In this document: piece by piece, positions 1 through 48,333 of the stretch
Layout of the letters: each line of letters begins with the position of its first letter
Numbering within the stretch: position 1 is the first letter of the stretch
From: Elusimicrobiota bacterium
GTDB lineage: Bacteria > Elusimicrobiota > Elusimicrobia > UBA1565 > UBA9628
DNA length: 48,333 nucleotides
Assembly: GCA_027327915.1 (NCBI GenBank)
Contig: DAHVWT010000010.1
Span: forward strand, 1-48,333
Direction: 5' to 3'
Position numbers and translations under genes: made by a program
Notes under the pieces: generated by a model
Database searches by the model: none
The model's input: the letters and a program-made list of their open reading frames with translations, nothing else
Told to the model about the DNA's origin: nothing

Positions 1-66
1 CCACTTGACGAGCTCTCCCTCGGTGAGCCCCTCTCCGATGTCCGGCAGCTTGAATTCGAAGTTCAT
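1..66 (-). CDS. 2-oxoacid dehydrogenase E2 component, N-terminal fragment (runs off the window)
   Basis: Only the first 22 codons lie in the window. They begin [18 protein letters not shown], the standard opening of the lipoyl domain of dihydrolipoamide acyltransferase (E2), the core of pyruvate or branched-chain 2-oxoacid dehydrogenase complexes. The ATG at 66 follows a strong Shine-Dalgarno (GGAGGAGGAA on the minus strand). It lies 14 nt after the end of the E1 beta gene, so it is the next gene of the same operon. The lipoylated lysine lies outside the window, and so does any E3 gene. Whether the substrate is pyruvate or a branched-chain acid cannot be decided from this fragment. Confidence 0.85.
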
Positions 67-80
67 TTCCTCCTCCTTGT

Positions 81-1088
81 TTAAAAAGCCAGCGACTCCT
101 CAGCGGCCCGGACGAGCCGGCGCGCGTCCGGAATATAATACTTTTCCAGCCTAAAAAGCGGCATGCGGATGTCCCAGGACCCGACGCGGCGAACCGGCGC
201 CTTGAGCTTGAGCATCGCGCGCTCATGGATGAGCGAGCTCAGCTCCGCGGCCCAGGAGCCGGCGTTGGGCGCCTCGTGGGCGATCACGACCCGGCCGGTC
301 TTCTCGGCCGTTCCCAGCAGGGCCTCGATGTCCACGGGCGTCAAGGTTCGCAGGTCGAGCACCTCGGCCGAGACGCCGCGCTCCGCCAAAAGCTCCGCCG
401 CCCTGAGGCAGGTGTAAACCATGGCCCCCCAGGAAACGAAGCTCAGCTCCGATCCTTCCCGGGCGAGCCGGGCCTTGCCGATCGGCGTCTCGTAGGGCCC
501 CGAGGGGACCGCCCCCTTGGCCGCGCGGTAGAGCGCCTTCGGCTCGAAATAAACGACCGGGTCCGGATCGCGGACGGCGGCGATCATGAGCCCCTTGGCG
601 TCCTCGGGCGTCGAGGGGCAGACGACCTTGATTCCCGGCGTATGGCAGAAATAGGCCTCGGGAGACTCCGAGTGGTGCTCCGGGGCGTGCACGAGCCCGC
701 CGTGCGGGGCGCGCAGGACCATCGGGATCGAATAGCGCCCGCGGGTGCGGTTTCTCATGCGCCCCATGTGGCAGATCACCTGGTCCATCACCGTGGGAAG
801 GAATCCGTCGAACTGGATCTCGCAAACCGGGCGCATGCCGTTGATCGCGAGGCCCACCGAGGCGCCGACGATGCCCAACTCGGCCAAGGGCGTGTCCACG
901 ACGCGGTCGGGGCCGAACTCCTTGTAGAGCCCCTCGGTGGCGCGGAAGACGCCGCCATTGACGCCCACGTCCTCTCCCAGCACCAGGACGCGCGGGTCCT
1001 CCGCCATCGCCTGGCGCAGGCCTTCGTTGACCGCGCCGACGAGATTCATCTCGCGCCTCGCCGCGCCGTTTGCCGAGGCCGTTTTCAC
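81..1088 (-). CDS. pdhB: 2-oxoacid (pyruvate) dehydrogenase E1 component, beta subunit
   Basis: 335 residues, the normal length for E1 beta. The N-terminal pyrimidine-binding half has the family signatures [32 protein letters not shown] and [14 protein letters not shown]. The C-terminal transketolase half has the [11 protein letters not shown] and [12 protein letters not shown] segments. Together with E1 alpha it decarboxylates a 2-oxoacid on thiamine diphosphate and passes the acyl group to E2 lipoate. The start is GTG, overlapping the E1 alpha stop as GTGA, which indicates translational coupling. An internal ATG at codon 14 is an alternative start. Pyruvate is favoured over branched-chain acids because lipA sits in the operon, but the E1 sequence alone does not settle this. 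Confidence 0.9.
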
Positions 1089-2212
1089 GGGAACCGGCCC
1101 TCCGGCGGCGGGAGCGACGCGACCTCCTCGAGATCGCGCGACTCCCGCAGAATCTTTTCAAGCTCGGCGCGCTGCTCAATCAACGCCCACGGGGCGCGGG
1201 CATAGTTGTTGGCGAACATGTCGAGGGGGTTGGGCGGAGGGAAAGCCTCGTAGGCCCTGACCTCCTCGGCGATCATCTCCTGCGCGCGCGCCCTGAGATC
1301 GGCGTCGCGACGTTCGTCCCATAGTCCGCGTCCCTCAAGATAGGCCTTGAGCCTTAAAACGGGATCCTTGCGCTTCCAGGCCTCGACCTCGGCGGCCGGG
1401 CGGTAGCGCGTCGCGTCGTCCGCGGTCGTGTGGTGGCCCAGGCGGTAGGTCTCGCACTCGAGCAGCGTCGCCCCGCCGCCCGAGCGCGCGCAATCGAGAG
1501 CCTCCGAGACCGCCCTCCATACGGCGAGCGCGTCGTTGCCGTCGACCTGAAGTCCGCAAACCCCGTAGCCCCAGGCCTTTTGAGCCAGGGTTTCGCAGGC
1601 GGCCTGCCTCTCGCGCGGCACCGAGATCGCCCAGTGGTTGTTCTCGATGAGGTAAATGACGGGGAGCTTGAAGGCGCCGGCGAAAGTGAGCGCCTCGTGG
1701 AGGTCTCCCTTCGAACTCGCGCCGTCGCCGAGATAAGCGAGAGCCGCGGCGCCGTCTTTCTTGAGTTTGGAGGCCCAGGCGAGGCCCGCCGCCTGCGTGA
1801 GATGGGAGCCCACGGGGATCGCGAAGATCAGGTCGTTGGTCTCCTCCGGAAAATGGACGCCGCGGTCGTCGCCGCCCCAATAGAGAAGCGAGTAGCGCAG
1901 CTTCATGCCGCGCGCGAAGTAGGCCCCTTGGCCGCGGTAAGTCGGCACGAGCCAGTCCTTGGGCTCGAGGGCGAGGGCCGGGACGACCTGCGTCGCTTCC
2001 TGGCCGAGAATCTGCGGGTAGGTCCCGAGACGCCCTTGGCGCTGCAGCTTGAAGGCGATCTCGTCGAAGGCGCGGATCTCGACCATGGTCCGGTACATCT
2101 TGAGCAGGATCTCCGGCGAAAGCTTTGGATCGACGGACGGATCGGCTTTCCCGTTTTCGCCCAAGACTTCAAGGCGCTGGACTCTCGACTCGGCGACGGT
2201 CCTAAGGCTCAT
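1085..2212 (-). CDS. pdhA: 2-oxoacid (pyruvate) dehydrogenase E1 component, alpha subunit
   Basis: 375 residues. It carries the thiamine diphosphate/Mg motif, beginning GDGASSKGDLHEAL and closing about 30 residues later with ENNHWAIS. The phosphorylation-loop-like stretch YRLGHHTTADDATRYR is typical of the alpha subunit of branched-chain/pyruvate E1. It is the partner of the E1 beta encoded immediately downstream, with a 4-nt overlap. Its ATG overlaps the lipA stop as ATGA. Bacterial two-subunit E1 enzymes of this type act on pyruvate, acetoin or branched-chain 2-oxoacids; the presence of lipA in the operon fits pyruvate dehydrogenase best. Confidence 0.9.
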   Translation of the reverse strand: MSLRTVAESRVQRLEVLGENGKADPSVDPKLSPEILLKMYRTMVEIRAFDEIAFKLQRQGRLGTYPQILGQEATQVVPALALEPKDWLVPTYRGQGAYFARGMKLRYSLLYWGGDDRGVHFPEETNDLIFAIPVGSHLTQAAGLAWASKLKKDGAAALAYLGDGASSKGDLHEALTFAGAFKLPVIYLIENNHWAISVPRERQAACETLAQKAWGYGVCGLQVDGNDALAVWRAVSEALDCARSGGGATLLECETYRLGHHTTADDATRYRPAAEVEAWKRKDPVLRLKAYLEGRGLWDERRDADLRARAQEMIAEEVRAYEAFPPPNPLDMFANNYARAPWALIEQRAELEKILRESRDLEEVASLPPPEGRFP

Positions 2213-3120
2213 GAAAGCCCCGCCCCGGCGCCGCTCCGGGCGCCAGGCTGAAGTCCGGCGCCGAGAAACACTTCGCCGGCCCGGTAGGAGCTGCGCACGA
2301 AGGGGCCCGAGGCGACGAATTGGAAACCCATGTTCCGGGCGATTTCTTCATAGCGGCCGAACTCCGCGGGCTCGACATAGCGCTCGACCGGCAAATGCCG
2401 CGGGGAGCGCGTCGGCCGCAGGTATTGCCCCAGCGTCACGATCGACACTCCCGCCGCCCGCAAATCCTTCAAAGCCTCCACGATCTCCCCCGGCTCCTCT
2501 CCAAGGCCCAGCATCAGGGAAGATTTCGTGGGAGTCCCGGGCGAGATGCTCCTGGCGCGCCGCAAAAGCTCGATCGACTGGGCGTAGCCGGCGCGGGCGT
2601 CGCGCACGCGAGGACTCAAGCGCTCGACGGTCTCGATATTGTGGGACAGGACGTCGGGCGCCGCGGCCAGCACGGCGCGAAGGGGCCCGGCTTCCCCCCG
2701 GAAATCTTGGACCAGGATCTCGATCTTGGTCGACGGGGAGAGCCTCCGCGCCGCCTCGATAGAGCGGGCGATGTGCCCCGCGCCCTGGTCGGGGAGGTCG
2801 TCGCGGCAGACGGTCGTGACGACCGCGTAGTCCAGATTCATCCCGGCGAGAGTCCGCCCGAGATTCTCCGGCTCCGACGCGTCGGGAGGCCCGGGCCTGG
2901 CCGCGGAGGAAACCGCGCAGAAACGGCAGCCCCGGGTGCACTCCTCCCCCAGGATCATGAACGTCGCGGTCCCCGCCCCCCAACATTCGGCGATATTGGG
3001 GCAGCGAGCCTCCTCGCAAACCGTGTGAAGGCCTCGCGCGCGGGAGACCGCCTTGATCCGGGCGAAATTCTCCCCCCCGGGCAGCCGGACCTTGAGCCAG
3101 GGCGCCAAGGCCGTCGTCAT
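2209..3120 (-). CDS. lipA: lipoyl synthase (radical SAM)
   Basis: 303 residues from the ATG at 3120. The same frame stays open further upstream, but that part overlaps trxB and has no LipA features. The auxiliary cluster cysteines are C35, C40 and C46 (CX4CX5C); the radical-SAM cysteines are C61, C65 and C68 (CX3CX2C); a C-terminal RSSY motif is present. LipA inserts two sulfurs into octanoyl groups bound to E2 lipoyl domains. Its ATG overlaps the trxB stop (ATGA), and its own stop overlaps the start of E1 alpha. The operon therefore makes the enzyme complex together with the machinery that activates its cofactor. The alanine/glycine-rich last 15 residues look unstructured. Confidence 0.95.
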   Translation of the reverse strand: MTTALAPWLKVRLPGGENFARIKAVSRARGLHTVCEEARCPNIAECWGAGTATFMILGEECTRGCRFCAVSSAARPGPPDASEPENLGRTLAGMNLDYAVVTTVCRDDLPDQGAGHIARSIEAARRLSPSTKIEILVQDFRGEAGPLRAVLAAAPDVLSHNIETVERLSPRVRDARAGYAQSIELLRRARSISPGTPTKSSLMLGLGEEPGEIVEALKDLRAAGVSIVTLGQYLRPTRSPRHLPVERYVEPAEFGRYEEIARNMGFQFVASGPFVRSSYRAGEVFLGAGLQPGARSGAGAGLS

Positions 3121-4046
3121 GCGGCGGACTCCGCCAAATAACGCTCGGCTTCGATCGCGGCCATGCAGCCCGTCCCGGCGGCCGTGACGGCCTGGCGGTA
3201 GCGGGAGTCCATGACGTCGCCCGCGGCGAAAACGCCCTCGACGGAGGTGCGCGTGCGGCCGTCGGTCTCGATGTAGCCCTTGGCGTCGAGTTTCAGCTGG
3301 CCGTTCAAGAAGGCCGTGTTGGGCGAGTGGCCGATCGCGACGAAAAGCCCCTGGCAGGGAAGATCGCTCTGGGCGCCGGTCTTCAAGTTCTTGAGACGAA
3401 CGCCCGAGACCGACCCGTCGCCCAGGACCTCGACCACGGCCGAGTCCCATGCGAAGCGGATCTTGGGGCTCTTGAGCGCCCGGTCCTGCATGATCTTGGA
3501 AGCGCGGAGTTCCGAGCGGCGGTGGACGACGGTGATCCGGGAAGCAAAATTAGTCAAAAAAAGCGCTTCCTCCATCGCCGTGTCGCCTCCGCCCACGACC
3601 GCGACCTCCTTCCCCTTGAAAAAAAAGCCGTCGCAGGTGGCGCAGGCCGAGACGCCGTGTCCCTGGAGCCTTTTCTCGGAATCGAGATTGAGCCATTTGG
3701 CCGAGGCCCCGGTCGCGACGATCACGGCGCGGGCCGCCAAGGAGCCTCCCGACTCCGTCTTGAGGGCAAACGGGCGCTTGGAGAAGTCGACGGCGGCGAT
3801 GTTCTCCCGGAGGATCACGACCCCGAGCCGCTCGACCTGCTTTTGCATGCGTTCCATGAGCTCGGGGCCCAAGATGGGCTCGGGGAAGCCCGGGAAATTC
3901 TCGACGTCCGAGGTGACCAGGAGCTGTCCTCCCAGGAGGGTCCCGCCGTAGACCGCGGGCTCGAGATTCGCCCGCGCGCCGTAGATCGCCGCCGTATAGG
4001 CCGCGGCGCCGGAACCGATGATCGCGAGCTTGGCTTCTTTTGGCAC
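3117..4046 (-). CDS. trxB: thioredoxin reductase
   Basis: 309 residues, the size of low-molecular-weight NADPH-thioredoxin reductase. It has an N-terminal FAD motif (GSGAAAYTAAIY), the redox-active CATC at C135/C138, the NADPH-site segment GGGDTAMEEALFL, and a C-terminal FAAGDVMDSRYRQ FAD motif. It reduces thioredoxin in the cytoplasm. The start is GTG. There is no Shine-Dalgarno: a perfect TATAAT ends 5 nt before the GTG, which suggests a leaderless transcript for the whole trxB-lipA-pdh operon. It is transcribed divergently from the dehydrogenase gene at 4106. Confidence 0.93.
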   Translation of the reverse strand: MPKEAKLAIIGSGAAAYTAAIYGARANLEPAVYGGTLLGGQLLVTSDVENFPGFPEPILGPELMERMQKQVERLGVVILRENIAAVDFSKRPFALKTESGGSLAARAVIVATGASAKWLNLDSEKRLQGHGVSACATCDGFFFKGKEVAVVGGGDTAMEEALFLTNFASRITVVHRRSELRASKIMQDRALKSPKIRFAWDSAVVEVLGDGSVSGVRLKNLKTGAQSDLPCQGLFVAIGHSPNTAFLNGQLKLDAKGYIETDGRTRTSVEGVFAAGDVMDSRYRQAVTAAGTGCMAAIEAERYLAESAA

Positions 4047-4051
4047 GCCCG

Positions 4052-4057
4052 ATTATA
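4052..4057 (-). promoter_or_regulatory. -10 box of the trxB-lipA-pdh operon
   Basis: The minus strand reads TATAAT, five bases, then the GTG start of trxB. No convincing -35 hexamer is visible 16-18 nt upstream. The spacing would put transcription start at or beside the start codon. Confidence 0.6.
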
Positions 4058-4093
4058 AGAAATTTACGACTGACTGAGGTCCGTGAAATTTGT

Positions 4094-4099
4094 CAAAAT
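4094..4099 (+). promoter_or_regulatory. probable -10 box of the zinc-type dehydrogenase gene
   Basis: CAAAAT followed by six bases and the ATG at 4106. A weak -35 (CTGACT) lies 18 nt upstream. No Shine-Dalgarno is present, so a leaderless transcript is inferred. Confidence 0.4.
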
Positions 4100-4105
4100 G
4101 CCGCT

Positions 4106-5137
4106 ATGAAGGCCATCACCCTCGACAAACCCGGCGGGCCGGAAAATCTCAAGCTGGCCGAGCTTCCGGACCCCAAGCCGGGCCCGGGAGAAGTGGTCGT
4201 CCGGGTGCGGGCCTGCGGCATCAATCATCTCGATCTATGGGTGCGCGAGGGCCTGCCCGCCTACAAGATCACTCTTCCTCATATCCTGGGCTCGGACGTC
4301 GCGGGCGAAATCTTGGAACTGGGCCCCGGCGTCTCGGGCTTTAAGACTGGAGACCGCGTCGCCGTCTCCCCCGGAAAATCCTGCGGCGCCTGCGAGTTCT
4401 GCTCCTCGGGGCGCGAAAGCATCTGCCCCGAGTTCCGCATCATCGGCGCGGACGGAGGGCCTGGAGGCTACGCCGAGCGATTGCTCGTTGCCGCCCGTTG
4501 CCTTCTGCCGATCGTTCCCTCGCTCGGCTTCGAACAGGCGGCGGCCTTTCCCCTCACCTTTCTCACGGCCTGGCACATGCTGGTGACTCGCTCCAAGCTC
4601 CGCGCGGGAGAGACCGTGCTCGTCATGGGCGCGGGATCCGGGGTCGCGGTCGCCGCCGTCCAAATCGCGAAGCTCTGCGGCGCCCGCGTCATCGCGGCCT
4701 CGACCTCGCAGACCAAGCTCGAGAAGGCGGGAACCATCGGCGCGGACGCCGGGCTCCTCGTCGGGAAAGGGGATCTGTCCCGGGAGATGCGCCGCCTCAC
4801 GCAGGGCCGCATGGCCGACGTCGTCTTCGAGCACGTGGGCCCGGCGGTCTTTGAGTCGGCGATCAAAAGTCTGCGCCCCGGAGGGCGTCTCGTCACCTGC
4901 GGCGCGACCTCGGGACCCGAGGCGAAGCTCGATTTGCGCTACGTCTTCTCGCGGGAACTCCAAATCATGGGCGCGCGCATGGGCGGGCAGGCGGAGATGC
5001 GGGCCGTCGCCCGTCTCGTCAACGAGGGCCGGCTCAAGCCCGTCGTCGACAGCACCTTCCCCCTCTCGCAAGCGGCCGACGCCCACCGCTACCTCGCCCA
5101 AAAGGCCCACTTCGGCAAAGTCGTCCTCACGGTTTGA
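4106..5137 (+). CDS. zinc-type alcohol dehydrogenase / quinone oxidoreductase family (MDR) protein
   Basis: 343 residues from the ATG at 4106 (MKAITLDKPGG); an upstream in-frame extension has no family features. It has the N-terminal GroES-like fold with CGINHLDLWVREG, the structural-zinc loop (GXXCXXCXXGXXXXC, with CGACEFCSSGRESIC), and a Rossmann domain with GAGSGVAVAAVQIAK. The usual GHE zinc-ligand motif is replaced by GSD, as in many uncharacterised members. It should be an NAD(P)H-dependent oxidoreductase acting on an alcohol, aldehyde or quinone; the substrate is unknown. Its stop overlaps the TTG start of the next gene (TTGA). Confidence 0.85.
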   Translation: MKAITLDKPGGPENLKLAELPDPKPGPGEVVVRVRACGINHLDLWVREGLPAYKITLPHILGSDVAGEILELGPGVSGFKTGDRVAVSPGKSCGACEFCSSGRESICPEFRIIGADGGPGGYAERLLVAARCLLPIVPSLGFEQAAAFPLTFLTAWHMLVTRSKLRAGETVLVMGAGSGVAVAAVQIAKLCGARVIAASTSQTKLEKAGTIGADAGLLVGKGDLSREMRRLTQGRMADVVFEHVGPAVFESAIKSLRPGGRLVTCGATSGPEAKLDLRYVFSRELQIMGARMGGQAEMRAVARLVNEGRLKPVVDSTFPLSQAADAHRYLAQKAHFGKVVLTV

Positions 5138-6780
5138 ACTCCAAAAGACCGCCGGTTTGGCTCTGGACGTTGTTTGCGCTCTCGCTGACAGCTCCTTTTT
5201 GGAAGCTGGGGGGGCCTCTCATCGAGGTGGACGACGCCCGCTATGCCGAGGTCCCGCGCGAGATGGCGGCGGGAGGCGATTGGGTCGTTCCCCATCTTAA
5301 CGGCCTCCCCTACGTCGAAAAGCCGCCTCTCATTTACTGGCTCCCCGCCCTCTCCTACAAGCTCTTGGGCGTCACGGAGACGAGCGCCCGGCTCCCCTGG
5401 GCCGTCTTGGCCTTGGCTGGAATCCTCGCGACCGCCTGGCTCGGGGCCTTCCTTTTTGATCTCCAGACCGCTCTCGCGGCCGCGGTCATGCTGGCCTCGA
5501 CGGGCTTTTACTTCTTCCTCGGCCGCTATCTGACGCCCGACATCCCGCTCACCGTCTGCCTTCTCGTCGCCTGCTGCGCGATCTTCAAGCTCGCCGAGGG
5601 CTCCGGCCGGAGGGGCGCCGCCATCCTCGCCTGGGTCTTCGCGGGACTTTCCTTTTTATGCAAGGGGCTCATCGGCTTCGTCTTCCCGGGAACCTGGGTC
5701 CTGGCGGCCGCCCTTCTCTATCCGCGGACGAGGCCGGGCCTCAAGCGTTTGCTCGACCCCCTTGGAATCGCCGCCGGAGCCGCCGTCGCTCTTCCCTGGC
5801 TGATCCTGGTCGAGAACAGGCGCCCCGGATTCCTGCATTTTTTCTTCATCGAACAGCAGTTTCAGCGCTACCTGACGGCAAAATACCACCGCGGCCAGCC
5901 CTGGTATTTCTATCCCGCGCTTCTCCCTTTCTTGGCCCTTCCCTGGACGGGCGCCGCGGCTTCGGGAGCGGCGCGCGCCGCGGGCGAATGGAAGGGGGAT
6001 TTCAAGGCGCCGACGCTCCTTTTGTGGGTCCTTCTGGTGGTGGCCTTCTTCACGCCTTCCCACTCCAAACTCGTGACCTACGTCCTTCCCGTCATGCCCG
6101 AGTTGGCGCTTCTCGCCGCCTGGTCCTGGCGCGCGGGATCTTCCCGGTGGGCCGTTTGGATTTCGCGTCTGCTGGGCTGCGTTCTGATGTCGGCCGCCCT
6201 GGCCGCGCCTTGGATGCTCGCGAACGTCGGGGGCGCGATGCCGCATGGCGTCCCCGTGATCGAGAGCGCGACGGCCCTCCACGCCGCCCAGGGCGCCTTG
6301 GCGCTCTTGGGCCTCGCCCTGCTGCTGGACGGACTTCGATGCTTCGTCCCCGTCGCGGCTCTCTCGGGGCTCGCGGCGGGTTTTCTCGTCTTTTCAGGGC
6401 TTGGCTATGAAGGATCGATCTTAAGCGCGCGGGAGATCGGATTCGCGGCGCGCCGGGAGTGCCGGAGCCGACCGGTCTGGGGCTACAAAACCTACCTCCA
6501 CGGCCTGCCGTTTTACATGGGCCGCCCGGTCGATCGCATGATTGACTGGGTCGAGGAGCTTCACTACGCCAAGCGCTTCCCGGATAACGCGGACCGATTC
6601 GGGAGCGACGCGGATGTCCAAGAGGCCCTGAAAAGGCGCGCGCCGCTCTGCCTCGTCATGAAGTCCCGCGATGTGGCGGGACTTCTCGCGAGGGCCGATC
6701 GCGAAGCCGCCCCCAAGGTCGATCTCTTCGGCCCCTGGGCTCTCATCCGTTTCGGAAGAACCGTCCCTACGGCCCCTTGA
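5134..6780 (+). CDS. ArnT/PMT-like membrane glycosyltransferase (GT-C fold)
   Basis: 548 residues starting at a TTG that overlaps the preceding stop by 4 nt. After a first hydrophobic helix comes the loop signature EVDDARYAEVPREM followed by a KPPLIYW motif. This is characteristic of the dolichyl-phosphate-mannose/ArnT family, where the paired acidic residues are catalytic. About ten more hydrophobic helices follow, with a soluble C-terminal part from about residue 440. Such enzymes transfer a sugar from a polyprenyl-phosphate donor to lipid A, protein or another periplasmic acceptor. The acceptor here cannot be told, and coupling to a dehydrogenase gene gives no clear clue. Confidence 0.85.
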   Translation: MNSKRPPVWLWTLFALSLTAPFWKLGGPLIEVDDARYAEVPREMAAGGDWVVPHLNGLPYVEKPPLIYWLPALSYKLLGVTETSARLPWAVLALAGILATAWLGAFLFDLQTALAAAVMLASTGFYFFLGRYLTPDIPLTVCLLVACCAIFKLAEGSGRRGAAILAWVFAGLSFLCKGLIGFVFPGTWVLAAALLYPRTRPGLKRLLDPLGIAAGAAVALPWLILVENRRPGFLHFFFIEQQFQRYLTAKYHRGQPWYFYPALLPFLALPWTGAAASGAARAAGEWKGDFKAPTLLLWVLLVVAFFTPSHSKLVTYVLPVMPELALLAAWSWRAGSSRWAVWISRLLGCVLMSAALAAPWMLANVGGAMPHGVPVIESATALHAAQGALALLGLALLLDGLRCFVPVAALSGLAAGFLVFSGLGYEGSILSAREIGFAARRECRSRPVWGYKTYLHGLPFYMGRPVDRMIDWVEELHYAKRFPDNADRFGSDADVQEALKRRAPLCLVMKSRDVAGLLARADREAAPKVDLFGPWALIRFGRTVPTAP

Positions 6781-6787
6781 TGGGGCC
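6771..6787. terminator. small hairpin between convergent genes
   Basis: GGCCCC, a five-base loop, then GGGGCC, overlapping the stop of the glycosyltransferase gene in the 18-nt gap before the convergent RDD gene. It could act in either direction. No T-tract follows, so the terminator call is weak. Confidence 0.3.
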
Positions 6788-6798
6788 ATGGCGCCGGC

Positions 6799-7641
6799 TC
6801 AATAAGGCGCCAAAACCTTGGGCGGAGGGCCGGCGACGGTGAGACGGGTGTGGTGCGAGTCGCGCGCCGTGGCCGAGATGCGGTAGCCCAGGCTCCCCGC
6901 CTCTATCTGAAAAAGCTCCGGCATGAAAATGATGGAAAGAGCATGCCGGAACTCCGACACGTCGCCGCTCGCCCGCGCGAGCTCTTCCAAGGAGCCGGTA
7001 TACGCCCCCGTCGTTCTTTTCTCGAGCTCCTCGATCCGCGCGAGGACCAAGAGAGAGTCGCGGGCTTGGGCCAGGATCACCACGTCGCGCCGCGTGGCGA
7101 GCCTCGTCGAGGAGCGCATCGCCGCGGAGACGAGGCCGATCAAAAGCGCCATCGCGGCCAGGAACATAAGCAGCGTGGCGGCCGGGCTCCGGCGCCGCAG
7201 GGAGACGACGACGGTCCCCGCGGCGAGGTCGTGCAGGGCGCGAGAGGAGGGATGAAAGAGCGCGATCACGAACCCATAATTGAAAAAAGGGGTGCCGACG
7301 AGATACATGACGGCGCGCGCGAAGGCGCGGCCGAAGCTGAGCTTCGTCCCGTCGACCGTCACGACGCGCAAGCCCAACAAGCTCTTTCCCACCGTGGCGC
7401 CCGTCCAATTCCCGGCGACTTGGTAAAGGAAATAAAGCCCGATCCACGCGAGCGCCGCGCGGCCCACGAAATCGAAGGGAATCACCGCGAAGCCGATTCG
7501 CTGGGTCTTGACGAGCAGGGTCAGGATGAACCCGGCCGCGAAGGGGAGAAAGTCAAGGACGTAGGCGATGAACCGATCGTGGATGGCCGCGAGAGGCAGT
7601 TCGACGGGCGGCTGGGTCTCCCGGGCGTCGGTCTCTGCCAT
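6799..7641 (-). CDS. RDD family membrane protein
   Basis: 280 residues. The N-terminal half matches the RDD family: an arginine- and aspartate-bearing first helix (RFIAYVLDFLPF), two further helices, and a GKSLLGLRVVTVDG segment before the next helix pair. A hydrophobic segment near residues 155-175 anchors a soluble C-terminal domain of about 110 residues with no recognised motif. The function of RDD proteins is mostly unknown; some members are Na+/H+ antiporters. The gene is separated from its apparent promoter by a group II intron that ends about 3 nt before this ATG, so expression would need splicing or a promoter in the intron. Confidence 0.8.
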   Translation of the reverse strand: MAETDARETQPPVELPLAAIHDRFIAYVLDFLPFAAGFILTLLVKTQRIGFAVIPFDFVGRAALAWIGLYFLYQVAGNWTGATVGKSLLGLRVVTVDGTKLSFGRAFARAVMYLVGTPFFNYGFVIALFHPSSRALHDLAAGTVVVSLRRRSPAATLLMFLAAMALLIGLVSAAMRSSTRLATRRDVVILAQARDSLLVLARIEELEKRTTGAYTGSLEELARASGDVSEFRHALSIIFMPELFQIEAGSLGYRISATARDSHHTRLTVAGPPPKVLAPY

Positions 7642-7660
7642 TGGTAGAAATTGGCGCGGG

Positions 7661-9070
7661 CTAATTCAGCCCGATTCCAAATCCCCCTTTCAAACCGTGC
7701 GTGCGGATTTCCCGCACACGGCTTAACGACGGTCTTACGGGTGCGGCTTGCGCGGGGTAGGACACTCTCCCTTGTGTTCGGCATAGGCCGATCGCATAGA
7801 GACGTTTGGATGGCCACTTGTCGAGCCGGAATCGGCTTCGTTGCCCGCCGCGTCGGTTGATCCAGTTCGTAACTCGGCGATAGACGTAGCTGTCCAGTTC
7901 GTTGAACTCCCGGTCCGCGTTGCCGCTTCGGAAGTAGTTGCTCCATCCTCGCAGCACGGGGTTGAGCTTCGCGATAACTTCGTGGACGCTCTTCGCCCCG
8001 TTTCCTCGCACGCCGGTCAACTCGTGAACCCGGTTTTGGATGCTCTTCATCGCCTTAGGCGACGGCCACCGCTGCATGAAGTGCCAGCGCGGATTGCGCT
8101 GAATGCTTCTGTGCTTGCGTACCGTGTGCCCCAGAAAGATGAAGCCCTCCTTGCCGCGTCGCAAGTCCACCAGCCGCGTCTTATCCGGATGCAGGTTGAG
8201 TCCCAGGCTTGCCATGATTCTTTCGACTTGCCTGCGCGCCTCCTTGGCCTGCGACTCTGTCCTGCACATCACCACAAAGTCGTCCGCGTAGCGCACCAGA
8301 ACCCCAAGCTGCTTGAAATCCTGATTCCACGCGCAGTCAAGAACGTGCAGGTAGATGTTGGCCAAGAGCGGCGAGATGACTCCACCTTGCGGCGTTCCTG
8401 CCAGGCTCTCTCTCACCGTCCCGTCCTCCATCACCCCGGCCTTCAACCACTTACGGATTAGCTTGAGCACCCTGCGGTCCGAAATGCGCCTTTCGACTAG
8501 AAGCATCAAGACCTTCCGGTCTATACTGTCGAAATACGCCCGAATGTCGGCGTCCAGCACGAAGTTGCGGCCCTCGTTGCCGGCCATCCGTATGGCCTCC
8601 AGAGCTTGCGTCGCGTTCCGTTTCGGGCGGAAGCCGTAGCTGCACGGCATGAAATCCGCCTCAAAGATCGGCTCGACGACCAGCTTCGCCGCCATCTGCG
8701 CCACTCGGTCCCGCACCGTCGGTATGCCCAACGGCCGCTGCTTGCCGTCTCCCTTCTCGATGTATCGCCGTTTCACCGGACTCGGACGATATCGGCCTGT
8801 TCGCAGCTTGGCCTGGATATCCTCCAGGAACTCCGCCTCGCCGCTCTCTTCGATGGACGCCAAGGTCTGTTCATCAACCCCGGCGGCCCCGCCGTTTTTC
8901 CTGACCCGTTTCCACGCTTCCCGCAGGACGTCGCTCCTGCTGATCCGGTCATACAGCGCGGGGAAACGTCGTGTCTTGCTCCGCTTGGCGCACACCCACA
9001 GGCTGCGTTGAAGTTTTCGCACTTTTTCTTCGGGGTTGTTGGTCCTCGCCCGCGTCACGGGCGAGGACAT
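7661..9070 (-). CDS. ltrA: group II intron-encoded reverse transcriptase / maturase
   Basis: 469 residues from the ATG at 9070. It has the RT-0 to RT-7 blocks: [56 protein letters not shown] and the catalytic YADD at about residues 260-263. The X/maturase domain follows ([15 protein letters not shown], then a WINRR segment). No HNH endonuclease domain is present, so mobility would be of the endonuclease-lacking type. The last 17 residues are read through domains V and VI of the intron RNA, as seen in other bacterial introns. The same frame is open from 9583, but codons before about 9070 correspond to intron RNA. A second ATG at 9100 is an alternative start. Confidence 0.9.
7691..7724 (-). ncRNA. 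group II intron domain V catalytic hairpin
   Basis: A 34-nt hairpin on the minus strand beginning AAGCCGTGTGCGG, with a GAAA tetraloop, and closing with CCGCACGCACGGTT. It contains the catalytic AGC triad. This is the most conserved part of group II introns and fixes the element's orientation. Confidence 0.92.
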
Positions 9071-9589
9071 GCCCTCGCGCTTACCCTCAATCCCAGCCAT
9101 GACCGAAGCAGGGCTCCTTCCCTCCAGCGGTTTCTCGCCGCCTTCATCGGTACTACGAGCCCCTCGGACTCCCTTCCGGCTCCCGGCTGTTTCGGCTTTT
9201 GGCCTTATCCGCCGGGTCTTTGCCTGACTTGGCCGCCGAACAGGGTCTCTCCTGTCCCGCATCGCGCTTTGTAACGTGCCGTGACCCTCTACCCCGGGGA
9301 TGTCCAGCGTCACTTCGGATTCCAACGCGCTGTCTCTTGCCTTCGCCGTGACATGAGCGGCTCGGCCATCCCAAACACCTTTCGGCTGATACTTTGACGA
9401 GGCTGCAGTCTTCACTTTATGTTCGGCCCGCTTCCTTGCTCCCTCACTTCCTGAGGCTTTTGACGCCCCGCTTAGCCTTTGGGTTTCCGCACGCTGGCCG
9501 GGGCCTGCTACCGGGTGCTCCGACGCTTGCCCGGACGGGACTTCCACCCGCGAGTGCGATGCAGTTTGTTCAGGACGCACCATGTGAGT

Positions 9590-9618
9590 ATTATAAACTA
9601 AAATTTTATATATCTCAA
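9590..9618 (-). promoter_or_regulatory. sigma70-type promoter upstream of the group II intron (original RDD gene promoter)
   Basis: The minus strand has TTGAGA (9618-9613), a 17-nt AT-rich spacer and a perfect TATAAT (9595-9590). Six bases later lies an ATG (9583), directly before the intron's GTGCG. Before insertion this promoter would have started transcription within a few nt of the RDD start codon. Confidence 0.75.
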
Positions 9619-9639
9619 CACTGGGAAATGGGTCGAGAC

Positions 9640-9678
9640 CCGGCCCCTGCCGCAGCCGGGAACCGCCGCCGGGGCCGG
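9640..9678 (-). terminator. GC-rich hairpin after copA
   Basis: CCGGCCCC (9640-9647) pairs with GGGGCCGG (9671-9678) around a 23-nt loop, just past the copA stop. There is no U-tract, so efficiency as an intrinsic terminator is doubtful. Confidence 0.35.
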
Positions 9679-9692
9679 AGAATGGCGGGGAG

Positions 9693-11915
9693 TCAGTCCC
9701 GCAGCAGCCTCAGCGAATTGAGGACCACGGACAACGAGCTCGCCGCCATGGCGAGCGCCGCGTACTGGGGGCGAAGAAGAATCCCGAAGCGCGGGAACAA
9801 CGCCCCCGCCGCGACGGGGATCAGGATCAGGTTGTAGGCGAAAGCCCAGAAGAGGTTCTCGACGATGGCGCGGCGCGTGCGCCTCAAGAGCTCGATGGCG
9901 CGGGCGATCGTGCCCAGGTCGGGCTTGGCGAGCGTCACGTCGGCCGACTGGGCCGCCACGTCCGTTCCCGAGAGAAGCGCGAAGCCCAAATCGGCGCGCG
10001 AAAGCGCCGGGGCGTCGTTGAAGCCCTCGCCGACCACCGCCACCCGCCGGCCGCTCTCCTGGATCTTCGCGACGAGCCCCGCCTTATCCTCGGGGAGGGT
10101 CTCCGCGTAGACGAGCCCGATCCCGAGCTCCGCCGCGGCGCGGCTGACGATCTCGCGCCTGTCTCCCGAGACGATGCCCACCTCCAGGCCCATCGACTGG
10201 AGCTTCAAGACGGCATCGGCGGCGTCCGCGCGCAGACGGTCCCGAAGGATGAAAAGGCCGGCGAGCTCCTCTCCCACGACGACCGCGGCGCAGGAGCCCT
10301 CGATGGCCCCCGCCGGAATCTTGTCCTCGGGGATCGAGACTCCCTCGCCGCGAAGCCAGACCACGCTTCCCATGCGGATCGTCCTGCCGCCGCAGAGCAC
10401 CTTGACTCCTCGGCCCGGGAAGGTCTCGAAGGACTCGACGGGCGGCTCCGCGGCCCCATGATCGCGCGCGTAGGCGACGATCGCCTTCGCGTAGGGATGC
10501 TCGGAGCGCCTCTCCGCCGCCAGGGCCCAATTGAGAAGCTCCTTCTTGGGGACGCCGAAGGACTGGGCGTCGGAGACGCTGGGGGAGCCTTCCGTCAGGA
10601 CGCCGGTCTTGTCGAATAAAACCACGTCCACGCCCGCCGCCTTCTCGAAGACGTCCGCGTTGCGCACCAGCATCCCCATGCGGGCCGCGCGGTTCGTCCC
10701 GGCGATGACGGCGAGCGGCGTCGCCAGGCCCAGGGCGCAGGGACAGGCGACCGCGAACACCGCGGAAAGGGCGGAAAGGGCGTAGAGCGTCTGGGGCGGC
10801 GGCCCCCACAAGGACCACGCGACGGCCGCGGCGGCGCCGATCCCCAGCACGACGGGAACGAATATCCCCGCGATCCTGTCGGCCAGGCGCTGAATCCGGG
10901 GCTTGGAGAGCTGGGCCGAGCGCACGGATTGGACGATTCTCGCCAAGGCCGACTCGGCCCCCGGCTTCGTCACCCGGATGTCGAGGCTCCCCGTCCCGTT
11001 CATGGTTCCTCCCCAGACGGCGGCTCCGGGGGATTTCTCGAGAGGAACGCTTTCCCCCGTGACGAGGGACTCGTTGACCGCGGAATCGCCCGAGACGACC
11101 TCTCCGTCGAGGCCGATCTGCTCGCCGGGCTTGACCCGGATGATCATGCCGGGACGCGCGGCCTCGAGCGGGATCGTCTCCTCTTCCCCTTCCTTCAAGA
11201 TCCTCACCGTCTTGGGCGACATCCGCATGAGCTTGAGCACCGCCTCGCCCGCCCTTCCGCGCGTGCGCGCCTCGAGCCAGCGGCCGAAGGTCAGGATCGT
11301 CACGAGCTCGGCCAGGGCGCCCCATTGGGGCGATCGGGACTCGGCGGGGAGATCGGCGCCCCAGAACAAAACGACGATTCCGTAGCCGAAGAGGGCCCAG
11401 GTCGAAAGGGACACGAGGGTGTTCATGTCCGCCGTCTTTCTCTTGAGGCTTTTCCAGAATCCCTCGTGGAAATGCCAGGCGGCGATCAGCTGGAGGGCCG
11501 CCGCCCAGAAAACGACCGTGTAGGGCGAAAGGTCGAAGGCCTGCGCCAGGATGAGCGGGATGGAGAGCCCGATCGCCCAAAACAGCTTCCGGAGAAGCCG
11601 CCGCTCTTCCTTTCTCTGCTCGGCCAAGCCCTGCCGCTCGGCCTCGTCGAGGTTGAGAGCCCCGGGCAGGACCTCGTAGCCCGCCTCCTCGAGGATTTTC
11701 CTGAAAAACTCCGGATCGCGCTCGGGGCGATGGCGGATGCGCACGATCCCCGTCGCGAGGTCGGCCCTCACGGCCGACACCCCCGGAAGCTCTCCCAGCG
11801 CCCCCTCGATCCGGGTCACGCAGCTGGCGCAATGGAGCCCTCGGACGGGAAAAGCCGTCTCGATTTCCCTCTCCGGGGCCCCCCGGGGCGTCCTTACCGT
11901 TGCGTCGCCCGCCAT
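9693..11915 (-). CDS. copA: copper-translocating P-type ATPase (P1B-1)
   Basis: 740 residues. One N-terminal heavy-metal-binding domain (GLHCASC, C29/C32) is followed by eight expected membrane helices with CPC at 391-393 in helix 6, FAYN in helix 7 and MAASS in helix 8. This Cys/Tyr-Asn/Met-Ser set identifies Cu+ exporters. Cytoplasmic motifs are TGES (286-289), the phosphorylated DKTG (D435) and SEHP (472-475). The hinge motif normally written GDGxNDAP is GEGFNDAP (629-636), a conservative Asp-to-Glu change. The ATG at 11915 lies inside the 3' end of the upstream protease gene (22-nt overlap), so the two are co-transcribed. A longer open frame upstream is only a shadow of that gene. Confidence 0.93.
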
Positions 11916-12736
11916 GCTCCGTCGAGGTCGCCGAGGCTCGACCAGCCTCTGTTCGGGAAAGCCAGGGCGACGGCCTGGTCGAGGGTTTTTCCGGATTTCA
12001 ACGCCTTGAGAAATTGGTAGAAGCCCAACGTCCCCCCCTTCTCGATCATATATTGAACGAGGGCCTCGGCTTGCGCGTACCAAAGGCTCACGGTGTAGTC
12101 CTTGTCGACCTGGGCCGGGACGAGCTTGACGAGATCGTGGATCGAAAGAGGATGCTGCCGCAAGACGCCGCGCAGCGGGGCGAAAATATCCACGAAGGCG
12201 ACGCCTTCCTGCGCTCCGGCCGCCTTGCACTCCTCATAGGTCGCGAGGCCCTCGTTGACCCAGCGGAAATCGGGATTGAAAGCCAGATCGGCCATGTATT
12301 CATAGAAGACGACATGGGTCAGCTCATGCGCCAAGGTAGGCCAGAGCCCCGGGCCGTCGTAGACATAGACGGCGTCGCCGACGCAGACGCCGCCCGACCA
12401 TTCGGGCACCCTCGTCTTCTCGTGATATTCGGCCGGGCCCGAGTAGTCCGTGATGCCCAGGAGCCCCGAGGGTTGATAAAAGGAGATGAGATTCGTGTCC
12501 ATCATCAGCTGGGTGTAGTCCGTCTCGGCGGCGTTGGAGACGGCATGCGCGTGGTCTTCGCCATAGGCATGGACGTCGAAATGAAGGCTCTGGACCTCCG
12601 CCCCGCCCAGGCCGAGATGGCCAAAATGGGCGTGGACGACGGGCACGGCTGTCATGGAATCGGTCCCCTTCGGGGCCGGCACGCAGGCGGCGCCCAAGAA
12701 CGCCGTCGAAGCTAAAAAGTCCGCGAATCGCCTCAC
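11894..12736 (-). CDS. secreted gluzincin-like metalloprotease (peptidase MA-like)
   Basis: 280 residues with an N-terminal signal sequence; a Cys at residue 18 follows Gly-Ala-Ala, an imperfect lipobox. The zinc site is HELTH at 137-141, with the third ligand supplied by NEGLA (E162) about 20 residues later, the gluzincin arrangement of peptidase-MA-like proteins. The N-terminal part (to about residue 30) and the HFGHLGLGG region are unassigned. The likely role is hydrolysis of an extracytoplasmic protein; the substrate is unknown. It starts with GTG, preceded by TAAGAT and six bases with no Shine-Dalgarno. It overlaps copA, but no functional link to copper is evident. Confidence 0.75.
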   Translation of the reverse strand: MRRFADFLASTAFLGAACVPAPKGTDSMTAVPVVHAHFGHLGLGGAEVQSLHFDVHAYGEDHAHAVSNAAETDYTQLMMDTNLISFYQPSGLLGITDYSGPAEYHEKTRVPEWSGGVCVGDAVYVYDGPGLWPTLAHELTHVVFYEYMADLAFNPDFRWVNEGLATYEECKAAGAQEGVAFVDIFAPLRGVLRQHPLSIHDLVKLVPAQVDKDYTVSLWYAQAEALVQYMIEKGGTLGFYQFLKALKSGKTLDQAVALAFPNRGWSSLGDLDGAWRATQR

Positions 12737-12742
12737 GAACCG

Positions 12743-12748
12743 ATCTTA
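12743..12748 (-). promoter_or_regulatory. probable -10 box of the protease-copA operon
   Basis: TAAGAT, then six bases, then the GTG at 12736. It fits the recurring short -10-to-start spacing of this window. No good -35 is visible. Confidence 0.35.
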
Positions 12749-12888
12749 CCAAATCGACCGCAAGGCCCCGTCCGGGCCGAAGGGCCCACGCCGGAATTGG
12801 ACTTTGGCCTCATGCGGCCTCCATCGCGTCCTCGCTAAAATCAACAGCAAAGGCGATTGCGCCGAATTGCATTCGATTAGGAGGATGG

Positions 12889-13287
12889 ATGAAGAACACG
12901 ATCTTGGCGGCGGCATTCCTCGCGCTCGGCGCGGCTTTGGCGCATGCGGAGGGCTTCGTCGCCGCCCCCGCCGAGGGCCCGGCCGATTCGGGCGCGAGGG
13001 CGGCGTCCGCCGTTCCGCTCGGCTATCTGCCCCAGTGCAATCCCGACCATGGCCTTTATATTCTGACGGACCGTTACTTTTTGAGCCCGAAGGACGCCGT
13101 CGCTTATCGCCTTGCCGACGCCTACGCCTGCGAACTCGAAGCGGGCTCGACGGACCTGGTACGAGCCCAACTCGCGGCGGGGCGACAGTCCGATCCCGAC
13201 ATGACAAGGCGAATCGAGGGCTTCCTTGAGCAGTACGGCTACGACGTCCCGACGGCGTCGATGAACGCCGCCACCTCCGTCGAGTAA
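12889..13287 (+). CDS. small exported protein of unknown function
   Basis: 132 residues. A classical signal peptide (MKNTILAAAFLALGAALAHA) is followed by an Ala/Pro-rich linker and a domain from about residue 45 with two cysteines (LPQCNP and AYACEL) that could form a disulfide. I do not recognise the family. The ATG has a strong Shine-Dalgarno (AGGAGG at 12880-12885, about 4 nt before the start). It is therefore a leadered transcript, unlike the divergent protease gene. It converges on the broken transporter gene with a gap of 10 nt. Confidence 0.65.
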   Translation: MKNTILAAAFLALGAALAHAEGFVAAPAEGPADSGARAASAVPLGYLPQCNPDHGLYILTDRYFLSPKDAVAYRLADAYACELEAGSTDLVRAQLAAGRQSDPDMTRRIEGFLEQYGYDVPTASMNAATSVE

Positions 13288-13297
13288 ACGCGAGCCG

Positions 13298-14522
13298 TCA
13301 GCTCGAAGGCTGCGGCCGCCGATCGCGCCGGGAAGGCCACGCCAGCGGCAATGCCAGGCCCATCCACGCGAGGCCTCCCGCCAGGGCCGACCAGGAGAAG
13401 ATCGCGATCGTCATGATTCCGGCCCTCTGGAGCACCGCGATCAGAAAAGCCGTGCTCCCCTTCCCGAAGCGATAAACAAGGATGTCGATCAATTCCTTGG
13501 CCCGGTATCGGGCATCGAAGGACAGCCCCATATAAAATATCTCCTTTGACGACCGGAATAGCGAGTAGTCGACGGATTTGAAGGCCAGGTAGGCCGCGGC
13601 GCAGCTCGAAAGCGAGGGATGAAGAAGCGCCCAAACGCCGAGCCCCACATGAACCGCCGGGATCGCCGCCTGGATGCGGCCGGGAGCCAGTCGGCTCAAC
13701 GCCAACGGAGTGACGGCGAACTGGAGGAAAAAGGTGCCGGCGTTGAGCAGGGAATAGTACCTCCCATAATAGGCCGCCTGGGCATCCATGCCGGGGATCG
13801 CCGTGAAGACCGCGGTCTGAAATCTCAAGTCAACGATCACCGCGAAGGCTTGGCTGATTCCGACGAGAAGCAGCAATCTCAAAAGGAGCGGCTCGCGCAG
13901 GAAGCTTCCCAGGCCCAGTGCGCGGCTGCCGGAGCCGGCGGCGGGCGTCTCCGCCCGCGGCTCGCCTCCGACATGGTAAGCGGCGTCGGCGAACGCTCCC
14001 GCGGCGAGCGTGCACAAAGCCGAGCCGAGGATCCAATCCGAGATCGTCAATCGGCCCGAGAATCGCCCCAATAAATACCCGCCGAGGACGCCGCCAAGGC
14101 TCCCGATCCCGGTCATGACGCCGTTGGCGCGTCTCGCCGTTTCCGGCGAGAGCCTGCTGTCCAGGAAAGACCAGTACTGCTCAATGAGGACGACGACGTA
14201 GGCTTGCCGGATGAAATAAAGCGCCGCGGACGCGCAGGAGGGCCAGGGCGGCCGTCGAGAATAGGCCCGCCGCCGCGAGAGTCTTCCTCGCGCCCAGGCG
14301 GGAGAGGCAGAGGTTATAGCCGAAGAGAAGCGCCGCCAAGAGCGGCGGCGTCACCGTCAGAATGAGGCCCAGGTTCTGCGGGCCATAGGCCTTCATGTAC
14401 AGGGCGTTCGAGGGCCCGCGAACCATCTCGTAACCAAAGAGGAGAAAGGCGAAAGCCCCGGCCATGAAAGCCGCCGCCTGGTACTGCCGGCGCGGCGACG
14501 GGAGATCGGCCGTCCCGGCCAA
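13298..14522 (-). pseudogene. MFS-like (Npt1/Npt2-style) transporter, interrupted by a frameshift
   Basis: Two adjoining frames encode one membrane protein. The N-terminal piece (14522-14181) has FLLFGYEMVRGPSNALYMK and three hydrophobic segments. The C-terminal piece continues in the next frame; its ATG at 14116 is internal, and reading that frame further upstream gives LYFIRQAYVVVLIEQYWSF, clearly part of the same protein. One extra base (or two missing) near 14225-14240, in a GC-rich run, explains the break. The layout and the EQYWSF segment resemble the MFS-like nucleotide-transporter relatives, but the substrate is unknown. The start is a TTG 3 nt after atpC, so it may be the last gene of the atp operon. 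Sequencing error and true decay are both possible. Confidence 0.7.
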
Positions 14523-14525
14523 GGC

Positions 14526-14963
14526 CTACCGGCTCGGCTTGCGGCCCGGACGGCGGGCGAGTTCCGCGACCTTGAGGCGGATGGCGGCGCGCTGGAAGGC
14601 GGCCTCGGCCTGGGCGAGGGTCATGGGGTCGAGCGTCTTGCGGGCCAGCTCCGCCTTCGAGCGCTCAAGCGCCGCGCGCGCCCGCTCGGCGTCGATTTCA
14701 TCGGCCATCTCGGCCGTTTCGGCGAAAAGATCCACGCCCTTGGGCGTCACCTCGGCGAACCCGCCCGAGACCGCGTAGCGCCGCACCCCGCCTCCCGGCA
14801 CCGTCACGCGCACCTCGCCCGGCTTGAGCATCGCGAGATAGGACTCGTGCCCGGGAAGGACGCCCATCTCCCCCTCGTGCGCGGGGATGGCCGCGAACTC
14901 GGCCTCGAAGGCGCCCTGCGCCTTCTCGGGAGTCACGAGCTCGAAGCGGAATGTTTTCGCCAC
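14526..14963 (-). CDS. atpC: ATP synthase F1 epsilon subunit
   Basis: 145 residues beginning at GTG. The beta-sandwich has LVTPEKAQGAFEAEFAAIPAHEG early and GEMGVLPGHESYLAMLKPGEV in the middle, followed by an alpha-helical C-terminal hairpin rich in Ala/Arg/Glu. Epsilon couples the gamma stalk to the catalytic head and can inhibit ATP hydrolysis through the C-terminal helices. It is the last ATP synthase gene of the operon, 8 nt after atpD. Confidence 0.92.
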   Translation of the reverse strand: MAKTFRFELVTPEKAQGAFEAEFAAIPAHEGEMGVLPGHESYLAMLKPGEVRVTVPGGGVRRYAVSGGFAEVTPKGVDLFAETAEMADEIDAERARAALERSKAELARKTLDPMTLAQAEAAFQRAAIRLKVAELARRPGRKPSR

Positions 14964-14971
14964 GACGCCTC

Positions 14972-17301
<2,330 letters not shown>

Positions 17302-17303
17302 GA

Positions 17304-18230
17304 TTAAGCGGGAACCTTGGCCTTCTTGAGCCCCCCCAGGTAGTCCGCGATCCCCCGCAAGGCCGTATAGCCGGCCGCGAAGCCGAATTCTTTCTCGGCT
17401 TTCGAGGGATCTCCCAGGGTCTCGCTCTGGTAGAAGGCGTAAGGGTTCTTGAAATACTCCGGCTCGAGATTCGTCCCAAGCGTCAAATTGAGGTGCGCGA
17501 TGATTTCGTTGAAAGTGGTCTTGCGGCCCGTCGCGACGTTGAAGGCGCCCCGCGCTTTCTGGATCGCCGCGAGACAATTCGCCTCGACGACGTCCTTCAC
17601 ATAGATGAAGTCGCGGTACTGCTCTCCGAACTCGAATATCCGAGGGCGCCGCCCCTGGAGCATCTGCTGAGCCAGCTGCCAGATCATGCTGGCGCTTTTG
17701 TCCTTAAAACGCTCCCCGGGGCCGAAAACGTTGAAATAGCGCAGCCCCGCGATCGGAACGCGTGGATGGGCCGAGGAAAAATCCCGGGCGACCTTCTCCA
17801 TGACGACCTTCGAATAGGCGTAGACGTTTTTAGGATTGGGCGCCGCGTCCTCCCTCATCGGGAGAGGCCCGTCCCCGTAAACCCCCGCGGAGGAGGCATA
17901 GACCACCTGACGGGCGCGCCCGGCGGCGACCCACCTCAAAAGAGTCCGGAAGGCCTCGACGTTGGCCCGCATCATGCGCAGCTCGTCCGTCACGGTCGTG
18001 TCGGTGAGCGCCGCCTGGTGGAAGACGACGTCCACGGAGCCGACGGCCTCCTGCCAGGCCGGGGCGTCCAGGAGATCGGCCGAGACGACGTCGCCGCCGA
18101 AGCCGACGAGGTTGGCGAAGCTCCCATGGGAAAAATCGTCGAGGCCCGTGACATCATGCCCGCGCCTTTCAAGCTCGACGCAGAGATTGGAGCCGATGAG
18201 GCCCGCCGCCCCGGTGACGAGAGCCCGCAC
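17304..18230 (-). CDS. NAD(P)-dependent sugar-nucleotide epimerase, ADP-heptose 6-epimerase (HldD/RfaD)-like SDR
   Basis: 308 residues. The start is taken as the GTG at 18230, because GGAGGAG lies 8 nt upstream; an earlier TTG (18248) would place that Shine-Dalgarno inside the gene. It is an extended SDR with the cofactor motif GAAGLIGSN, VYASSAGVYGDG, the catalytic YAYSK, LRYFNVFGPGE, and RDFIYVKDVVEAN. The last two and PKNVYAYSK align well by eye with HldD, which epimerises ADP-heptose for lipopolysaccharide inner core; related UDP- or GDP-sugar epimerases remain possible. It lies between atpA and atpG, 1 nt after the preceding gene and 2 nt before atpG, and so is fully embedded in the atp operon. 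Confidence 0.8.
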   Translation of the reverse strand: MRALVTGAAGLIGSNLCVELERRGHDVTGLDDFSHGSFANLVGFGGDVVSADLLDAPAWQEAVGSVDVVFHQAALTDTTVTDELRMMRANVEAFRTLLRWVAAGRARQVVYASSAGVYGDGPLPMREDAAPNPKNVYAYSKVVMEKVARDFSSAHPRVPIAGLRYFNVFGPGERFKDKSASMIWQLAQQMLQGRRPRIFEFGEQYRDFIYVKDVVEANCLAAIQKARGAFNVATGRKTTFNEIIAHLNLTLGTNLEPEYFKNPYAFYQSETLGDPSKAEKEFGFAAGYTALRGIADYLGGLKKAKVPA

Positions 18231-18231
18231 C

Positions 18232-18762
18232 CTAGCGTCCTCCTCCAACCTGGGGGACCCCGACGGCCCGCGACTGGGAGCTGGAAACGGCCGGGGCCCC
18301 GTAGAGATCGACCAGATCCTTCATGACGCTCTTAGACGGCGGTTCCGGCGTTCCCGCGGGAGGGTTGGCATAGATCGAAAGCGCGTACCCCGCCACGTCG
18401 TGGTCCCATTGGGGAATCGCCCCCGACTTCTTGAGCATTTTTTTCTCCCGATGGATGAATCGTTTGAGGTCCTTTTCCTTGTGGACCAGGAGATCCGCGA
18501 GGGCGGGCGCCGAGTCCCCATCCGCGATGAAGGTGAACACGCCGGCCAACTCCGGCTCCCCGATGCCGATCAACGTCTCGACGCACTCCAGGTTGACCAC
18601 CCGGCCATGCCGCGGCATCGCGGGGCCCTGGACGCCCGCGGCAACGGCCGACAGGGGAAGGCAACAGAAGGCCATCGAAGGCAACAGAAGGCCCCGGCAG
18701 ACCAGGAAATAGACGGAAGCCTTCCGCGGCTTTCCCCTGCTTTCCGCGGCCCTCTTTCGCAT
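18232..18762 (-). CDS. exported protein of unknown function, embedded in the atp operon
   Basis: 176 residues. The ATG overlaps the atpA stop (TAATG), so it is translationally coupled. The N terminus is very basic (residues 1-15) followed by a hydrophobic run (about 17-42) ending SAVAAG, a plausible signal peptide. That part is encoded by a dispersed repeat also found near 35.8 kb. The mature part has a Lys/Glu-rich helical segment (residues 90-115) and a Pro/Ser-rich tail. I recognise no family. Two genes of envelope type between atpA and atpG suggest an insertion into the operon that kept coupling intact. Confidence 0.65.
   Translation of the reverse strand: MRKRAAESRGKPRKASVYFLVCRGLLLPSMAFCCLPLSAVAAGVQGPAMPRHGRVVNLECVETLIGIGEPELAGVFTFIADGDSAPALADLLVHKEKDLKRFIHREKKMLKKSGAIPQWDHDVAGYALSIYANPPAGTPEPPSKSVMKDLVDLYGAPAVSSSQSRAVGVPQVGGGR
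18655..18762. repeat. dispersed imperfect palindromic repeat, copy 1 (in coding sequence)
   Basis: The copy contains a 17-bp direct repeat GAAGGCAACAGAAGGCC at 18657-18673 and 18677-18693. A right arm of related units follows (CTTCCGCGG..., ...GGCCCTCTTTCGC). Read on the minus strand it starts GCGAAAGAGGGCC, matching the second copy (GCCAAAGAGGGCC, near 35840) in sequence, order of blocks and reading frame. It forms roughly the first 36 codons of the gene at 18232-18762. Confidence 0.65.
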
Positions 18763-20288
18763 TATTTCCTCAGCCCCGCCTTGAACGGCGCCGAGAACTC
18801 CTCGACCGCCGCCTTGAGCCGGCCCTTGATGTCCTCGGAAAGCTCGCGCTTGGCGACGAGGTCCCGAGGAATGTCGGGATGTCGGGCGGCGACGAAGTCC
18901 AAGAGCTCCTTTTCGAATCGGCGCACCTCGCCGACCGGCAGGTCGTCCAAAAAGCCGTTGACGCCCGCGAAAATGGCGACCACCTGCTTCTCGAAAGGCA
19001 TGGGCTCGTACTGGGCCTGCTTCAACAGCTCGACGAGCCTTTCTCCGCGCGCCAGCTGCATCTGGGAGGCCTTGTCGAGCTCGGAGCCGAACTGGGCGAA
19101 CGCCGCGAGCTCGTTGTACTGCGCGAGCTCCAGGCGGAGGTGGCCGGCCACCTGCTTCATGGCCTTCGTCTGGGCGGCGCCTCCCACGCGCGAGACGGAG
19201 AGGCCGACGTTGACGGCCGGCCGCACGCCGGAGTAGAAAAGACCCGATTCCAGGTAGATCTGGCCGTCCGTGATCGAGATGACGTTGGTCGGGATGTAGG
19301 CCGAGACGTCGCCCGCCTGGGTCTCGATGATCGGGAGCGCCGTCAGGGAGCCGCCGCCGTTCTTGGCGTTAAGCCGGCAGGCGCGCTCCAAGAGCCTCGA
19401 ATGCAGGTAAAAGACGTCGCCGGGGTAAGCCTCGCGGCCCGGCGGGCGGCGGAGAAGGAGCGAGAGTTGGCGGTAAGCCTGGGCGTGCTTCGACAGATCG
19501 TCATAGATGACCAGCACGTCCTGCCCCTTCCACAAGAACTCCTCGCCGATCGCGCAGCCGGCGTAAGGCGCGATGTAGAGGAGGGGCGCCGGCTCCGACG
19601 CCGTCGCCGACACGATGATCGAATATTCCATCGCGCCGCTTTCCTCGAGGATCTCCGCGACCCGGGCGACGGTCGACTGCTTCTGGCCGATCGCGACGTA
19701 GACGCAAACGGGGCGCTTGGCCTCCTTTTTCTGGTTGATGATCGTGTCGATCGCGATGGCGGTCTTGCCGGTCTGGCGGTCGCCGATGATGAGTTCGCGC
19801 TGGCCGCGTCCGATCGGGATCATGGCGTCAATCGCCTTGAGCCCCGTCTGCAGCGGCACCGTCACGGGCTCGCGCTCGATGATGCCCGGCGCCACGATTT
19901 CGATCGGCCGGCGGGCCTGGGCCTTGATGGGCCCCTTGCCGTCCAAGGGCGCGCCCAGCGGGCTCACGACTCGCCCGAGAAGCTCGGGGCCGGCGGGCAC
20001 TTCCATCACGCGTCCCGTGCGGCGGACGGAATCCCCCTCCTTGATGAGCTCGTCGGGACCCAGAAGGACGCAGCCGACGCTTTCCCGTTCCAAATTAAGG
20101 ACCATCCCCATGACGCCGCGCGGAAGCTCCAGGAGCTCGCCGGCGATCGCGTGGCTCAGGCCGTAGACGCGGGCGATGCCGTCTCCTACTTGAAGGACCG
20201 TTCCCTCCTCGCGCGCCTCCGTCTTGCTCTCGAACTCGTCGATTTCGCGTTTAATGACCGCCGTGATCTCCTCAGGACGTATGGCCAT
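18762..20288 (-). CDS. atpA: ATP synthase F1 alpha subunit
   Basis: 508 residues with Walker A GDRQTGKT (169-176), the alpha-specific [20 protein letters not shown] segment and the C-terminal VNGFLDDLP helix region. It forms the hexameric head with beta and carries the noncatalytic nucleotide sites. The start ATG at 20288 follows AAAGGAGG, a strong Shine-Dalgarno. It overlaps the 3' end of atpH by 17 nt and is followed by a coupled (TAATG) gene of unknown function rather than atpG. Confidence 0.96.
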
Positions 20289-20811
20289 CGAAAACCTCCT
20301 TTAATCGAGCCAGATCGGCGCGCAGGCTTCGCTCGTAAACCGCGTCCCCGACCCGCACCTGGATGCCGCCCAAGAGGGCCGGGTCCTCCACCGCTTCCAG
20401 GGCGACCGTGCGCCCCGAGAGCTTTCCCAAAATCTTCTCAAGCCTGTCCCGCTCCTCGCCCGATAGGGGTTTCGCCGTCGCCACTCGGGCCGAAACGACG
20501 CCTTTCTGCGCCTCGAGGATCGAGCGGATGTCCTCCGCGATCAGCGGCAGCAGGGACATCCTCTTGCGGCGCAGAAGGAGCAGCGCGAAATGCCTCAAAA
20601 GCGCCGAGCGGTCGACGACGGCCTTGACGACGGCGGTCTCCCGGGCCGGGGCCGGCGTGCGAGGGTCGCGGCAGACGGCCTCCGCCGCCAGGAGCGCCGG
20701 CAAGGCTTCTCCCAGCTCGCCCGCGATCTTTTCCTCGGCATGGCGCTCGCGCGCCGCGGCAAAGAGGGCCCGGGCGTAGCGCCGCGCCAGGATTCTATCG
20801 TTTCCCTGCAT
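20272..20811 (-). CDS. atpH: ATP synthase F1 delta subunit
   Basis: 179 residues, the normal delta length. It has the N-terminal [11 protein letters not shown] helix, a helical bundle, and the C-terminal conserved [21 protein letters not shown] segment. Delta connects the peripheral stalk (b subunits) to the top of the alpha/beta head. It overlaps atpF by 17 nt at its start and atpA by 17 nt at its end, implying tight co-translation of stalk and head subunits. Confidence 0.93.
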
Positions 20812-21316
20812 GCTCGGATTTGCCCCGCCCCTCCAAATCTTTGAGAAACGAGCCCATGATTTCCTTCTGAACTCCGCCGTCCACGGAACGCCCCAAAAGC
20901 TTCTCCGCGGCCTTCACCGACAGCCCCGCGACCTCCCGCCGAAGCTCGGCCGCCAAGCGCTCCTTTTCGGCCTCGAGCTCGGCCGAGGTCCGCTCCTTCA
21001 TCTTGTGAATCTCGGCCTCGGCCTGGGCCTTGAGGCCGTGGCGCAGCTTTTCTCCTTCTTGGGCCGCCTTGGCCAGCATCTCGGCGCCCTGGGACCGCAG
21101 GTCCGCCAGGCGCCCCTCCATTTCGAGGCGCTTGCGCTCGGCTTCCTCCCGGGCGCGCTTGGCGGCTTCGAGGTCCTCGCGAATCTTGCGGTCGCGTTCC
21201 TCAAGGGCGTTTAAGATGGGCCGCCAGGCGGTCTTGGTCAGGATGGCGACCAGAAGGAGGAACGTGACGACGGTCCAAATGATCAGACCGGGATCGAAAC
21301 TGACGAGCTTATCCAT
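20795..21316 (-). CDS. atpF: ATP synthase Fo b subunit
   Basis: 173 residues. One N-terminal membrane helix (about residues 9-27, LIIWTVVTFLLLVAILTK) ends at the conserved WRPILNALEERDRKI. A long charged Ala/Glu/Lys coiled coil follows to the end. It forms the peripheral stalk as a dimer. Only one b-type gene is visible in the operon, so a homodimer is expected. It starts 41 nt after atpE. Confidence 0.93.
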   Translation of the reverse strand: MDKLVSFDPGLIIWTVVTFLLLVAILTKTAWRPILNALEERDRKIREDLEAAKRAREEAERKRLEMEGRLADLRSQGAEMLAKAAQEGEKLRHGLKAQAEAEIHKMKERTSAELEAEKERLAAELRREVAGLSVKAAEKLLGRSVDGGVQKEIMGSFLKDLEGRGKSEHAGKR

Positions 21317-21357
21317 GTCGCGTCACGCTCCCCCTTCCGGTTATTGGCATCGCGATC

Positions 21358-21642
21358 TCAGCGTCCGGCGGCCTGATGCTGCTCGGGCGCGGCCCCGGCG
21401 GGGGCCGACGGCAGCGCCTTGTTGAGGGCGAAAAGCCCCATGAGCGCGATGATGCAGGCGAAAAAGCCCAATCCTTCCACCATGGCGGCCGGCACGATCA
21501 TGATGGTGAACAGCGAGTTATAAGCTTCCGGCTGGCGCGCGACGCCCTCGGCCGCCCGTCCGGCCAAGAGTCCGATGCCCAACCCCGCGCCGAGAACGCC
21601 CAGACCCGCCGCGAGTCCGACTCCGATATAAGCGGCTCCCAT
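21358..21642 (-). CDS. atpE: ATP synthase Fo c subunit
   Basis: 94 residues forming two membrane helices joined by the polar loop ARQPEA. The ion-binding glutamate is in helix 2 (MVEGLGFF). By alignment to RQPEA, the glutamine that Na+-coupled c rings have in helix 1 is an isoleucine, and no Ser-Thr follows the glutamate. Proton coupling is therefore inferred. The C-terminal tail beyond the second helix (about 20 residues, Ala/Pro/Gln-rich) is longer than usual. It is separated from atpB by 90 nt with no recognised feature. Confidence 0.93.
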   Translation of the reverse strand: MGAAYIGVGLAAGLGVLGAGLGIGLLAGRAAEGVARQPEAYNSLFTIMIVPAAMVEGLGFFACIIALMGLFALNKALPSAPAGAAPEQHQAAGR

Positions 21643-21732
21643 GAACTCAGTCTCCTTTGAACTCCAAGTTCGGCGCCCTGCGGGGCCCGGCCCCGGGGCG
21701 TCCGTGTGCGACCTCGCCGTTTCGCATGGCTG

Positions 21733-22494
21733 TCAATGCGGATGAGCGGCCATCCCCGCGAAAACGGCGGTAAGAAGCGCGAAAATGTAGGCCTGCAGGA
21801 CCGCGATCAGGACGTCCAGGGCCTGCGTGAAAAGGGCCATGCCCACCGCGGCGGGCGCGACGCCAAGCCCAAGGGCGAGGCTCGATTTGCCGAGAAGGAA
21901 AATGAAGGACAGGAAGGTGATCGCGGCGATATGCCCGGCGATCATGTTCGCGAAAAGACGCACGCAGAGCGCGGCCGACTTCGCGAAGAGCCCGAAAACC
22001 TCGATCACGAAAAGAAACGGAGCGATCGCCTTGGGAGTCCCTCCCGGGACGAAATGGGACAGATAGCCCACGGCCCCTTGCTTGCGGACGCCGACGAAAA
22101 TGATCATGACGAAAGTGCACAACGCCAAGGCCCCCGTGACCGAGATATTGCCCGTGGAGGTCGCGCCATAAGGCAACAGCCCCGCGAGATTGCTCACGAG
22201 GATGAAGAAGAAAAGCGAGAGGATGTAGGGGACATAGGCGTCGGTGTCTCGGCCGAAAAAGGGCTCCATCTGGGCGCGGGCATACACGATCGCCCCCTCG
22301 ACCCCGGCCCGCAGCAGCGTCGCCGAGCGGGTCCGGGCCAGCGCCGCGTAGCCCAAGACGAGGACGCAGAAGGCGCCCACGATCCACATGGTGACGAGAT
22401 ATTTGGTGATGGTGAAATGGATGGGCCCCAGGCTTCCCAGCGCCATGTAGGAATGGTCCAGCAGATGGTGCTCGAGGGCCTCGGTCAGATTCAT
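21733..22494 (-). CDS. atpB: ATP synthase Fo a subunit
   Basis: 253 residues from the ATG at 22494, chosen because it overlaps the preceding stop (ATGA); the longer frame upstream is a shadow. Five to six hydrophobic helices are present. The essential arginine sits in CVRLFANMIAGH, and the last conserved helix reads LDVLIAVLQAYIFALLTAVF. It forms the proton half-channels against the c ring. Confidence 0.94.
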   Translation of the reverse strand: MNLTEALEHHLLDHSYMALGSLGPIHFTITKYLVTMWIVGAFCVLVLGYAALARTRSATLLRAGVEGAIVYARAQMEPFFGRDTDAYVPYILSLFFFILVSNLAGLLPYGATSTGNISVTGALALCTFVMIIFVGVRKQGAVGYLSHFVPGGTPKAIAPFLFVIEVFGLFAKSAALCVRLFANMIAGHIAAITFLSFIFLLGKSSLALGLGVAPAAVGMALFTQALDVLIAVLQAYIFALLTAVFAGMAAHPH

Positions 22495-22775
22495 CCGCGG
22501 ACCTCTCTGGACCGAAGGAGCATCCGCGCCTCCCAGGGAATCCACACAACGACGCCCCCCGCGTAGGCGAGGAGGAGGGCCAACATGAGCCGGCGCGGCC
22601 CCTCGAAGCCCAGGATCGCGAGGGCCCCGAAAACCACGATGCGCGCTCCGAGTCCGCTCCAATAGGCCGGCCAAAAAAAGCGGGGGCCCCGCTCAAGAGC
22701 GAGCTTGATCGCCTTGCCCGAGACCCGGCAGACGAGCCAGGAGGCCGCAAGGCCGAGCAGCGCCATCTTCATCAT
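22491..22775 (-). CDS. small membrane protein of the atp operon (AtpI / ATP synthase I-like)
   Basis: 94 residues from the ATG at 22775, which overlaps the preceding stop (ATGA); its own stop overlaps atpB (ATGA). Three to four hydrophobic helices are present, with short charged loops (KLALERGPRF, GFEGPRRL, EARMLLRSRE). Length, topology and position directly before atpB fit the ATP synthase I family, thought to help c-ring assembly or Mg2+ handling. Sequence similarity is weak by eye, so the name rests mainly on context. Confidence 0.65.
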   Translation of the reverse strand: MMKMALLGLAASWLVCRVSGKAIKLALERGPRFFWPAYWSGLGARIVVFGALAILGFEGPRRLMLALLLAYAGGVVVWIPWEARMLLRSREVRG

Positions 22776-23059
22776 CGTCTCCCGGGCCCCTCGTCCCGCG
22801 CCGTTAAAGCGATCTTGATCATTTCGTAAAAGCCGAGTGCGACGCCGACGATCGCGCCCGCGAGCATCAGCCACGGCCCCGTCGAAAACTTGCCGTCAAG
22901 CCATGCTCCGAGCGCCGTCCCGCCTCCGGCGAGTCCCACGAGCTCGATTCCAAGCCCCATGACGAGAGACAGGGGCCGCGCCTCGGCCGCCCCCAGGCCG
23001 ATCCAAAGGCGGCGCCTCGCTTTCGGCGCGCGAGGCTGCTCGGGTCCTCCCGACGGCAC
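22772..23059 (-). CDS. AtpZ/AtpI-type first gene of the atp operon
   Basis: 95 residues. A basic N terminus of about 30 residues is followed by two helices with GLGIELVGLAGGGTALGAWLD and a second segment ending GFYEMIKIAL. This matches the small F1Fo gene-1 family (Gly-rich first helix, short loop with an aspartate, second helix), commonly first in atp operons. It starts with a GTG that lies 5 nt after a TAATAT -10 box, so the operon mRNA is probably leaderless. Confidence 0.75.
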   Translation of the reverse strand: MPSGGPEQPRAPKARRRLWIGLGAAEARPLSLVMGLGIELVGLAGGGTALGAWLDGKFSTGPWLMLAGAIVGVALGFYEMIKIALTARDEGPGRR

Positions 23060-23064
23060 GACGA

Positions 23065-23094
23065 ATATTACCGTAGTTTAAGGGGTCTTTGCAA
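23065..23094 (-). promoter_or_regulatory. promoter of the atp operon
   Basis: The minus strand has TTGCAA (23094-23089), an 18-nt spacer and TAATAT (23070-23065), followed after five bases by the GTG of the first atp gene. It lies just beyond the cold-shock gene terminator. Confidence 0.6.
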
Positions 23095-23102
23095 TCGCGC
23101 GC

Positions 23103-23159
23103 AAAAGAAAGGCCCGCGCGGATTGCCTGCCATTAAGCAGACGATGCCGCGCGGGCCTT
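23103..23159 (-). terminator. intrinsic terminator of the cold-shock gene
   Basis: A perfect 13-bp stem, AAGGCCCGCGCGG (23109-23121) with its complement (23147-23159), encloses a 25-nt loop. The loop contains a small nested CTGC/GCAG stem. On the minus strand the stem is followed by TTTCTTTT. It separates the cold-shock gene from the atp operon. Confidence 0.85.
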
Positions 23160-23179
23160 GGCTTATCGGATAAGCCGGA

Positions 23180-23392
23180 TTAACGAACCGCGGTCAACGG
23201 TCGGACGCCGGAGGCCTTCGGGCCCTTATCGGAGGTGGTCACTTCGAACTCGACCTCCTGATTTTCGGCGAGGGTCTTGAAGCCGTCCATCACGATCGAG
23301 GTATGGTGGACGAAAACGTCCGGAGTGCCGTCCTCGGGGGTGATGAAGCCGTAGCCCTTCTGATCATTGAACCACTTAACTTTTCCTTTCAT
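23180..23392 (-). CDS. cold-shock domain protein
   Basis: 70 residues, a single cold-shock domain: [22 protein letters not shown] with RNP1 (KGYGFI) and RNP2 (VFVHH). It binds single-stranded nucleic acid and acts as an RNA chaperone. The ATG has a good Shine-Dalgarno (AAGGAG). The transcript probably has a leader of about 140 nt, as many csp genes do, and ends at the strong terminator immediately downstream. It is monocistronic. Confidence 0.95.
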
Positions 23393-23545
23393 TCTAACTC
23401 CTTATTTGTTTTGTGTCGTAAGTTCCAGGAAGGTTCGTGTCCGGCGCCTCGAAAGAAACCGCGCTAAGCTCTGCGCTAGCCTCGGGATGATTGGAAGCGA
23501 TGTCGGTGTGCACTTACTTCGTATGGCTTACTGACAACAAGTATA
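23393..23545 (-). promoter_or_regulatory. promoter and long 5' leader of the cold-shock gene
   Basis: A -10-like TATACT (23545-23540) lies inside an AT-rich stretch, placing the start near 23533 and leaving a leader of about 140 nt before the ATG. The -35 is not convincing. Long csp leaders often fold differently with temperature; that role is inferred. No gene is seen in 23393-23583. Confidence 0.45.
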
Positions 23546-23583
23546 GCATACTTTCGTCCAAAATAAACTTTTTTCGCATCGAC

Positions 23584-24177
23584 CTACTCGCGCCAATCCC
23601 GGCCGGCCTGGACGGATCGCACCCGACGGATGACTTCCGCCGCCCGCCGGGAGGGTTCCCTAGTGAGGAAGCCGCAGCCGCGAGCCTGATCGTAGGGAAC
23701 GGGGGTCCGAAACTGAGAGGCCGTGATGTCGACGATCTTGCCGGACTGGTGCTTTAAGAACCAATGGGTCGTTCCCTCATGCCTCAGCACCATCGGAGTC
23801 CAGCCGGCGCCCTTGCCGCCGATCAGATGGAACAGAGCCTCCGAGGCGACATAGCACTGCCCGGACATGGGATCGGCGCCGGCATTGTCCCGCCACGGCC
23901 TCTTGAGCAGATCGGGGGTCAGCACGGAAGCTACGAGGCCCGCCAGGACGTCGACGGAGCGCGGCGAAGCTTCGTCCGACGCGGCGTAGGCGTCGCGCAT
24001 CGCCATGCGGTTCCGTCCGGCTCCGGCGCTCATCAAAAAATCCTCGAGCCCCGGGCCCATCTGGCGGTCGAAGGACGCCTGATCTCCCGGAGCCGGCCAG
24101 GCCGCCCCCAAGCTCCCCGCCACGAGCGACAACGCCAGAGCCCAGACTCGCTTCCCCAGCCGTCGCGGTGTTTTCAT
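23584..24177 (-). CDS. secreted protein with a possible Cys-His-Asp hydrolase site
   Basis: 197 residues with a signal peptide (basic start, hydrophobic residues 11-26). The C-terminal domain contains GQCYVASEALFHL (C108), HEGTTHWFL (H138) and GKIVDITASQF (D150). This order and spacing fits a papain-like or transglutaminase-like catalytic triad. Similar unnamed proteins occur in phages and bacteria, to my recollection, but I cannot name the family. Activity is a prediction. The ATG has a Shine-Dalgarno-like AGGGGG. The gene is divergent from the response regulator at 24320. Confidence 0.65.
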   Translation of the reverse strand: MKTPRRLGKRVWALALSLVAGSLGAAWPAPGDQASFDRQMGPGLEDFLMSAGAGRNRMAMRDAYAASDEASPRSVDVLAGLVASVLTPDLLKRPWRDNAGADPMSGQCYVASEALFHLIGGKGAGWTPMVLRHEGTTHWFLKHQSGKIVDITASQFRTPVPYDQARGCGFLTREPSRRAAEVIRRVRSVQAGRDWRE

Positions 24178-24306
24178 TCGTTTCCCCCTGACGTCGACGC
24201 TTGAGTGTGGCTCATCCTCGCGCGCGGCGCCTGGGCCGAGAGCTCCAAGGCGGCCTGGGACTTAAGGCCCAAGCGCCCACGCTTGCGGTCGTTGTAGGCT
24301 CCAGGC

Positions 24307-24312
24307 TAAGAT
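24307..24312 (+). promoter_or_regulatory. probable -10 box of the GGDEF-type regulator gene
   Basis: TAAGAT, seven bases, then the ATG at 24320. A TTGCGG lies 19 nt upstream. The spacing matches the leaderless pattern seen elsewhere in the window and supports the second ATG as the start. Confidence 0.35.
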
Positions 24313-24319
24313 GGCATCG

Positions 24320-25255
24320 ATGATCGCTCCTTCTCGAATCTTGCTCGTCGACGACGATCCGGACCTCCTCTACCTATTAAAGGATGCCCTGGAACACAAC
24401 GGCTTCCAGGTGGCAACGGCCTACGACGGAGCGGAGGCTCTCGCGCTCATTGCCAAGGCCGCTCCGGATCTCGTCGTCCTCGACATGGCGATGCCGCGCA
24501 TGAACGGCATCGAAGCCGTCCGTCGGATGCGGGACCAGCCCGCCTTGCGCCATCTCCCCGTCATCCTGCTCTCCGCCACGGCGACCCGCGACGACAAGAT
24601 CGAGGGCCTCGGCCTGGGAGCCGATGATTTCGTCATGAAGCCCGTGGATATGTCCGAGTTCGTGGCCAGGGTCAAGATGGTCCTGCGCCGCACGCGGGAG
24701 GGTTTGGACGCCAATCCTCTCAGCCGCCTCCCCGGCAACGCCGCCATCGAGAGCAGCATCCGGGAGGCCGTCGCCGCCCAGCGCCCCCTCGCCGTGCTCT
24801 ACGCCGATCTCAATCATTTCAAGGCCTATAACGACGCCTACGGCTACGAGGCGGGGGACCGGGTGATCCGCGAAACGGCGGCCCTCCTGAGCGCCTTAGC
24901 CGAGGATTCGACACGGGGAGTCGAGTTCCTGGGCCACGTCGGCGGGGACGATTTCATCCTTCAGACGACTCCCGATCGGATGGAGGATTTGGCGGCGGAG
25001 ATCATCAAACGCTTCGACGCCAAGGCTCCTGGGTTCTATCGCGAGGAGGACCGCCGCCGCGGCGGCATCACCTCGACGGACCGCCAGGGACGCCGCTGCG
25101 AATTCCCCTTCTTGTCCATCGCGATCGGCATCTGCCACAACACCCTGCGGCCCTTGACGAGCTACGCCCAGGTGGCGCAGCTTGGCGCGGAACTCAAGAA
25201 AGAAGCCAAGAACAGCCCTTGTTCGGCTTACGCCGTCGACCGCCGCCGCTCTTAA
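24320..25255 (+). CDS. response regulator with a GGDEF-type output domain (GGDDF variant)
   Basis: 311 residues from the ATG at 24320; an in-frame ATG at 24311 is the alternative. It has an N-terminal receiver domain with acidic pocket VDDDPD, phospho-acceptor D55 ([11 protein letters not shown]) and the FVMKP lysine loop. From about residue 130 there is a cyclase-like domain with [15 protein letters not shown] and the signature [13 protein letters not shown] replaces GGDEF; the lost glutamate binds metal in diguanylate cyclases, though Asp might substitute. It may be a cyclase, a c-di-GMP/GTP sensor or inactive. It has no neighbouring histidine kinase. Its stop overlaps the stop of the convergent receiver gene. 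Confidence 0.85.
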
Positions 25256-25641
25256 AGCGGGCGGTCGAGGCCGGTGAGGTCCTTAATCATCTGGCGGAGC
25301 TCGTCGAAGTTAATGGGCTTGCCGAGAAGCCGCACGCGCGGATCGGGCGGGTTGGGGAGGCGGCTTTTGACCTCTTCGAGCTTCATGCCCGTCATGAAAA
25401 TGATGGGAAGGTTCGGCGAGAGTTGGCGCAGCCGCTTGTAGGCATCGATGCCCGTGCCGAAGCCCGGCATCTGGACGTCCGTGATGACAAGCCCGAGGCG
25501 AAGGGCTTGAGCCTGGATCACCTCCTGCCAGGCGTCGGAGGCCGTCGTGACGTTATAGCCCGCGGCCTCGAGACGCATCGAGACCAAGTCGAGGATCAAG
25601 GGATCGTCGTCGACCACGAGAACGAAGGCTTCCTGGGCCAT
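25252..25641 (-). CDS. single-domain response regulator (CheY-like)
   Basis: 129 residues from the ATG at 25641, which overlaps the thiolase stop (TGATG) and has GGGAG about 8 nt upstream; an ATG at 25656 would add five residues. It has the receiver fold with VDDDP, D55 (ITDVQMPG), a Thr in IFMTG and the Lys in LLGKP. No output domain is present, so it must act by protein contact or as a phosphorelay step. It is coupled to a thiolase gene, with no obvious functional link. Its TAA and the stop of the opposite GGDEF-type gene share a TTAA palindrome. Confidence 0.88.
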
Positions 25642-26849
25642 CAGACGCTCTCCCATAGGGTCGCCAAGCCCTGCCCGACGCCGACGCAGAGGCTCGAAAG
25701 CCCCCGGCCGACGCCGCGGCGCCGCATTTCATGCAGGAGCGTCACCGTGATGCGAGCGCCGGAGGAACCCAAGGGATGCCCGAGGGCGATCGCCCCGCCG
25801 TTGACGTTGATCTTCTCCAACGGCAGGCCCAATTCCTTGACGCAGGCCAAGGCTTGGGCCGCGAAGGCTTCGTTGATTTCGACGAGATCGACTCCCGAAA
25901 GATCGAGCCCGAGACGGTTCAAGAGCTTTCGGATCGCCGGCACGGGGCCGAGTCCCATGTACGAGGGGTCCACTCCGGCGCTGGCGCTTCCTCGCCAAGC
26001 CGCCAGCGGCGTCATGCCCCAATCCTTCGCGCGCGAGGCCTCCATCAAGAGGAGGGCCGAGGCGCCGTCGTTCATGCTCGAGCTGTTCCCCGCGGTCACG
26101 GTGCCGCCCTTGCGGAAGGCCGGGGCAAGCTGGGAAAGCTTGTCGAGGCTCGTGTCCCGGCGGATCGTCTCATCCTTGCCGACGATGACAGCCGGGGCCT
26201 TCTTTTGAGGAACCTCGACGGGGACGATTTCCTCCGCGAAGACGCCGTCCTGCGCCTTGGCCGCGAGCTGGTGGCTTCTCAACGCGAACTCGTCTTGCGC
26301 CCGGCGCTCGATACCGCATCGGACGGCCACATTCTCGGCCGTCTCCCCCATGCTCGAAAGCGGGAACATTTTTTCCAGGCGCGGATTGGGGAAGCGCCAG
26401 CCGAGCGCCGTGTCGTAGGCGGTCAGGTTTCCGTACGGGTAGGCCGCCTCCGCCTTGGGGATGGCCCACGGGGCGCGGCTCATGCTCTCGACGCCGCCGG
26501 CGATATAGACGTCGCCCTCCCCCGAAACGATGGCCCGCGCCGCGGCGTTGATCGCCTCGAGTCCCGAGGCGCAGAGCCGGTTGACCGTCGCTCCTGGAAC
26601 CGAATGGGGAAGCCCCGCGAGGAGCGCCGCCATGCGGGCGACGTTGCGGTTGTCCTCCCCGGCCTGGTTGGCGCAGCCGAGATAGACGTCGTCGATCTCG
26701 GCGGGCGGCAATCGCGGCGCTTTGGAAAGCAAGGCCGCGATGACGCTCGCCGCCAGGTCGTCCGGACGGACCGCCGCCAAGGCCCCTCCCAAGCGCCCGA
26801 CGGCAGAGCGCACGGCGGCGACGGCGACGGCTTCGCGCATAGGGCCCAT
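25641..26849 (-). CDS. acetyl-CoA acetyltransferase / 3-ketoacyl-CoA thiolase
   Basis: 402 residues. It carries the nucleophile C93 ([11 protein letters not shown]), [10 protein letters not shown], the base histidine in [16 protein letters not shown], and the second catalytic cysteine in LCVGVGQG. This is the PcaF/PhaA/AtoB type of about 400 residues. It catalyses CoA-dependent thiolysis of 3-ketoacyl-CoA or the reverse condensation of acetyl-CoA. Chain-length preference cannot be read from the sequence. It follows the GNAT gene by 1 nt and overlaps the receiver gene. Confidence 0.92.
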
Positions 26850-26850
26850 T

Positions 26851-27396
26851 TTATTTTTTCATCTCGGATTTCAAAAGCCCCCAGCATTCCTGGTCCACCC
26901 ACCTGCCGTTGAGCTTTTTCTCCCGGCGCAGGCATCCTTCGTAGCTGAAGCCGAGCTTCTGGAGGATGCGGCGGGCGGCGCGGTTGGAGGGCTCGATGCG
27001 CGCGTAGACCCGCTGCAAACCCTCTTTGAGAAAAGCGGTCTTGAGCAGCCGGCGTCCCGCCTCGACCGCCAGCCCCATCCCCATCCGCTCCTGCCTGATC
27101 CACAAGGACATCTTGGCGCGTCCGTCCGCGACCGACATCCGAGTCAGCGCCGCCACGCCGGCAAGCCGCTGCGTCTTTTTCTCGAAGACGCCTTGGACCA
27201 GGGCCGCGCGATCATGGCCCTGGGCGAAGCTCGCGCGGATAAACTCCCGGCAGTCGTCCGGCGCGCGGACGGCTTGGACCCATGTCATGCGCCGTTTGAG
27301 CCGCGGGCGCGAGGCGGCGATCGCCTCGAACAACGCCGCGGCGTCCGACTCTTCGAGCGTACGCAGCACGATGCGTCCTCCGTCATCTTCTATCAT
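26851..27396 (-). CDS. GNAT N-acetyltransferase, RimJ/RimL type
   Basis: 181 residues: [19 protein letters not shown] at the start, a central beta-bulge region ([22 protein letters not shown]), the acetyl-CoA loop around [18 protein letters not shown], and [20 protein letters not shown] at the end. These are the marks of the RimJ/RimL branch that acetylates ribosomal-protein N termini or small molecules; the substrate here is unknown. The ATG overlaps the glycosyltransferase stop (ATGA). Confidence 0.88.
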
Positions 27397-28745
27397 GCCG
27401 GCACGACGCCGTCACGGCCCGAAACCAAAGCGGCCGCCGAATCCAAAAGGGCCTGGGCCGACTTGTCAAAAGGCATGGCGGCGGCCTTCTCGCGGGCCGC
27501 GCGTCCCATCGCGGCCAGGGCCTCCGGATCGGAGAGCATCTCCTTAATCGCGACGGCGAGCGCTTGGGGCGCCTCGCGCGCGCCTTCATAGGCGACGCGG
27601 CGGCCGATCGCCGCGTCGAACCAATCAAGGGCGCCGTAATGCGCCGCCGTGAGGACCGGGAGCCCGGCGCTCATCGCCTCCAAGTTCGTCAACCCGTAGC
27701 TCTCGTGAGTGGAGGTGGAGATAAAAAGCCGCGCCAGCCGGAAATGAGCCTGTTTCTGAAGCCCTCCCAGGTGGCCCGGGAAATGGACGCGCACGCGCTT
27801 GAGCTTCGCGGCCTCGCGGCGGATCGTGCGCCAATAGGGCAGCCCCTGCATGAACGCGGGCTCCCCGCAGAGCAGAAGACAGATGTCCTCGGGACCGGAG
27901 CGCTCGACGAGCCTCAAGGCCCTCAGGAGAAGGTGCAGCCCCTTCTCCGGGGAGATCCGGCTCAAGGTCATCAGGACGGTGGCCGCGGAGGACAGGCGAT
28001 AGCGCCGCCGCAGATCCTCGACCGCGCGGTCGAGCTCCCGCTCGTCGTAGCGGTCGTTCCAAACGCCCCACGGATGGATCGTGATCTTGCGGCTTAAGGT
28101 CCGATCCTTGTCCATGAAGCCGTAGGCCGCAAGGATTCGTTCCCCCATGGCGCGGGAAGGAAGGACGAGGCGCGCGCAGGAGGAGACGGCGTCGCGCTCC
28201 TTCTCGAACACGAGCTTCAAGACGTCCGGAACGCCCCTCGAAAGACCGAGCTTGCGCAGCCCTTCATAGAGGAGGGAAAGCCTCGATCCGGCGATCAGGT
28301 CGCCGAGATAAAAGCGGGCGAAGTAGTCAAGGACGTCCACATGCCACAAGGACACCACGGCGTAGCCGGCCTCCGCCAATTGCCGAAACGCGGGGCCCTC
28401 CGAAATGTCGTTGGCGATCACGACGGTCTCCGCCGGGGGGAAAAGCTCGCTCCGCGAGAGAACCCAGCGCGTGGACTCCTTCTCGAAGCGCCGCGCGAAC
28501 TTGCCGTATTCGAGCTCGTTGAGGCTGGTGAGCCCCCGGGAGGGCCCGCCAAAACCGTCCAAAGCCTCGTAGGAAATTCCCGGGGCCGGAGACTGCGGAC
28601 CCGACCCCAAAACATGGAGCTTGACGTCTTCTCGGCGGCCCCACACCGTGACAAGCCGCGTGCCCACCGCCGCCCCGCCGCCCAGCGGGGTCGTGTCGAG
28701 GGGGTAGCCCAGATGGCTTGCGATGAAAACAACTTTGGGAGTCAT
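27393..28745 (-). CDS. glycosyltransferase, GT4 family (GT-B fold)
   Basis: 450 residues. The N-terminal domain has a Gly-rich loop near residue 23 (GGGAAVGT), and the C-terminal GT4 domain has SRISPEKGL and the EX7E-type motif in HESYGLTNLEAMSAGLPVL. It is a retaining nucleotide-sugar-dependent transferase, probably for surface polysaccharide or glycolipid, cytoplasmic or membrane-associated. It is first in a run with the GNAT, thiolase and receiver genes. A TATAAT lies 21 nt upstream, so it has a short leader; no Shine-Dalgarno is visible. Confidence 0.87.
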   Translation of the reverse strand: MTPKVVFIASHLGYPLDTTPLGGGAAVGTRLVTVWGRREDVKLHVLGSGPQSPAPGISYEALDGFGGPSRGLTSLNELEYGKFARRFEKESTRWVLSRSELFPPAETVVIANDISEGPAFRQLAEAGYAVVSLWHVDVLDYFARFYLGDLIAGSRLSLLYEGLRKLGLSRGVPDVLKLVFEKERDAVSSCARLVLPSRAMGERILAAYGFMDKDRTLSRKITIHPWGVWNDRYDERELDRAVEDLRRRYRLSSAATVLMTLSRISPEKGLHLLLRALRLVERSGPEDICLLLCGEPAFMQGLPYWRTIRREAAKLKRVRVHFPGHLGGLQKQAHFRLARLFISTSTHESYGLTNLEAMSAGLPVLTAAHYGALDWFDAAIGRRVAYEGAREAPQALAVAIKEMLSDPEALAAMGRAAREKAAAMPFDKSAQALLDSAAALVSGRDGVVPA

Positions 28746-28766
28746 TTCATTACAGCGCGCGAACGA

Positions 28767-28772
28767 ATTATA
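28767..28772 (-). promoter_or_regulatory. -10 box upstream of the GT4 glycosyltransferase operon
   Basis: TATAAT on the minus strand, 21 nt before the ATG. The -35 is weak. It lies in the 94-nt divergent gap shared with the thiolase gene at 28840. Confidence 0.45.
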
Positions 28773-28826
28773 TCATTTGGCCCCAAGAGACAATCTCGGG
28801 GACTCGCGCCGCCCCACCCGCCTTTG

Positions 28827-28832
28827 TATAAT
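28827..28832 (+). promoter_or_regulatory. -10 box of the second thiolase gene
   Basis: A perfect TATAAT is followed by seven bases and the ATG at 28840. An in-frame ATG at 28831 overlaps the -10 box itself and so cannot be in the message if this promoter is used. Confidence 0.6.
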
Positions 28833-28839
28833 GCCGTTC

Positions 28840-30195
28840 ATGCCCTCCTTCTCCCTCCCCAGGAAAGTCGTCCTCTCCCACGGAACGCGCACGCCGGTCG
28901 GGCATATCGCCCACTCCCTGGCGACGGTGCGGCCCGAGGCCCTCATGCAAAGCGCCGTCGAGTCGACGTTGCGCCGCGCGAAGCTCCCCAAGGAGGCTGT
29001 CGACGGCTTGATCGTCGGCTGGGTGGGCCAGGTTTTCTCGGCGCCCAATATCGCGCGGGTGACGCTGCTCAAGTCCGGGCTCCCGGAAAAGGCCCAGGCG
29101 GTGACCGTCCAGAACAACTGCGTCTCCTCGATCGAGTCCGTTTGCGCGGCCGCGCGGGCCATAGCGATGGGCGAGGGAGATGTCTACATCGCGGGAGGGA
29201 CCGAGTCCATGTCCCGCCTTCCTTACTCGATCGACGGAAGCCGGGCGATGAAGGAGCTCCGGAGCCTCGACACGGTCAAGGAAAAATGGGGGACGATCCT
29301 CCAGAGCCCGGATGTCATCATCGACGACGCCCTCGAGCAGGGGCTCACCGACCCGGTCAAGAAGATCAACATGGCGGCGACCGCCGAGGTCTGCGCCCAA
29401 ATGTACGGCATCTCGCGGGAGGCCCAGGACGATTTCGCCCGCCAAAGCTTCGCCCACGCCCTCGAGGGTTGGAAGAGCCAATTTTACGAGACCCATGTCG
29501 TGCCCTTCCAGAGCGGCGGCCAGACGCTGCTTGACAAGGACGAGTACCCCTTCCTTCGCGAGAGCCTCCCGCAAAAACCCGCCATGTTCGCGAAGGCCCC
29601 GGCGCTCTTCGACCACTCGAGCTACCCCATCGAGAATTTCTTCAAGGATTACGGCGTCCACATGGACGGCGTCCCCTACCAGCCGGGACGCTCCCGCGGG
29701 ACGGTGACGCTCTTCAATTCCTGCGGCCGGTCGGACGGCGCGAGCGCGATCGTCGTCGCGTCGGAGGAGAAAGCCCGGGCCCTGGGCCTTGAGATCCTGG
29801 GCGAAATCCGCGGCTGGGCCTTCCACGGCAACAACCCGGCCCACATGGGGGTCGCCCCCGCCCTCGCGGCTCCCGACGCGCTTAAAAACGCCGGACTGCG
29901 CTTCGACGACCTGGACTCCATCGAGCTCCACGAGCCTTTCGCCGCGACGGTGCTCTCCATCTTCAAGTTGGGCAAGGAGAAGTTCGGCTGCGACTGGGAG
30001 GGCAAGTTCAAGTCCGGGGCTCTCAACCCCCACGGCGGCTCGATCGCGATCGGCCACCCCCTGGGCGCGACCGGGACGCGGCTGCTGCTCAACCTGCTTT
30101 ATTCAATGCGCCTCAACCCCATGTCCCGGCACGGCATGATCGCCGCCTGCGCCGGAGGCGGCATGGGCGGCGCGCTCGTCGTCCGGAAGGTCTGA
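28840..30195 (+). CDS. acetyl-CoA acyltransferase (FadI/long thiolase type)
   Basis: 451 residues from the ATG at 28840. The nucleophile C94 is in VQNNCVSSIES, the base histidine in GGSIAIGHPLGATGTR and the final cysteine in AACAGGGMGG. An insertion around residues 170-300 makes it longer than the first thiolase, as in FadI and related beta-oxidation thiolases. It is monocistronic and ends 23 nt from the convergent ATPase gene. Two thiolases within 5 kb suggest fatty-acid or CoA-ester metabolism, but no dehydrogenase or hydratase partners are present. Confidence 0.9.
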   Translation: MPSFSLPRKVVLSHGTRTPVGHIAHSLATVRPEALMQSAVESTLRRAKLPKEAVDGLIVGWVGQVFSAPNIARVTLLKSGLPEKAQAVTVQNNCVSSIESVCAAARAIAMGEGDVYIAGGTESMSRLPYSIDGSRAMKELRSLDTVKEKWGTILQSPDVIIDDALEQGLTDPVKKINMAATAEVCAQMYGISREAQDDFARQSFAHALEGWKSQFYETHVVPFQSGGQTLLDKDEYPFLRESLPQKPAMFAKAPALFDHSSYPIENFFKDYGVHMDGVPYQPGRSRGTVTLFNSCGRSDGASAIVVASEEKARALGLEILGEIRGWAFHGNNPAHMGVAPALAAPDALKNAGLRFDDLDSIELHEPFAATVLSIFKLGKEKFGCDWEGKFKSGALNPHGGSIAIGHPLGATGTRLLLNLLYSMRLNPMSRHGMIAACAGGGMGGALVVRKV

Positions 30196-30218
30196 AAAGC
30201 TCGAAGAGAGCGGCCCCG

Positions 30219-31367
30219 CTAGAAAAGCCTTCCCTTTCCCTGTCCCCAGAGTTCGGCTAAAAACTCCTCGATTGGAATGATTTCATTGCCGGCATCGCTC
30301 TTGCGCCGATGCTCCTCCAGGCAAACGATCAGGCGCCGCTTGAGGCGCAAATCCTCGGCTAGGGCGGATAGGGAGCGCTCCTCGCGCGGGGAAACGGTCC
30401 TTTTGGCCTTGACTTCGATGGCGATGTCGTCGCCCAAAAGGAAATCCACCTCGAATTGCGACAAGCTGCGCCAGTAGGAGAGGGGTTTGTCGGACCCGTG
30501 ATACTCGAGGGCCGCCTTAAGCTCCGTGAACACCAGGTGCTCCAAGGCTTTGCCGAAAAGATCCCCATGCCGCTCGATCTCGAAACGGCCCAAGAGCTCG
30601 TTGACCACGCCGAGATCGAAAAAATAGAACTTGGGGGTGGCGACGGCTTTGCGCGTGCGGGTTTTCCGGTAGGACGGAAGCTCATAGCCGACCAGGGTGT
30701 CGTAGAGGATCTGGAAATAGCCTTTGACAGTGTTGAGCGGCAGGCCGGTATCATTGGCGATGTTCGTATAGTTGATTTGTTCGGCGTTGCTCAGGGCGGC
30801 CACGGTGAGGAAGCGGTTGAAATGGCCGACATGGCGCGTGAGGCCCTCGGCGCGGATTTCCTCCTCGAGATAGAGACCGACGTAGTTCTTCAGCTCTTCC
30901 CGGTAATACGGCGAATCGATGATTCCCGGGAGCGATCCCCGGCGCACGCGGTCATCAATGCGGGCCTCCCCCAATTCGGCCGTGACGAGAGGAAAAAGAT
31001 GCCGGCGCCAGAGGCGCCCCGGCAGGAGATTGATTCCGGAGCGGCGCAGCTTGCGCGCGCTCGATCCGGTCATCAGAATTCTCAGGGCCTTGTTCCGATC
31101 GAGCAGGACCTGCGCCTCGTCGAAGAGCTCGGGGAGTTTTTGCGCTTCGTCGATGACGACGATCCGGGTTCGCGGGGAGAGCCGCTGCCTGAGGAGTTCG
31201 GGATGGGCGCTCAACTCCCGGTAGGTATTGGTTTCCGATAGATCAAAATACCGGGCCTCCGGACCCAGGCTTTTCGCCAAGGTGCTCTTGCCGGTTTGCC
31301 GCGGCCCGAGCAGCAGGAGGGATTTCTTTCGCAACAATCCTCTTAAATCGAGGATTCTCCGATACAT
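30219..31367 (-). CDS. AAA-type ATPase of the DUF4143 family
   Basis: 382 residues. The N-terminal P-loop domain has LLLGPRQTGKSTLAK (Walker A) and RIVVIDEAQKLPELF (Walker B with Asp-Glu-Ala-Gln). The C-terminal DUF4143 part has VDFLLGDDIAIEVKAK, a PD-(D/E)XK nuclease-like Asp...Glu-Val-Lys motif. Such proteins are common, often in variable regions, and are of unknown function. The ATG at 31367 lies seven bases after CATAAT. The promoter is covered by a perfect 24-bp palindrome, so a dimeric regulator, possibly acting in an autoregulatory loop, is expected. Confidence 0.85.
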   Translation of the reverse strand: MYRRILDLRGLLRKKSLLLLGPRQTGKSTLAKSLGPEARYFDLSETNTYRELSAHPELLRQRLSPRTRIVVIDEAQKLPELFDEAQVLLDRNKALRILMTGSSARKLRRSGINLLPGRLWRRHLFPLVTAELGEARIDDRVRRGSLPGIIDSPYYREELKNYVGLYLEEEIRAEGLTRHVGHFNRFLTVAALSNAEQINYTNIANDTGLPLNTVKGYFQILYDTLVGYELPSYRKTRTRKAVATPKFYFFDLGVVNELLGRFEIERHGDLFGKALEHLVFTELKAALEYHGSDKPLSYWRSLSQFEVDFLLGDDIAIEVKAKRTVSPREERSLSALAEDLRLKRRLIVCLEEHRRKSDAGNEIIPIEEFLAELWGQGKGRLF

Positions 31368-31374
31368 TACAAGT

Positions 31375-31403
31375 ATTATGCATTATTTCATGAAATAATG
31401 CAA
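31375..31403 (-). promoter_or_regulatory. promoter of the DUF4143 ATPase gene with a 24-bp palindromic operator
   Basis: TTGCAT (31403-31398), a 17-nt spacer and CATAAT (31380-31375) form a good sigma70-type promoter. A perfect 24-bp palindrome (31379-31402; half-site TGCATTATTTCA) runs from the -35 to the -10 and would be occluded by a bound dimer. Confidence 0.7.
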
Positions 31404-31411
31404 TTGTGTTA

Positions 31412-31417
31412 CATATT
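31412..31417. repeat. target site duplication, left copy
   Basis: CATATT directly before the left end of the IS, repeated at 33058-33063 directly after its right end. Confidence 0.75.
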
Positions 31418-31458
31418 CCCAAATCCTCAAGCAAGGCCCGGGGCTGAAGAAATAAAAT

Positions 31459-31519
31459 ACCTCGCGTCCCGACGGTAGGGAAGAATCGGTGAAAAGGCGA
31501 AACTTTTCACCCGCGAGGT
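31459..31519 (+). promoter_or_regulatory. hairpin that would hide the transposase ribosome-binding site in read-through transcripts
   Basis: The outer stem is ACCTCGCG (31459-31466) with CGCGAGGT (31512-31519). The inner stem is GGTGAAAAG (31488-31496) with CTTTTCACC (31503-31511). The Shine-Dalgarno GAGGTG (31515-31520) lies in the outer stem. A possible internal -10 (TAAAAT, 31453-31458) would start transcription near 31465, leaving most of the outer left arm out of the native mRNA. Confidence 0.6.
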
Positions 31520-31525
31520 GAAAGT

Positions 31526-32827
31526 ATGATACTTCAGAACGGGCACCGTTGGAAAGTCGAAAAATCCAAGGAAGTGGTGACGACGTCGTTTGCCGGGCTG
31601 CCGCTTTTGACGGAGCTGGCGCACCATACGGGGCTTGTGGAGGCGCTCGACAGCCTGCCGGGACTGTGGAAGCGCCGCGGGATCTACAAGAGCTCGGACT
31701 ACATCCTGGGCCTGGCGATGACATTGATCGCTGGGGGCGAGGGGTTGGACGACACGCGCGTGCTCAAGGGAGACGGAGGTCTGGGCCGCCTGGCGTTTTC
31801 GGGCCTTCCGGCGGCCAACAGCTTCGGGGAGTTCCTGCGGCGCTTCACGCGGCGCGGCGTGGCTCGACTGGGCGATATCGTGAGCCGCCAGGCCCTACGT
31901 TGTCTCAAGCCGGGGCAGACCGTCACGTTGGACATCGATTCGACGGTCATCGAGTCGGACAAGAAGGAGGCGAAGCGAACGTATAAGGGGGTGGACGGCT
32001 ACAACCCGTTGTTGGCCTGGCTCGACGAACTGGACGTCTTCGTGGGCGGGGTGTTTCGAGAAGGGAACGCCTCGCCGCAGTCGCACATCCTGTCTCTTTT
32101 GCGCTGGTGCCGCAGACGCTTGGGGAGCGCGAAGCTCCGGTTCCGCTCGGACAGCGCGGGGTATCAGTTGAAGGTCATGGAACATTGCCACCAGCACGGC
32201 ATCGAGTTCGCGATCCGGGCGGATCTTGACGCTTCGGTGCGGGCGACGATCGAGGCCATCCCGCGGAAGGACTGGCAGCTGGTGGTGCGGGAGCACGACA
32301 CGTTCCTGCTGGCGGAGACGGTCCACGCTCCGGGACAGGTGGGCAACCGTTCGCAAGCCCCCCTGCCGGCCTTTCGCTTGGTGGTGGTACGCCGCACGGG
32401 GCAGTTGGACCTGTTCCGGGACCCCATCGAATACTACCCGATCATCGCGAACTTGCCCGAATCATTGAGCGCGCAAGAGGTCCTGGACTTCTACAACGGC
32501 CGTGGGCGCATGGAGAAGGCGATCGGGGAAGCCAAGAACGGCTTCGCGCTGCACTGGCTGCCGTGCGGGGAGCTCTTGGCCAACGCGGCGTACTTCCAGA
32601 CCGCGCTCCTGGCCTACAACCTGGCGCGGATGTTGAAGCTGGCGGCCCTGCCGGAGAGCTGGCAAGGGCTCTCGATCAAGAGCCTTCGCTTCCGGCTGCT
32701 CTGCCATGCGGGCGTCATCATCCGCCACGCGAGGCGATTGATCTTGCGGCTCTCGGAGGGTTTCGCCTTCTTCTCGGAGTTCGAAAACGCTCGTTGGGCC
32801 GTGTTGTCGCCGTCCTGGGCGACGTAG
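31526..32827 (+). CDS. IS1380 family transposase
   Basis: 433 residues, intact. The DDE catalytic residues are visible in LDIDSTV (D136 or D138), FRSDSAGY (D209) and the GRGRMEKAIGEAKNGF segment (Glu), the IS1380/IS4-group arrangement with the basic N-R-x-E-x-I-x-x-x-K pattern. It cuts and rejoins the element ends. The ATG follows GAGGTG by about five bases, and that site can be sequestered by the upstream hairpin. Codon use is similar to the neighbours, so the element is adapted to GC-rich hosts. Confidence 0.92.
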   Translation: MILQNGHRWKVEKSKEVVTTSFAGLPLLTELAHHTGLVEALDSLPGLWKRRGIYKSSDYILGLAMTLIAGGEGLDDTRVLKGDGGLGRLAFSGLPAANSFGEFLRRFTRRGVARLGDIVSRQALRCLKPGQTVTLDIDSTVIESDKKEAKRTYKGVDGYNPLLAWLDELDVFVGGVFREGNASPQSHILSLLRWCRRRLGSAKLRFRSDSAGYQLKVMEHCHQHGIEFAIRADLDASVRATIEAIPRKDWQLVVREHDTFLLAETVHAPGQVGNRSQAPLPAFRLVVVRRTGQLDLFRDPIEYYPIIANLPESLSAQEVLDFYNGRGRMEKAIGEAKNGFALHWLPCGELLANAAYFQTALLAYNLARMLKLAALPESWQGLSIKSLRFRLLCHAGVIIRHARRLILRLSEGFAFFSEFENARWAVLSPSWAT

Positions 32828-32910
32828 GGAAGTTTCAGCGGCCCTTAAAATTCGCCAGCCAACCCGCCCTGTGGATAACTTTGTCCGGATGATGACGTTC
32901 GCCCCAAGAA

Positions 32911-33027
32911 GCGTTCTCGATGCCGTTGGCCGGGGCGTGCCGGAGGCCGACTGACGCATGCAGGAGGCCGAGGCCCGAGCGGCGGCTTCTGGCCGACCGC
33001 GTCCCCGGCCAACGGCGTCGAGAACGC
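32911..33027. repeat. long inverted repeat (25-bp stem) in the IS tail
   Basis: The arms at 32911-32935 and 33003-33027 are complementary over 25 bp with only one position off, which would be a G-U pair in RNA. They enclose a 67-nt loop between the transposase stop and the right terminal repeat. No T-tract follows. Confidence 0.75.
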
Positions 33028-33057
33028 GGCCTTTCAGGGCTTAACTGAGGATTTGGG

Positions 33058-33063
33058 CATATT
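33058..33063. repeat. target site duplication, right copy
   Basis: CATATT immediately after the right terminal repeat, identical to 31412-31417. Confidence 0.75.
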
Positions 33064-33108
33064 AAATAGCGCCGGGAATTCCAGGGGCTTTTGCCGCCGG
33101 ACCCCGGG

Positions 33109-34023
33109 CTATCCCCTGGGGTGGAACTTGCGGTGGGCGTCCTTCAAGGCCGAGCGCTCGAGGTGGGTGTAGATCTGCGTCGTGGCGAGGCTCGCGTGTC
33201 CCAGCATCTCCTGAACGGCCCGCAGGTCGGCGCCGCCTTGGAGCAGGTGGGTCGCGAAGCTGTGGCGCAGAAGGTGCGGGTGGAGCGGCCGGCTCAATTG
33301 CGCCCTCGTTCCCAAGGCCCGCAACTCCTTATAGACTTCCGCCCGGCCGAGCCGGCGGCCGCTGCGGCTTAGGAAAAGCTCCGCCGCCTGGCGCTTGCCG
33401 GAAAATTTCGAGAGCCTGATCTCCTGATACCGGCGCAGCGTTCGCGCGACGGACTCCGGAATCGGGACCAAGCGCTCCCGGGAGCCCTTGCCGAACACCC
33501 GCACCCAGCCGTCCGCCAGGTTCAAGTCCTCGGGCTTGAGGCCCAGAAGTTCGGAGACCCGGATCCCGCTGGCATAGAGGAGCTCCACGATCGCCCGCAG
33601 GCGCAACGCCTGGAAGCCTTCCCCGCCCAAGGCGCCGAGGAGGCTCTCGATGTCCCCCAGGGAAAGAGTCTTGGGAAGGCGCGCGCTTTGCCGCGGGGAG
33701 CGGAAGGCCGCGGCGGGGCTCGCCGCCATTCTGCCCTCGGAAACCTGGAAGGCGAAGAAGGACTTGACCGCCTCGAGCTTTCGAAAGACCGAACTCGCCT
33801 TGAGGCCTTTCTCCGAAAGGCTCTCGATCCAGGCCGAGATGTCTCCCGAGGAGGCCTTCTCGGGAGTCCGCCCGCGCTCCTTGATCCCGGCCAGGAACTG
33901 CCTCAGGTCCGAGACATACGCGGCCAGCGTATTGGGAGACAGCCGACGCTCTAGCGACAGGTATCGCGCGTAATCGGCGAGAAGCCCGCCGGCCGGAGGA
34001 CGGCTTTCCTCCGGCTCGGGCAT
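33109..34023 (-). CDS. tyrosine recombinase, XerC/XerD type
   Basis: 304 residues, the usual Xer length. It has an N-terminal SAM-like DNA-binding domain (YLSLERRLSPNTLAAYVSDLRQF) and a catalytic domain with Arg in SGIRVSELLGL, Lys in FGKGSRERLVPI, the HxxR box HPHLLRHSFATHLL, and LGHASLATTQIYTH with the histidine and nucleophilic tyrosine. It probably resolves chromosome dimers at dif. XerC cannot be told from XerD here. The ATG overlaps the recA stop (TGATG), an unusual but sensible pairing of recombination genes. Confidence 0.9.
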   Translation of the reverse strand: MPEPEESRPPAGGLLADYARYLSLERRLSPNTLAAYVSDLRQFLAGIKERGRTPEKASSGDISAWIESLSEKGLKASSVFRKLEAVKSFFAFQVSEGRMAASPAAAFRSPRQSARLPKTLSLGDIESLLGALGGEGFQALRLRAIVELLYASGIRVSELLGLKPEDLNLADGWVRVFGKGSRERLVPIPESVARTLRRYQEIRLSKFSGKRQAAELFLSRSGRRLGRAEVYKELRALGTRAQLSRPLHPHLLRHSFATHLLQGGADLRAVQEMLGHASLATTQIYTHLERSALKDAHRKFHPRG

Positions 34024-35123
34024 CAGCGCAGCGCGGGAACCTTGGCGGGCCGGGCAGCGAGCTCGGGCGCCTTCGCCTTGGGCGCCGAGTCCTGGGCGGA
34101 ACCGTTCGAGGCGGCCGCGTCCTCGGGCGCCACGAGGAATTTATCCCGCAGGGCCTTCTCGAGCCGCGCGGCGATCTCGGAATTCTGGCGCAGGGTCGCC
34201 TTCGCGTTCTCGCGCCCCTGGCCCAGGCGCTCGCTTCCGTAAAGGATCCAGCTCCCCGACTTCTCAAGGAGGCCGCTCTCGACGCCCATGTCGATGAGGC
34301 AGCCCTCGCGGCCGGCGCCCTTGCCGTACATCATCTCGAACTCGGCCGTGCGGTAGGGAGGGGCCATCTTGTTTTTCACCACCTTGACGCGCACGCGGGA
34401 ACCGACGACGACGTCGCCGTCCTTGATGTTCTCGATGCGGCGGATGTCGAGGCGGGCCGAGGCGTAGAACTTCAGAGCGAGCCCTCCCGTCGTCGTCTCG
34501 GGGTTGCCGAACATGACGCCGATCTTGTGGCGGATCTGGTTGATGAAGACGAGGCTCGTCCTCGATCGCGCAATCGATGAGGTCAGCTTGCGCAAGGCCT
34601 GGCTCATCAGGCGCGCCTGAAGGCCCACGTGCTGGTCTCCCATCTCTCCCTCGATCTCGGCCTTGGGAACCAAGGCCGCGACCGAGTCCACGACGATGAT
34701 GTCGAGGGCGCTCGACCGAACCAGGCGCTCGGTGATCTCGAGGGCCTCCTCGCCGGAGTCAGGTTGGGCGATGAGGAGGTTTTCCACCTCGACGCCCAGG
34801 CCCTTCGCGTAGTGCGGGTCGAGGGCATGTTCGGCGTCGATATAGGCCGCGCCGCCGCCCAGCTTCTGGGCCTGGGCCACGGTTTGAAGGGCGATGGTGG
34901 TCTTTCCCGAAGCCTCCGGTCCGTAAATCTCGGTGATGCGCCCTCGGGGGAGCCCGCCGACGCCGAGAGCGAGATCGAGGGCCAGGACCCCGGTTGGGAT
35001 CGTCTCGACCTTGATCTTCGCCGCCCGCTCTCCCAGCTTCATGATCGCTTCCCGCCCGTAATCCTTCTCGATCTGAGCGAGCGCCGTTTCGAGGGCCTTC
35101 GCCCGAGCTCCGTCTAGGGACAT
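34023..35123 (-). CDS. recA: RecA recombinase
   Basis: 366 residues. Walker A is GPEASGKT (68-75), Walker B is in [10 protein letters not shown], followed by the loop L1/L2 region ([42 protein letters not shown]) and a C-terminal domain ending in an Ala/Pro/Lys-rich tail rather than the acidic tail of E. coli RecA. It catalyses homologous pairing and stimulates LexA-type self-cleavage. The ATG has GGAGG about 8 nt upstream. Its own promoter may lie directly after the preceding gene; a GAACGTTC palindrome and a small hairpin are in the leader. Confidence 0.97.
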
Positions 35124-35195
35124 GGATCTATCCTCCGCGCCGAACGTTCCCGCCGTAGCGGGCCAGCCCCGGGGGCGGGACTGGGTGCTATTTTA
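35124..35195 (-). promoter_or_regulatory. candidate recA promoter and leader
   Basis: TAAAAT (35195-35190) with a weak TTCGAA 16 nt upstream would start transcription near 35183. The leader of about 60 nt contains a CCCGC/GCGGG hairpin (35149-35162) and a GAACGTTC palindrome, then the Shine-Dalgarno GGAGG. Confidence 0.35.
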
Positions 35196-35208
35196 CCACA
35201 TGAGGGCT

Positions 35209-35745
35209 TCATTCGAAGATCTTTCGCTCGAAAATTTGAATGCTCGTCCGAAGATCGACGCGCGCGGGCGCCGGAGGGCGCGGCGCGACCGGCGGCGGAA
35301 GATACGGATCGTAAAAGCCGGAGGGCTTCGGGGGCTTTGAGCGCTCCGGCGGGCGGGGAGCCGGCTCCTCGAGAACGCGCATCACCGTGTCCTCGTCCAT
35401 CCACCAGGAGACGTTGGGAGAGCGCTTCGGCGGCCCATAGAGGAGCGCCAAGTTCAGGGCGATTTGCTGGGGGGAATGCTTCTCGCTGTAGGATTTCGTC
35501 GCGATCATCTGAATCTCCACTAAAAACCAGCCCTTGAATCCCAGGCGGAGTTCGTCAATGAAGGCCGGCAGGCCCTTGGCGCTTCCCCGTCTAATCATAT
35601 AACGGTCGACCCCCTCTTTTTGTTCCCGGATTTCCGGCCAGGGCGCGAGCGGCGGATAGCGGCGCTTGACGCTCCAAAGGGTTTCTCCAAGGGTCAAGCC
35701 GGCCAAGTGGCGCTTGAGAGCCGGAACGGCCGCGACGGAAAGCAA
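35209..35745 (-). CDS. exported protein of unknown function
   Basis: 178 residues if the TTG at 35745 is used. The same frame is open upstream to about 35877 and encodes a convincing signal peptide there (FIFCRRLLSVALCCLPL), so the true start is probably further up. No ATG or GTG is available; a CTG at 35808 (LKQIRF) is possible. The mature part starts GLTLGETLWSVKRRYPPL, has a central beta-rich stretch and a Pro-rich tail (PRPPERSKPPKPS, YLPPPVAPRPP). I recognise no family. The signal-peptide region is made by a dispersed repeat shared with the gene at 18232-18762. It lies between the beta-lactamase-like gene and recA. Confidence 0.6.
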   Translation of the reverse strand: MLSVAAVPALKRHLAGLTLGETLWSVKRRYPPLAPWPEIREQKEGVDRYMIRRGSAKGLPAFIDELRLGFKGWFLVEIQMIATKSYSEKHSPQQIALNLALLYGPPKRSPNVSWWMDEDTVMRVLEEPAPRPPERSKPPKPSGFYDPYLPPPVAPRPPAPARVDLRTSIQIFERKIFE

Positions 35746-35853
35746 AGGGAGGCAACAGAGGGCGACAGACAGCAGCCGGCGGCAAAAAATAAATCGAATT
35801 TGCTTCAGACCTTCCGTAGCCTTCCTTGGCCCTCTTTGGCTATCCGTTGCTTC
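35737..35853. repeat. dispersed imperfect palindromic repeat, copy 2 (in coding sequence)
   Basis: The left arm (AGCAAAGGGAGGCAACAGAG...) and right arm (CTTCCGTAGCCTTCCTTGG..., ending GGCTATCCGTTGC) are imperfect inverted copies of each other around an AT-rich centre. The minus strand begins GCCAAAGAGGGCC and contains CTGTTGCC like copy 1. It starts at the stop of the beta-lactamase-like gene. Confidence 0.6.
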
Positions 35854-36932
35854 TAGTCCCGCAACGCCAAGGACCGCCTATGACCGCCGCGGCGGCGGTG
35901 ATGGACGATACGGACGGGATTGGCGCCCCAGAAAGGGAAGGTCGCGTGCCCCAGCCTGGTGATGAAGCTCTTGGCGACGCGGTAGTTGGGATTGCGCCCG
36001 GTAAGCACCGTCATCAAGTAGGGGCCTCGCGGCGTAAAAATGATGGCGCTGTCGTGGCAGGCTCGGCGCAAAAGTCCCGTCTTGTGCGCGATCTCCCAGC
36101 CGGCGGGCAGGCCTTTGGCAAGGCGCGTGGCCACGGCTTTCTTCTCGCGCAGGATGTCGAGCATCGTCTGGCTCGATGCCGGATCGATGAGCTGGCCTCG
36201 GTAAATCCGCTCAAGGAGAGAGGACATCTCCCGGGCGGTCGTGTAGTTCTCGTTGGCGACCCGGCCGCTGCGCAGGCTCATCCCCTGACGGGAAATCGAC
36301 GTCTTCACCAGCCCCAACTGGGCGAAGTGCTCTCTCAGGTAGTCATAGCCCAAAAGCCTGATGAAGACCGCAGCCGCGGTATTGTCCGACTCGGTGATCA
36401 TGTGGCGCAAAAGCTCGCGCACGGTGATGTGGGTTCCCGCGGGCCGCCACTTCAGAGAACCCGAGCCGGAGCGCCGGTCTTTGCGGCCGATCACCTCGAT
36501 ATCGTCGAGCGACATTCCCCCCTCGTGGATCTTCGCGAAGACACAAGCCATGATCGGGACCTTGATGAGACTCGCAGATGGAAAAAGCTCGTCCGGATGA
36601 TAGGTCCAGCGCTCCCCGCGGCTGAGATCCTCGAGTTCGACGGCGACATGGCCGGGATAGCGGCGGGTCAGCTTCGAGATCCGACCGACCATGCGCCGCC
36701 AGTCGGTCTCCTGCTGGGCGGCGGGGGCGCCCGGCAGGACGGGTTTGACGGAGGAGATGATCTGCTGGGCTTGCGCGGCGAGATCAGGCTCCTTGGCATC
36801 CTTCCACGTGAGGCGATAGCCCAGCGTATAGGAGGAGACGGCGACGAGGAGAGCCGCCGTCAGGAGAAGGACGGCGCGGCTCAGGGTGAGCGGGAACCTT
36901 GAGCGCCGACGTCTAAGACGGATGCGCTGCAA
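35853..36932 (-). CDS. beta-lactamase-like serine hydrolase (class A fold), membrane-anchored
   Basis: 359 residues. A very basic N terminus and one hydrophobic segment (about 18-38) anchor a periplasmic domain. It has the serine active site SLIK (S121, K124), an SDN loop (182-184, TESDNTAA) and HKTG near residue 283. The region that would carry Glu166 of true class A enzymes reads ANENYTTAREM, so hydrolysis of beta-lactams is uncertain. It could be a DD-peptidase-like or cell-wall enzyme. The basic, His/Arg-rich tail is unusual. The start is a TTG with GGGAG upstream, 15 nt after clpC. Confidence 0.8.
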   Translation of the reverse strand: MQRIRLRRRRSRFPLTLSRAVLLLTAALLVAVSSYTLGYRLTWKDAKEPDLAAQAQQIISSVKPVLPGAPAAQQETDWRRMVGRISKLTRRYPGHVAVELEDLSRGERWTYHPDELFPSASLIKVPIMACVFAKIHEGGMSLDDIEVIGRKDRRSGSGSLKWRPAGTHITVRELLRHMITESDNTAAAVFIRLLGYDYLREHFAQLGLVKTSISRQGMSLRSGRVANENYTTAREMSSLLERIYRGQLIDPASSQTMLDILREKKAVATRLAKGLPAGWEIAHKTGLLRRACHDSAIIFTPRGPYLMTVLTGRNPNYRVAKSFITRLGHATFPFWGANPVRIVHHRRRGGHRRSLALRD

Positions 36933-36947
36933 GCGGGGCTCCCTGCC

Positions 36948-39452
36948 TCAGGATCCTTGGACCTTCTCAACGGGCTTGTCGCTGAAGAAAAGCTTCTCCC
37001 CGGAGGACTCCACATTGACGTAGATCATGCCCCCCGCCGGGAACTTCTTTTGCAGGATCTCCTCCGCCAGGGGCTCCTCGACGAGGCGCTGGATCGTGCG
37101 CGCCAGCGGCCTGGCGCCGTAGTTGGCGTCAAAGCCCGCCTTGACGAGGAACTTCTCGCAGTCCTCGGAGAAAGCGACGGAAAAGCCCTGGGCCTTGACC
37201 TTGGCCTCGACGCGCGCGAGCATGAGCTTGAGAATCTGGCGCATCTCGGTCTCGCCGAGGGGCTTGAAAACGAGAATGTCGTTGACGCGGTTGATGAACT
37301 CAGGGTTGAAGACCCGCCTGACCTCCTCCATGACCGTGTCCTTGATCTTGCCGTAATCGTTCTCCAACTCCTCCCGCTCGTTCTGGTACGCCACGAAGCC
37401 CAGGGACTTGCCGCGCGTGATGAGGCGGGCGCCCACGTTGGAGGTCATGATGAGGATCGTGTTCTTGAAGCTCACCTTGTGGCCGAGGTTGTCGTTGAGG
37501 ATCCCGTCGTCCATGACCTGGAGCAGGATGTTGAAGATGTCGGGGTGGGCCTTCTCGATCTCGTCTAAGAGCACGACCGAGTAAGGCTTGCGCCGGACAG
37601 CCTCGGTCAGCTGCCCTCCCTCTTCGTAGCCGACGTAGCCCGGAGGCGCCCCGATGAGCCGCGACACGGAGAATTTCTCCATGTACTCGGACATATCGAT
37701 GCGGACCATGGCCTCCTCGTTGCCGAACATGAATTCAGCCAAGGCCTTGGCGAGTTCGGTCTTGCCGACGCCGGTGGGGCCGAGGAACAAAAAGGATCCG
37801 ATCGGGCGCTTGATGTCCTTCAAGCCCGCGCGGGAGCGCCGGATGGCCTGGGAGACGGACCGGATCGCCTCCTCCTGCCCCACGACCCGACCGTGAAGGA
37901 CCTCCTCCATCTTGAGCAGGCGCTCCGTTTCGGGCTCGGTGAGGCTCATGACGGGGATGCCGGTCCACTTGGAGACCACGGCCGCCACGTCTTCCTCGGA
38001 GATGACGGGAACATCCTGGTCGCGCTTGCTGCGCCACTTTTTCTTGGCTTCCTCGAGGGCCTTGCGCAGGTCCTTTTCCTTGTCGCGAAGCCGCGCCGCC
38101 TTCTCGTATTCCTGGTTGGCGATGGCGGCGGCCTTGTCCTTGACGACCTTGTCGATCTCCGCCTCCTTCTCCTTGAACTGGGGCGGCGTCTGGGTCATCT
38201 GGAGCCTCGAACGGGATCCCGACTCGTCGATCAAATCGATGGCCTTGTCCGGGAGGAAGCGGTCGGAGATGTAGCGGTCGGAGAGCTCGGCGGCGGCCTT
38301 CAAGGCGTCGTCGGAGTACTTGACCTTGTGATGCGCCTCGTACTTGTCCCGGAGCCCCTTCAAGATCTCGAACGTCTCCTCGACAGACGGAGGATCGACG
38401 ATGATGGGCTGGAATCGCCTCTCGAGCGCCGCGTCGCGCTCGATGTATTTGCGGTACTCGTCCAGGGTCGTCGCCCCGATCGTCTGGAGCTCGCCGCGAG
38501 ACAGCGCGGGCTTGATCATGTTGGAGGCGTCGATCGCGCCCTCGGCCGCGCCGGCGCCGATCAAGGTGTGCAGCTCGTCGATGAAGAGGATGACGGAGTT
38601 CTTCGAACGGCGGATCTCCTCGATGATATTCTTGAGCCTCTGCTCGAACTCGCCGCGGTACTTGGTGCCGGCGACAACGAGCGCCAAATCAAGCGTGACA
38701 ACCCGGCGCGAGGCGAGGATCTCCGGGATGTCCCCGGAGGAAATCTTTTGCGCCAGCCCCTCGACGATCGCGGTCTTGCCGACGCCCGGATCGCCCACGA
38801 GAATCGGGTTGTTCTTCGTGCGCCGGGCTAAAATCTGGATGACGCGTTCGATCTCATCCTCGCGGCCGATCACGGGGTCGAGCCGTCCCTCCCGGGCCAT
38901 CGCGGTCAAGTCCCTTCCGAACTCGTCTAAGGTCGGGGTCTTGGATTTCGTGCGTGTGCTCGAGGCCGCGGCCGCCTGGGTTGGACCGCCTCCGCCCGCC
39001 GCGCTCTTGCCCTCCCCGAGGAGATTGAGGACTTCCTCACGGACCACGTCAAGGCGCAAGCCCAGATTCTCAAGAACGCGGGCCGCGACGCCCTCTTCTT
39101 CCCGAATGAGACCCAAAAGAAGATGCTCGGTGCCGACGTAGGAATGGCCCATGTGCTGGGCCTCCTCGACGGCGTATTCGAGGACTTTCTTGGCGCGCGG
39201 CGTGAAGGGAATCTCGCCCAAAAGCATCACATTGTCGCCGGTGCCGACGATCTTTTCGATCTCGGAACGAACCCGGCGAAGGTCGACTCCCAGGTTGGCC
39301 AGCACCTGCGCGGCGACACCCTCCCCCAGCGCGATCAAACCCAGCAGGATGTGCTCCGTGCCGACATAATCGTGGTTGAGGCGTTTAGCCTCTTCCTGCG
39401 CGATGAGGATGACTCGCTGAGCTCTTTCCGTGAATCGATTGGACATGGCCAT
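36948..39452 (-). CDS. clpC: ATP-dependent Clp protease ATP-binding subunit ClpC
   Basis: 834 residues. It has two N-terminal Clp repeats (GTEHILLGLI, GTEHLLLGLI), the first AAA+ domain (GDPGVGKT, 220-227), a middle coiled coil with a UVR-like segment (NQEYEKAARLRDKEKDL), the second AAA+ domain (GPTGVGKTELAK) and a C-terminal small domain. It unfolds substrates for ClpP and works with adaptor proteins. The start is the ATG at 39452; an ATG at 39446 is equally possible. It is first of a run with the beta-lactamase-like gene. Confidence 0.96.
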   Translation of the reverse strand: MAMSNRFTERAQRVILIAQEEAKRLNHDYVGTEHILLGLIALGEGVAAQVLANLGVDLRRVRSEIEKIVGTGDNVMLLGEIPFTPRAKKVLEYAVEEAQHMGHSYVGTEHLLLGLIREEEGVAARVLENLGLRLDVVREEVLNLLGEGKSAAGGGGPTQAAAASSTRTKSKTPTLDEFGRDLTAMAREGRLDPVIGREDEIERVIQILARRTKNNPILVGDPGVGKTAIVEGLAQKISSGDIPEILASRRVVTLDLALVVAGTKYRGEFEQRLKNIIEEIRRSKNSVILFIDELHTLIGAGAAEGAIDASNMIKPALSRGELQTIGATTLDEYRKYIERDAALERRFQPIIVDPPSVEETFEILKGLRDKYEAHHKVKYSDDALKAAAELSDRYISDRFLPDKAIDLIDESGSRSRLQMTQTPPQFKEKEAEIDKVVKDKAAAIANQEYEKAARLRDKEKDLRKALEEAKKKWRSKRDQDVPVISEEDVAAVVSKWTGIPVMSLTEPETERLLKMEEVLHGRVVGQEEAIRSVSQAIRRSRAGLKDIKRPIGSFLFLGPTGVGKTELAKALAEFMFGNEEAMVRIDMSEYMEKFSVSRLIGAPPGYVGYEEGGQLTEAVRRKPYSVVLLDEIEKAHPDIFNILLQVMDDGILNDNLGHKVSFKNTILIMTSNVGARLITRGKSLGFVAYQNEREELENDYGKIKDTVMEEVRRVFNPEFINRVNDILVFKPLGETEMRQILKLMLARVEAKVKAQGFSVAFSEDCEKFLVKAGFDANYGARPLARTIQRLVEEPLAEEILQKKFPAGGMIYVNVESSGEKLFFSDKPVEKVQGS

Positions 39453-39555
39453 GAAACGGTTTAATGATCCGTTGCTCTTCCTATTATTATGAGCGCTTCC
39501 GTGTTAAAATTCAAGGTCAACACCGCCAACGCCGACGCCATTTTATCATAAAAGG

Positions 39556-40632
39556 TCAATTTCCCGCCGCCTCCCGTTCCGAGCTCAGCGCGATATCCGG
39601 CTCGGAAACTTTAAGGCCCCACAAGACGAAGACGCTGATGAGGCCGGGAAGAACGTAAAAAGCGACGCGGTAAACGATCGCCGCGATGAGCGCCGCGCTG
39701 AAATCAATCCCCAGCCGGTCGAAGACCATCGCCATCGAGCCCTCCATCGCCCCCAGTCCCGCGGGCAGTATCGGGATGAGGCTCATGGCTTGGCCGACGG
39801 TGAAGCCGGCGCTCAAATAGCCGACCCCGAGGCTCTGCCCGACGGCCCGGAAGGCGAAATAAAGCGTCAGCAAGACGAGGGCCCAGTCGAAGCAGGTGTA
39901 GACCACCGTCGCCGCGAGGGCTCCCTTGGCCCGGCGGACCCGATCAAGCCCCTCCTCGAGTTGCCGCTCGAAGTCCTCGAATTCCTCCTGGGGGATCGAG
40001 GAGCGTGATACCGCGAAAAACGCCCGGTCGATCCCGCGAAAGAGGGCCCGGGTCAGCCGGCTTCTCAATTTGCGGCCGTAGAAGAGCAGGGATGCCATCG
40101 CCGCCGTCGAGACGAAGATGGCGGCGCCGAAGGCCGCCTCGAGCCACGCCATTCCCGTCCCGCCCCAATGAACAAGAAGGAAGGCCAATCCCTGCCCCAC
40201 GACGAGGGCCAGCACGCTATAGAGGATGGCGGAAGTGAGAACGGACGCGGTGACGGTCGTCGCGTAGGGGACGAGGCGCTTCTTGAGGAGGTGGGCCTTC
40301 AGGGCGAAGCCGCTCAATCCCATGGAAGAGATGAGATAATTCGCCGTCGATGAGACCAGGACCACGCCCAAAACCTCGGCGAAGGACATCCTGAAGCCTT
40401 GGACGTCCAGGACTCTCCGGAAGGCGAAGGCCACCATCGAGTAGCTCCCCAGGGCGGCGAGCGCCGCCAAAAAGACGAAGCCCCATTCGATCTGGGACCC
40501 GGCGCGCGCAAGAGCCTTCAAATGGCCGAAGATCAGGAAGCCGAAGATCGACGCGGACAAAAGGATTCCAAAGACGAGCGTCAACCCCGAGCGGTTCGCG
40601 CGGCGCGAGGGACGCGGCGGAGCCTGCGTCAC
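39556..40632 (-). CDS. lysylphosphatidylglycerol synthase transmembrane-like (UPF0104) protein
   Basis: 358 residues from a GTG at 40632 that overlaps the upstream stop (GTGA); the frame is open further but would overlap the upstream gene by about 50 nt. Seven to eight hydrophobic helices are present. Family marks include SSTANYLISSMGLSGFALKAHLL, then a cytoplasmic charged loop (about 180-215), and GFTVGQAMSLIPILPAGLGAMEG near the end. Stand-alone members of this family are membrane proteins implicated in lipid or polyprenyl-linked transport; the role here is unknown. Confidence 0.85.
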   Translation of the reverse strand: MTQAPPRPSRRANRSGLTLVFGILLSASIFGFLIFGHLKALARAGSQIEWGFVFLAALAALGSYSMVAFAFRRVLDVQGFRMSFAEVLGVVLVSSTANYLISSMGLSGFALKAHLLKKRLVPYATTVTASVLTSAILYSVLALVVGQGLAFLLVHWGGTGMAWLEAAFGAAIFVSTAAMASLLFYGRKLRSRLTRALFRGIDRAFFAVSRSSIPQEEFEDFERQLEEGLDRVRRAKGALAATVVYTCFDWALVLLTLYFAFRAVGQSLGVGYLSAGFTVGQAMSLIPILPAGLGAMEGSMAMVFDRLGIDFSAALIAAIVYRVAFYVLPGLISVFVLWGLKVSEPDIALSSEREAAGN

Positions 40633-41525
40633 CGGGCGCCGGTCCAAAAGGGCGCTTTCCCCAACGTCCCGGCGCGCCACTGCTCCTTAAGAAGATAATA
40701 CGCCGTCTCCCACTCGGGAAAGGCCCGCCAGGCGAGATAGAGCGTCGTCACGAACCCCGCCGAGGAGAGGGCGAGTATCCAGACCGAAAGCCCGCCGGAG
40801 GAAGGGGCGGCGGGCGCGGACCGCTGAAGCTCCCGGTAGATGACGGTCATGACCGCGAAAGGAAAAAAACTCGCGAGGGAACTCAAGACGAACCCTCCCG
40901 GGAAGGGAACGAAGCCGGGAAGCAACGCCGTGAGAAAGGAGAGGGCCGCCAAACCCGCGATCCTCCACCACGCGCCACGCGTCATGTCGAGGCTCCGGCG
41001 CAGGACAGCCCAGCCCCCGCCCCCATGCTCCAAGTACACGAAGGGCGCCGGCACTAGGGCCACCACGAGATAGATCCACACGAACGGCGCCGCCGCCATC
41101 GCGGCCAGGGCCAGTCTCCCCCCCAGGAAAAACGGCCACATCCAGCCCATGACGACGAACAAGTAAAGAAGGCAAATCCACGAGAATCCCCCCACCTTCC
41201 CGGCGGTCCTGCGGTAGGCATCGAAAACTCCGGAGGCCTTCTCGCCCGACAAAAGAAGATGGGCGGTCGCGGCCTGGGCCCAGCTCAGAAACCAAAAAAA
41301 CGCGAACAGCCCGACGCCGACCCCGGCGACGCCGAGATGCACGCGCCATGCCGGCAGGATAAGCCCGAGAAGCAAGGCGGCGAGGGCCGTCGCCACAACG
41401 CTTGCGAAAGCCGCGCCCATTCCCAGGCCCGCGGCGCCCAACAGAGGGACCAGGCGCTGCCGATAAATTTTCCATGCCTCCTCAAAAACGGGGCCGACCC
41501 CCGGCAGCCTTTCCACGGCGTCCAT
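40629..41525 (-). CDS. multi-pass membrane protein of unknown function
   Basis: 298 residues with about seven hydrophobic helices. It opens with a soluble helix (VGPVFEEAWKIYRQRLVPLLG), as in DUF975-like or glycerophosphodiesterase membrane-domain proteins, and has a conserved-looking RRSLDMTRGAWWRIAGLAALSF segment in the middle. I cannot assign it more closely. It is coupled to the UPF0104 gene. A TATAAT ends 5 nt before the ATG, indicating a leaderless mRNA. It is divergent from tsaB. Confidence 0.7.
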   Translation of the reverse strand: MDAVERLPGVGPVFEEAWKIYRQRLVPLLGAAGLGMGAAFASVVATALAALLLGLILPAWRVHLGVAGVGVGLFAFFWFLSWAQAATAHLLLSGEKASGVFDAYRRTAGKVGGFSWICLLYLFVVMGWMWPFFLGGRLALAAMAAAPFVWIYLVVALVPAPFVYLEHGGGGWAVLRRSLDMTRGAWWRIAGLAALSFLTALLPGFVPFPGGFVLSSLASFFPFAVMTVIYRELQRSAPAAPSSGGLSVWILALSSAGFVTTLYLAWRAFPEWETAYYLLKEQWRAGTLGKAPFWTGAR

Positions 41526-41530
41526 GGCGC

Positions 41531-41536
41531 ATTATA
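41531..41536 (-). promoter_or_regulatory. -10 box of the membrane-protein/UPF0104 operon
   Basis: A perfect TATAAT on the minus strand, five bases before the ATG at 41525. No -35 consensus is visible. Confidence 0.55.
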
Positions 41537-41560
41537 TAAACGTTCAGAAGCCGTTTTTGA

Positions 41561-41566
41561 TTTAAT
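41561..41566 (+). promoter_or_regulatory. -10 box of the tsaB-rimI-TPR operon
   Basis: TTTAAT, six bases, then the ATG of tsaB. No Shine-Dalgarno. The two divergent -10 boxes are only 24 nt apart. Confidence 0.45.
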
Positions 41567-41572
41567 CGTCTC

Positions 41573-42190
41573 ATGACCTCCCCGACGCCCGGTCCCCTCC
41601 TTGCCGTGGACACGACGGAACGCGAACTGAGCGTCGCCCTCCAAACGGGCGAGGGCGTCGTCGCGATCACGAGCGCGCCGCGCAAGCCCCACGACGAGAC
41701 CCTTCACGCCGCCGCCGACCGCGTCCTCGCCCGGTCGGGGCTTAGCGTCAAGAACATCTCGGCTGTCGCAGTCGCGTCCGGACCTGGCGCCTTCACCGGC
41801 ATCCGCATCGGCATGGCCTACGCCGCCGTGCTCGCCTTGGAGCTTCGCATCCCGGCGCTCGCCGTCTCCAGACTGGAAGCCCTGGCCTTCGCCGCATCAG
41901 GCGGGAAAATCCTAGCAGCCATTGACGGCTTCCGCGGAGAAATCTTTTGCCAGCTTTTTGACAAGAAAGCCGCCCTCCCCCGCCCCCGGGGCGCCCCCCT
42001 CTGGCTGCGTCCGGAACATTGGCCGGGCTTCAAGTCCGCCGCCTTGAGCTGCGGCTTTGTCCTCCGGGCGGGGAAGCCGGGAGCCCGCGAGCTCCTGGCG
42101 CCGGCCGCGAGCCTTCTCGCCCGGCGCCGCAGCCCCCCCTTCGAGCCCCTCTATCTCAAGCCGGCCAACTATGAAATTTCGCGCCGCTGA
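41573..42190 (+). CDS. tsaB: tRNA threonylcarbamoyladenosine biosynthesis protein TsaB
   Basis: 205 residues. It has the ASKHA-type N terminus LLAVDTTERELSVAL, the characteristic SGPGAFTGIRIGMAYA motif and the following LAVSRLEALA. TsaB partners TsaD (and TsaE) to make t6A at position 37 of ANN-decoding tRNAs. It overlaps rimI by 20 nt; the tsaB-rimI order is widely conserved. It is shorter at the C terminus than E. coli TsaB. Confidence 0.93.
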   Translation: MTSPTPGPLLAVDTTERELSVALQTGEGVVAITSAPRKPHDETLHAAADRVLARSGLSVKNISAVAVASGPGAFTGIRIGMAYAAVLALELRIPALAVSRLEALAFAASGGKILAAIDGFRGEIFCQLFDKKAALPRPRGAPLWLRPEHWPGFKSAALSCGFVLRAGKPGARELLAPAASLLARRRSPPFEPLYLKPANYEISRR

Positions 42191-42614
42191 GTTGGCGGAT
42201 CTCCCGTTTCTGCTCGAGATACAGTCCGAGTGGCCGGCCCTCCCGCAGTGGGGGGCCGACGGATTCAAAAAGGAGATAGGGGGCTTGCCCCGCTCTTACC
42301 TGGCCGTCCTGGAAGACGCGAGCGCCCTCCTCGGCTTCGGGGGCCTGTGGATCATCCCTCCCGAGGCCCAGGTCACGACGCTCGCGATAGCGCGGGCCCG
42401 GAGCCGGCGCGGCTGGGGACGCCGTCTCTTGAGGCATTTGATCGACGAGGCCGTCCGGCGCGGCGCCAGGACGGTCACCCTCGAGGCCGCCGCCGACAAC
42501 CAGCCGGCGCTGGGGCTCTATGGAAGCGAAGGCTTCCGGATTGTGGGGCGGCGCCCTAAACTCTATAATGGCGTCGTGGACGCCATTCTCATGGAACTCG
42601 ATTGCCAACGCTAA
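42171..42614 (+). CDS. rimI: ribosomal-protein-alanine N-acetyltransferase RimI-like (GNAT)
   Basis: 147 residues from the ATG at 42171; the upstream extension lies within tsaB. GNAT features are a beta-strand with LLGFGGLWIIPPEAQVTTLAI, the acetyl-CoA loop RSRRGWGRRLLRHLI, and the C-terminal NQPALGLYGSEGFRIVGRRPKLY, all typical of RimI. It acetylates the N terminus of S18 in E. coli. Position after tsaB supports the name. Its stop overlaps the next gene by 13 nt. Confidence 0.88.
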   Translation: MKFRAAELADLPFLLEIQSEWPALPQWGADGFKKEIGGLPRSYLAVLEDASALLGFGGLWIIPPEAQVTTLAIARARSRRGWGRRLLRHLIDEAVRRGARTVTLEAAADNQPALGLYGSEGFRIVGRRPKLYNGVVDAILMELDCQR

Positions 42615-44776
42615 CCCTCCTGTTCCTCGCCCACGGTTTTTTCCCCATTCCCGCCGCGGCGGCCCTCTCCGGCGTCTCGGCCTCCTCCGCGGCCTTCGAG
42701 GCGCAGAGCGCTTATGCCGCGAGCCTTCTCGCCGAGGGGCGGGGAGCGTACGCCTCGGCGTTCCAAGATCTTGAAAAAGCCGCCGCCGCCGATCCCTCAT
42801 CCCCGTTTCTGGCCCGCCAGGCGGCGAAGATAGCCTTGGGGCTCGGGAACCTGACCAAGGCCGAGGCCTATGCCCGCGCCGCGCTCAAAGTCAACGCCCT
42901 GGACCCCGAGGCCCTCGTTCTCCTGGGCCGCGTCGAGTGGGCCCGAGGGCAATTCACCAAATCCCAGGATCGTTTCGAGAAGGCTCTTCGCATCCAACCT
43001 TCCTCCGAGGAAGCCACGTTCTCCCTCGCGAGCCTCCTCGTGCGCACCTCGACGTCGAGCGCCCGCGACCTCCTCGACCGGTTCCTCAAGGAGAACCCTT
43101 CGAAGGCCCCTCAAACCTACCTGGCGCTGGCCCAGCTCTACCTCAACGAGCGCGATTACGAGAAAGCGGCGCGGGAGCTCCAGTCCTCGATCGCCCTCTA
43201 TCCCGGCTTCGAGTCCATCCCCGCCCGCTTTTCCCTCGCCCAGCTCTACGAGGCGTCCGGCTCCACGGTCGCCGCCATCCAGGAATACCTCCAGATCGTG
43301 CGCGTTCAGCCCCACGACCTGCGCCTCATCGACCACATCGGCGAGCTCGATATCGAAGCGGGAGACCCTCAAGCGGCCCGCGCGGCGTTCAACGCCGCCA
43401 AGTCCCTGGAACCCGCCGATCCCATCGCCAATCTCTGGCTCGCCCAGTTCGCCGAGGACGCGGGACGGCCCATCGAGGCCGCGCGCTTCCTATCGGAAAG
43501 CGCCGCCCTTCCCAAGGATCCGACGCTTTGGCTCAAGATCGCTTATCTTCAAATGCGCGGCGCCCGCGCCGACGACGGCCTCCAGACGCTGCGCGAAGCC
43601 CTCTCGCGCTTTCCCCGCAACGCCCGCGTGGCCTATTTCCTGGGCATGGCCTACGAGGATCGGGGGCGGAACGGGAAGGCGCTTCGCGCGCTGAGGGCGG
43701 CCGTCCAAGACGACCCCGGCAACGACCAGGCGCGCTACGCGCTCGCCGCCGCCGAAGAGCAAGCCGGCGACATCGCCGCCGCCGAGAAGGAATTCCGGCG
43801 TCTTATCGCCAGGAACCCGAAGAACCCGGAGATCCTCAATTACCTGGGCTACTCGCTCGCCGACCGCGGCCTCAAGCTCCAGGAGGCGCGGGACCTCGTC
43901 GAGCGCGCCCTAGCCATCGAACCCACGAACGGCGCCTATATCGACTCGCTGGGCTGGGTGTATTATAAGGAAGGCCGTTATCGGGAGGCGCTCAAGGAAC
44001 TCGACTTGGCGCACGCCGCCATGCCCTACGATGAGACGATCCTCGATCATCGCGGCGACGCGGCGGCGGCCGCGAAGGATTACGAGACCGCCTGGAGTTC
44101 TTGGATGCGGTCGGCATCCTTGCCGGCGTCGGCCGGCGCCCGCCGCAAGTCTCTTCTCGCGAAGGCGCGTCGTATCGAGGCCGGGTTAGGGCCCCAAACC
44201 ACGGGCCGCCTCTATCTCGCCTACCTGCGCCAATCCCAGGGAAGCGCCGAAAAGCTGTCGGGGCTTTGCGCCCTGGAGGGCTCGCTCCTCGGCCATCGCT
44301 TCGCCTTCGAGACGCTTCTCGACTTTCGGCAGCCAGCGACCCTCAACCTGGACCTTCTGGGCCCGCTCTTCACGCCTTTTTTCAGGGCCAAGGTTTCTTC
44401 GGAAACGATTGCCATGGACCCCGTCGACATCCCAGGTCTTTCGCCGCGAACCGTCGAGAGCAATCTTCGCGAAACGGTCCTTCTTTTCTACGACTTTCTC
44501 TCCGGGGCGGCCTTCGGCGGCGCCGAGGCGAAGCTCGTGCGCCATTGGTTCTCCTCCCCCTCCCTGGAGACTCCCAGCTGGGTGATACGGCTTTCGCGGG
44601 ACGGGCTTTTCGCGAGGAGCATCACGCCGAATCCCTCCCGCGGAGCCCGCCTTGATCTGTCGCTCTTCGAGCCTCTGCCTGATATGCGCCTTCTCCCGCG
44701 CGTCGCGAAGGTCGTCAAAAGAGGCCTGCGCGCCAGCCTCATCCTCAAGGACGTCCACGCCCCCGCCCCGAAGTAA
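42602..44776 (+). CDS. exported TPR-repeat protein with a possible LolB-like C-terminal domain
   Basis: 724 residues. A TTG start and short signal peptide (LFLAHGFFPIPAAA) are followed by at least 12 tetratricopeptide-like helical pairs from about residue 30 to 510 (clear units around EAYARAALKVNALDPEALVL, AARELQSSIALYPG and KALRALRAAVQDDPGN). From about 540 the character changes to beta-strands (LEGSLLGHRFAFETLLDFRQ, LNLDLLGPLFTPFFRA), like the half-barrel of LolB or DUF4292 lipoprotein carriers. It is probably periplasmic and acts as a scaffold or in lipoprotein/outer-membrane traffic. The domain call at the end is an inference. Confidence 0.75.
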   Translation: MPTLTLLFLAHGFFPIPAAAALSGVSASSAAFEAQSAYAASLLAEGRGAYASAFQDLEKAAAADPSSPFLARQAAKIALGLGNLTKAEAYARAALKVNALDPEALVLLGRVEWARGQFTKSQDRFEKALRIQPSSEEATFSLASLLVRTSTSSARDLLDRFLKENPSKAPQTYLALAQLYLNERDYEKAARELQSSIALYPGFESIPARFSLAQLYEASGSTVAAIQEYLQIVRVQPHDLRLIDHIGELDIEAGDPQAARAAFNAAKSLEPADPIANLWLAQFAEDAGRPIEAARFLSESAALPKDPTLWLKIAYLQMRGARADDGLQTLREALSRFPRNARVAYFLGMAYEDRGRNGKALRALRAAVQDDPGNDQARYALAAAEEQAGDIAAAEKEFRRLIARNPKNPEILNYLGYSLADRGLKLQEARDLVERALAIEPTNGAYIDSLGWVYYKEGRYREALKELDLAHAAMPYDETILDHRGDAAAAAKDYETAWSSWMRSASLPASAGARRKSLLAKARRIEAGLGPQTTGRLYLAYLRQSQGSAEKLSGLCALEGSLLGHRFAFETLLDFRQPATLNLDLLGPLFTPFFRAKVSSETIAMDPVDIPGLSPRTVESNLRETVLLFYDFLSGAAFGGAEAKLVRHWFSSPSLETPSWVIRLSRDGLFARSITPNPSRGARLDLSLFEPLPDMRLLPRVAKVVKRGLRASLILKDVHAPAPK

Positions 44777-44798
44777 CTCACCGGAGCGCCCTGGCGCG

Positions 44799-45344
44799 CT
44801 ACCGGCCAGGAGACGGCTTCCGGAGATCGTCGAGTGAAAGAAACTCCGTCTTGCGCGCTTTCCCTGTTTCCAGGTAGAGTTTGAGCTTCGCCAGGCAGTC
44901 CTCCCACCAGAGACGGCTGCGGCGGTAGGATTCCTGGGCCTCGGGCCTCTCGGAAAAGCCCGCGTGAAGCAACGTCAGCCTGCAAGCCCCTCGCGCGACC
45001 GGATCGATGACGAAGCTGATGAGACGCGGCAGGCGACGGCGCTTGTAGGCGCTCAATCGCCACTGCCAGGAGACTCGTCTGCCGGGTTCGAGGCCGATGA
45101 AGATCCCCGATCCCTCTCCGGAAGATGCCTGGGGAGGGAAAAAACCCTTTTTGGCCGCGGCCGGGGCGGCGTGCTCGTCGATTTTCGGCCAGACCATGCG
45201 GAAGCGTCCCCCGTTTTTAGCGGCCGTCTCCGCGCCCTTGAGCCACCAGGCGCACAGTTCTCGCGCCGACGTCAAGGCCTTGTAGACGGCGCGCGCCTTG
45301 CTCCGCACCGGCAGCGTCATGCGGATGTCGCGCGTCCGCGCCAC
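44799..45344 (-). CDS. SRPBCC/AHSA1-like domain protein
   Basis: 181 residues. It starts with a basic strand, RDIRMTLPVRSKARAVYKALTSARELCAWWLKGAE, the classic N-terminal part of AHSA1 (activator of Hsp90-like) proteins, and continues with strands GGRFRMVWP and GRRVSWQWRL, and a final helix (WWEDCLAKLKLYLETG). Such domains bind hydrophobic ligands or act as small cofactors. The start is a GTG that is very close to an AGGAG; an ATG at 45320 is possible. It follows the next gene upstream by 7 nt. Confidence 0.75.
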   Translation of the reverse strand: MARTRDIRMTLPVRSKARAVYKALTSARELCAWWLKGAETAAKNGGRFRMVWPKIDEHAAPAAAKKGFFPPQASSGEGSGIFIGLEPGRRVSWQWRLSAYKRRRLPRLISFVIDPVARGACRLTLLHAGFSERPEAQESYRRSRLWWEDCLAKLKLYLETGKARKTEFLSLDDLRKPSPGR

Positions 45345-45351
45345 GCTCCTT

Positions 45352-46113
45352 TTAGTGATAGCCGCCCCCGCTCCAAGGCTCCGCGCCGCCGTAGGAAATC
45401 CGGGGCCCTCCCGGGCCTTCCAGCAGAGGGACGAAGGTGTTGACCATCTCGTCGAAGCGTGAGCGATAAAGATCGTAGCCCTGGACGGTCGCCGGATAAA
45501 TGAGGACGTAGAAGCCTCTCTTCATGGGCAGCACGACGTAGGCGTGGCGCCGCCACACGACGGTCGAGCCGTCCTGGCGATGGACCGACACGCCCCAACG
45601 CGCCCCGGCTCGCGGCTCCATCGGCGACGAGACCACGAACTCCTGGGCCACGAAGCCCGTCAGGGCGAGCTTCACTTCGGTCACCGGCTGATCGAGGACA
45701 TACCGCGGCCCGTAGACGCCGGAGAGCGTCTGCTGGATGTAGTCCGCGGCGCTCGCATAACGCTCCCAGAGGCCGTCGGGAAGCACGTGGGGGCGGCCAT
45801 AGGCGTACCAGCGCGCGATCAAAAGCGGGCGCCCCTCGTAAAAAGCGGGATCGAACGGGCCGGACCAGGTCACGCTCTCGAAATTCGACGCTCCACCGGC
45901 CACCGTCGCGCTCCAGCGCCACGGAGCCTCGCACTCGAAATCGCCGGCGGGCGAGGTGTAGGGCTGGTATTTCGGCGCTTGGCACGCCAGGGCGGCCAGA
46001 GCGGCGGCCACGGCGAGACGCGCCCTTCCGGGCCAACGTCCCTCCCGAGGACCCGGAGGGCGCTCGGCCCGCGGCCTTGACCGCGCCCCGCCTGCGAGAG
46101 GGAATTCCTTCAT
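45352..46113 (-). CDS. probable exported lipoprotein-like protein of unknown function
   Basis: 253 residues as read from the ATG at 46113. Residues about 8-31 are made by a copy of a GC-rich repeat (46022-46090) and are Arg/Pro/Gly-rich, not protein-like. The hydrophobic stretch LAVAAALAALAC follows, and Cys44 could be a lipidation site although the lipobox is imperfect. The mature part (from QAPKYQPYTSPAGDFECEAPWRW) has strand-rich segments resembling PsbP/DUF1795-type proteins. The true start may be downstream of the repeat. No function is assigned. Confidence 0.6.
   Translation of the reverse strand: MKEFPLAGGARSRPRAERPPGPREGRWPGRARLAVAAALAALACQAPKYQPYTSPAGDFECEAPWRWSATVAGGASNFESVTWSGPFDPAFYEGRPLLIARWYAYGRPHVLPDGLWERYASAADYIQQTLSGVYGPRYVLDQPVTEVKLALTGFVAQEFVVSSPMEPRAGARWGVSVHRQDGSTVVWRRHAYVVLPMKRGFYVLIYPATVQGYDLYRSRFDEMVNTFVPLLEGPGGPRISYGGAEPWSGGGYH
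46022..46090 (-). repeat. GC-rich REP-like repeat, inverted single copy
   Basis: Read on the minus strand it begins CGGGGCGCGGTCAAGG and contains GAGCGCCCTCCGGGTCCTCG and CGTTGGCCCGG. It is nearly identical to the tandem copies at 47927-48051. It lies in the first 31 codons of the gene at 45352-46113. Confidence 0.75.
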
Positions 46114-46122
46114 CAGCCGCCG

Positions 46123-46165
46123 AAGACCCTCTCCCGCCGCCTCAAGCGGGGCGGGAGAGGGTCTT
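46123..46165. terminator. strong 16-bp hairpin after the basic secreted-protein gene
   Basis: AAGACCCTCTCCCGCC (46123-46138) pairs perfectly with 46150-46165 around an 11-nt loop. It lies 21 nt after the stop at 46187. On the minus strand it is followed by CGGCGG, not T, so it may act as a 3'-end stabiliser or transcription boundary rather than a classic terminator. Confidence 0.55.
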
Positions 46166-46186
46166 GTTCAATGGCTTCGCGAACCC

Positions 46187-46630
46187 TTAAAGGTTCTTTT
46201 TGATGTCCGTCTCGATGCGCTTGAGCAAGGAAACCTTCTTGATCTGCGGCTTCGCCTTCGGATTCTTGACGTCGCCGAGATAGTACACGAAAACCTGGTC
46301 GCCGACGGCGATCTGCTCGAAGGCGGCGGTCTTCTTTTTCTTCCCCTTGCCGGACTTGACCATCATGATGGACACGTCGGCCGGGATGACGATGTCCTCG
46401 ATCGTCTCCTGCTTGCCCTTATGCCGCTTGAGCGTGAGCTTGCGGTTCGCCTTGTCGACCGAGACGACGGTCGCCTTGTAGCGGGAGAGCTTCGCCTTCT
46501 TGGCCTTCTTCACGGCCGGCTTCGCCGCGGCGTGAGCCGGCGCCGCGGGCGCCACGGGCGCCGGCGACTGGGCCAGAGCCGGGACCGCGAGGGTTGCCGC
46601 CAGCACGGCGGGGATGATTCCTTTATTCAC
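46187..46630 (-). CDS. small basic exported protein of unknown function
   Basis: 147 residues. A signal peptide (GIIPAVLAATLAVPALA, cut before Q) is followed by an Ala/Pro linker, a Lys/Ala segment (AAKPAVKKAKKAKLSR) and a compact beta-rich domain (ATVVSVDKANRKLTLKRHKG, VGDQVFVYYLG), like a small OB or SH3-type barrel. It is very basic (pI high). It could bind nucleic acid or polyanions in the envelope; no family is recognised. The GTG start has GGAGG about 8 nt upstream. A possible promoter is TTGTCG-N18-TAGGAT about 45 nt before the start. Confidence 0.7.
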   Translation of the reverse strand: MNKGIIPAVLAATLAVPALAQSPAPVAPAAPAHAAAKPAVKKAKKAKLSRYKATVVSVDKANRKLTLKRHKGKQETIEDIVIPADVSIMMVKSGKGKKKKTAAFEQIAVGDQVFVYYLGDVKNPKAKPQIKKVSLLKRIETDIKKNL

Positions 46631-46735
46631 CTGAAATTCCTCCTTGATTTTGACGATTTTGACGATACGGCCAGCCCATCCTACAAAATGGGCGGCGGTG
46701 GCGACAAACGAACGGGAGCCGACTCCATCATCCGG

Positions 46736-47860
46736 CTACTCTCCGAGGACCGATTTCGGGCGCAAAAAATGGCAGGTGTAGCCGCCGGGGTTCTTGAGCA
46801 AATAGTCCTGGTGATATTCCTCGGCGCGGTAGAAGGGCCCGGCTTTCACGATCCGCGTGACGATGGGCGCTCCCCAATGGCCCCGGGCGTCGATGCGGGC
46901 CTTGACCGCCTCCGCCATCCGGCGCTCCTCCTGCGTGTGGTAGAAAATCACCGAGCGGTAGGAGGTCCCCGCGTCGTTTCCCTGCCGATCGAGCGTCGTC
47001 GGGTCGTGCATGCGAAAGAACCATTCGAGAAGATGCTTGAAGGACAGCTTCGCCGGGTCGAACACCACCCGCACGGCCTCGGCGTGCCCCGTTCGCCCCG
47101 AGTGGACATCCTCGTAGCGCGGGTTCTTCGTCGTGCCGCCGATGTAGCCGACCTCGGTATGCACGACCCCGGGGATTTGCCGCAGGAGCTGCTGCATCCC
47201 CCAGAAACATCCCCCCGCGAGCTCGATCGTCTCCAGCGGGGGCGCCGCCTTGCCCGCGGGAGCCCCGGGCGGATTTCCCGCGACGAGTCCCGCCGCCTCG
47301 AAGGGCTTGAGGTATTTCCCGTACCCCTCGGCCTCCATCCGTTCGACGGGGATGAAGCGCAGCGAGGCCGAGTTGATGCAGTATCGAAGCCCCGTCGGGG
47401 CGGGGCCGTCCGGGAAAACGTGGCCCAGATGCGAGTCCCCGATCTTGGAGCGCGCCTCGACGCGCTTCATGCCGAAGGAACGGTCTTCTTTCTCCGCGAC
47501 CGCGGCCGGTTCGATCGGGCGGGTGAAGCTGGGCCAGCCCGTGCCCGAGTCGAACTTGTCCAAGGACGAGAAAAGGGGCTCTCCGCTCGCGACGTCGACA
47601 TAGATGCCCGGGGCGTGATTGTCCCAGTAGGCGTTGTGAAACGGCGGCTCGGTGCCGCACTGGCGCGCCACGGCGAACTGCTCGGGAGTCAATCGTTTTC
47701 GGAGCTCGGCCTCCGAAGGCCTCGTATAGGCGTTCGAAGATTTTTCCACGGCTGCGTCCTCCTTAGGGGCCCCAGCGGCGCCGTCCGTCGGGATCCCGGC
47801 GCGGCCGGCCGCGCACGCCGCGATCATGAGAACCACGATGGGCGCCCGTCTGTTTTTCAT
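46736..47860 (-). CDS. msrAB: bifunctional methionine sulfoxide reductase MsrB-MsrA, lipoprotein
   Basis: 374 residues from the ATG at 47860. A lipoprotein signal (LMIAAC, Cys16) is followed by an MsrB domain (about 50-180; catalytic C161 in [11 protein letters not shown], recycling C68 in RQCGTEPPF, no CxxC zinc pairs) and an MsrA domain (about 208-370; catalytic C218 in GGCFWG, then [15 protein letters not shown]). It reduces both R- and S-methionine sulfoxide in exported proteins. MsrB precedes MsrA, the reverse of the Neisseria PilB order. The reading frame is open for another 146 codons upstream, through GC-rich repeats and a terminator. The promoter may be TACAAT about 40 nt upstream. 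Confidence 0.92.
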
Positions 47861-47906
47861 TCGCCCCCGCGGGCGGGCCGAAGCTCCGCCCCTGATTATT
47901 GTAGGC

Positions 47907-47933
47907 AATAAAAAGCCCCCGCGCGCGGGGCGC
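47907..47933 (-). terminator. intrinsic terminator upstream of msrBA
   Basis: On the minus strand a GC stem (CCCCG / CGGGG with a CGCG loop, extended by two pairs past a bulge) is followed by CTTTTTATT. It would end transcripts coming from the upstream small frame and the repeats. Confidence 0.65.
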
Positions 47934-48066
47934 GGTCCAGGCCAAAGGCCGAGCGCCCTCCGGGCCCTCGGGAGAGGCGTTGGCCCGGCGGGGCGCGGTC
48001 CAGGCCGCGGCCGAGCGCCCTCCGGGCCCTCGGGGATGGCGTTGGCCCGGCGGGGCGCGCAGAGGG
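47927..48066 (+). repeat. GC-rich REP-like repeat, two tandem copies plus a partial third
   Basis: The unit begins GGGGCGCGGTCCAGGCC at 47927 and again at 47990 (63 bp apart), with a degenerate partial copy from 48052. Each full copy contains GAGCGCCCTCCGGGCCCTCG and CGTTGGCCCGGC and can fold into a GGCC...GGCC hairpin. The copy at 46022-46090 is inverted relative to these. Confidence 0.8.
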
Positions 48067-48333
48067 CCTCTCTCGCCCTGGGGATAGGCCGCCGGCCATT
48101 GACGCGGCGCAGATGAGCCCACTTGACGTAGAACCTCCCGCGCCCGCGAACGGCGAAAGCCACTCCCGCCTTGTCGCAGCTGATGAGCATCCCCCTCATC
48201 CGGGTTCCCGGCGCGATTCCCGTCCCGCGGCCGAAGACAATGCTGACCGCTTCGCCGCGCGCGGCCAAGGCTGGGAGCGGCGGAAGGAGTTCATTCAAAA
48301 CTTAAAAACTTAACGCCTGGCATCGGCTTATCG

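Follow-up and report, generated by a model that had tools for sequence, protein, structure and literature searches.

The gene for an AAA_14-DUF4143 ATPase in an Elusimicrobiota bacterium (GCA_027327915.1, contig DAHVWT010000010.1) is preceded by a 24-bp perfect palindrome, which is most likely a docking site through which this abundant but uncharacterized ATPase and putative nuclease switches off its own gene. Relatives in many bacterial phyla carry different palindromes, which track the predicted DNA-reading helix of their own protein. The window, i.e. the whole stretch of DNA that was analyzed, is 48,333 bp long with 65% GC, and belongs to a genome of 1.99 Mb in 164 contigs. Loci are numbered below with the prefix L and genomes with the prefix G. 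The features of the window are summarized in Table 1.

Table 1. Location of the features in the 48,333-bp window.
Position	Strand	Feature	Details
31379..31402		24-bp perfect palindrome TGCATTATTTCATGAAATAATGCA	12+12 arms; proposed self-operator
31398..31403	-	-35-like hexamer	TTGCAT
31375..31380	-	-10-like hexamer	CATAAT; 17-bp spacer; 7 nt before the ATG at 31367 (leaderless layout)
30219..31367	-	AAA_14-DUF4143 ATPase gene	382 aa; PADLOC PDC-S01
30963..31367	-	Nucleotide-binding domain (NBD)	residues about 1-135
30672..30833	-	Winged helix-turn-helix (wHTH)	residues about 179-232 (H180-192, H200-207, H211-223, wing)
30765..30767	-	Residue 201	start of helix 2 of the HTH; one of the two columns most predictive of operator similarity
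30723..30740	-	Residues 210-215	cap and first turns of the recognition helix; 210 is the other top column
30408..30482	-	PD-(D/E)XK-type motif region	residues 296-320; E306, D308, E318 and K320 invariant in 74 sequences
31418..33057	+	Insertion sequence	DDE_Tnp_1_4 transposase (31526-32827); imperfect ends CCCAAATCCTCA; CATATT on both sides (31412-31417 and 33058-33063)
28017..28034		18-bp GC-rich perfect palindrome CTCGACCGCGCGGTCGAG	inside a glycosyltransferase-like gene (27393-28745; name from reading the translation); second longest in the window

The palindrome and its promoter

A sequence-only reading had described a perfect palindrome exactly covering the promoter of the ATPase gene, and this observation was confirmed, including both hexamers. 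The palindrome is the longest perfect one in the window. The longest arm in each of 40 dinucleotide-preserving shuffles was 7-11 bp, never 12. The local z-score is 8.1, and 0 of 30 shuffles reached its score. The two hexamers match the sigma-70 consensus at only 8 of 12 positions, and a simple promoter scan did not call them. The insertion sequence begins 15 nt beyond the palindrome, upstream of the promoter, leaves the palindrome intact and is not part of the operator. In the window the neighbors of the ATPase gene are a thiolase-like gene, the insertion sequence, and xerC-like and recA-like genes (names from reading the translations), and no second regulator gene is adjacent.

The genome was searched for further copies, as the sequence-only reading had proposed. 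The full palindrome occurs once in the genome at up to 3 mismatches, and the half-site at up to 1 mismatch occurs only as its two arms plus one single site elsewhere, so no large regulon is visible. The same-genus genome G001 aligns at 90-93% on both sides of the locus, but there the thiolase-side and xerC-side ends lie about 15 nt apart, without ATPase gene, palindrome or insertion sequence. The operator therefore came or went with the gene. Apart from the insertion sequence, the segment absent from G001 holds the ATPase gene and its promoter alone, without the two co-encoded partner genes of a toxin-antitoxin module.

Distribution of the palindromes across the family

The genome has 15 DUF4143 matches, two of them apparently pieces of one gene. 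Most of those with readable upstream DNA have an AT-rich palindrome or near-palindrome in the same place but with a different sequence, for instance a 41-bp palindrome ending at the start codon in L003. The genes L004 and L008 lie close together on one contig of this genome, each with its own different palindrome. Related genomes (G017, G048, G015, G044) hold up to 34 DUF4143 matches per genome, while 5 of 57 searched genomes have none. Loci were collected from the own genome, relatives and other phyla, and the best inverted repeat upstream of each P-loop was scored against 30 dinucleotide shuffles. Of 200 HMM hits, 172 had a P-loop match, enough upstream DNA and a non-duplicate region, and 68 of these 172 genes reached z>3. 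In a second sample, fetched afterwards from the list of DUF4143 matches in the searched genomes, 22 of 58 genes reached this threshold, as did 5 of 10 plasmid-borne genes, giving a total of 95 of 240. The remaining 145 genes do not pass. Some of these carry weaker or shorter versions of the palindrome of a clade (for example L160, L161 and L166), while others show nothing clear. The scoring window was fixed after inspection of the window's own genome, whose genes are part of the 172.

Two sets of controls were used. Among other genes in the first loci, 29 of 284 intergenic upstream regions reached z>3, or 34 of 417 when non-intergenic regions were counted too; these controls were windowed on the first ATG, whereas family genes were windowed on the P-loop. 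Among RecA and AAA_21 genes, windowed on the P-loop and scored identically to the family, 1 of 45 reached z>3 (Fisher p 6e-8). The sister family ATPase_2 (PF01637; L291-L297, L354, L356) also carries promoter palindromes such as ATTATCCTTGACAAGGATAAT, in 4 of 7 genes and in 2 of 5 further scored loci out of 9 fetched, 6 of 12 in all, which is a small sample.

Among the 95 positives, the center of the palindrome lies 10-45 nt before a start in 80. A usable start was present in 238 of the 240 genes. A sigma-70-like promoter whose -10 ends 2-12 nt before the start scores at least 9 in 37% of these 238 genes and in 6% of the 284 controls. Of 65 positives with such a promoter at a score of 8 or more, the -10 ends exactly 6 nt before the start in 34, and the palindrome overlaps the promoter in 60. 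Leaderless transcription is an inference from this spacing. In L116, L136, L146 and similar loci a second TGGAAT...ATTCCA palindrome overlaps the start codon, so the operator may be partly coding.

The sequence of the palindrome differs between paralogues but is shared by relatives in different genomes and phyla. Ordered by the protein tree, neighbors share palindromes: an ATCATGAT-centered type in relatives of the window protein from several phyla; CTTGAAAATTACCA with its inverse in L004, L044, L055, L273 and, slightly changed, L258; CTTGAATTATAGAA or close to it in L003, L263 and L269; and ACAAATTAGTAGG in L009, L059 and L063. A loose C(A/T)TGnAWW-plus-inverse motif occurs in 28 of 240 family genes and in 0 of 284 controls. 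A 55%-identical relative, L068, lies on a contig labeled as a Klebsiella pneumoniae MAG, a label which may be a binning error. Promoter similarity rises with protein identity (Mantel r 0.121, p 0.001, pairs under 60% identity, 159 genes), while similarity of far-upstream DNA does not (r -0.014, p 0.84). The exact sequence of the palindrome is absent from the 78%-identical homologue L149, which has a different upstream palindrome. Absence from the promoters of orthologues had been named beforehand as grounds for rejecting an operator, but this condition needs rewording, because across the family the palindromic organization recurs while the sequence changes. A comparison of whether paralogues in the same genome have more divergent operators than expected was underpowered.

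Predicted protein architecture and co-variation with the proposed operator

The window protein matches DUF4143 with 103.6 bits (curated cut-off 28.1) and AAA_14 with 77.8 bits (cut-off 27). Of the 8 PADLOC families listed for it, 7 are PDC-S01 models (best E 1.4e-56). NCBIfam gave no match for three family proteins. A sequence search of the PDB with the family profile hit AAA+ ATPases over the N-terminal part only, among the best 60 of 194 hits. The AF2 model (pLDDT 95.2) shows an NBD, a helical part, a winged helix and a C-terminal domain, which by its D-x(n)-E-x-K motif is PD-(D/E)XK-like; the structural comparison covered mainly residues 1-289.

In total 233 genes were aligned, and 223 of these entered a matrix regression. 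Operator similarity is predicted by wHTH identity (p 0.002), but equally by nuclease-domain identity (p 0.002), and not by the NBD (p 0.15) or the helical part (p 0.99). With far-upstream DNA the wHTH has no effect (p 0.66), though the nuclease domain does (p 0.01). In a column-by-column test corrected for overall identity, residues 201 and 210 rank first and second of 374, although columns outside the HTH (15, 357, 40, 345) also rank high. An HTH-contact pattern, drawn from the secondary structure but after the column ranking had been seen, ranks 2, 3, 6 and 27 of 356 sliding positions under four parameter settings, the weakest rank being obtained with the loosest threshold. In a split of the data it ranks 4 among 92 genes of the genome-contig and plasmid set, with 210 as the top column, and 5 among the other 131 genes, with 211, 210 and 212 as the top three columns. 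With far-upstream DNA it ranks 50-158. Because the sequences are related, the permutation p-values are optimistic. The window protein and L149 differ at both residues 201 and 210, and their palindromes differ too, but this is a single anecdotal case. These results are read as the recognition helix of the protein matching its own operator.

Interpretation and comparison with known systems

That the palindrome is an operator is very likely, and that the ATPase itself reads it and represses its own gene is likely. In this view the palindrome is the operator of a self-contained, self-repressed single-gene cassette, in which the ATPase would presumably bind as a dimer through its own winged-helix domain, one protomer per half-site, covering the -35/-10 region and blocking its own transcription. 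The computation itself establishes the palindrome, its place over a leaderless-type promoter, its recurrence across the family with clade-specific sequences, the co-variation of operator and recognition helix, and the absence of gene plus palindrome from a congener. In contrast, physical binding, dimerization, repression rather than activation (from position) and release of the operator when the STAND-like ATPase changes state are inferred in the absence of binding or expression data, and a winged helix in STAND proteins need not bind DNA. The interpretation in the sequence-only reading was thus partly supported. The operator over the core promoter is supported, and of its two alternatives, self-regulation is favored over a distant repressor because the operator travels with the gene and co-varies with the recognition helix of the gene product, while the conditional or toxic role that it suggested is, like repression, at most an inference.

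The best surviving alternative, though unlikely, is a distant host repressor. No second regulator gene is adjacent, and many bacterial palindromes serve trans-acting repressors. However, paralogues in the genome have different palindromes, the operator type follows the ATPase across genomes and phyla, and the genome holds only the two arms plus one further half-site at one mismatch, so that a separate host repressor would be needed for each paralogue in each host. A mobility or nuclease target site (element end, integration site or homing site) is also unlikely. The gene is a lone cassette missing from a congener and carries a PD-(D/E)XK motif, but of 59 genes with z of at least 4, 5 have another half-site copy in the locus and none has one at the other end of the gene, the empty site in G001 has no palindrome, and the position is tied to the promoter. 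Slightly less likely still is that the wHTH binds the palindrome to activate, or to switch between activation and repression. The same evidence for binding applies, and some operators lie upstream of the promoter (e.g. L009, L059, L063), but in 60 of 65 testable genes the palindrome overlaps the -35/-10 segment, the usual place of repressors. A structural or RNA hairpin (terminator, attenuator) or a chance palindrome is very unlikely despite the perfect self-complementarity, as with a -10 seven nt before the ATG the palindrome would lie upstream of the transcript, sequence and not just complementarity is kept within clades, and no terminator-like site was found there.

A more far-reaching reading, possible but doubtful, is that the AAA_14-DUF4143 (PDC-S01) ATPases, and probably the ATPase_2 family, are one-protein switches combining a STAND-type ATPase, a sequence-reading winged helix and a PD-(D/E)XK effector. 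At rest the protein would hold its own promoter through a paralogue-specific palindrome, and a trigger would flip the ATPase, free the promoter and arm the nuclease. The recognition code (residues 201 and 210-215 against the half-site) would diversify so that dozens of copies coexist in one genome without cross-talk. A Thermus AAA_14/DUF4143 gene, TT_P0211, is listed as 6.6-fold up with plasmid DNA only when Argonaute is present (PMC4406477), which is compatible with a conditional promoter but is no test of it. This gene is taken to be TT_RS11170 of Thermus thermophilus HB27 (L218, 19854-21074). By eye its promoter has TGAATGactatCATTCA ending 3 nt before the ATG, while the top-scoring palindrome upstream (z 3.3) is a different one further from the start.

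PDC-S01, a phage-defense candidate whose anti-phage activity is inferred, is reported as the fourth most common defense-type system across prokaryotes, with experimental validation pending for most such candidates (PMC12988326). A shared self-operator would provide a DNA ligand for each protein, a predicted specificity code, an expectation that expression is normally low, and reporters with which to look for the trigger. It would also mean that the winged helix of a STAND-like protein reads DNA. The phenomenon looks general for a very abundant gene family. Literature searches on DUF4143, COG1373, AAA_14 (PF13173), PDC-S01 and other PADLOC candidates, guilt-by-embedding, and PF13635/DUF234, which did not extend to preprints or most subscription papers, found no report of an operator for this family; the papers listed for PF13635/DUF234 were unrelated, as were most of those for AAA_14.

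The window protein shares with PDC-S01 an ATPase fused to a PD-(D/E)XK member (PMC12988326), and the proposed self-operator is the new element here. Over residues 1-260 the best structural matches are the archaeal STAND-type ATPases 2qen (PABY2304; Z 15.6, rmsd 3.1, 238 aligned) and 2fna (SSO1545; Z 14.3, rmsd 3.6, 242 aligned). Both belong to ATPase_2, a different Pfam family, in which few loci were scored for palindromes. The NLR/STAND switches RPP1, CED-4 and Avs5 share the NBD-helical-winged-helix core (Z about 11-14), but use the winged helix for autoinhibition, whereas here it appears to read DNA. STAND NTPases further have C-terminal sensor repeats and a nucleotide-driven oligomer switch; the C-terminus of the window protein is PD-(D/E)XK-like by motif, and switching is inferred. 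Autorepressed toxin-antitoxin operons and restriction-modification controller proteins are, like the system proposed here, mobile cassettes with a self-recognized palindromic operator limiting expression. In the present case one protein carries the proposed reader, the ATPase and the putative nuclease, with no partner gene in the cassette.
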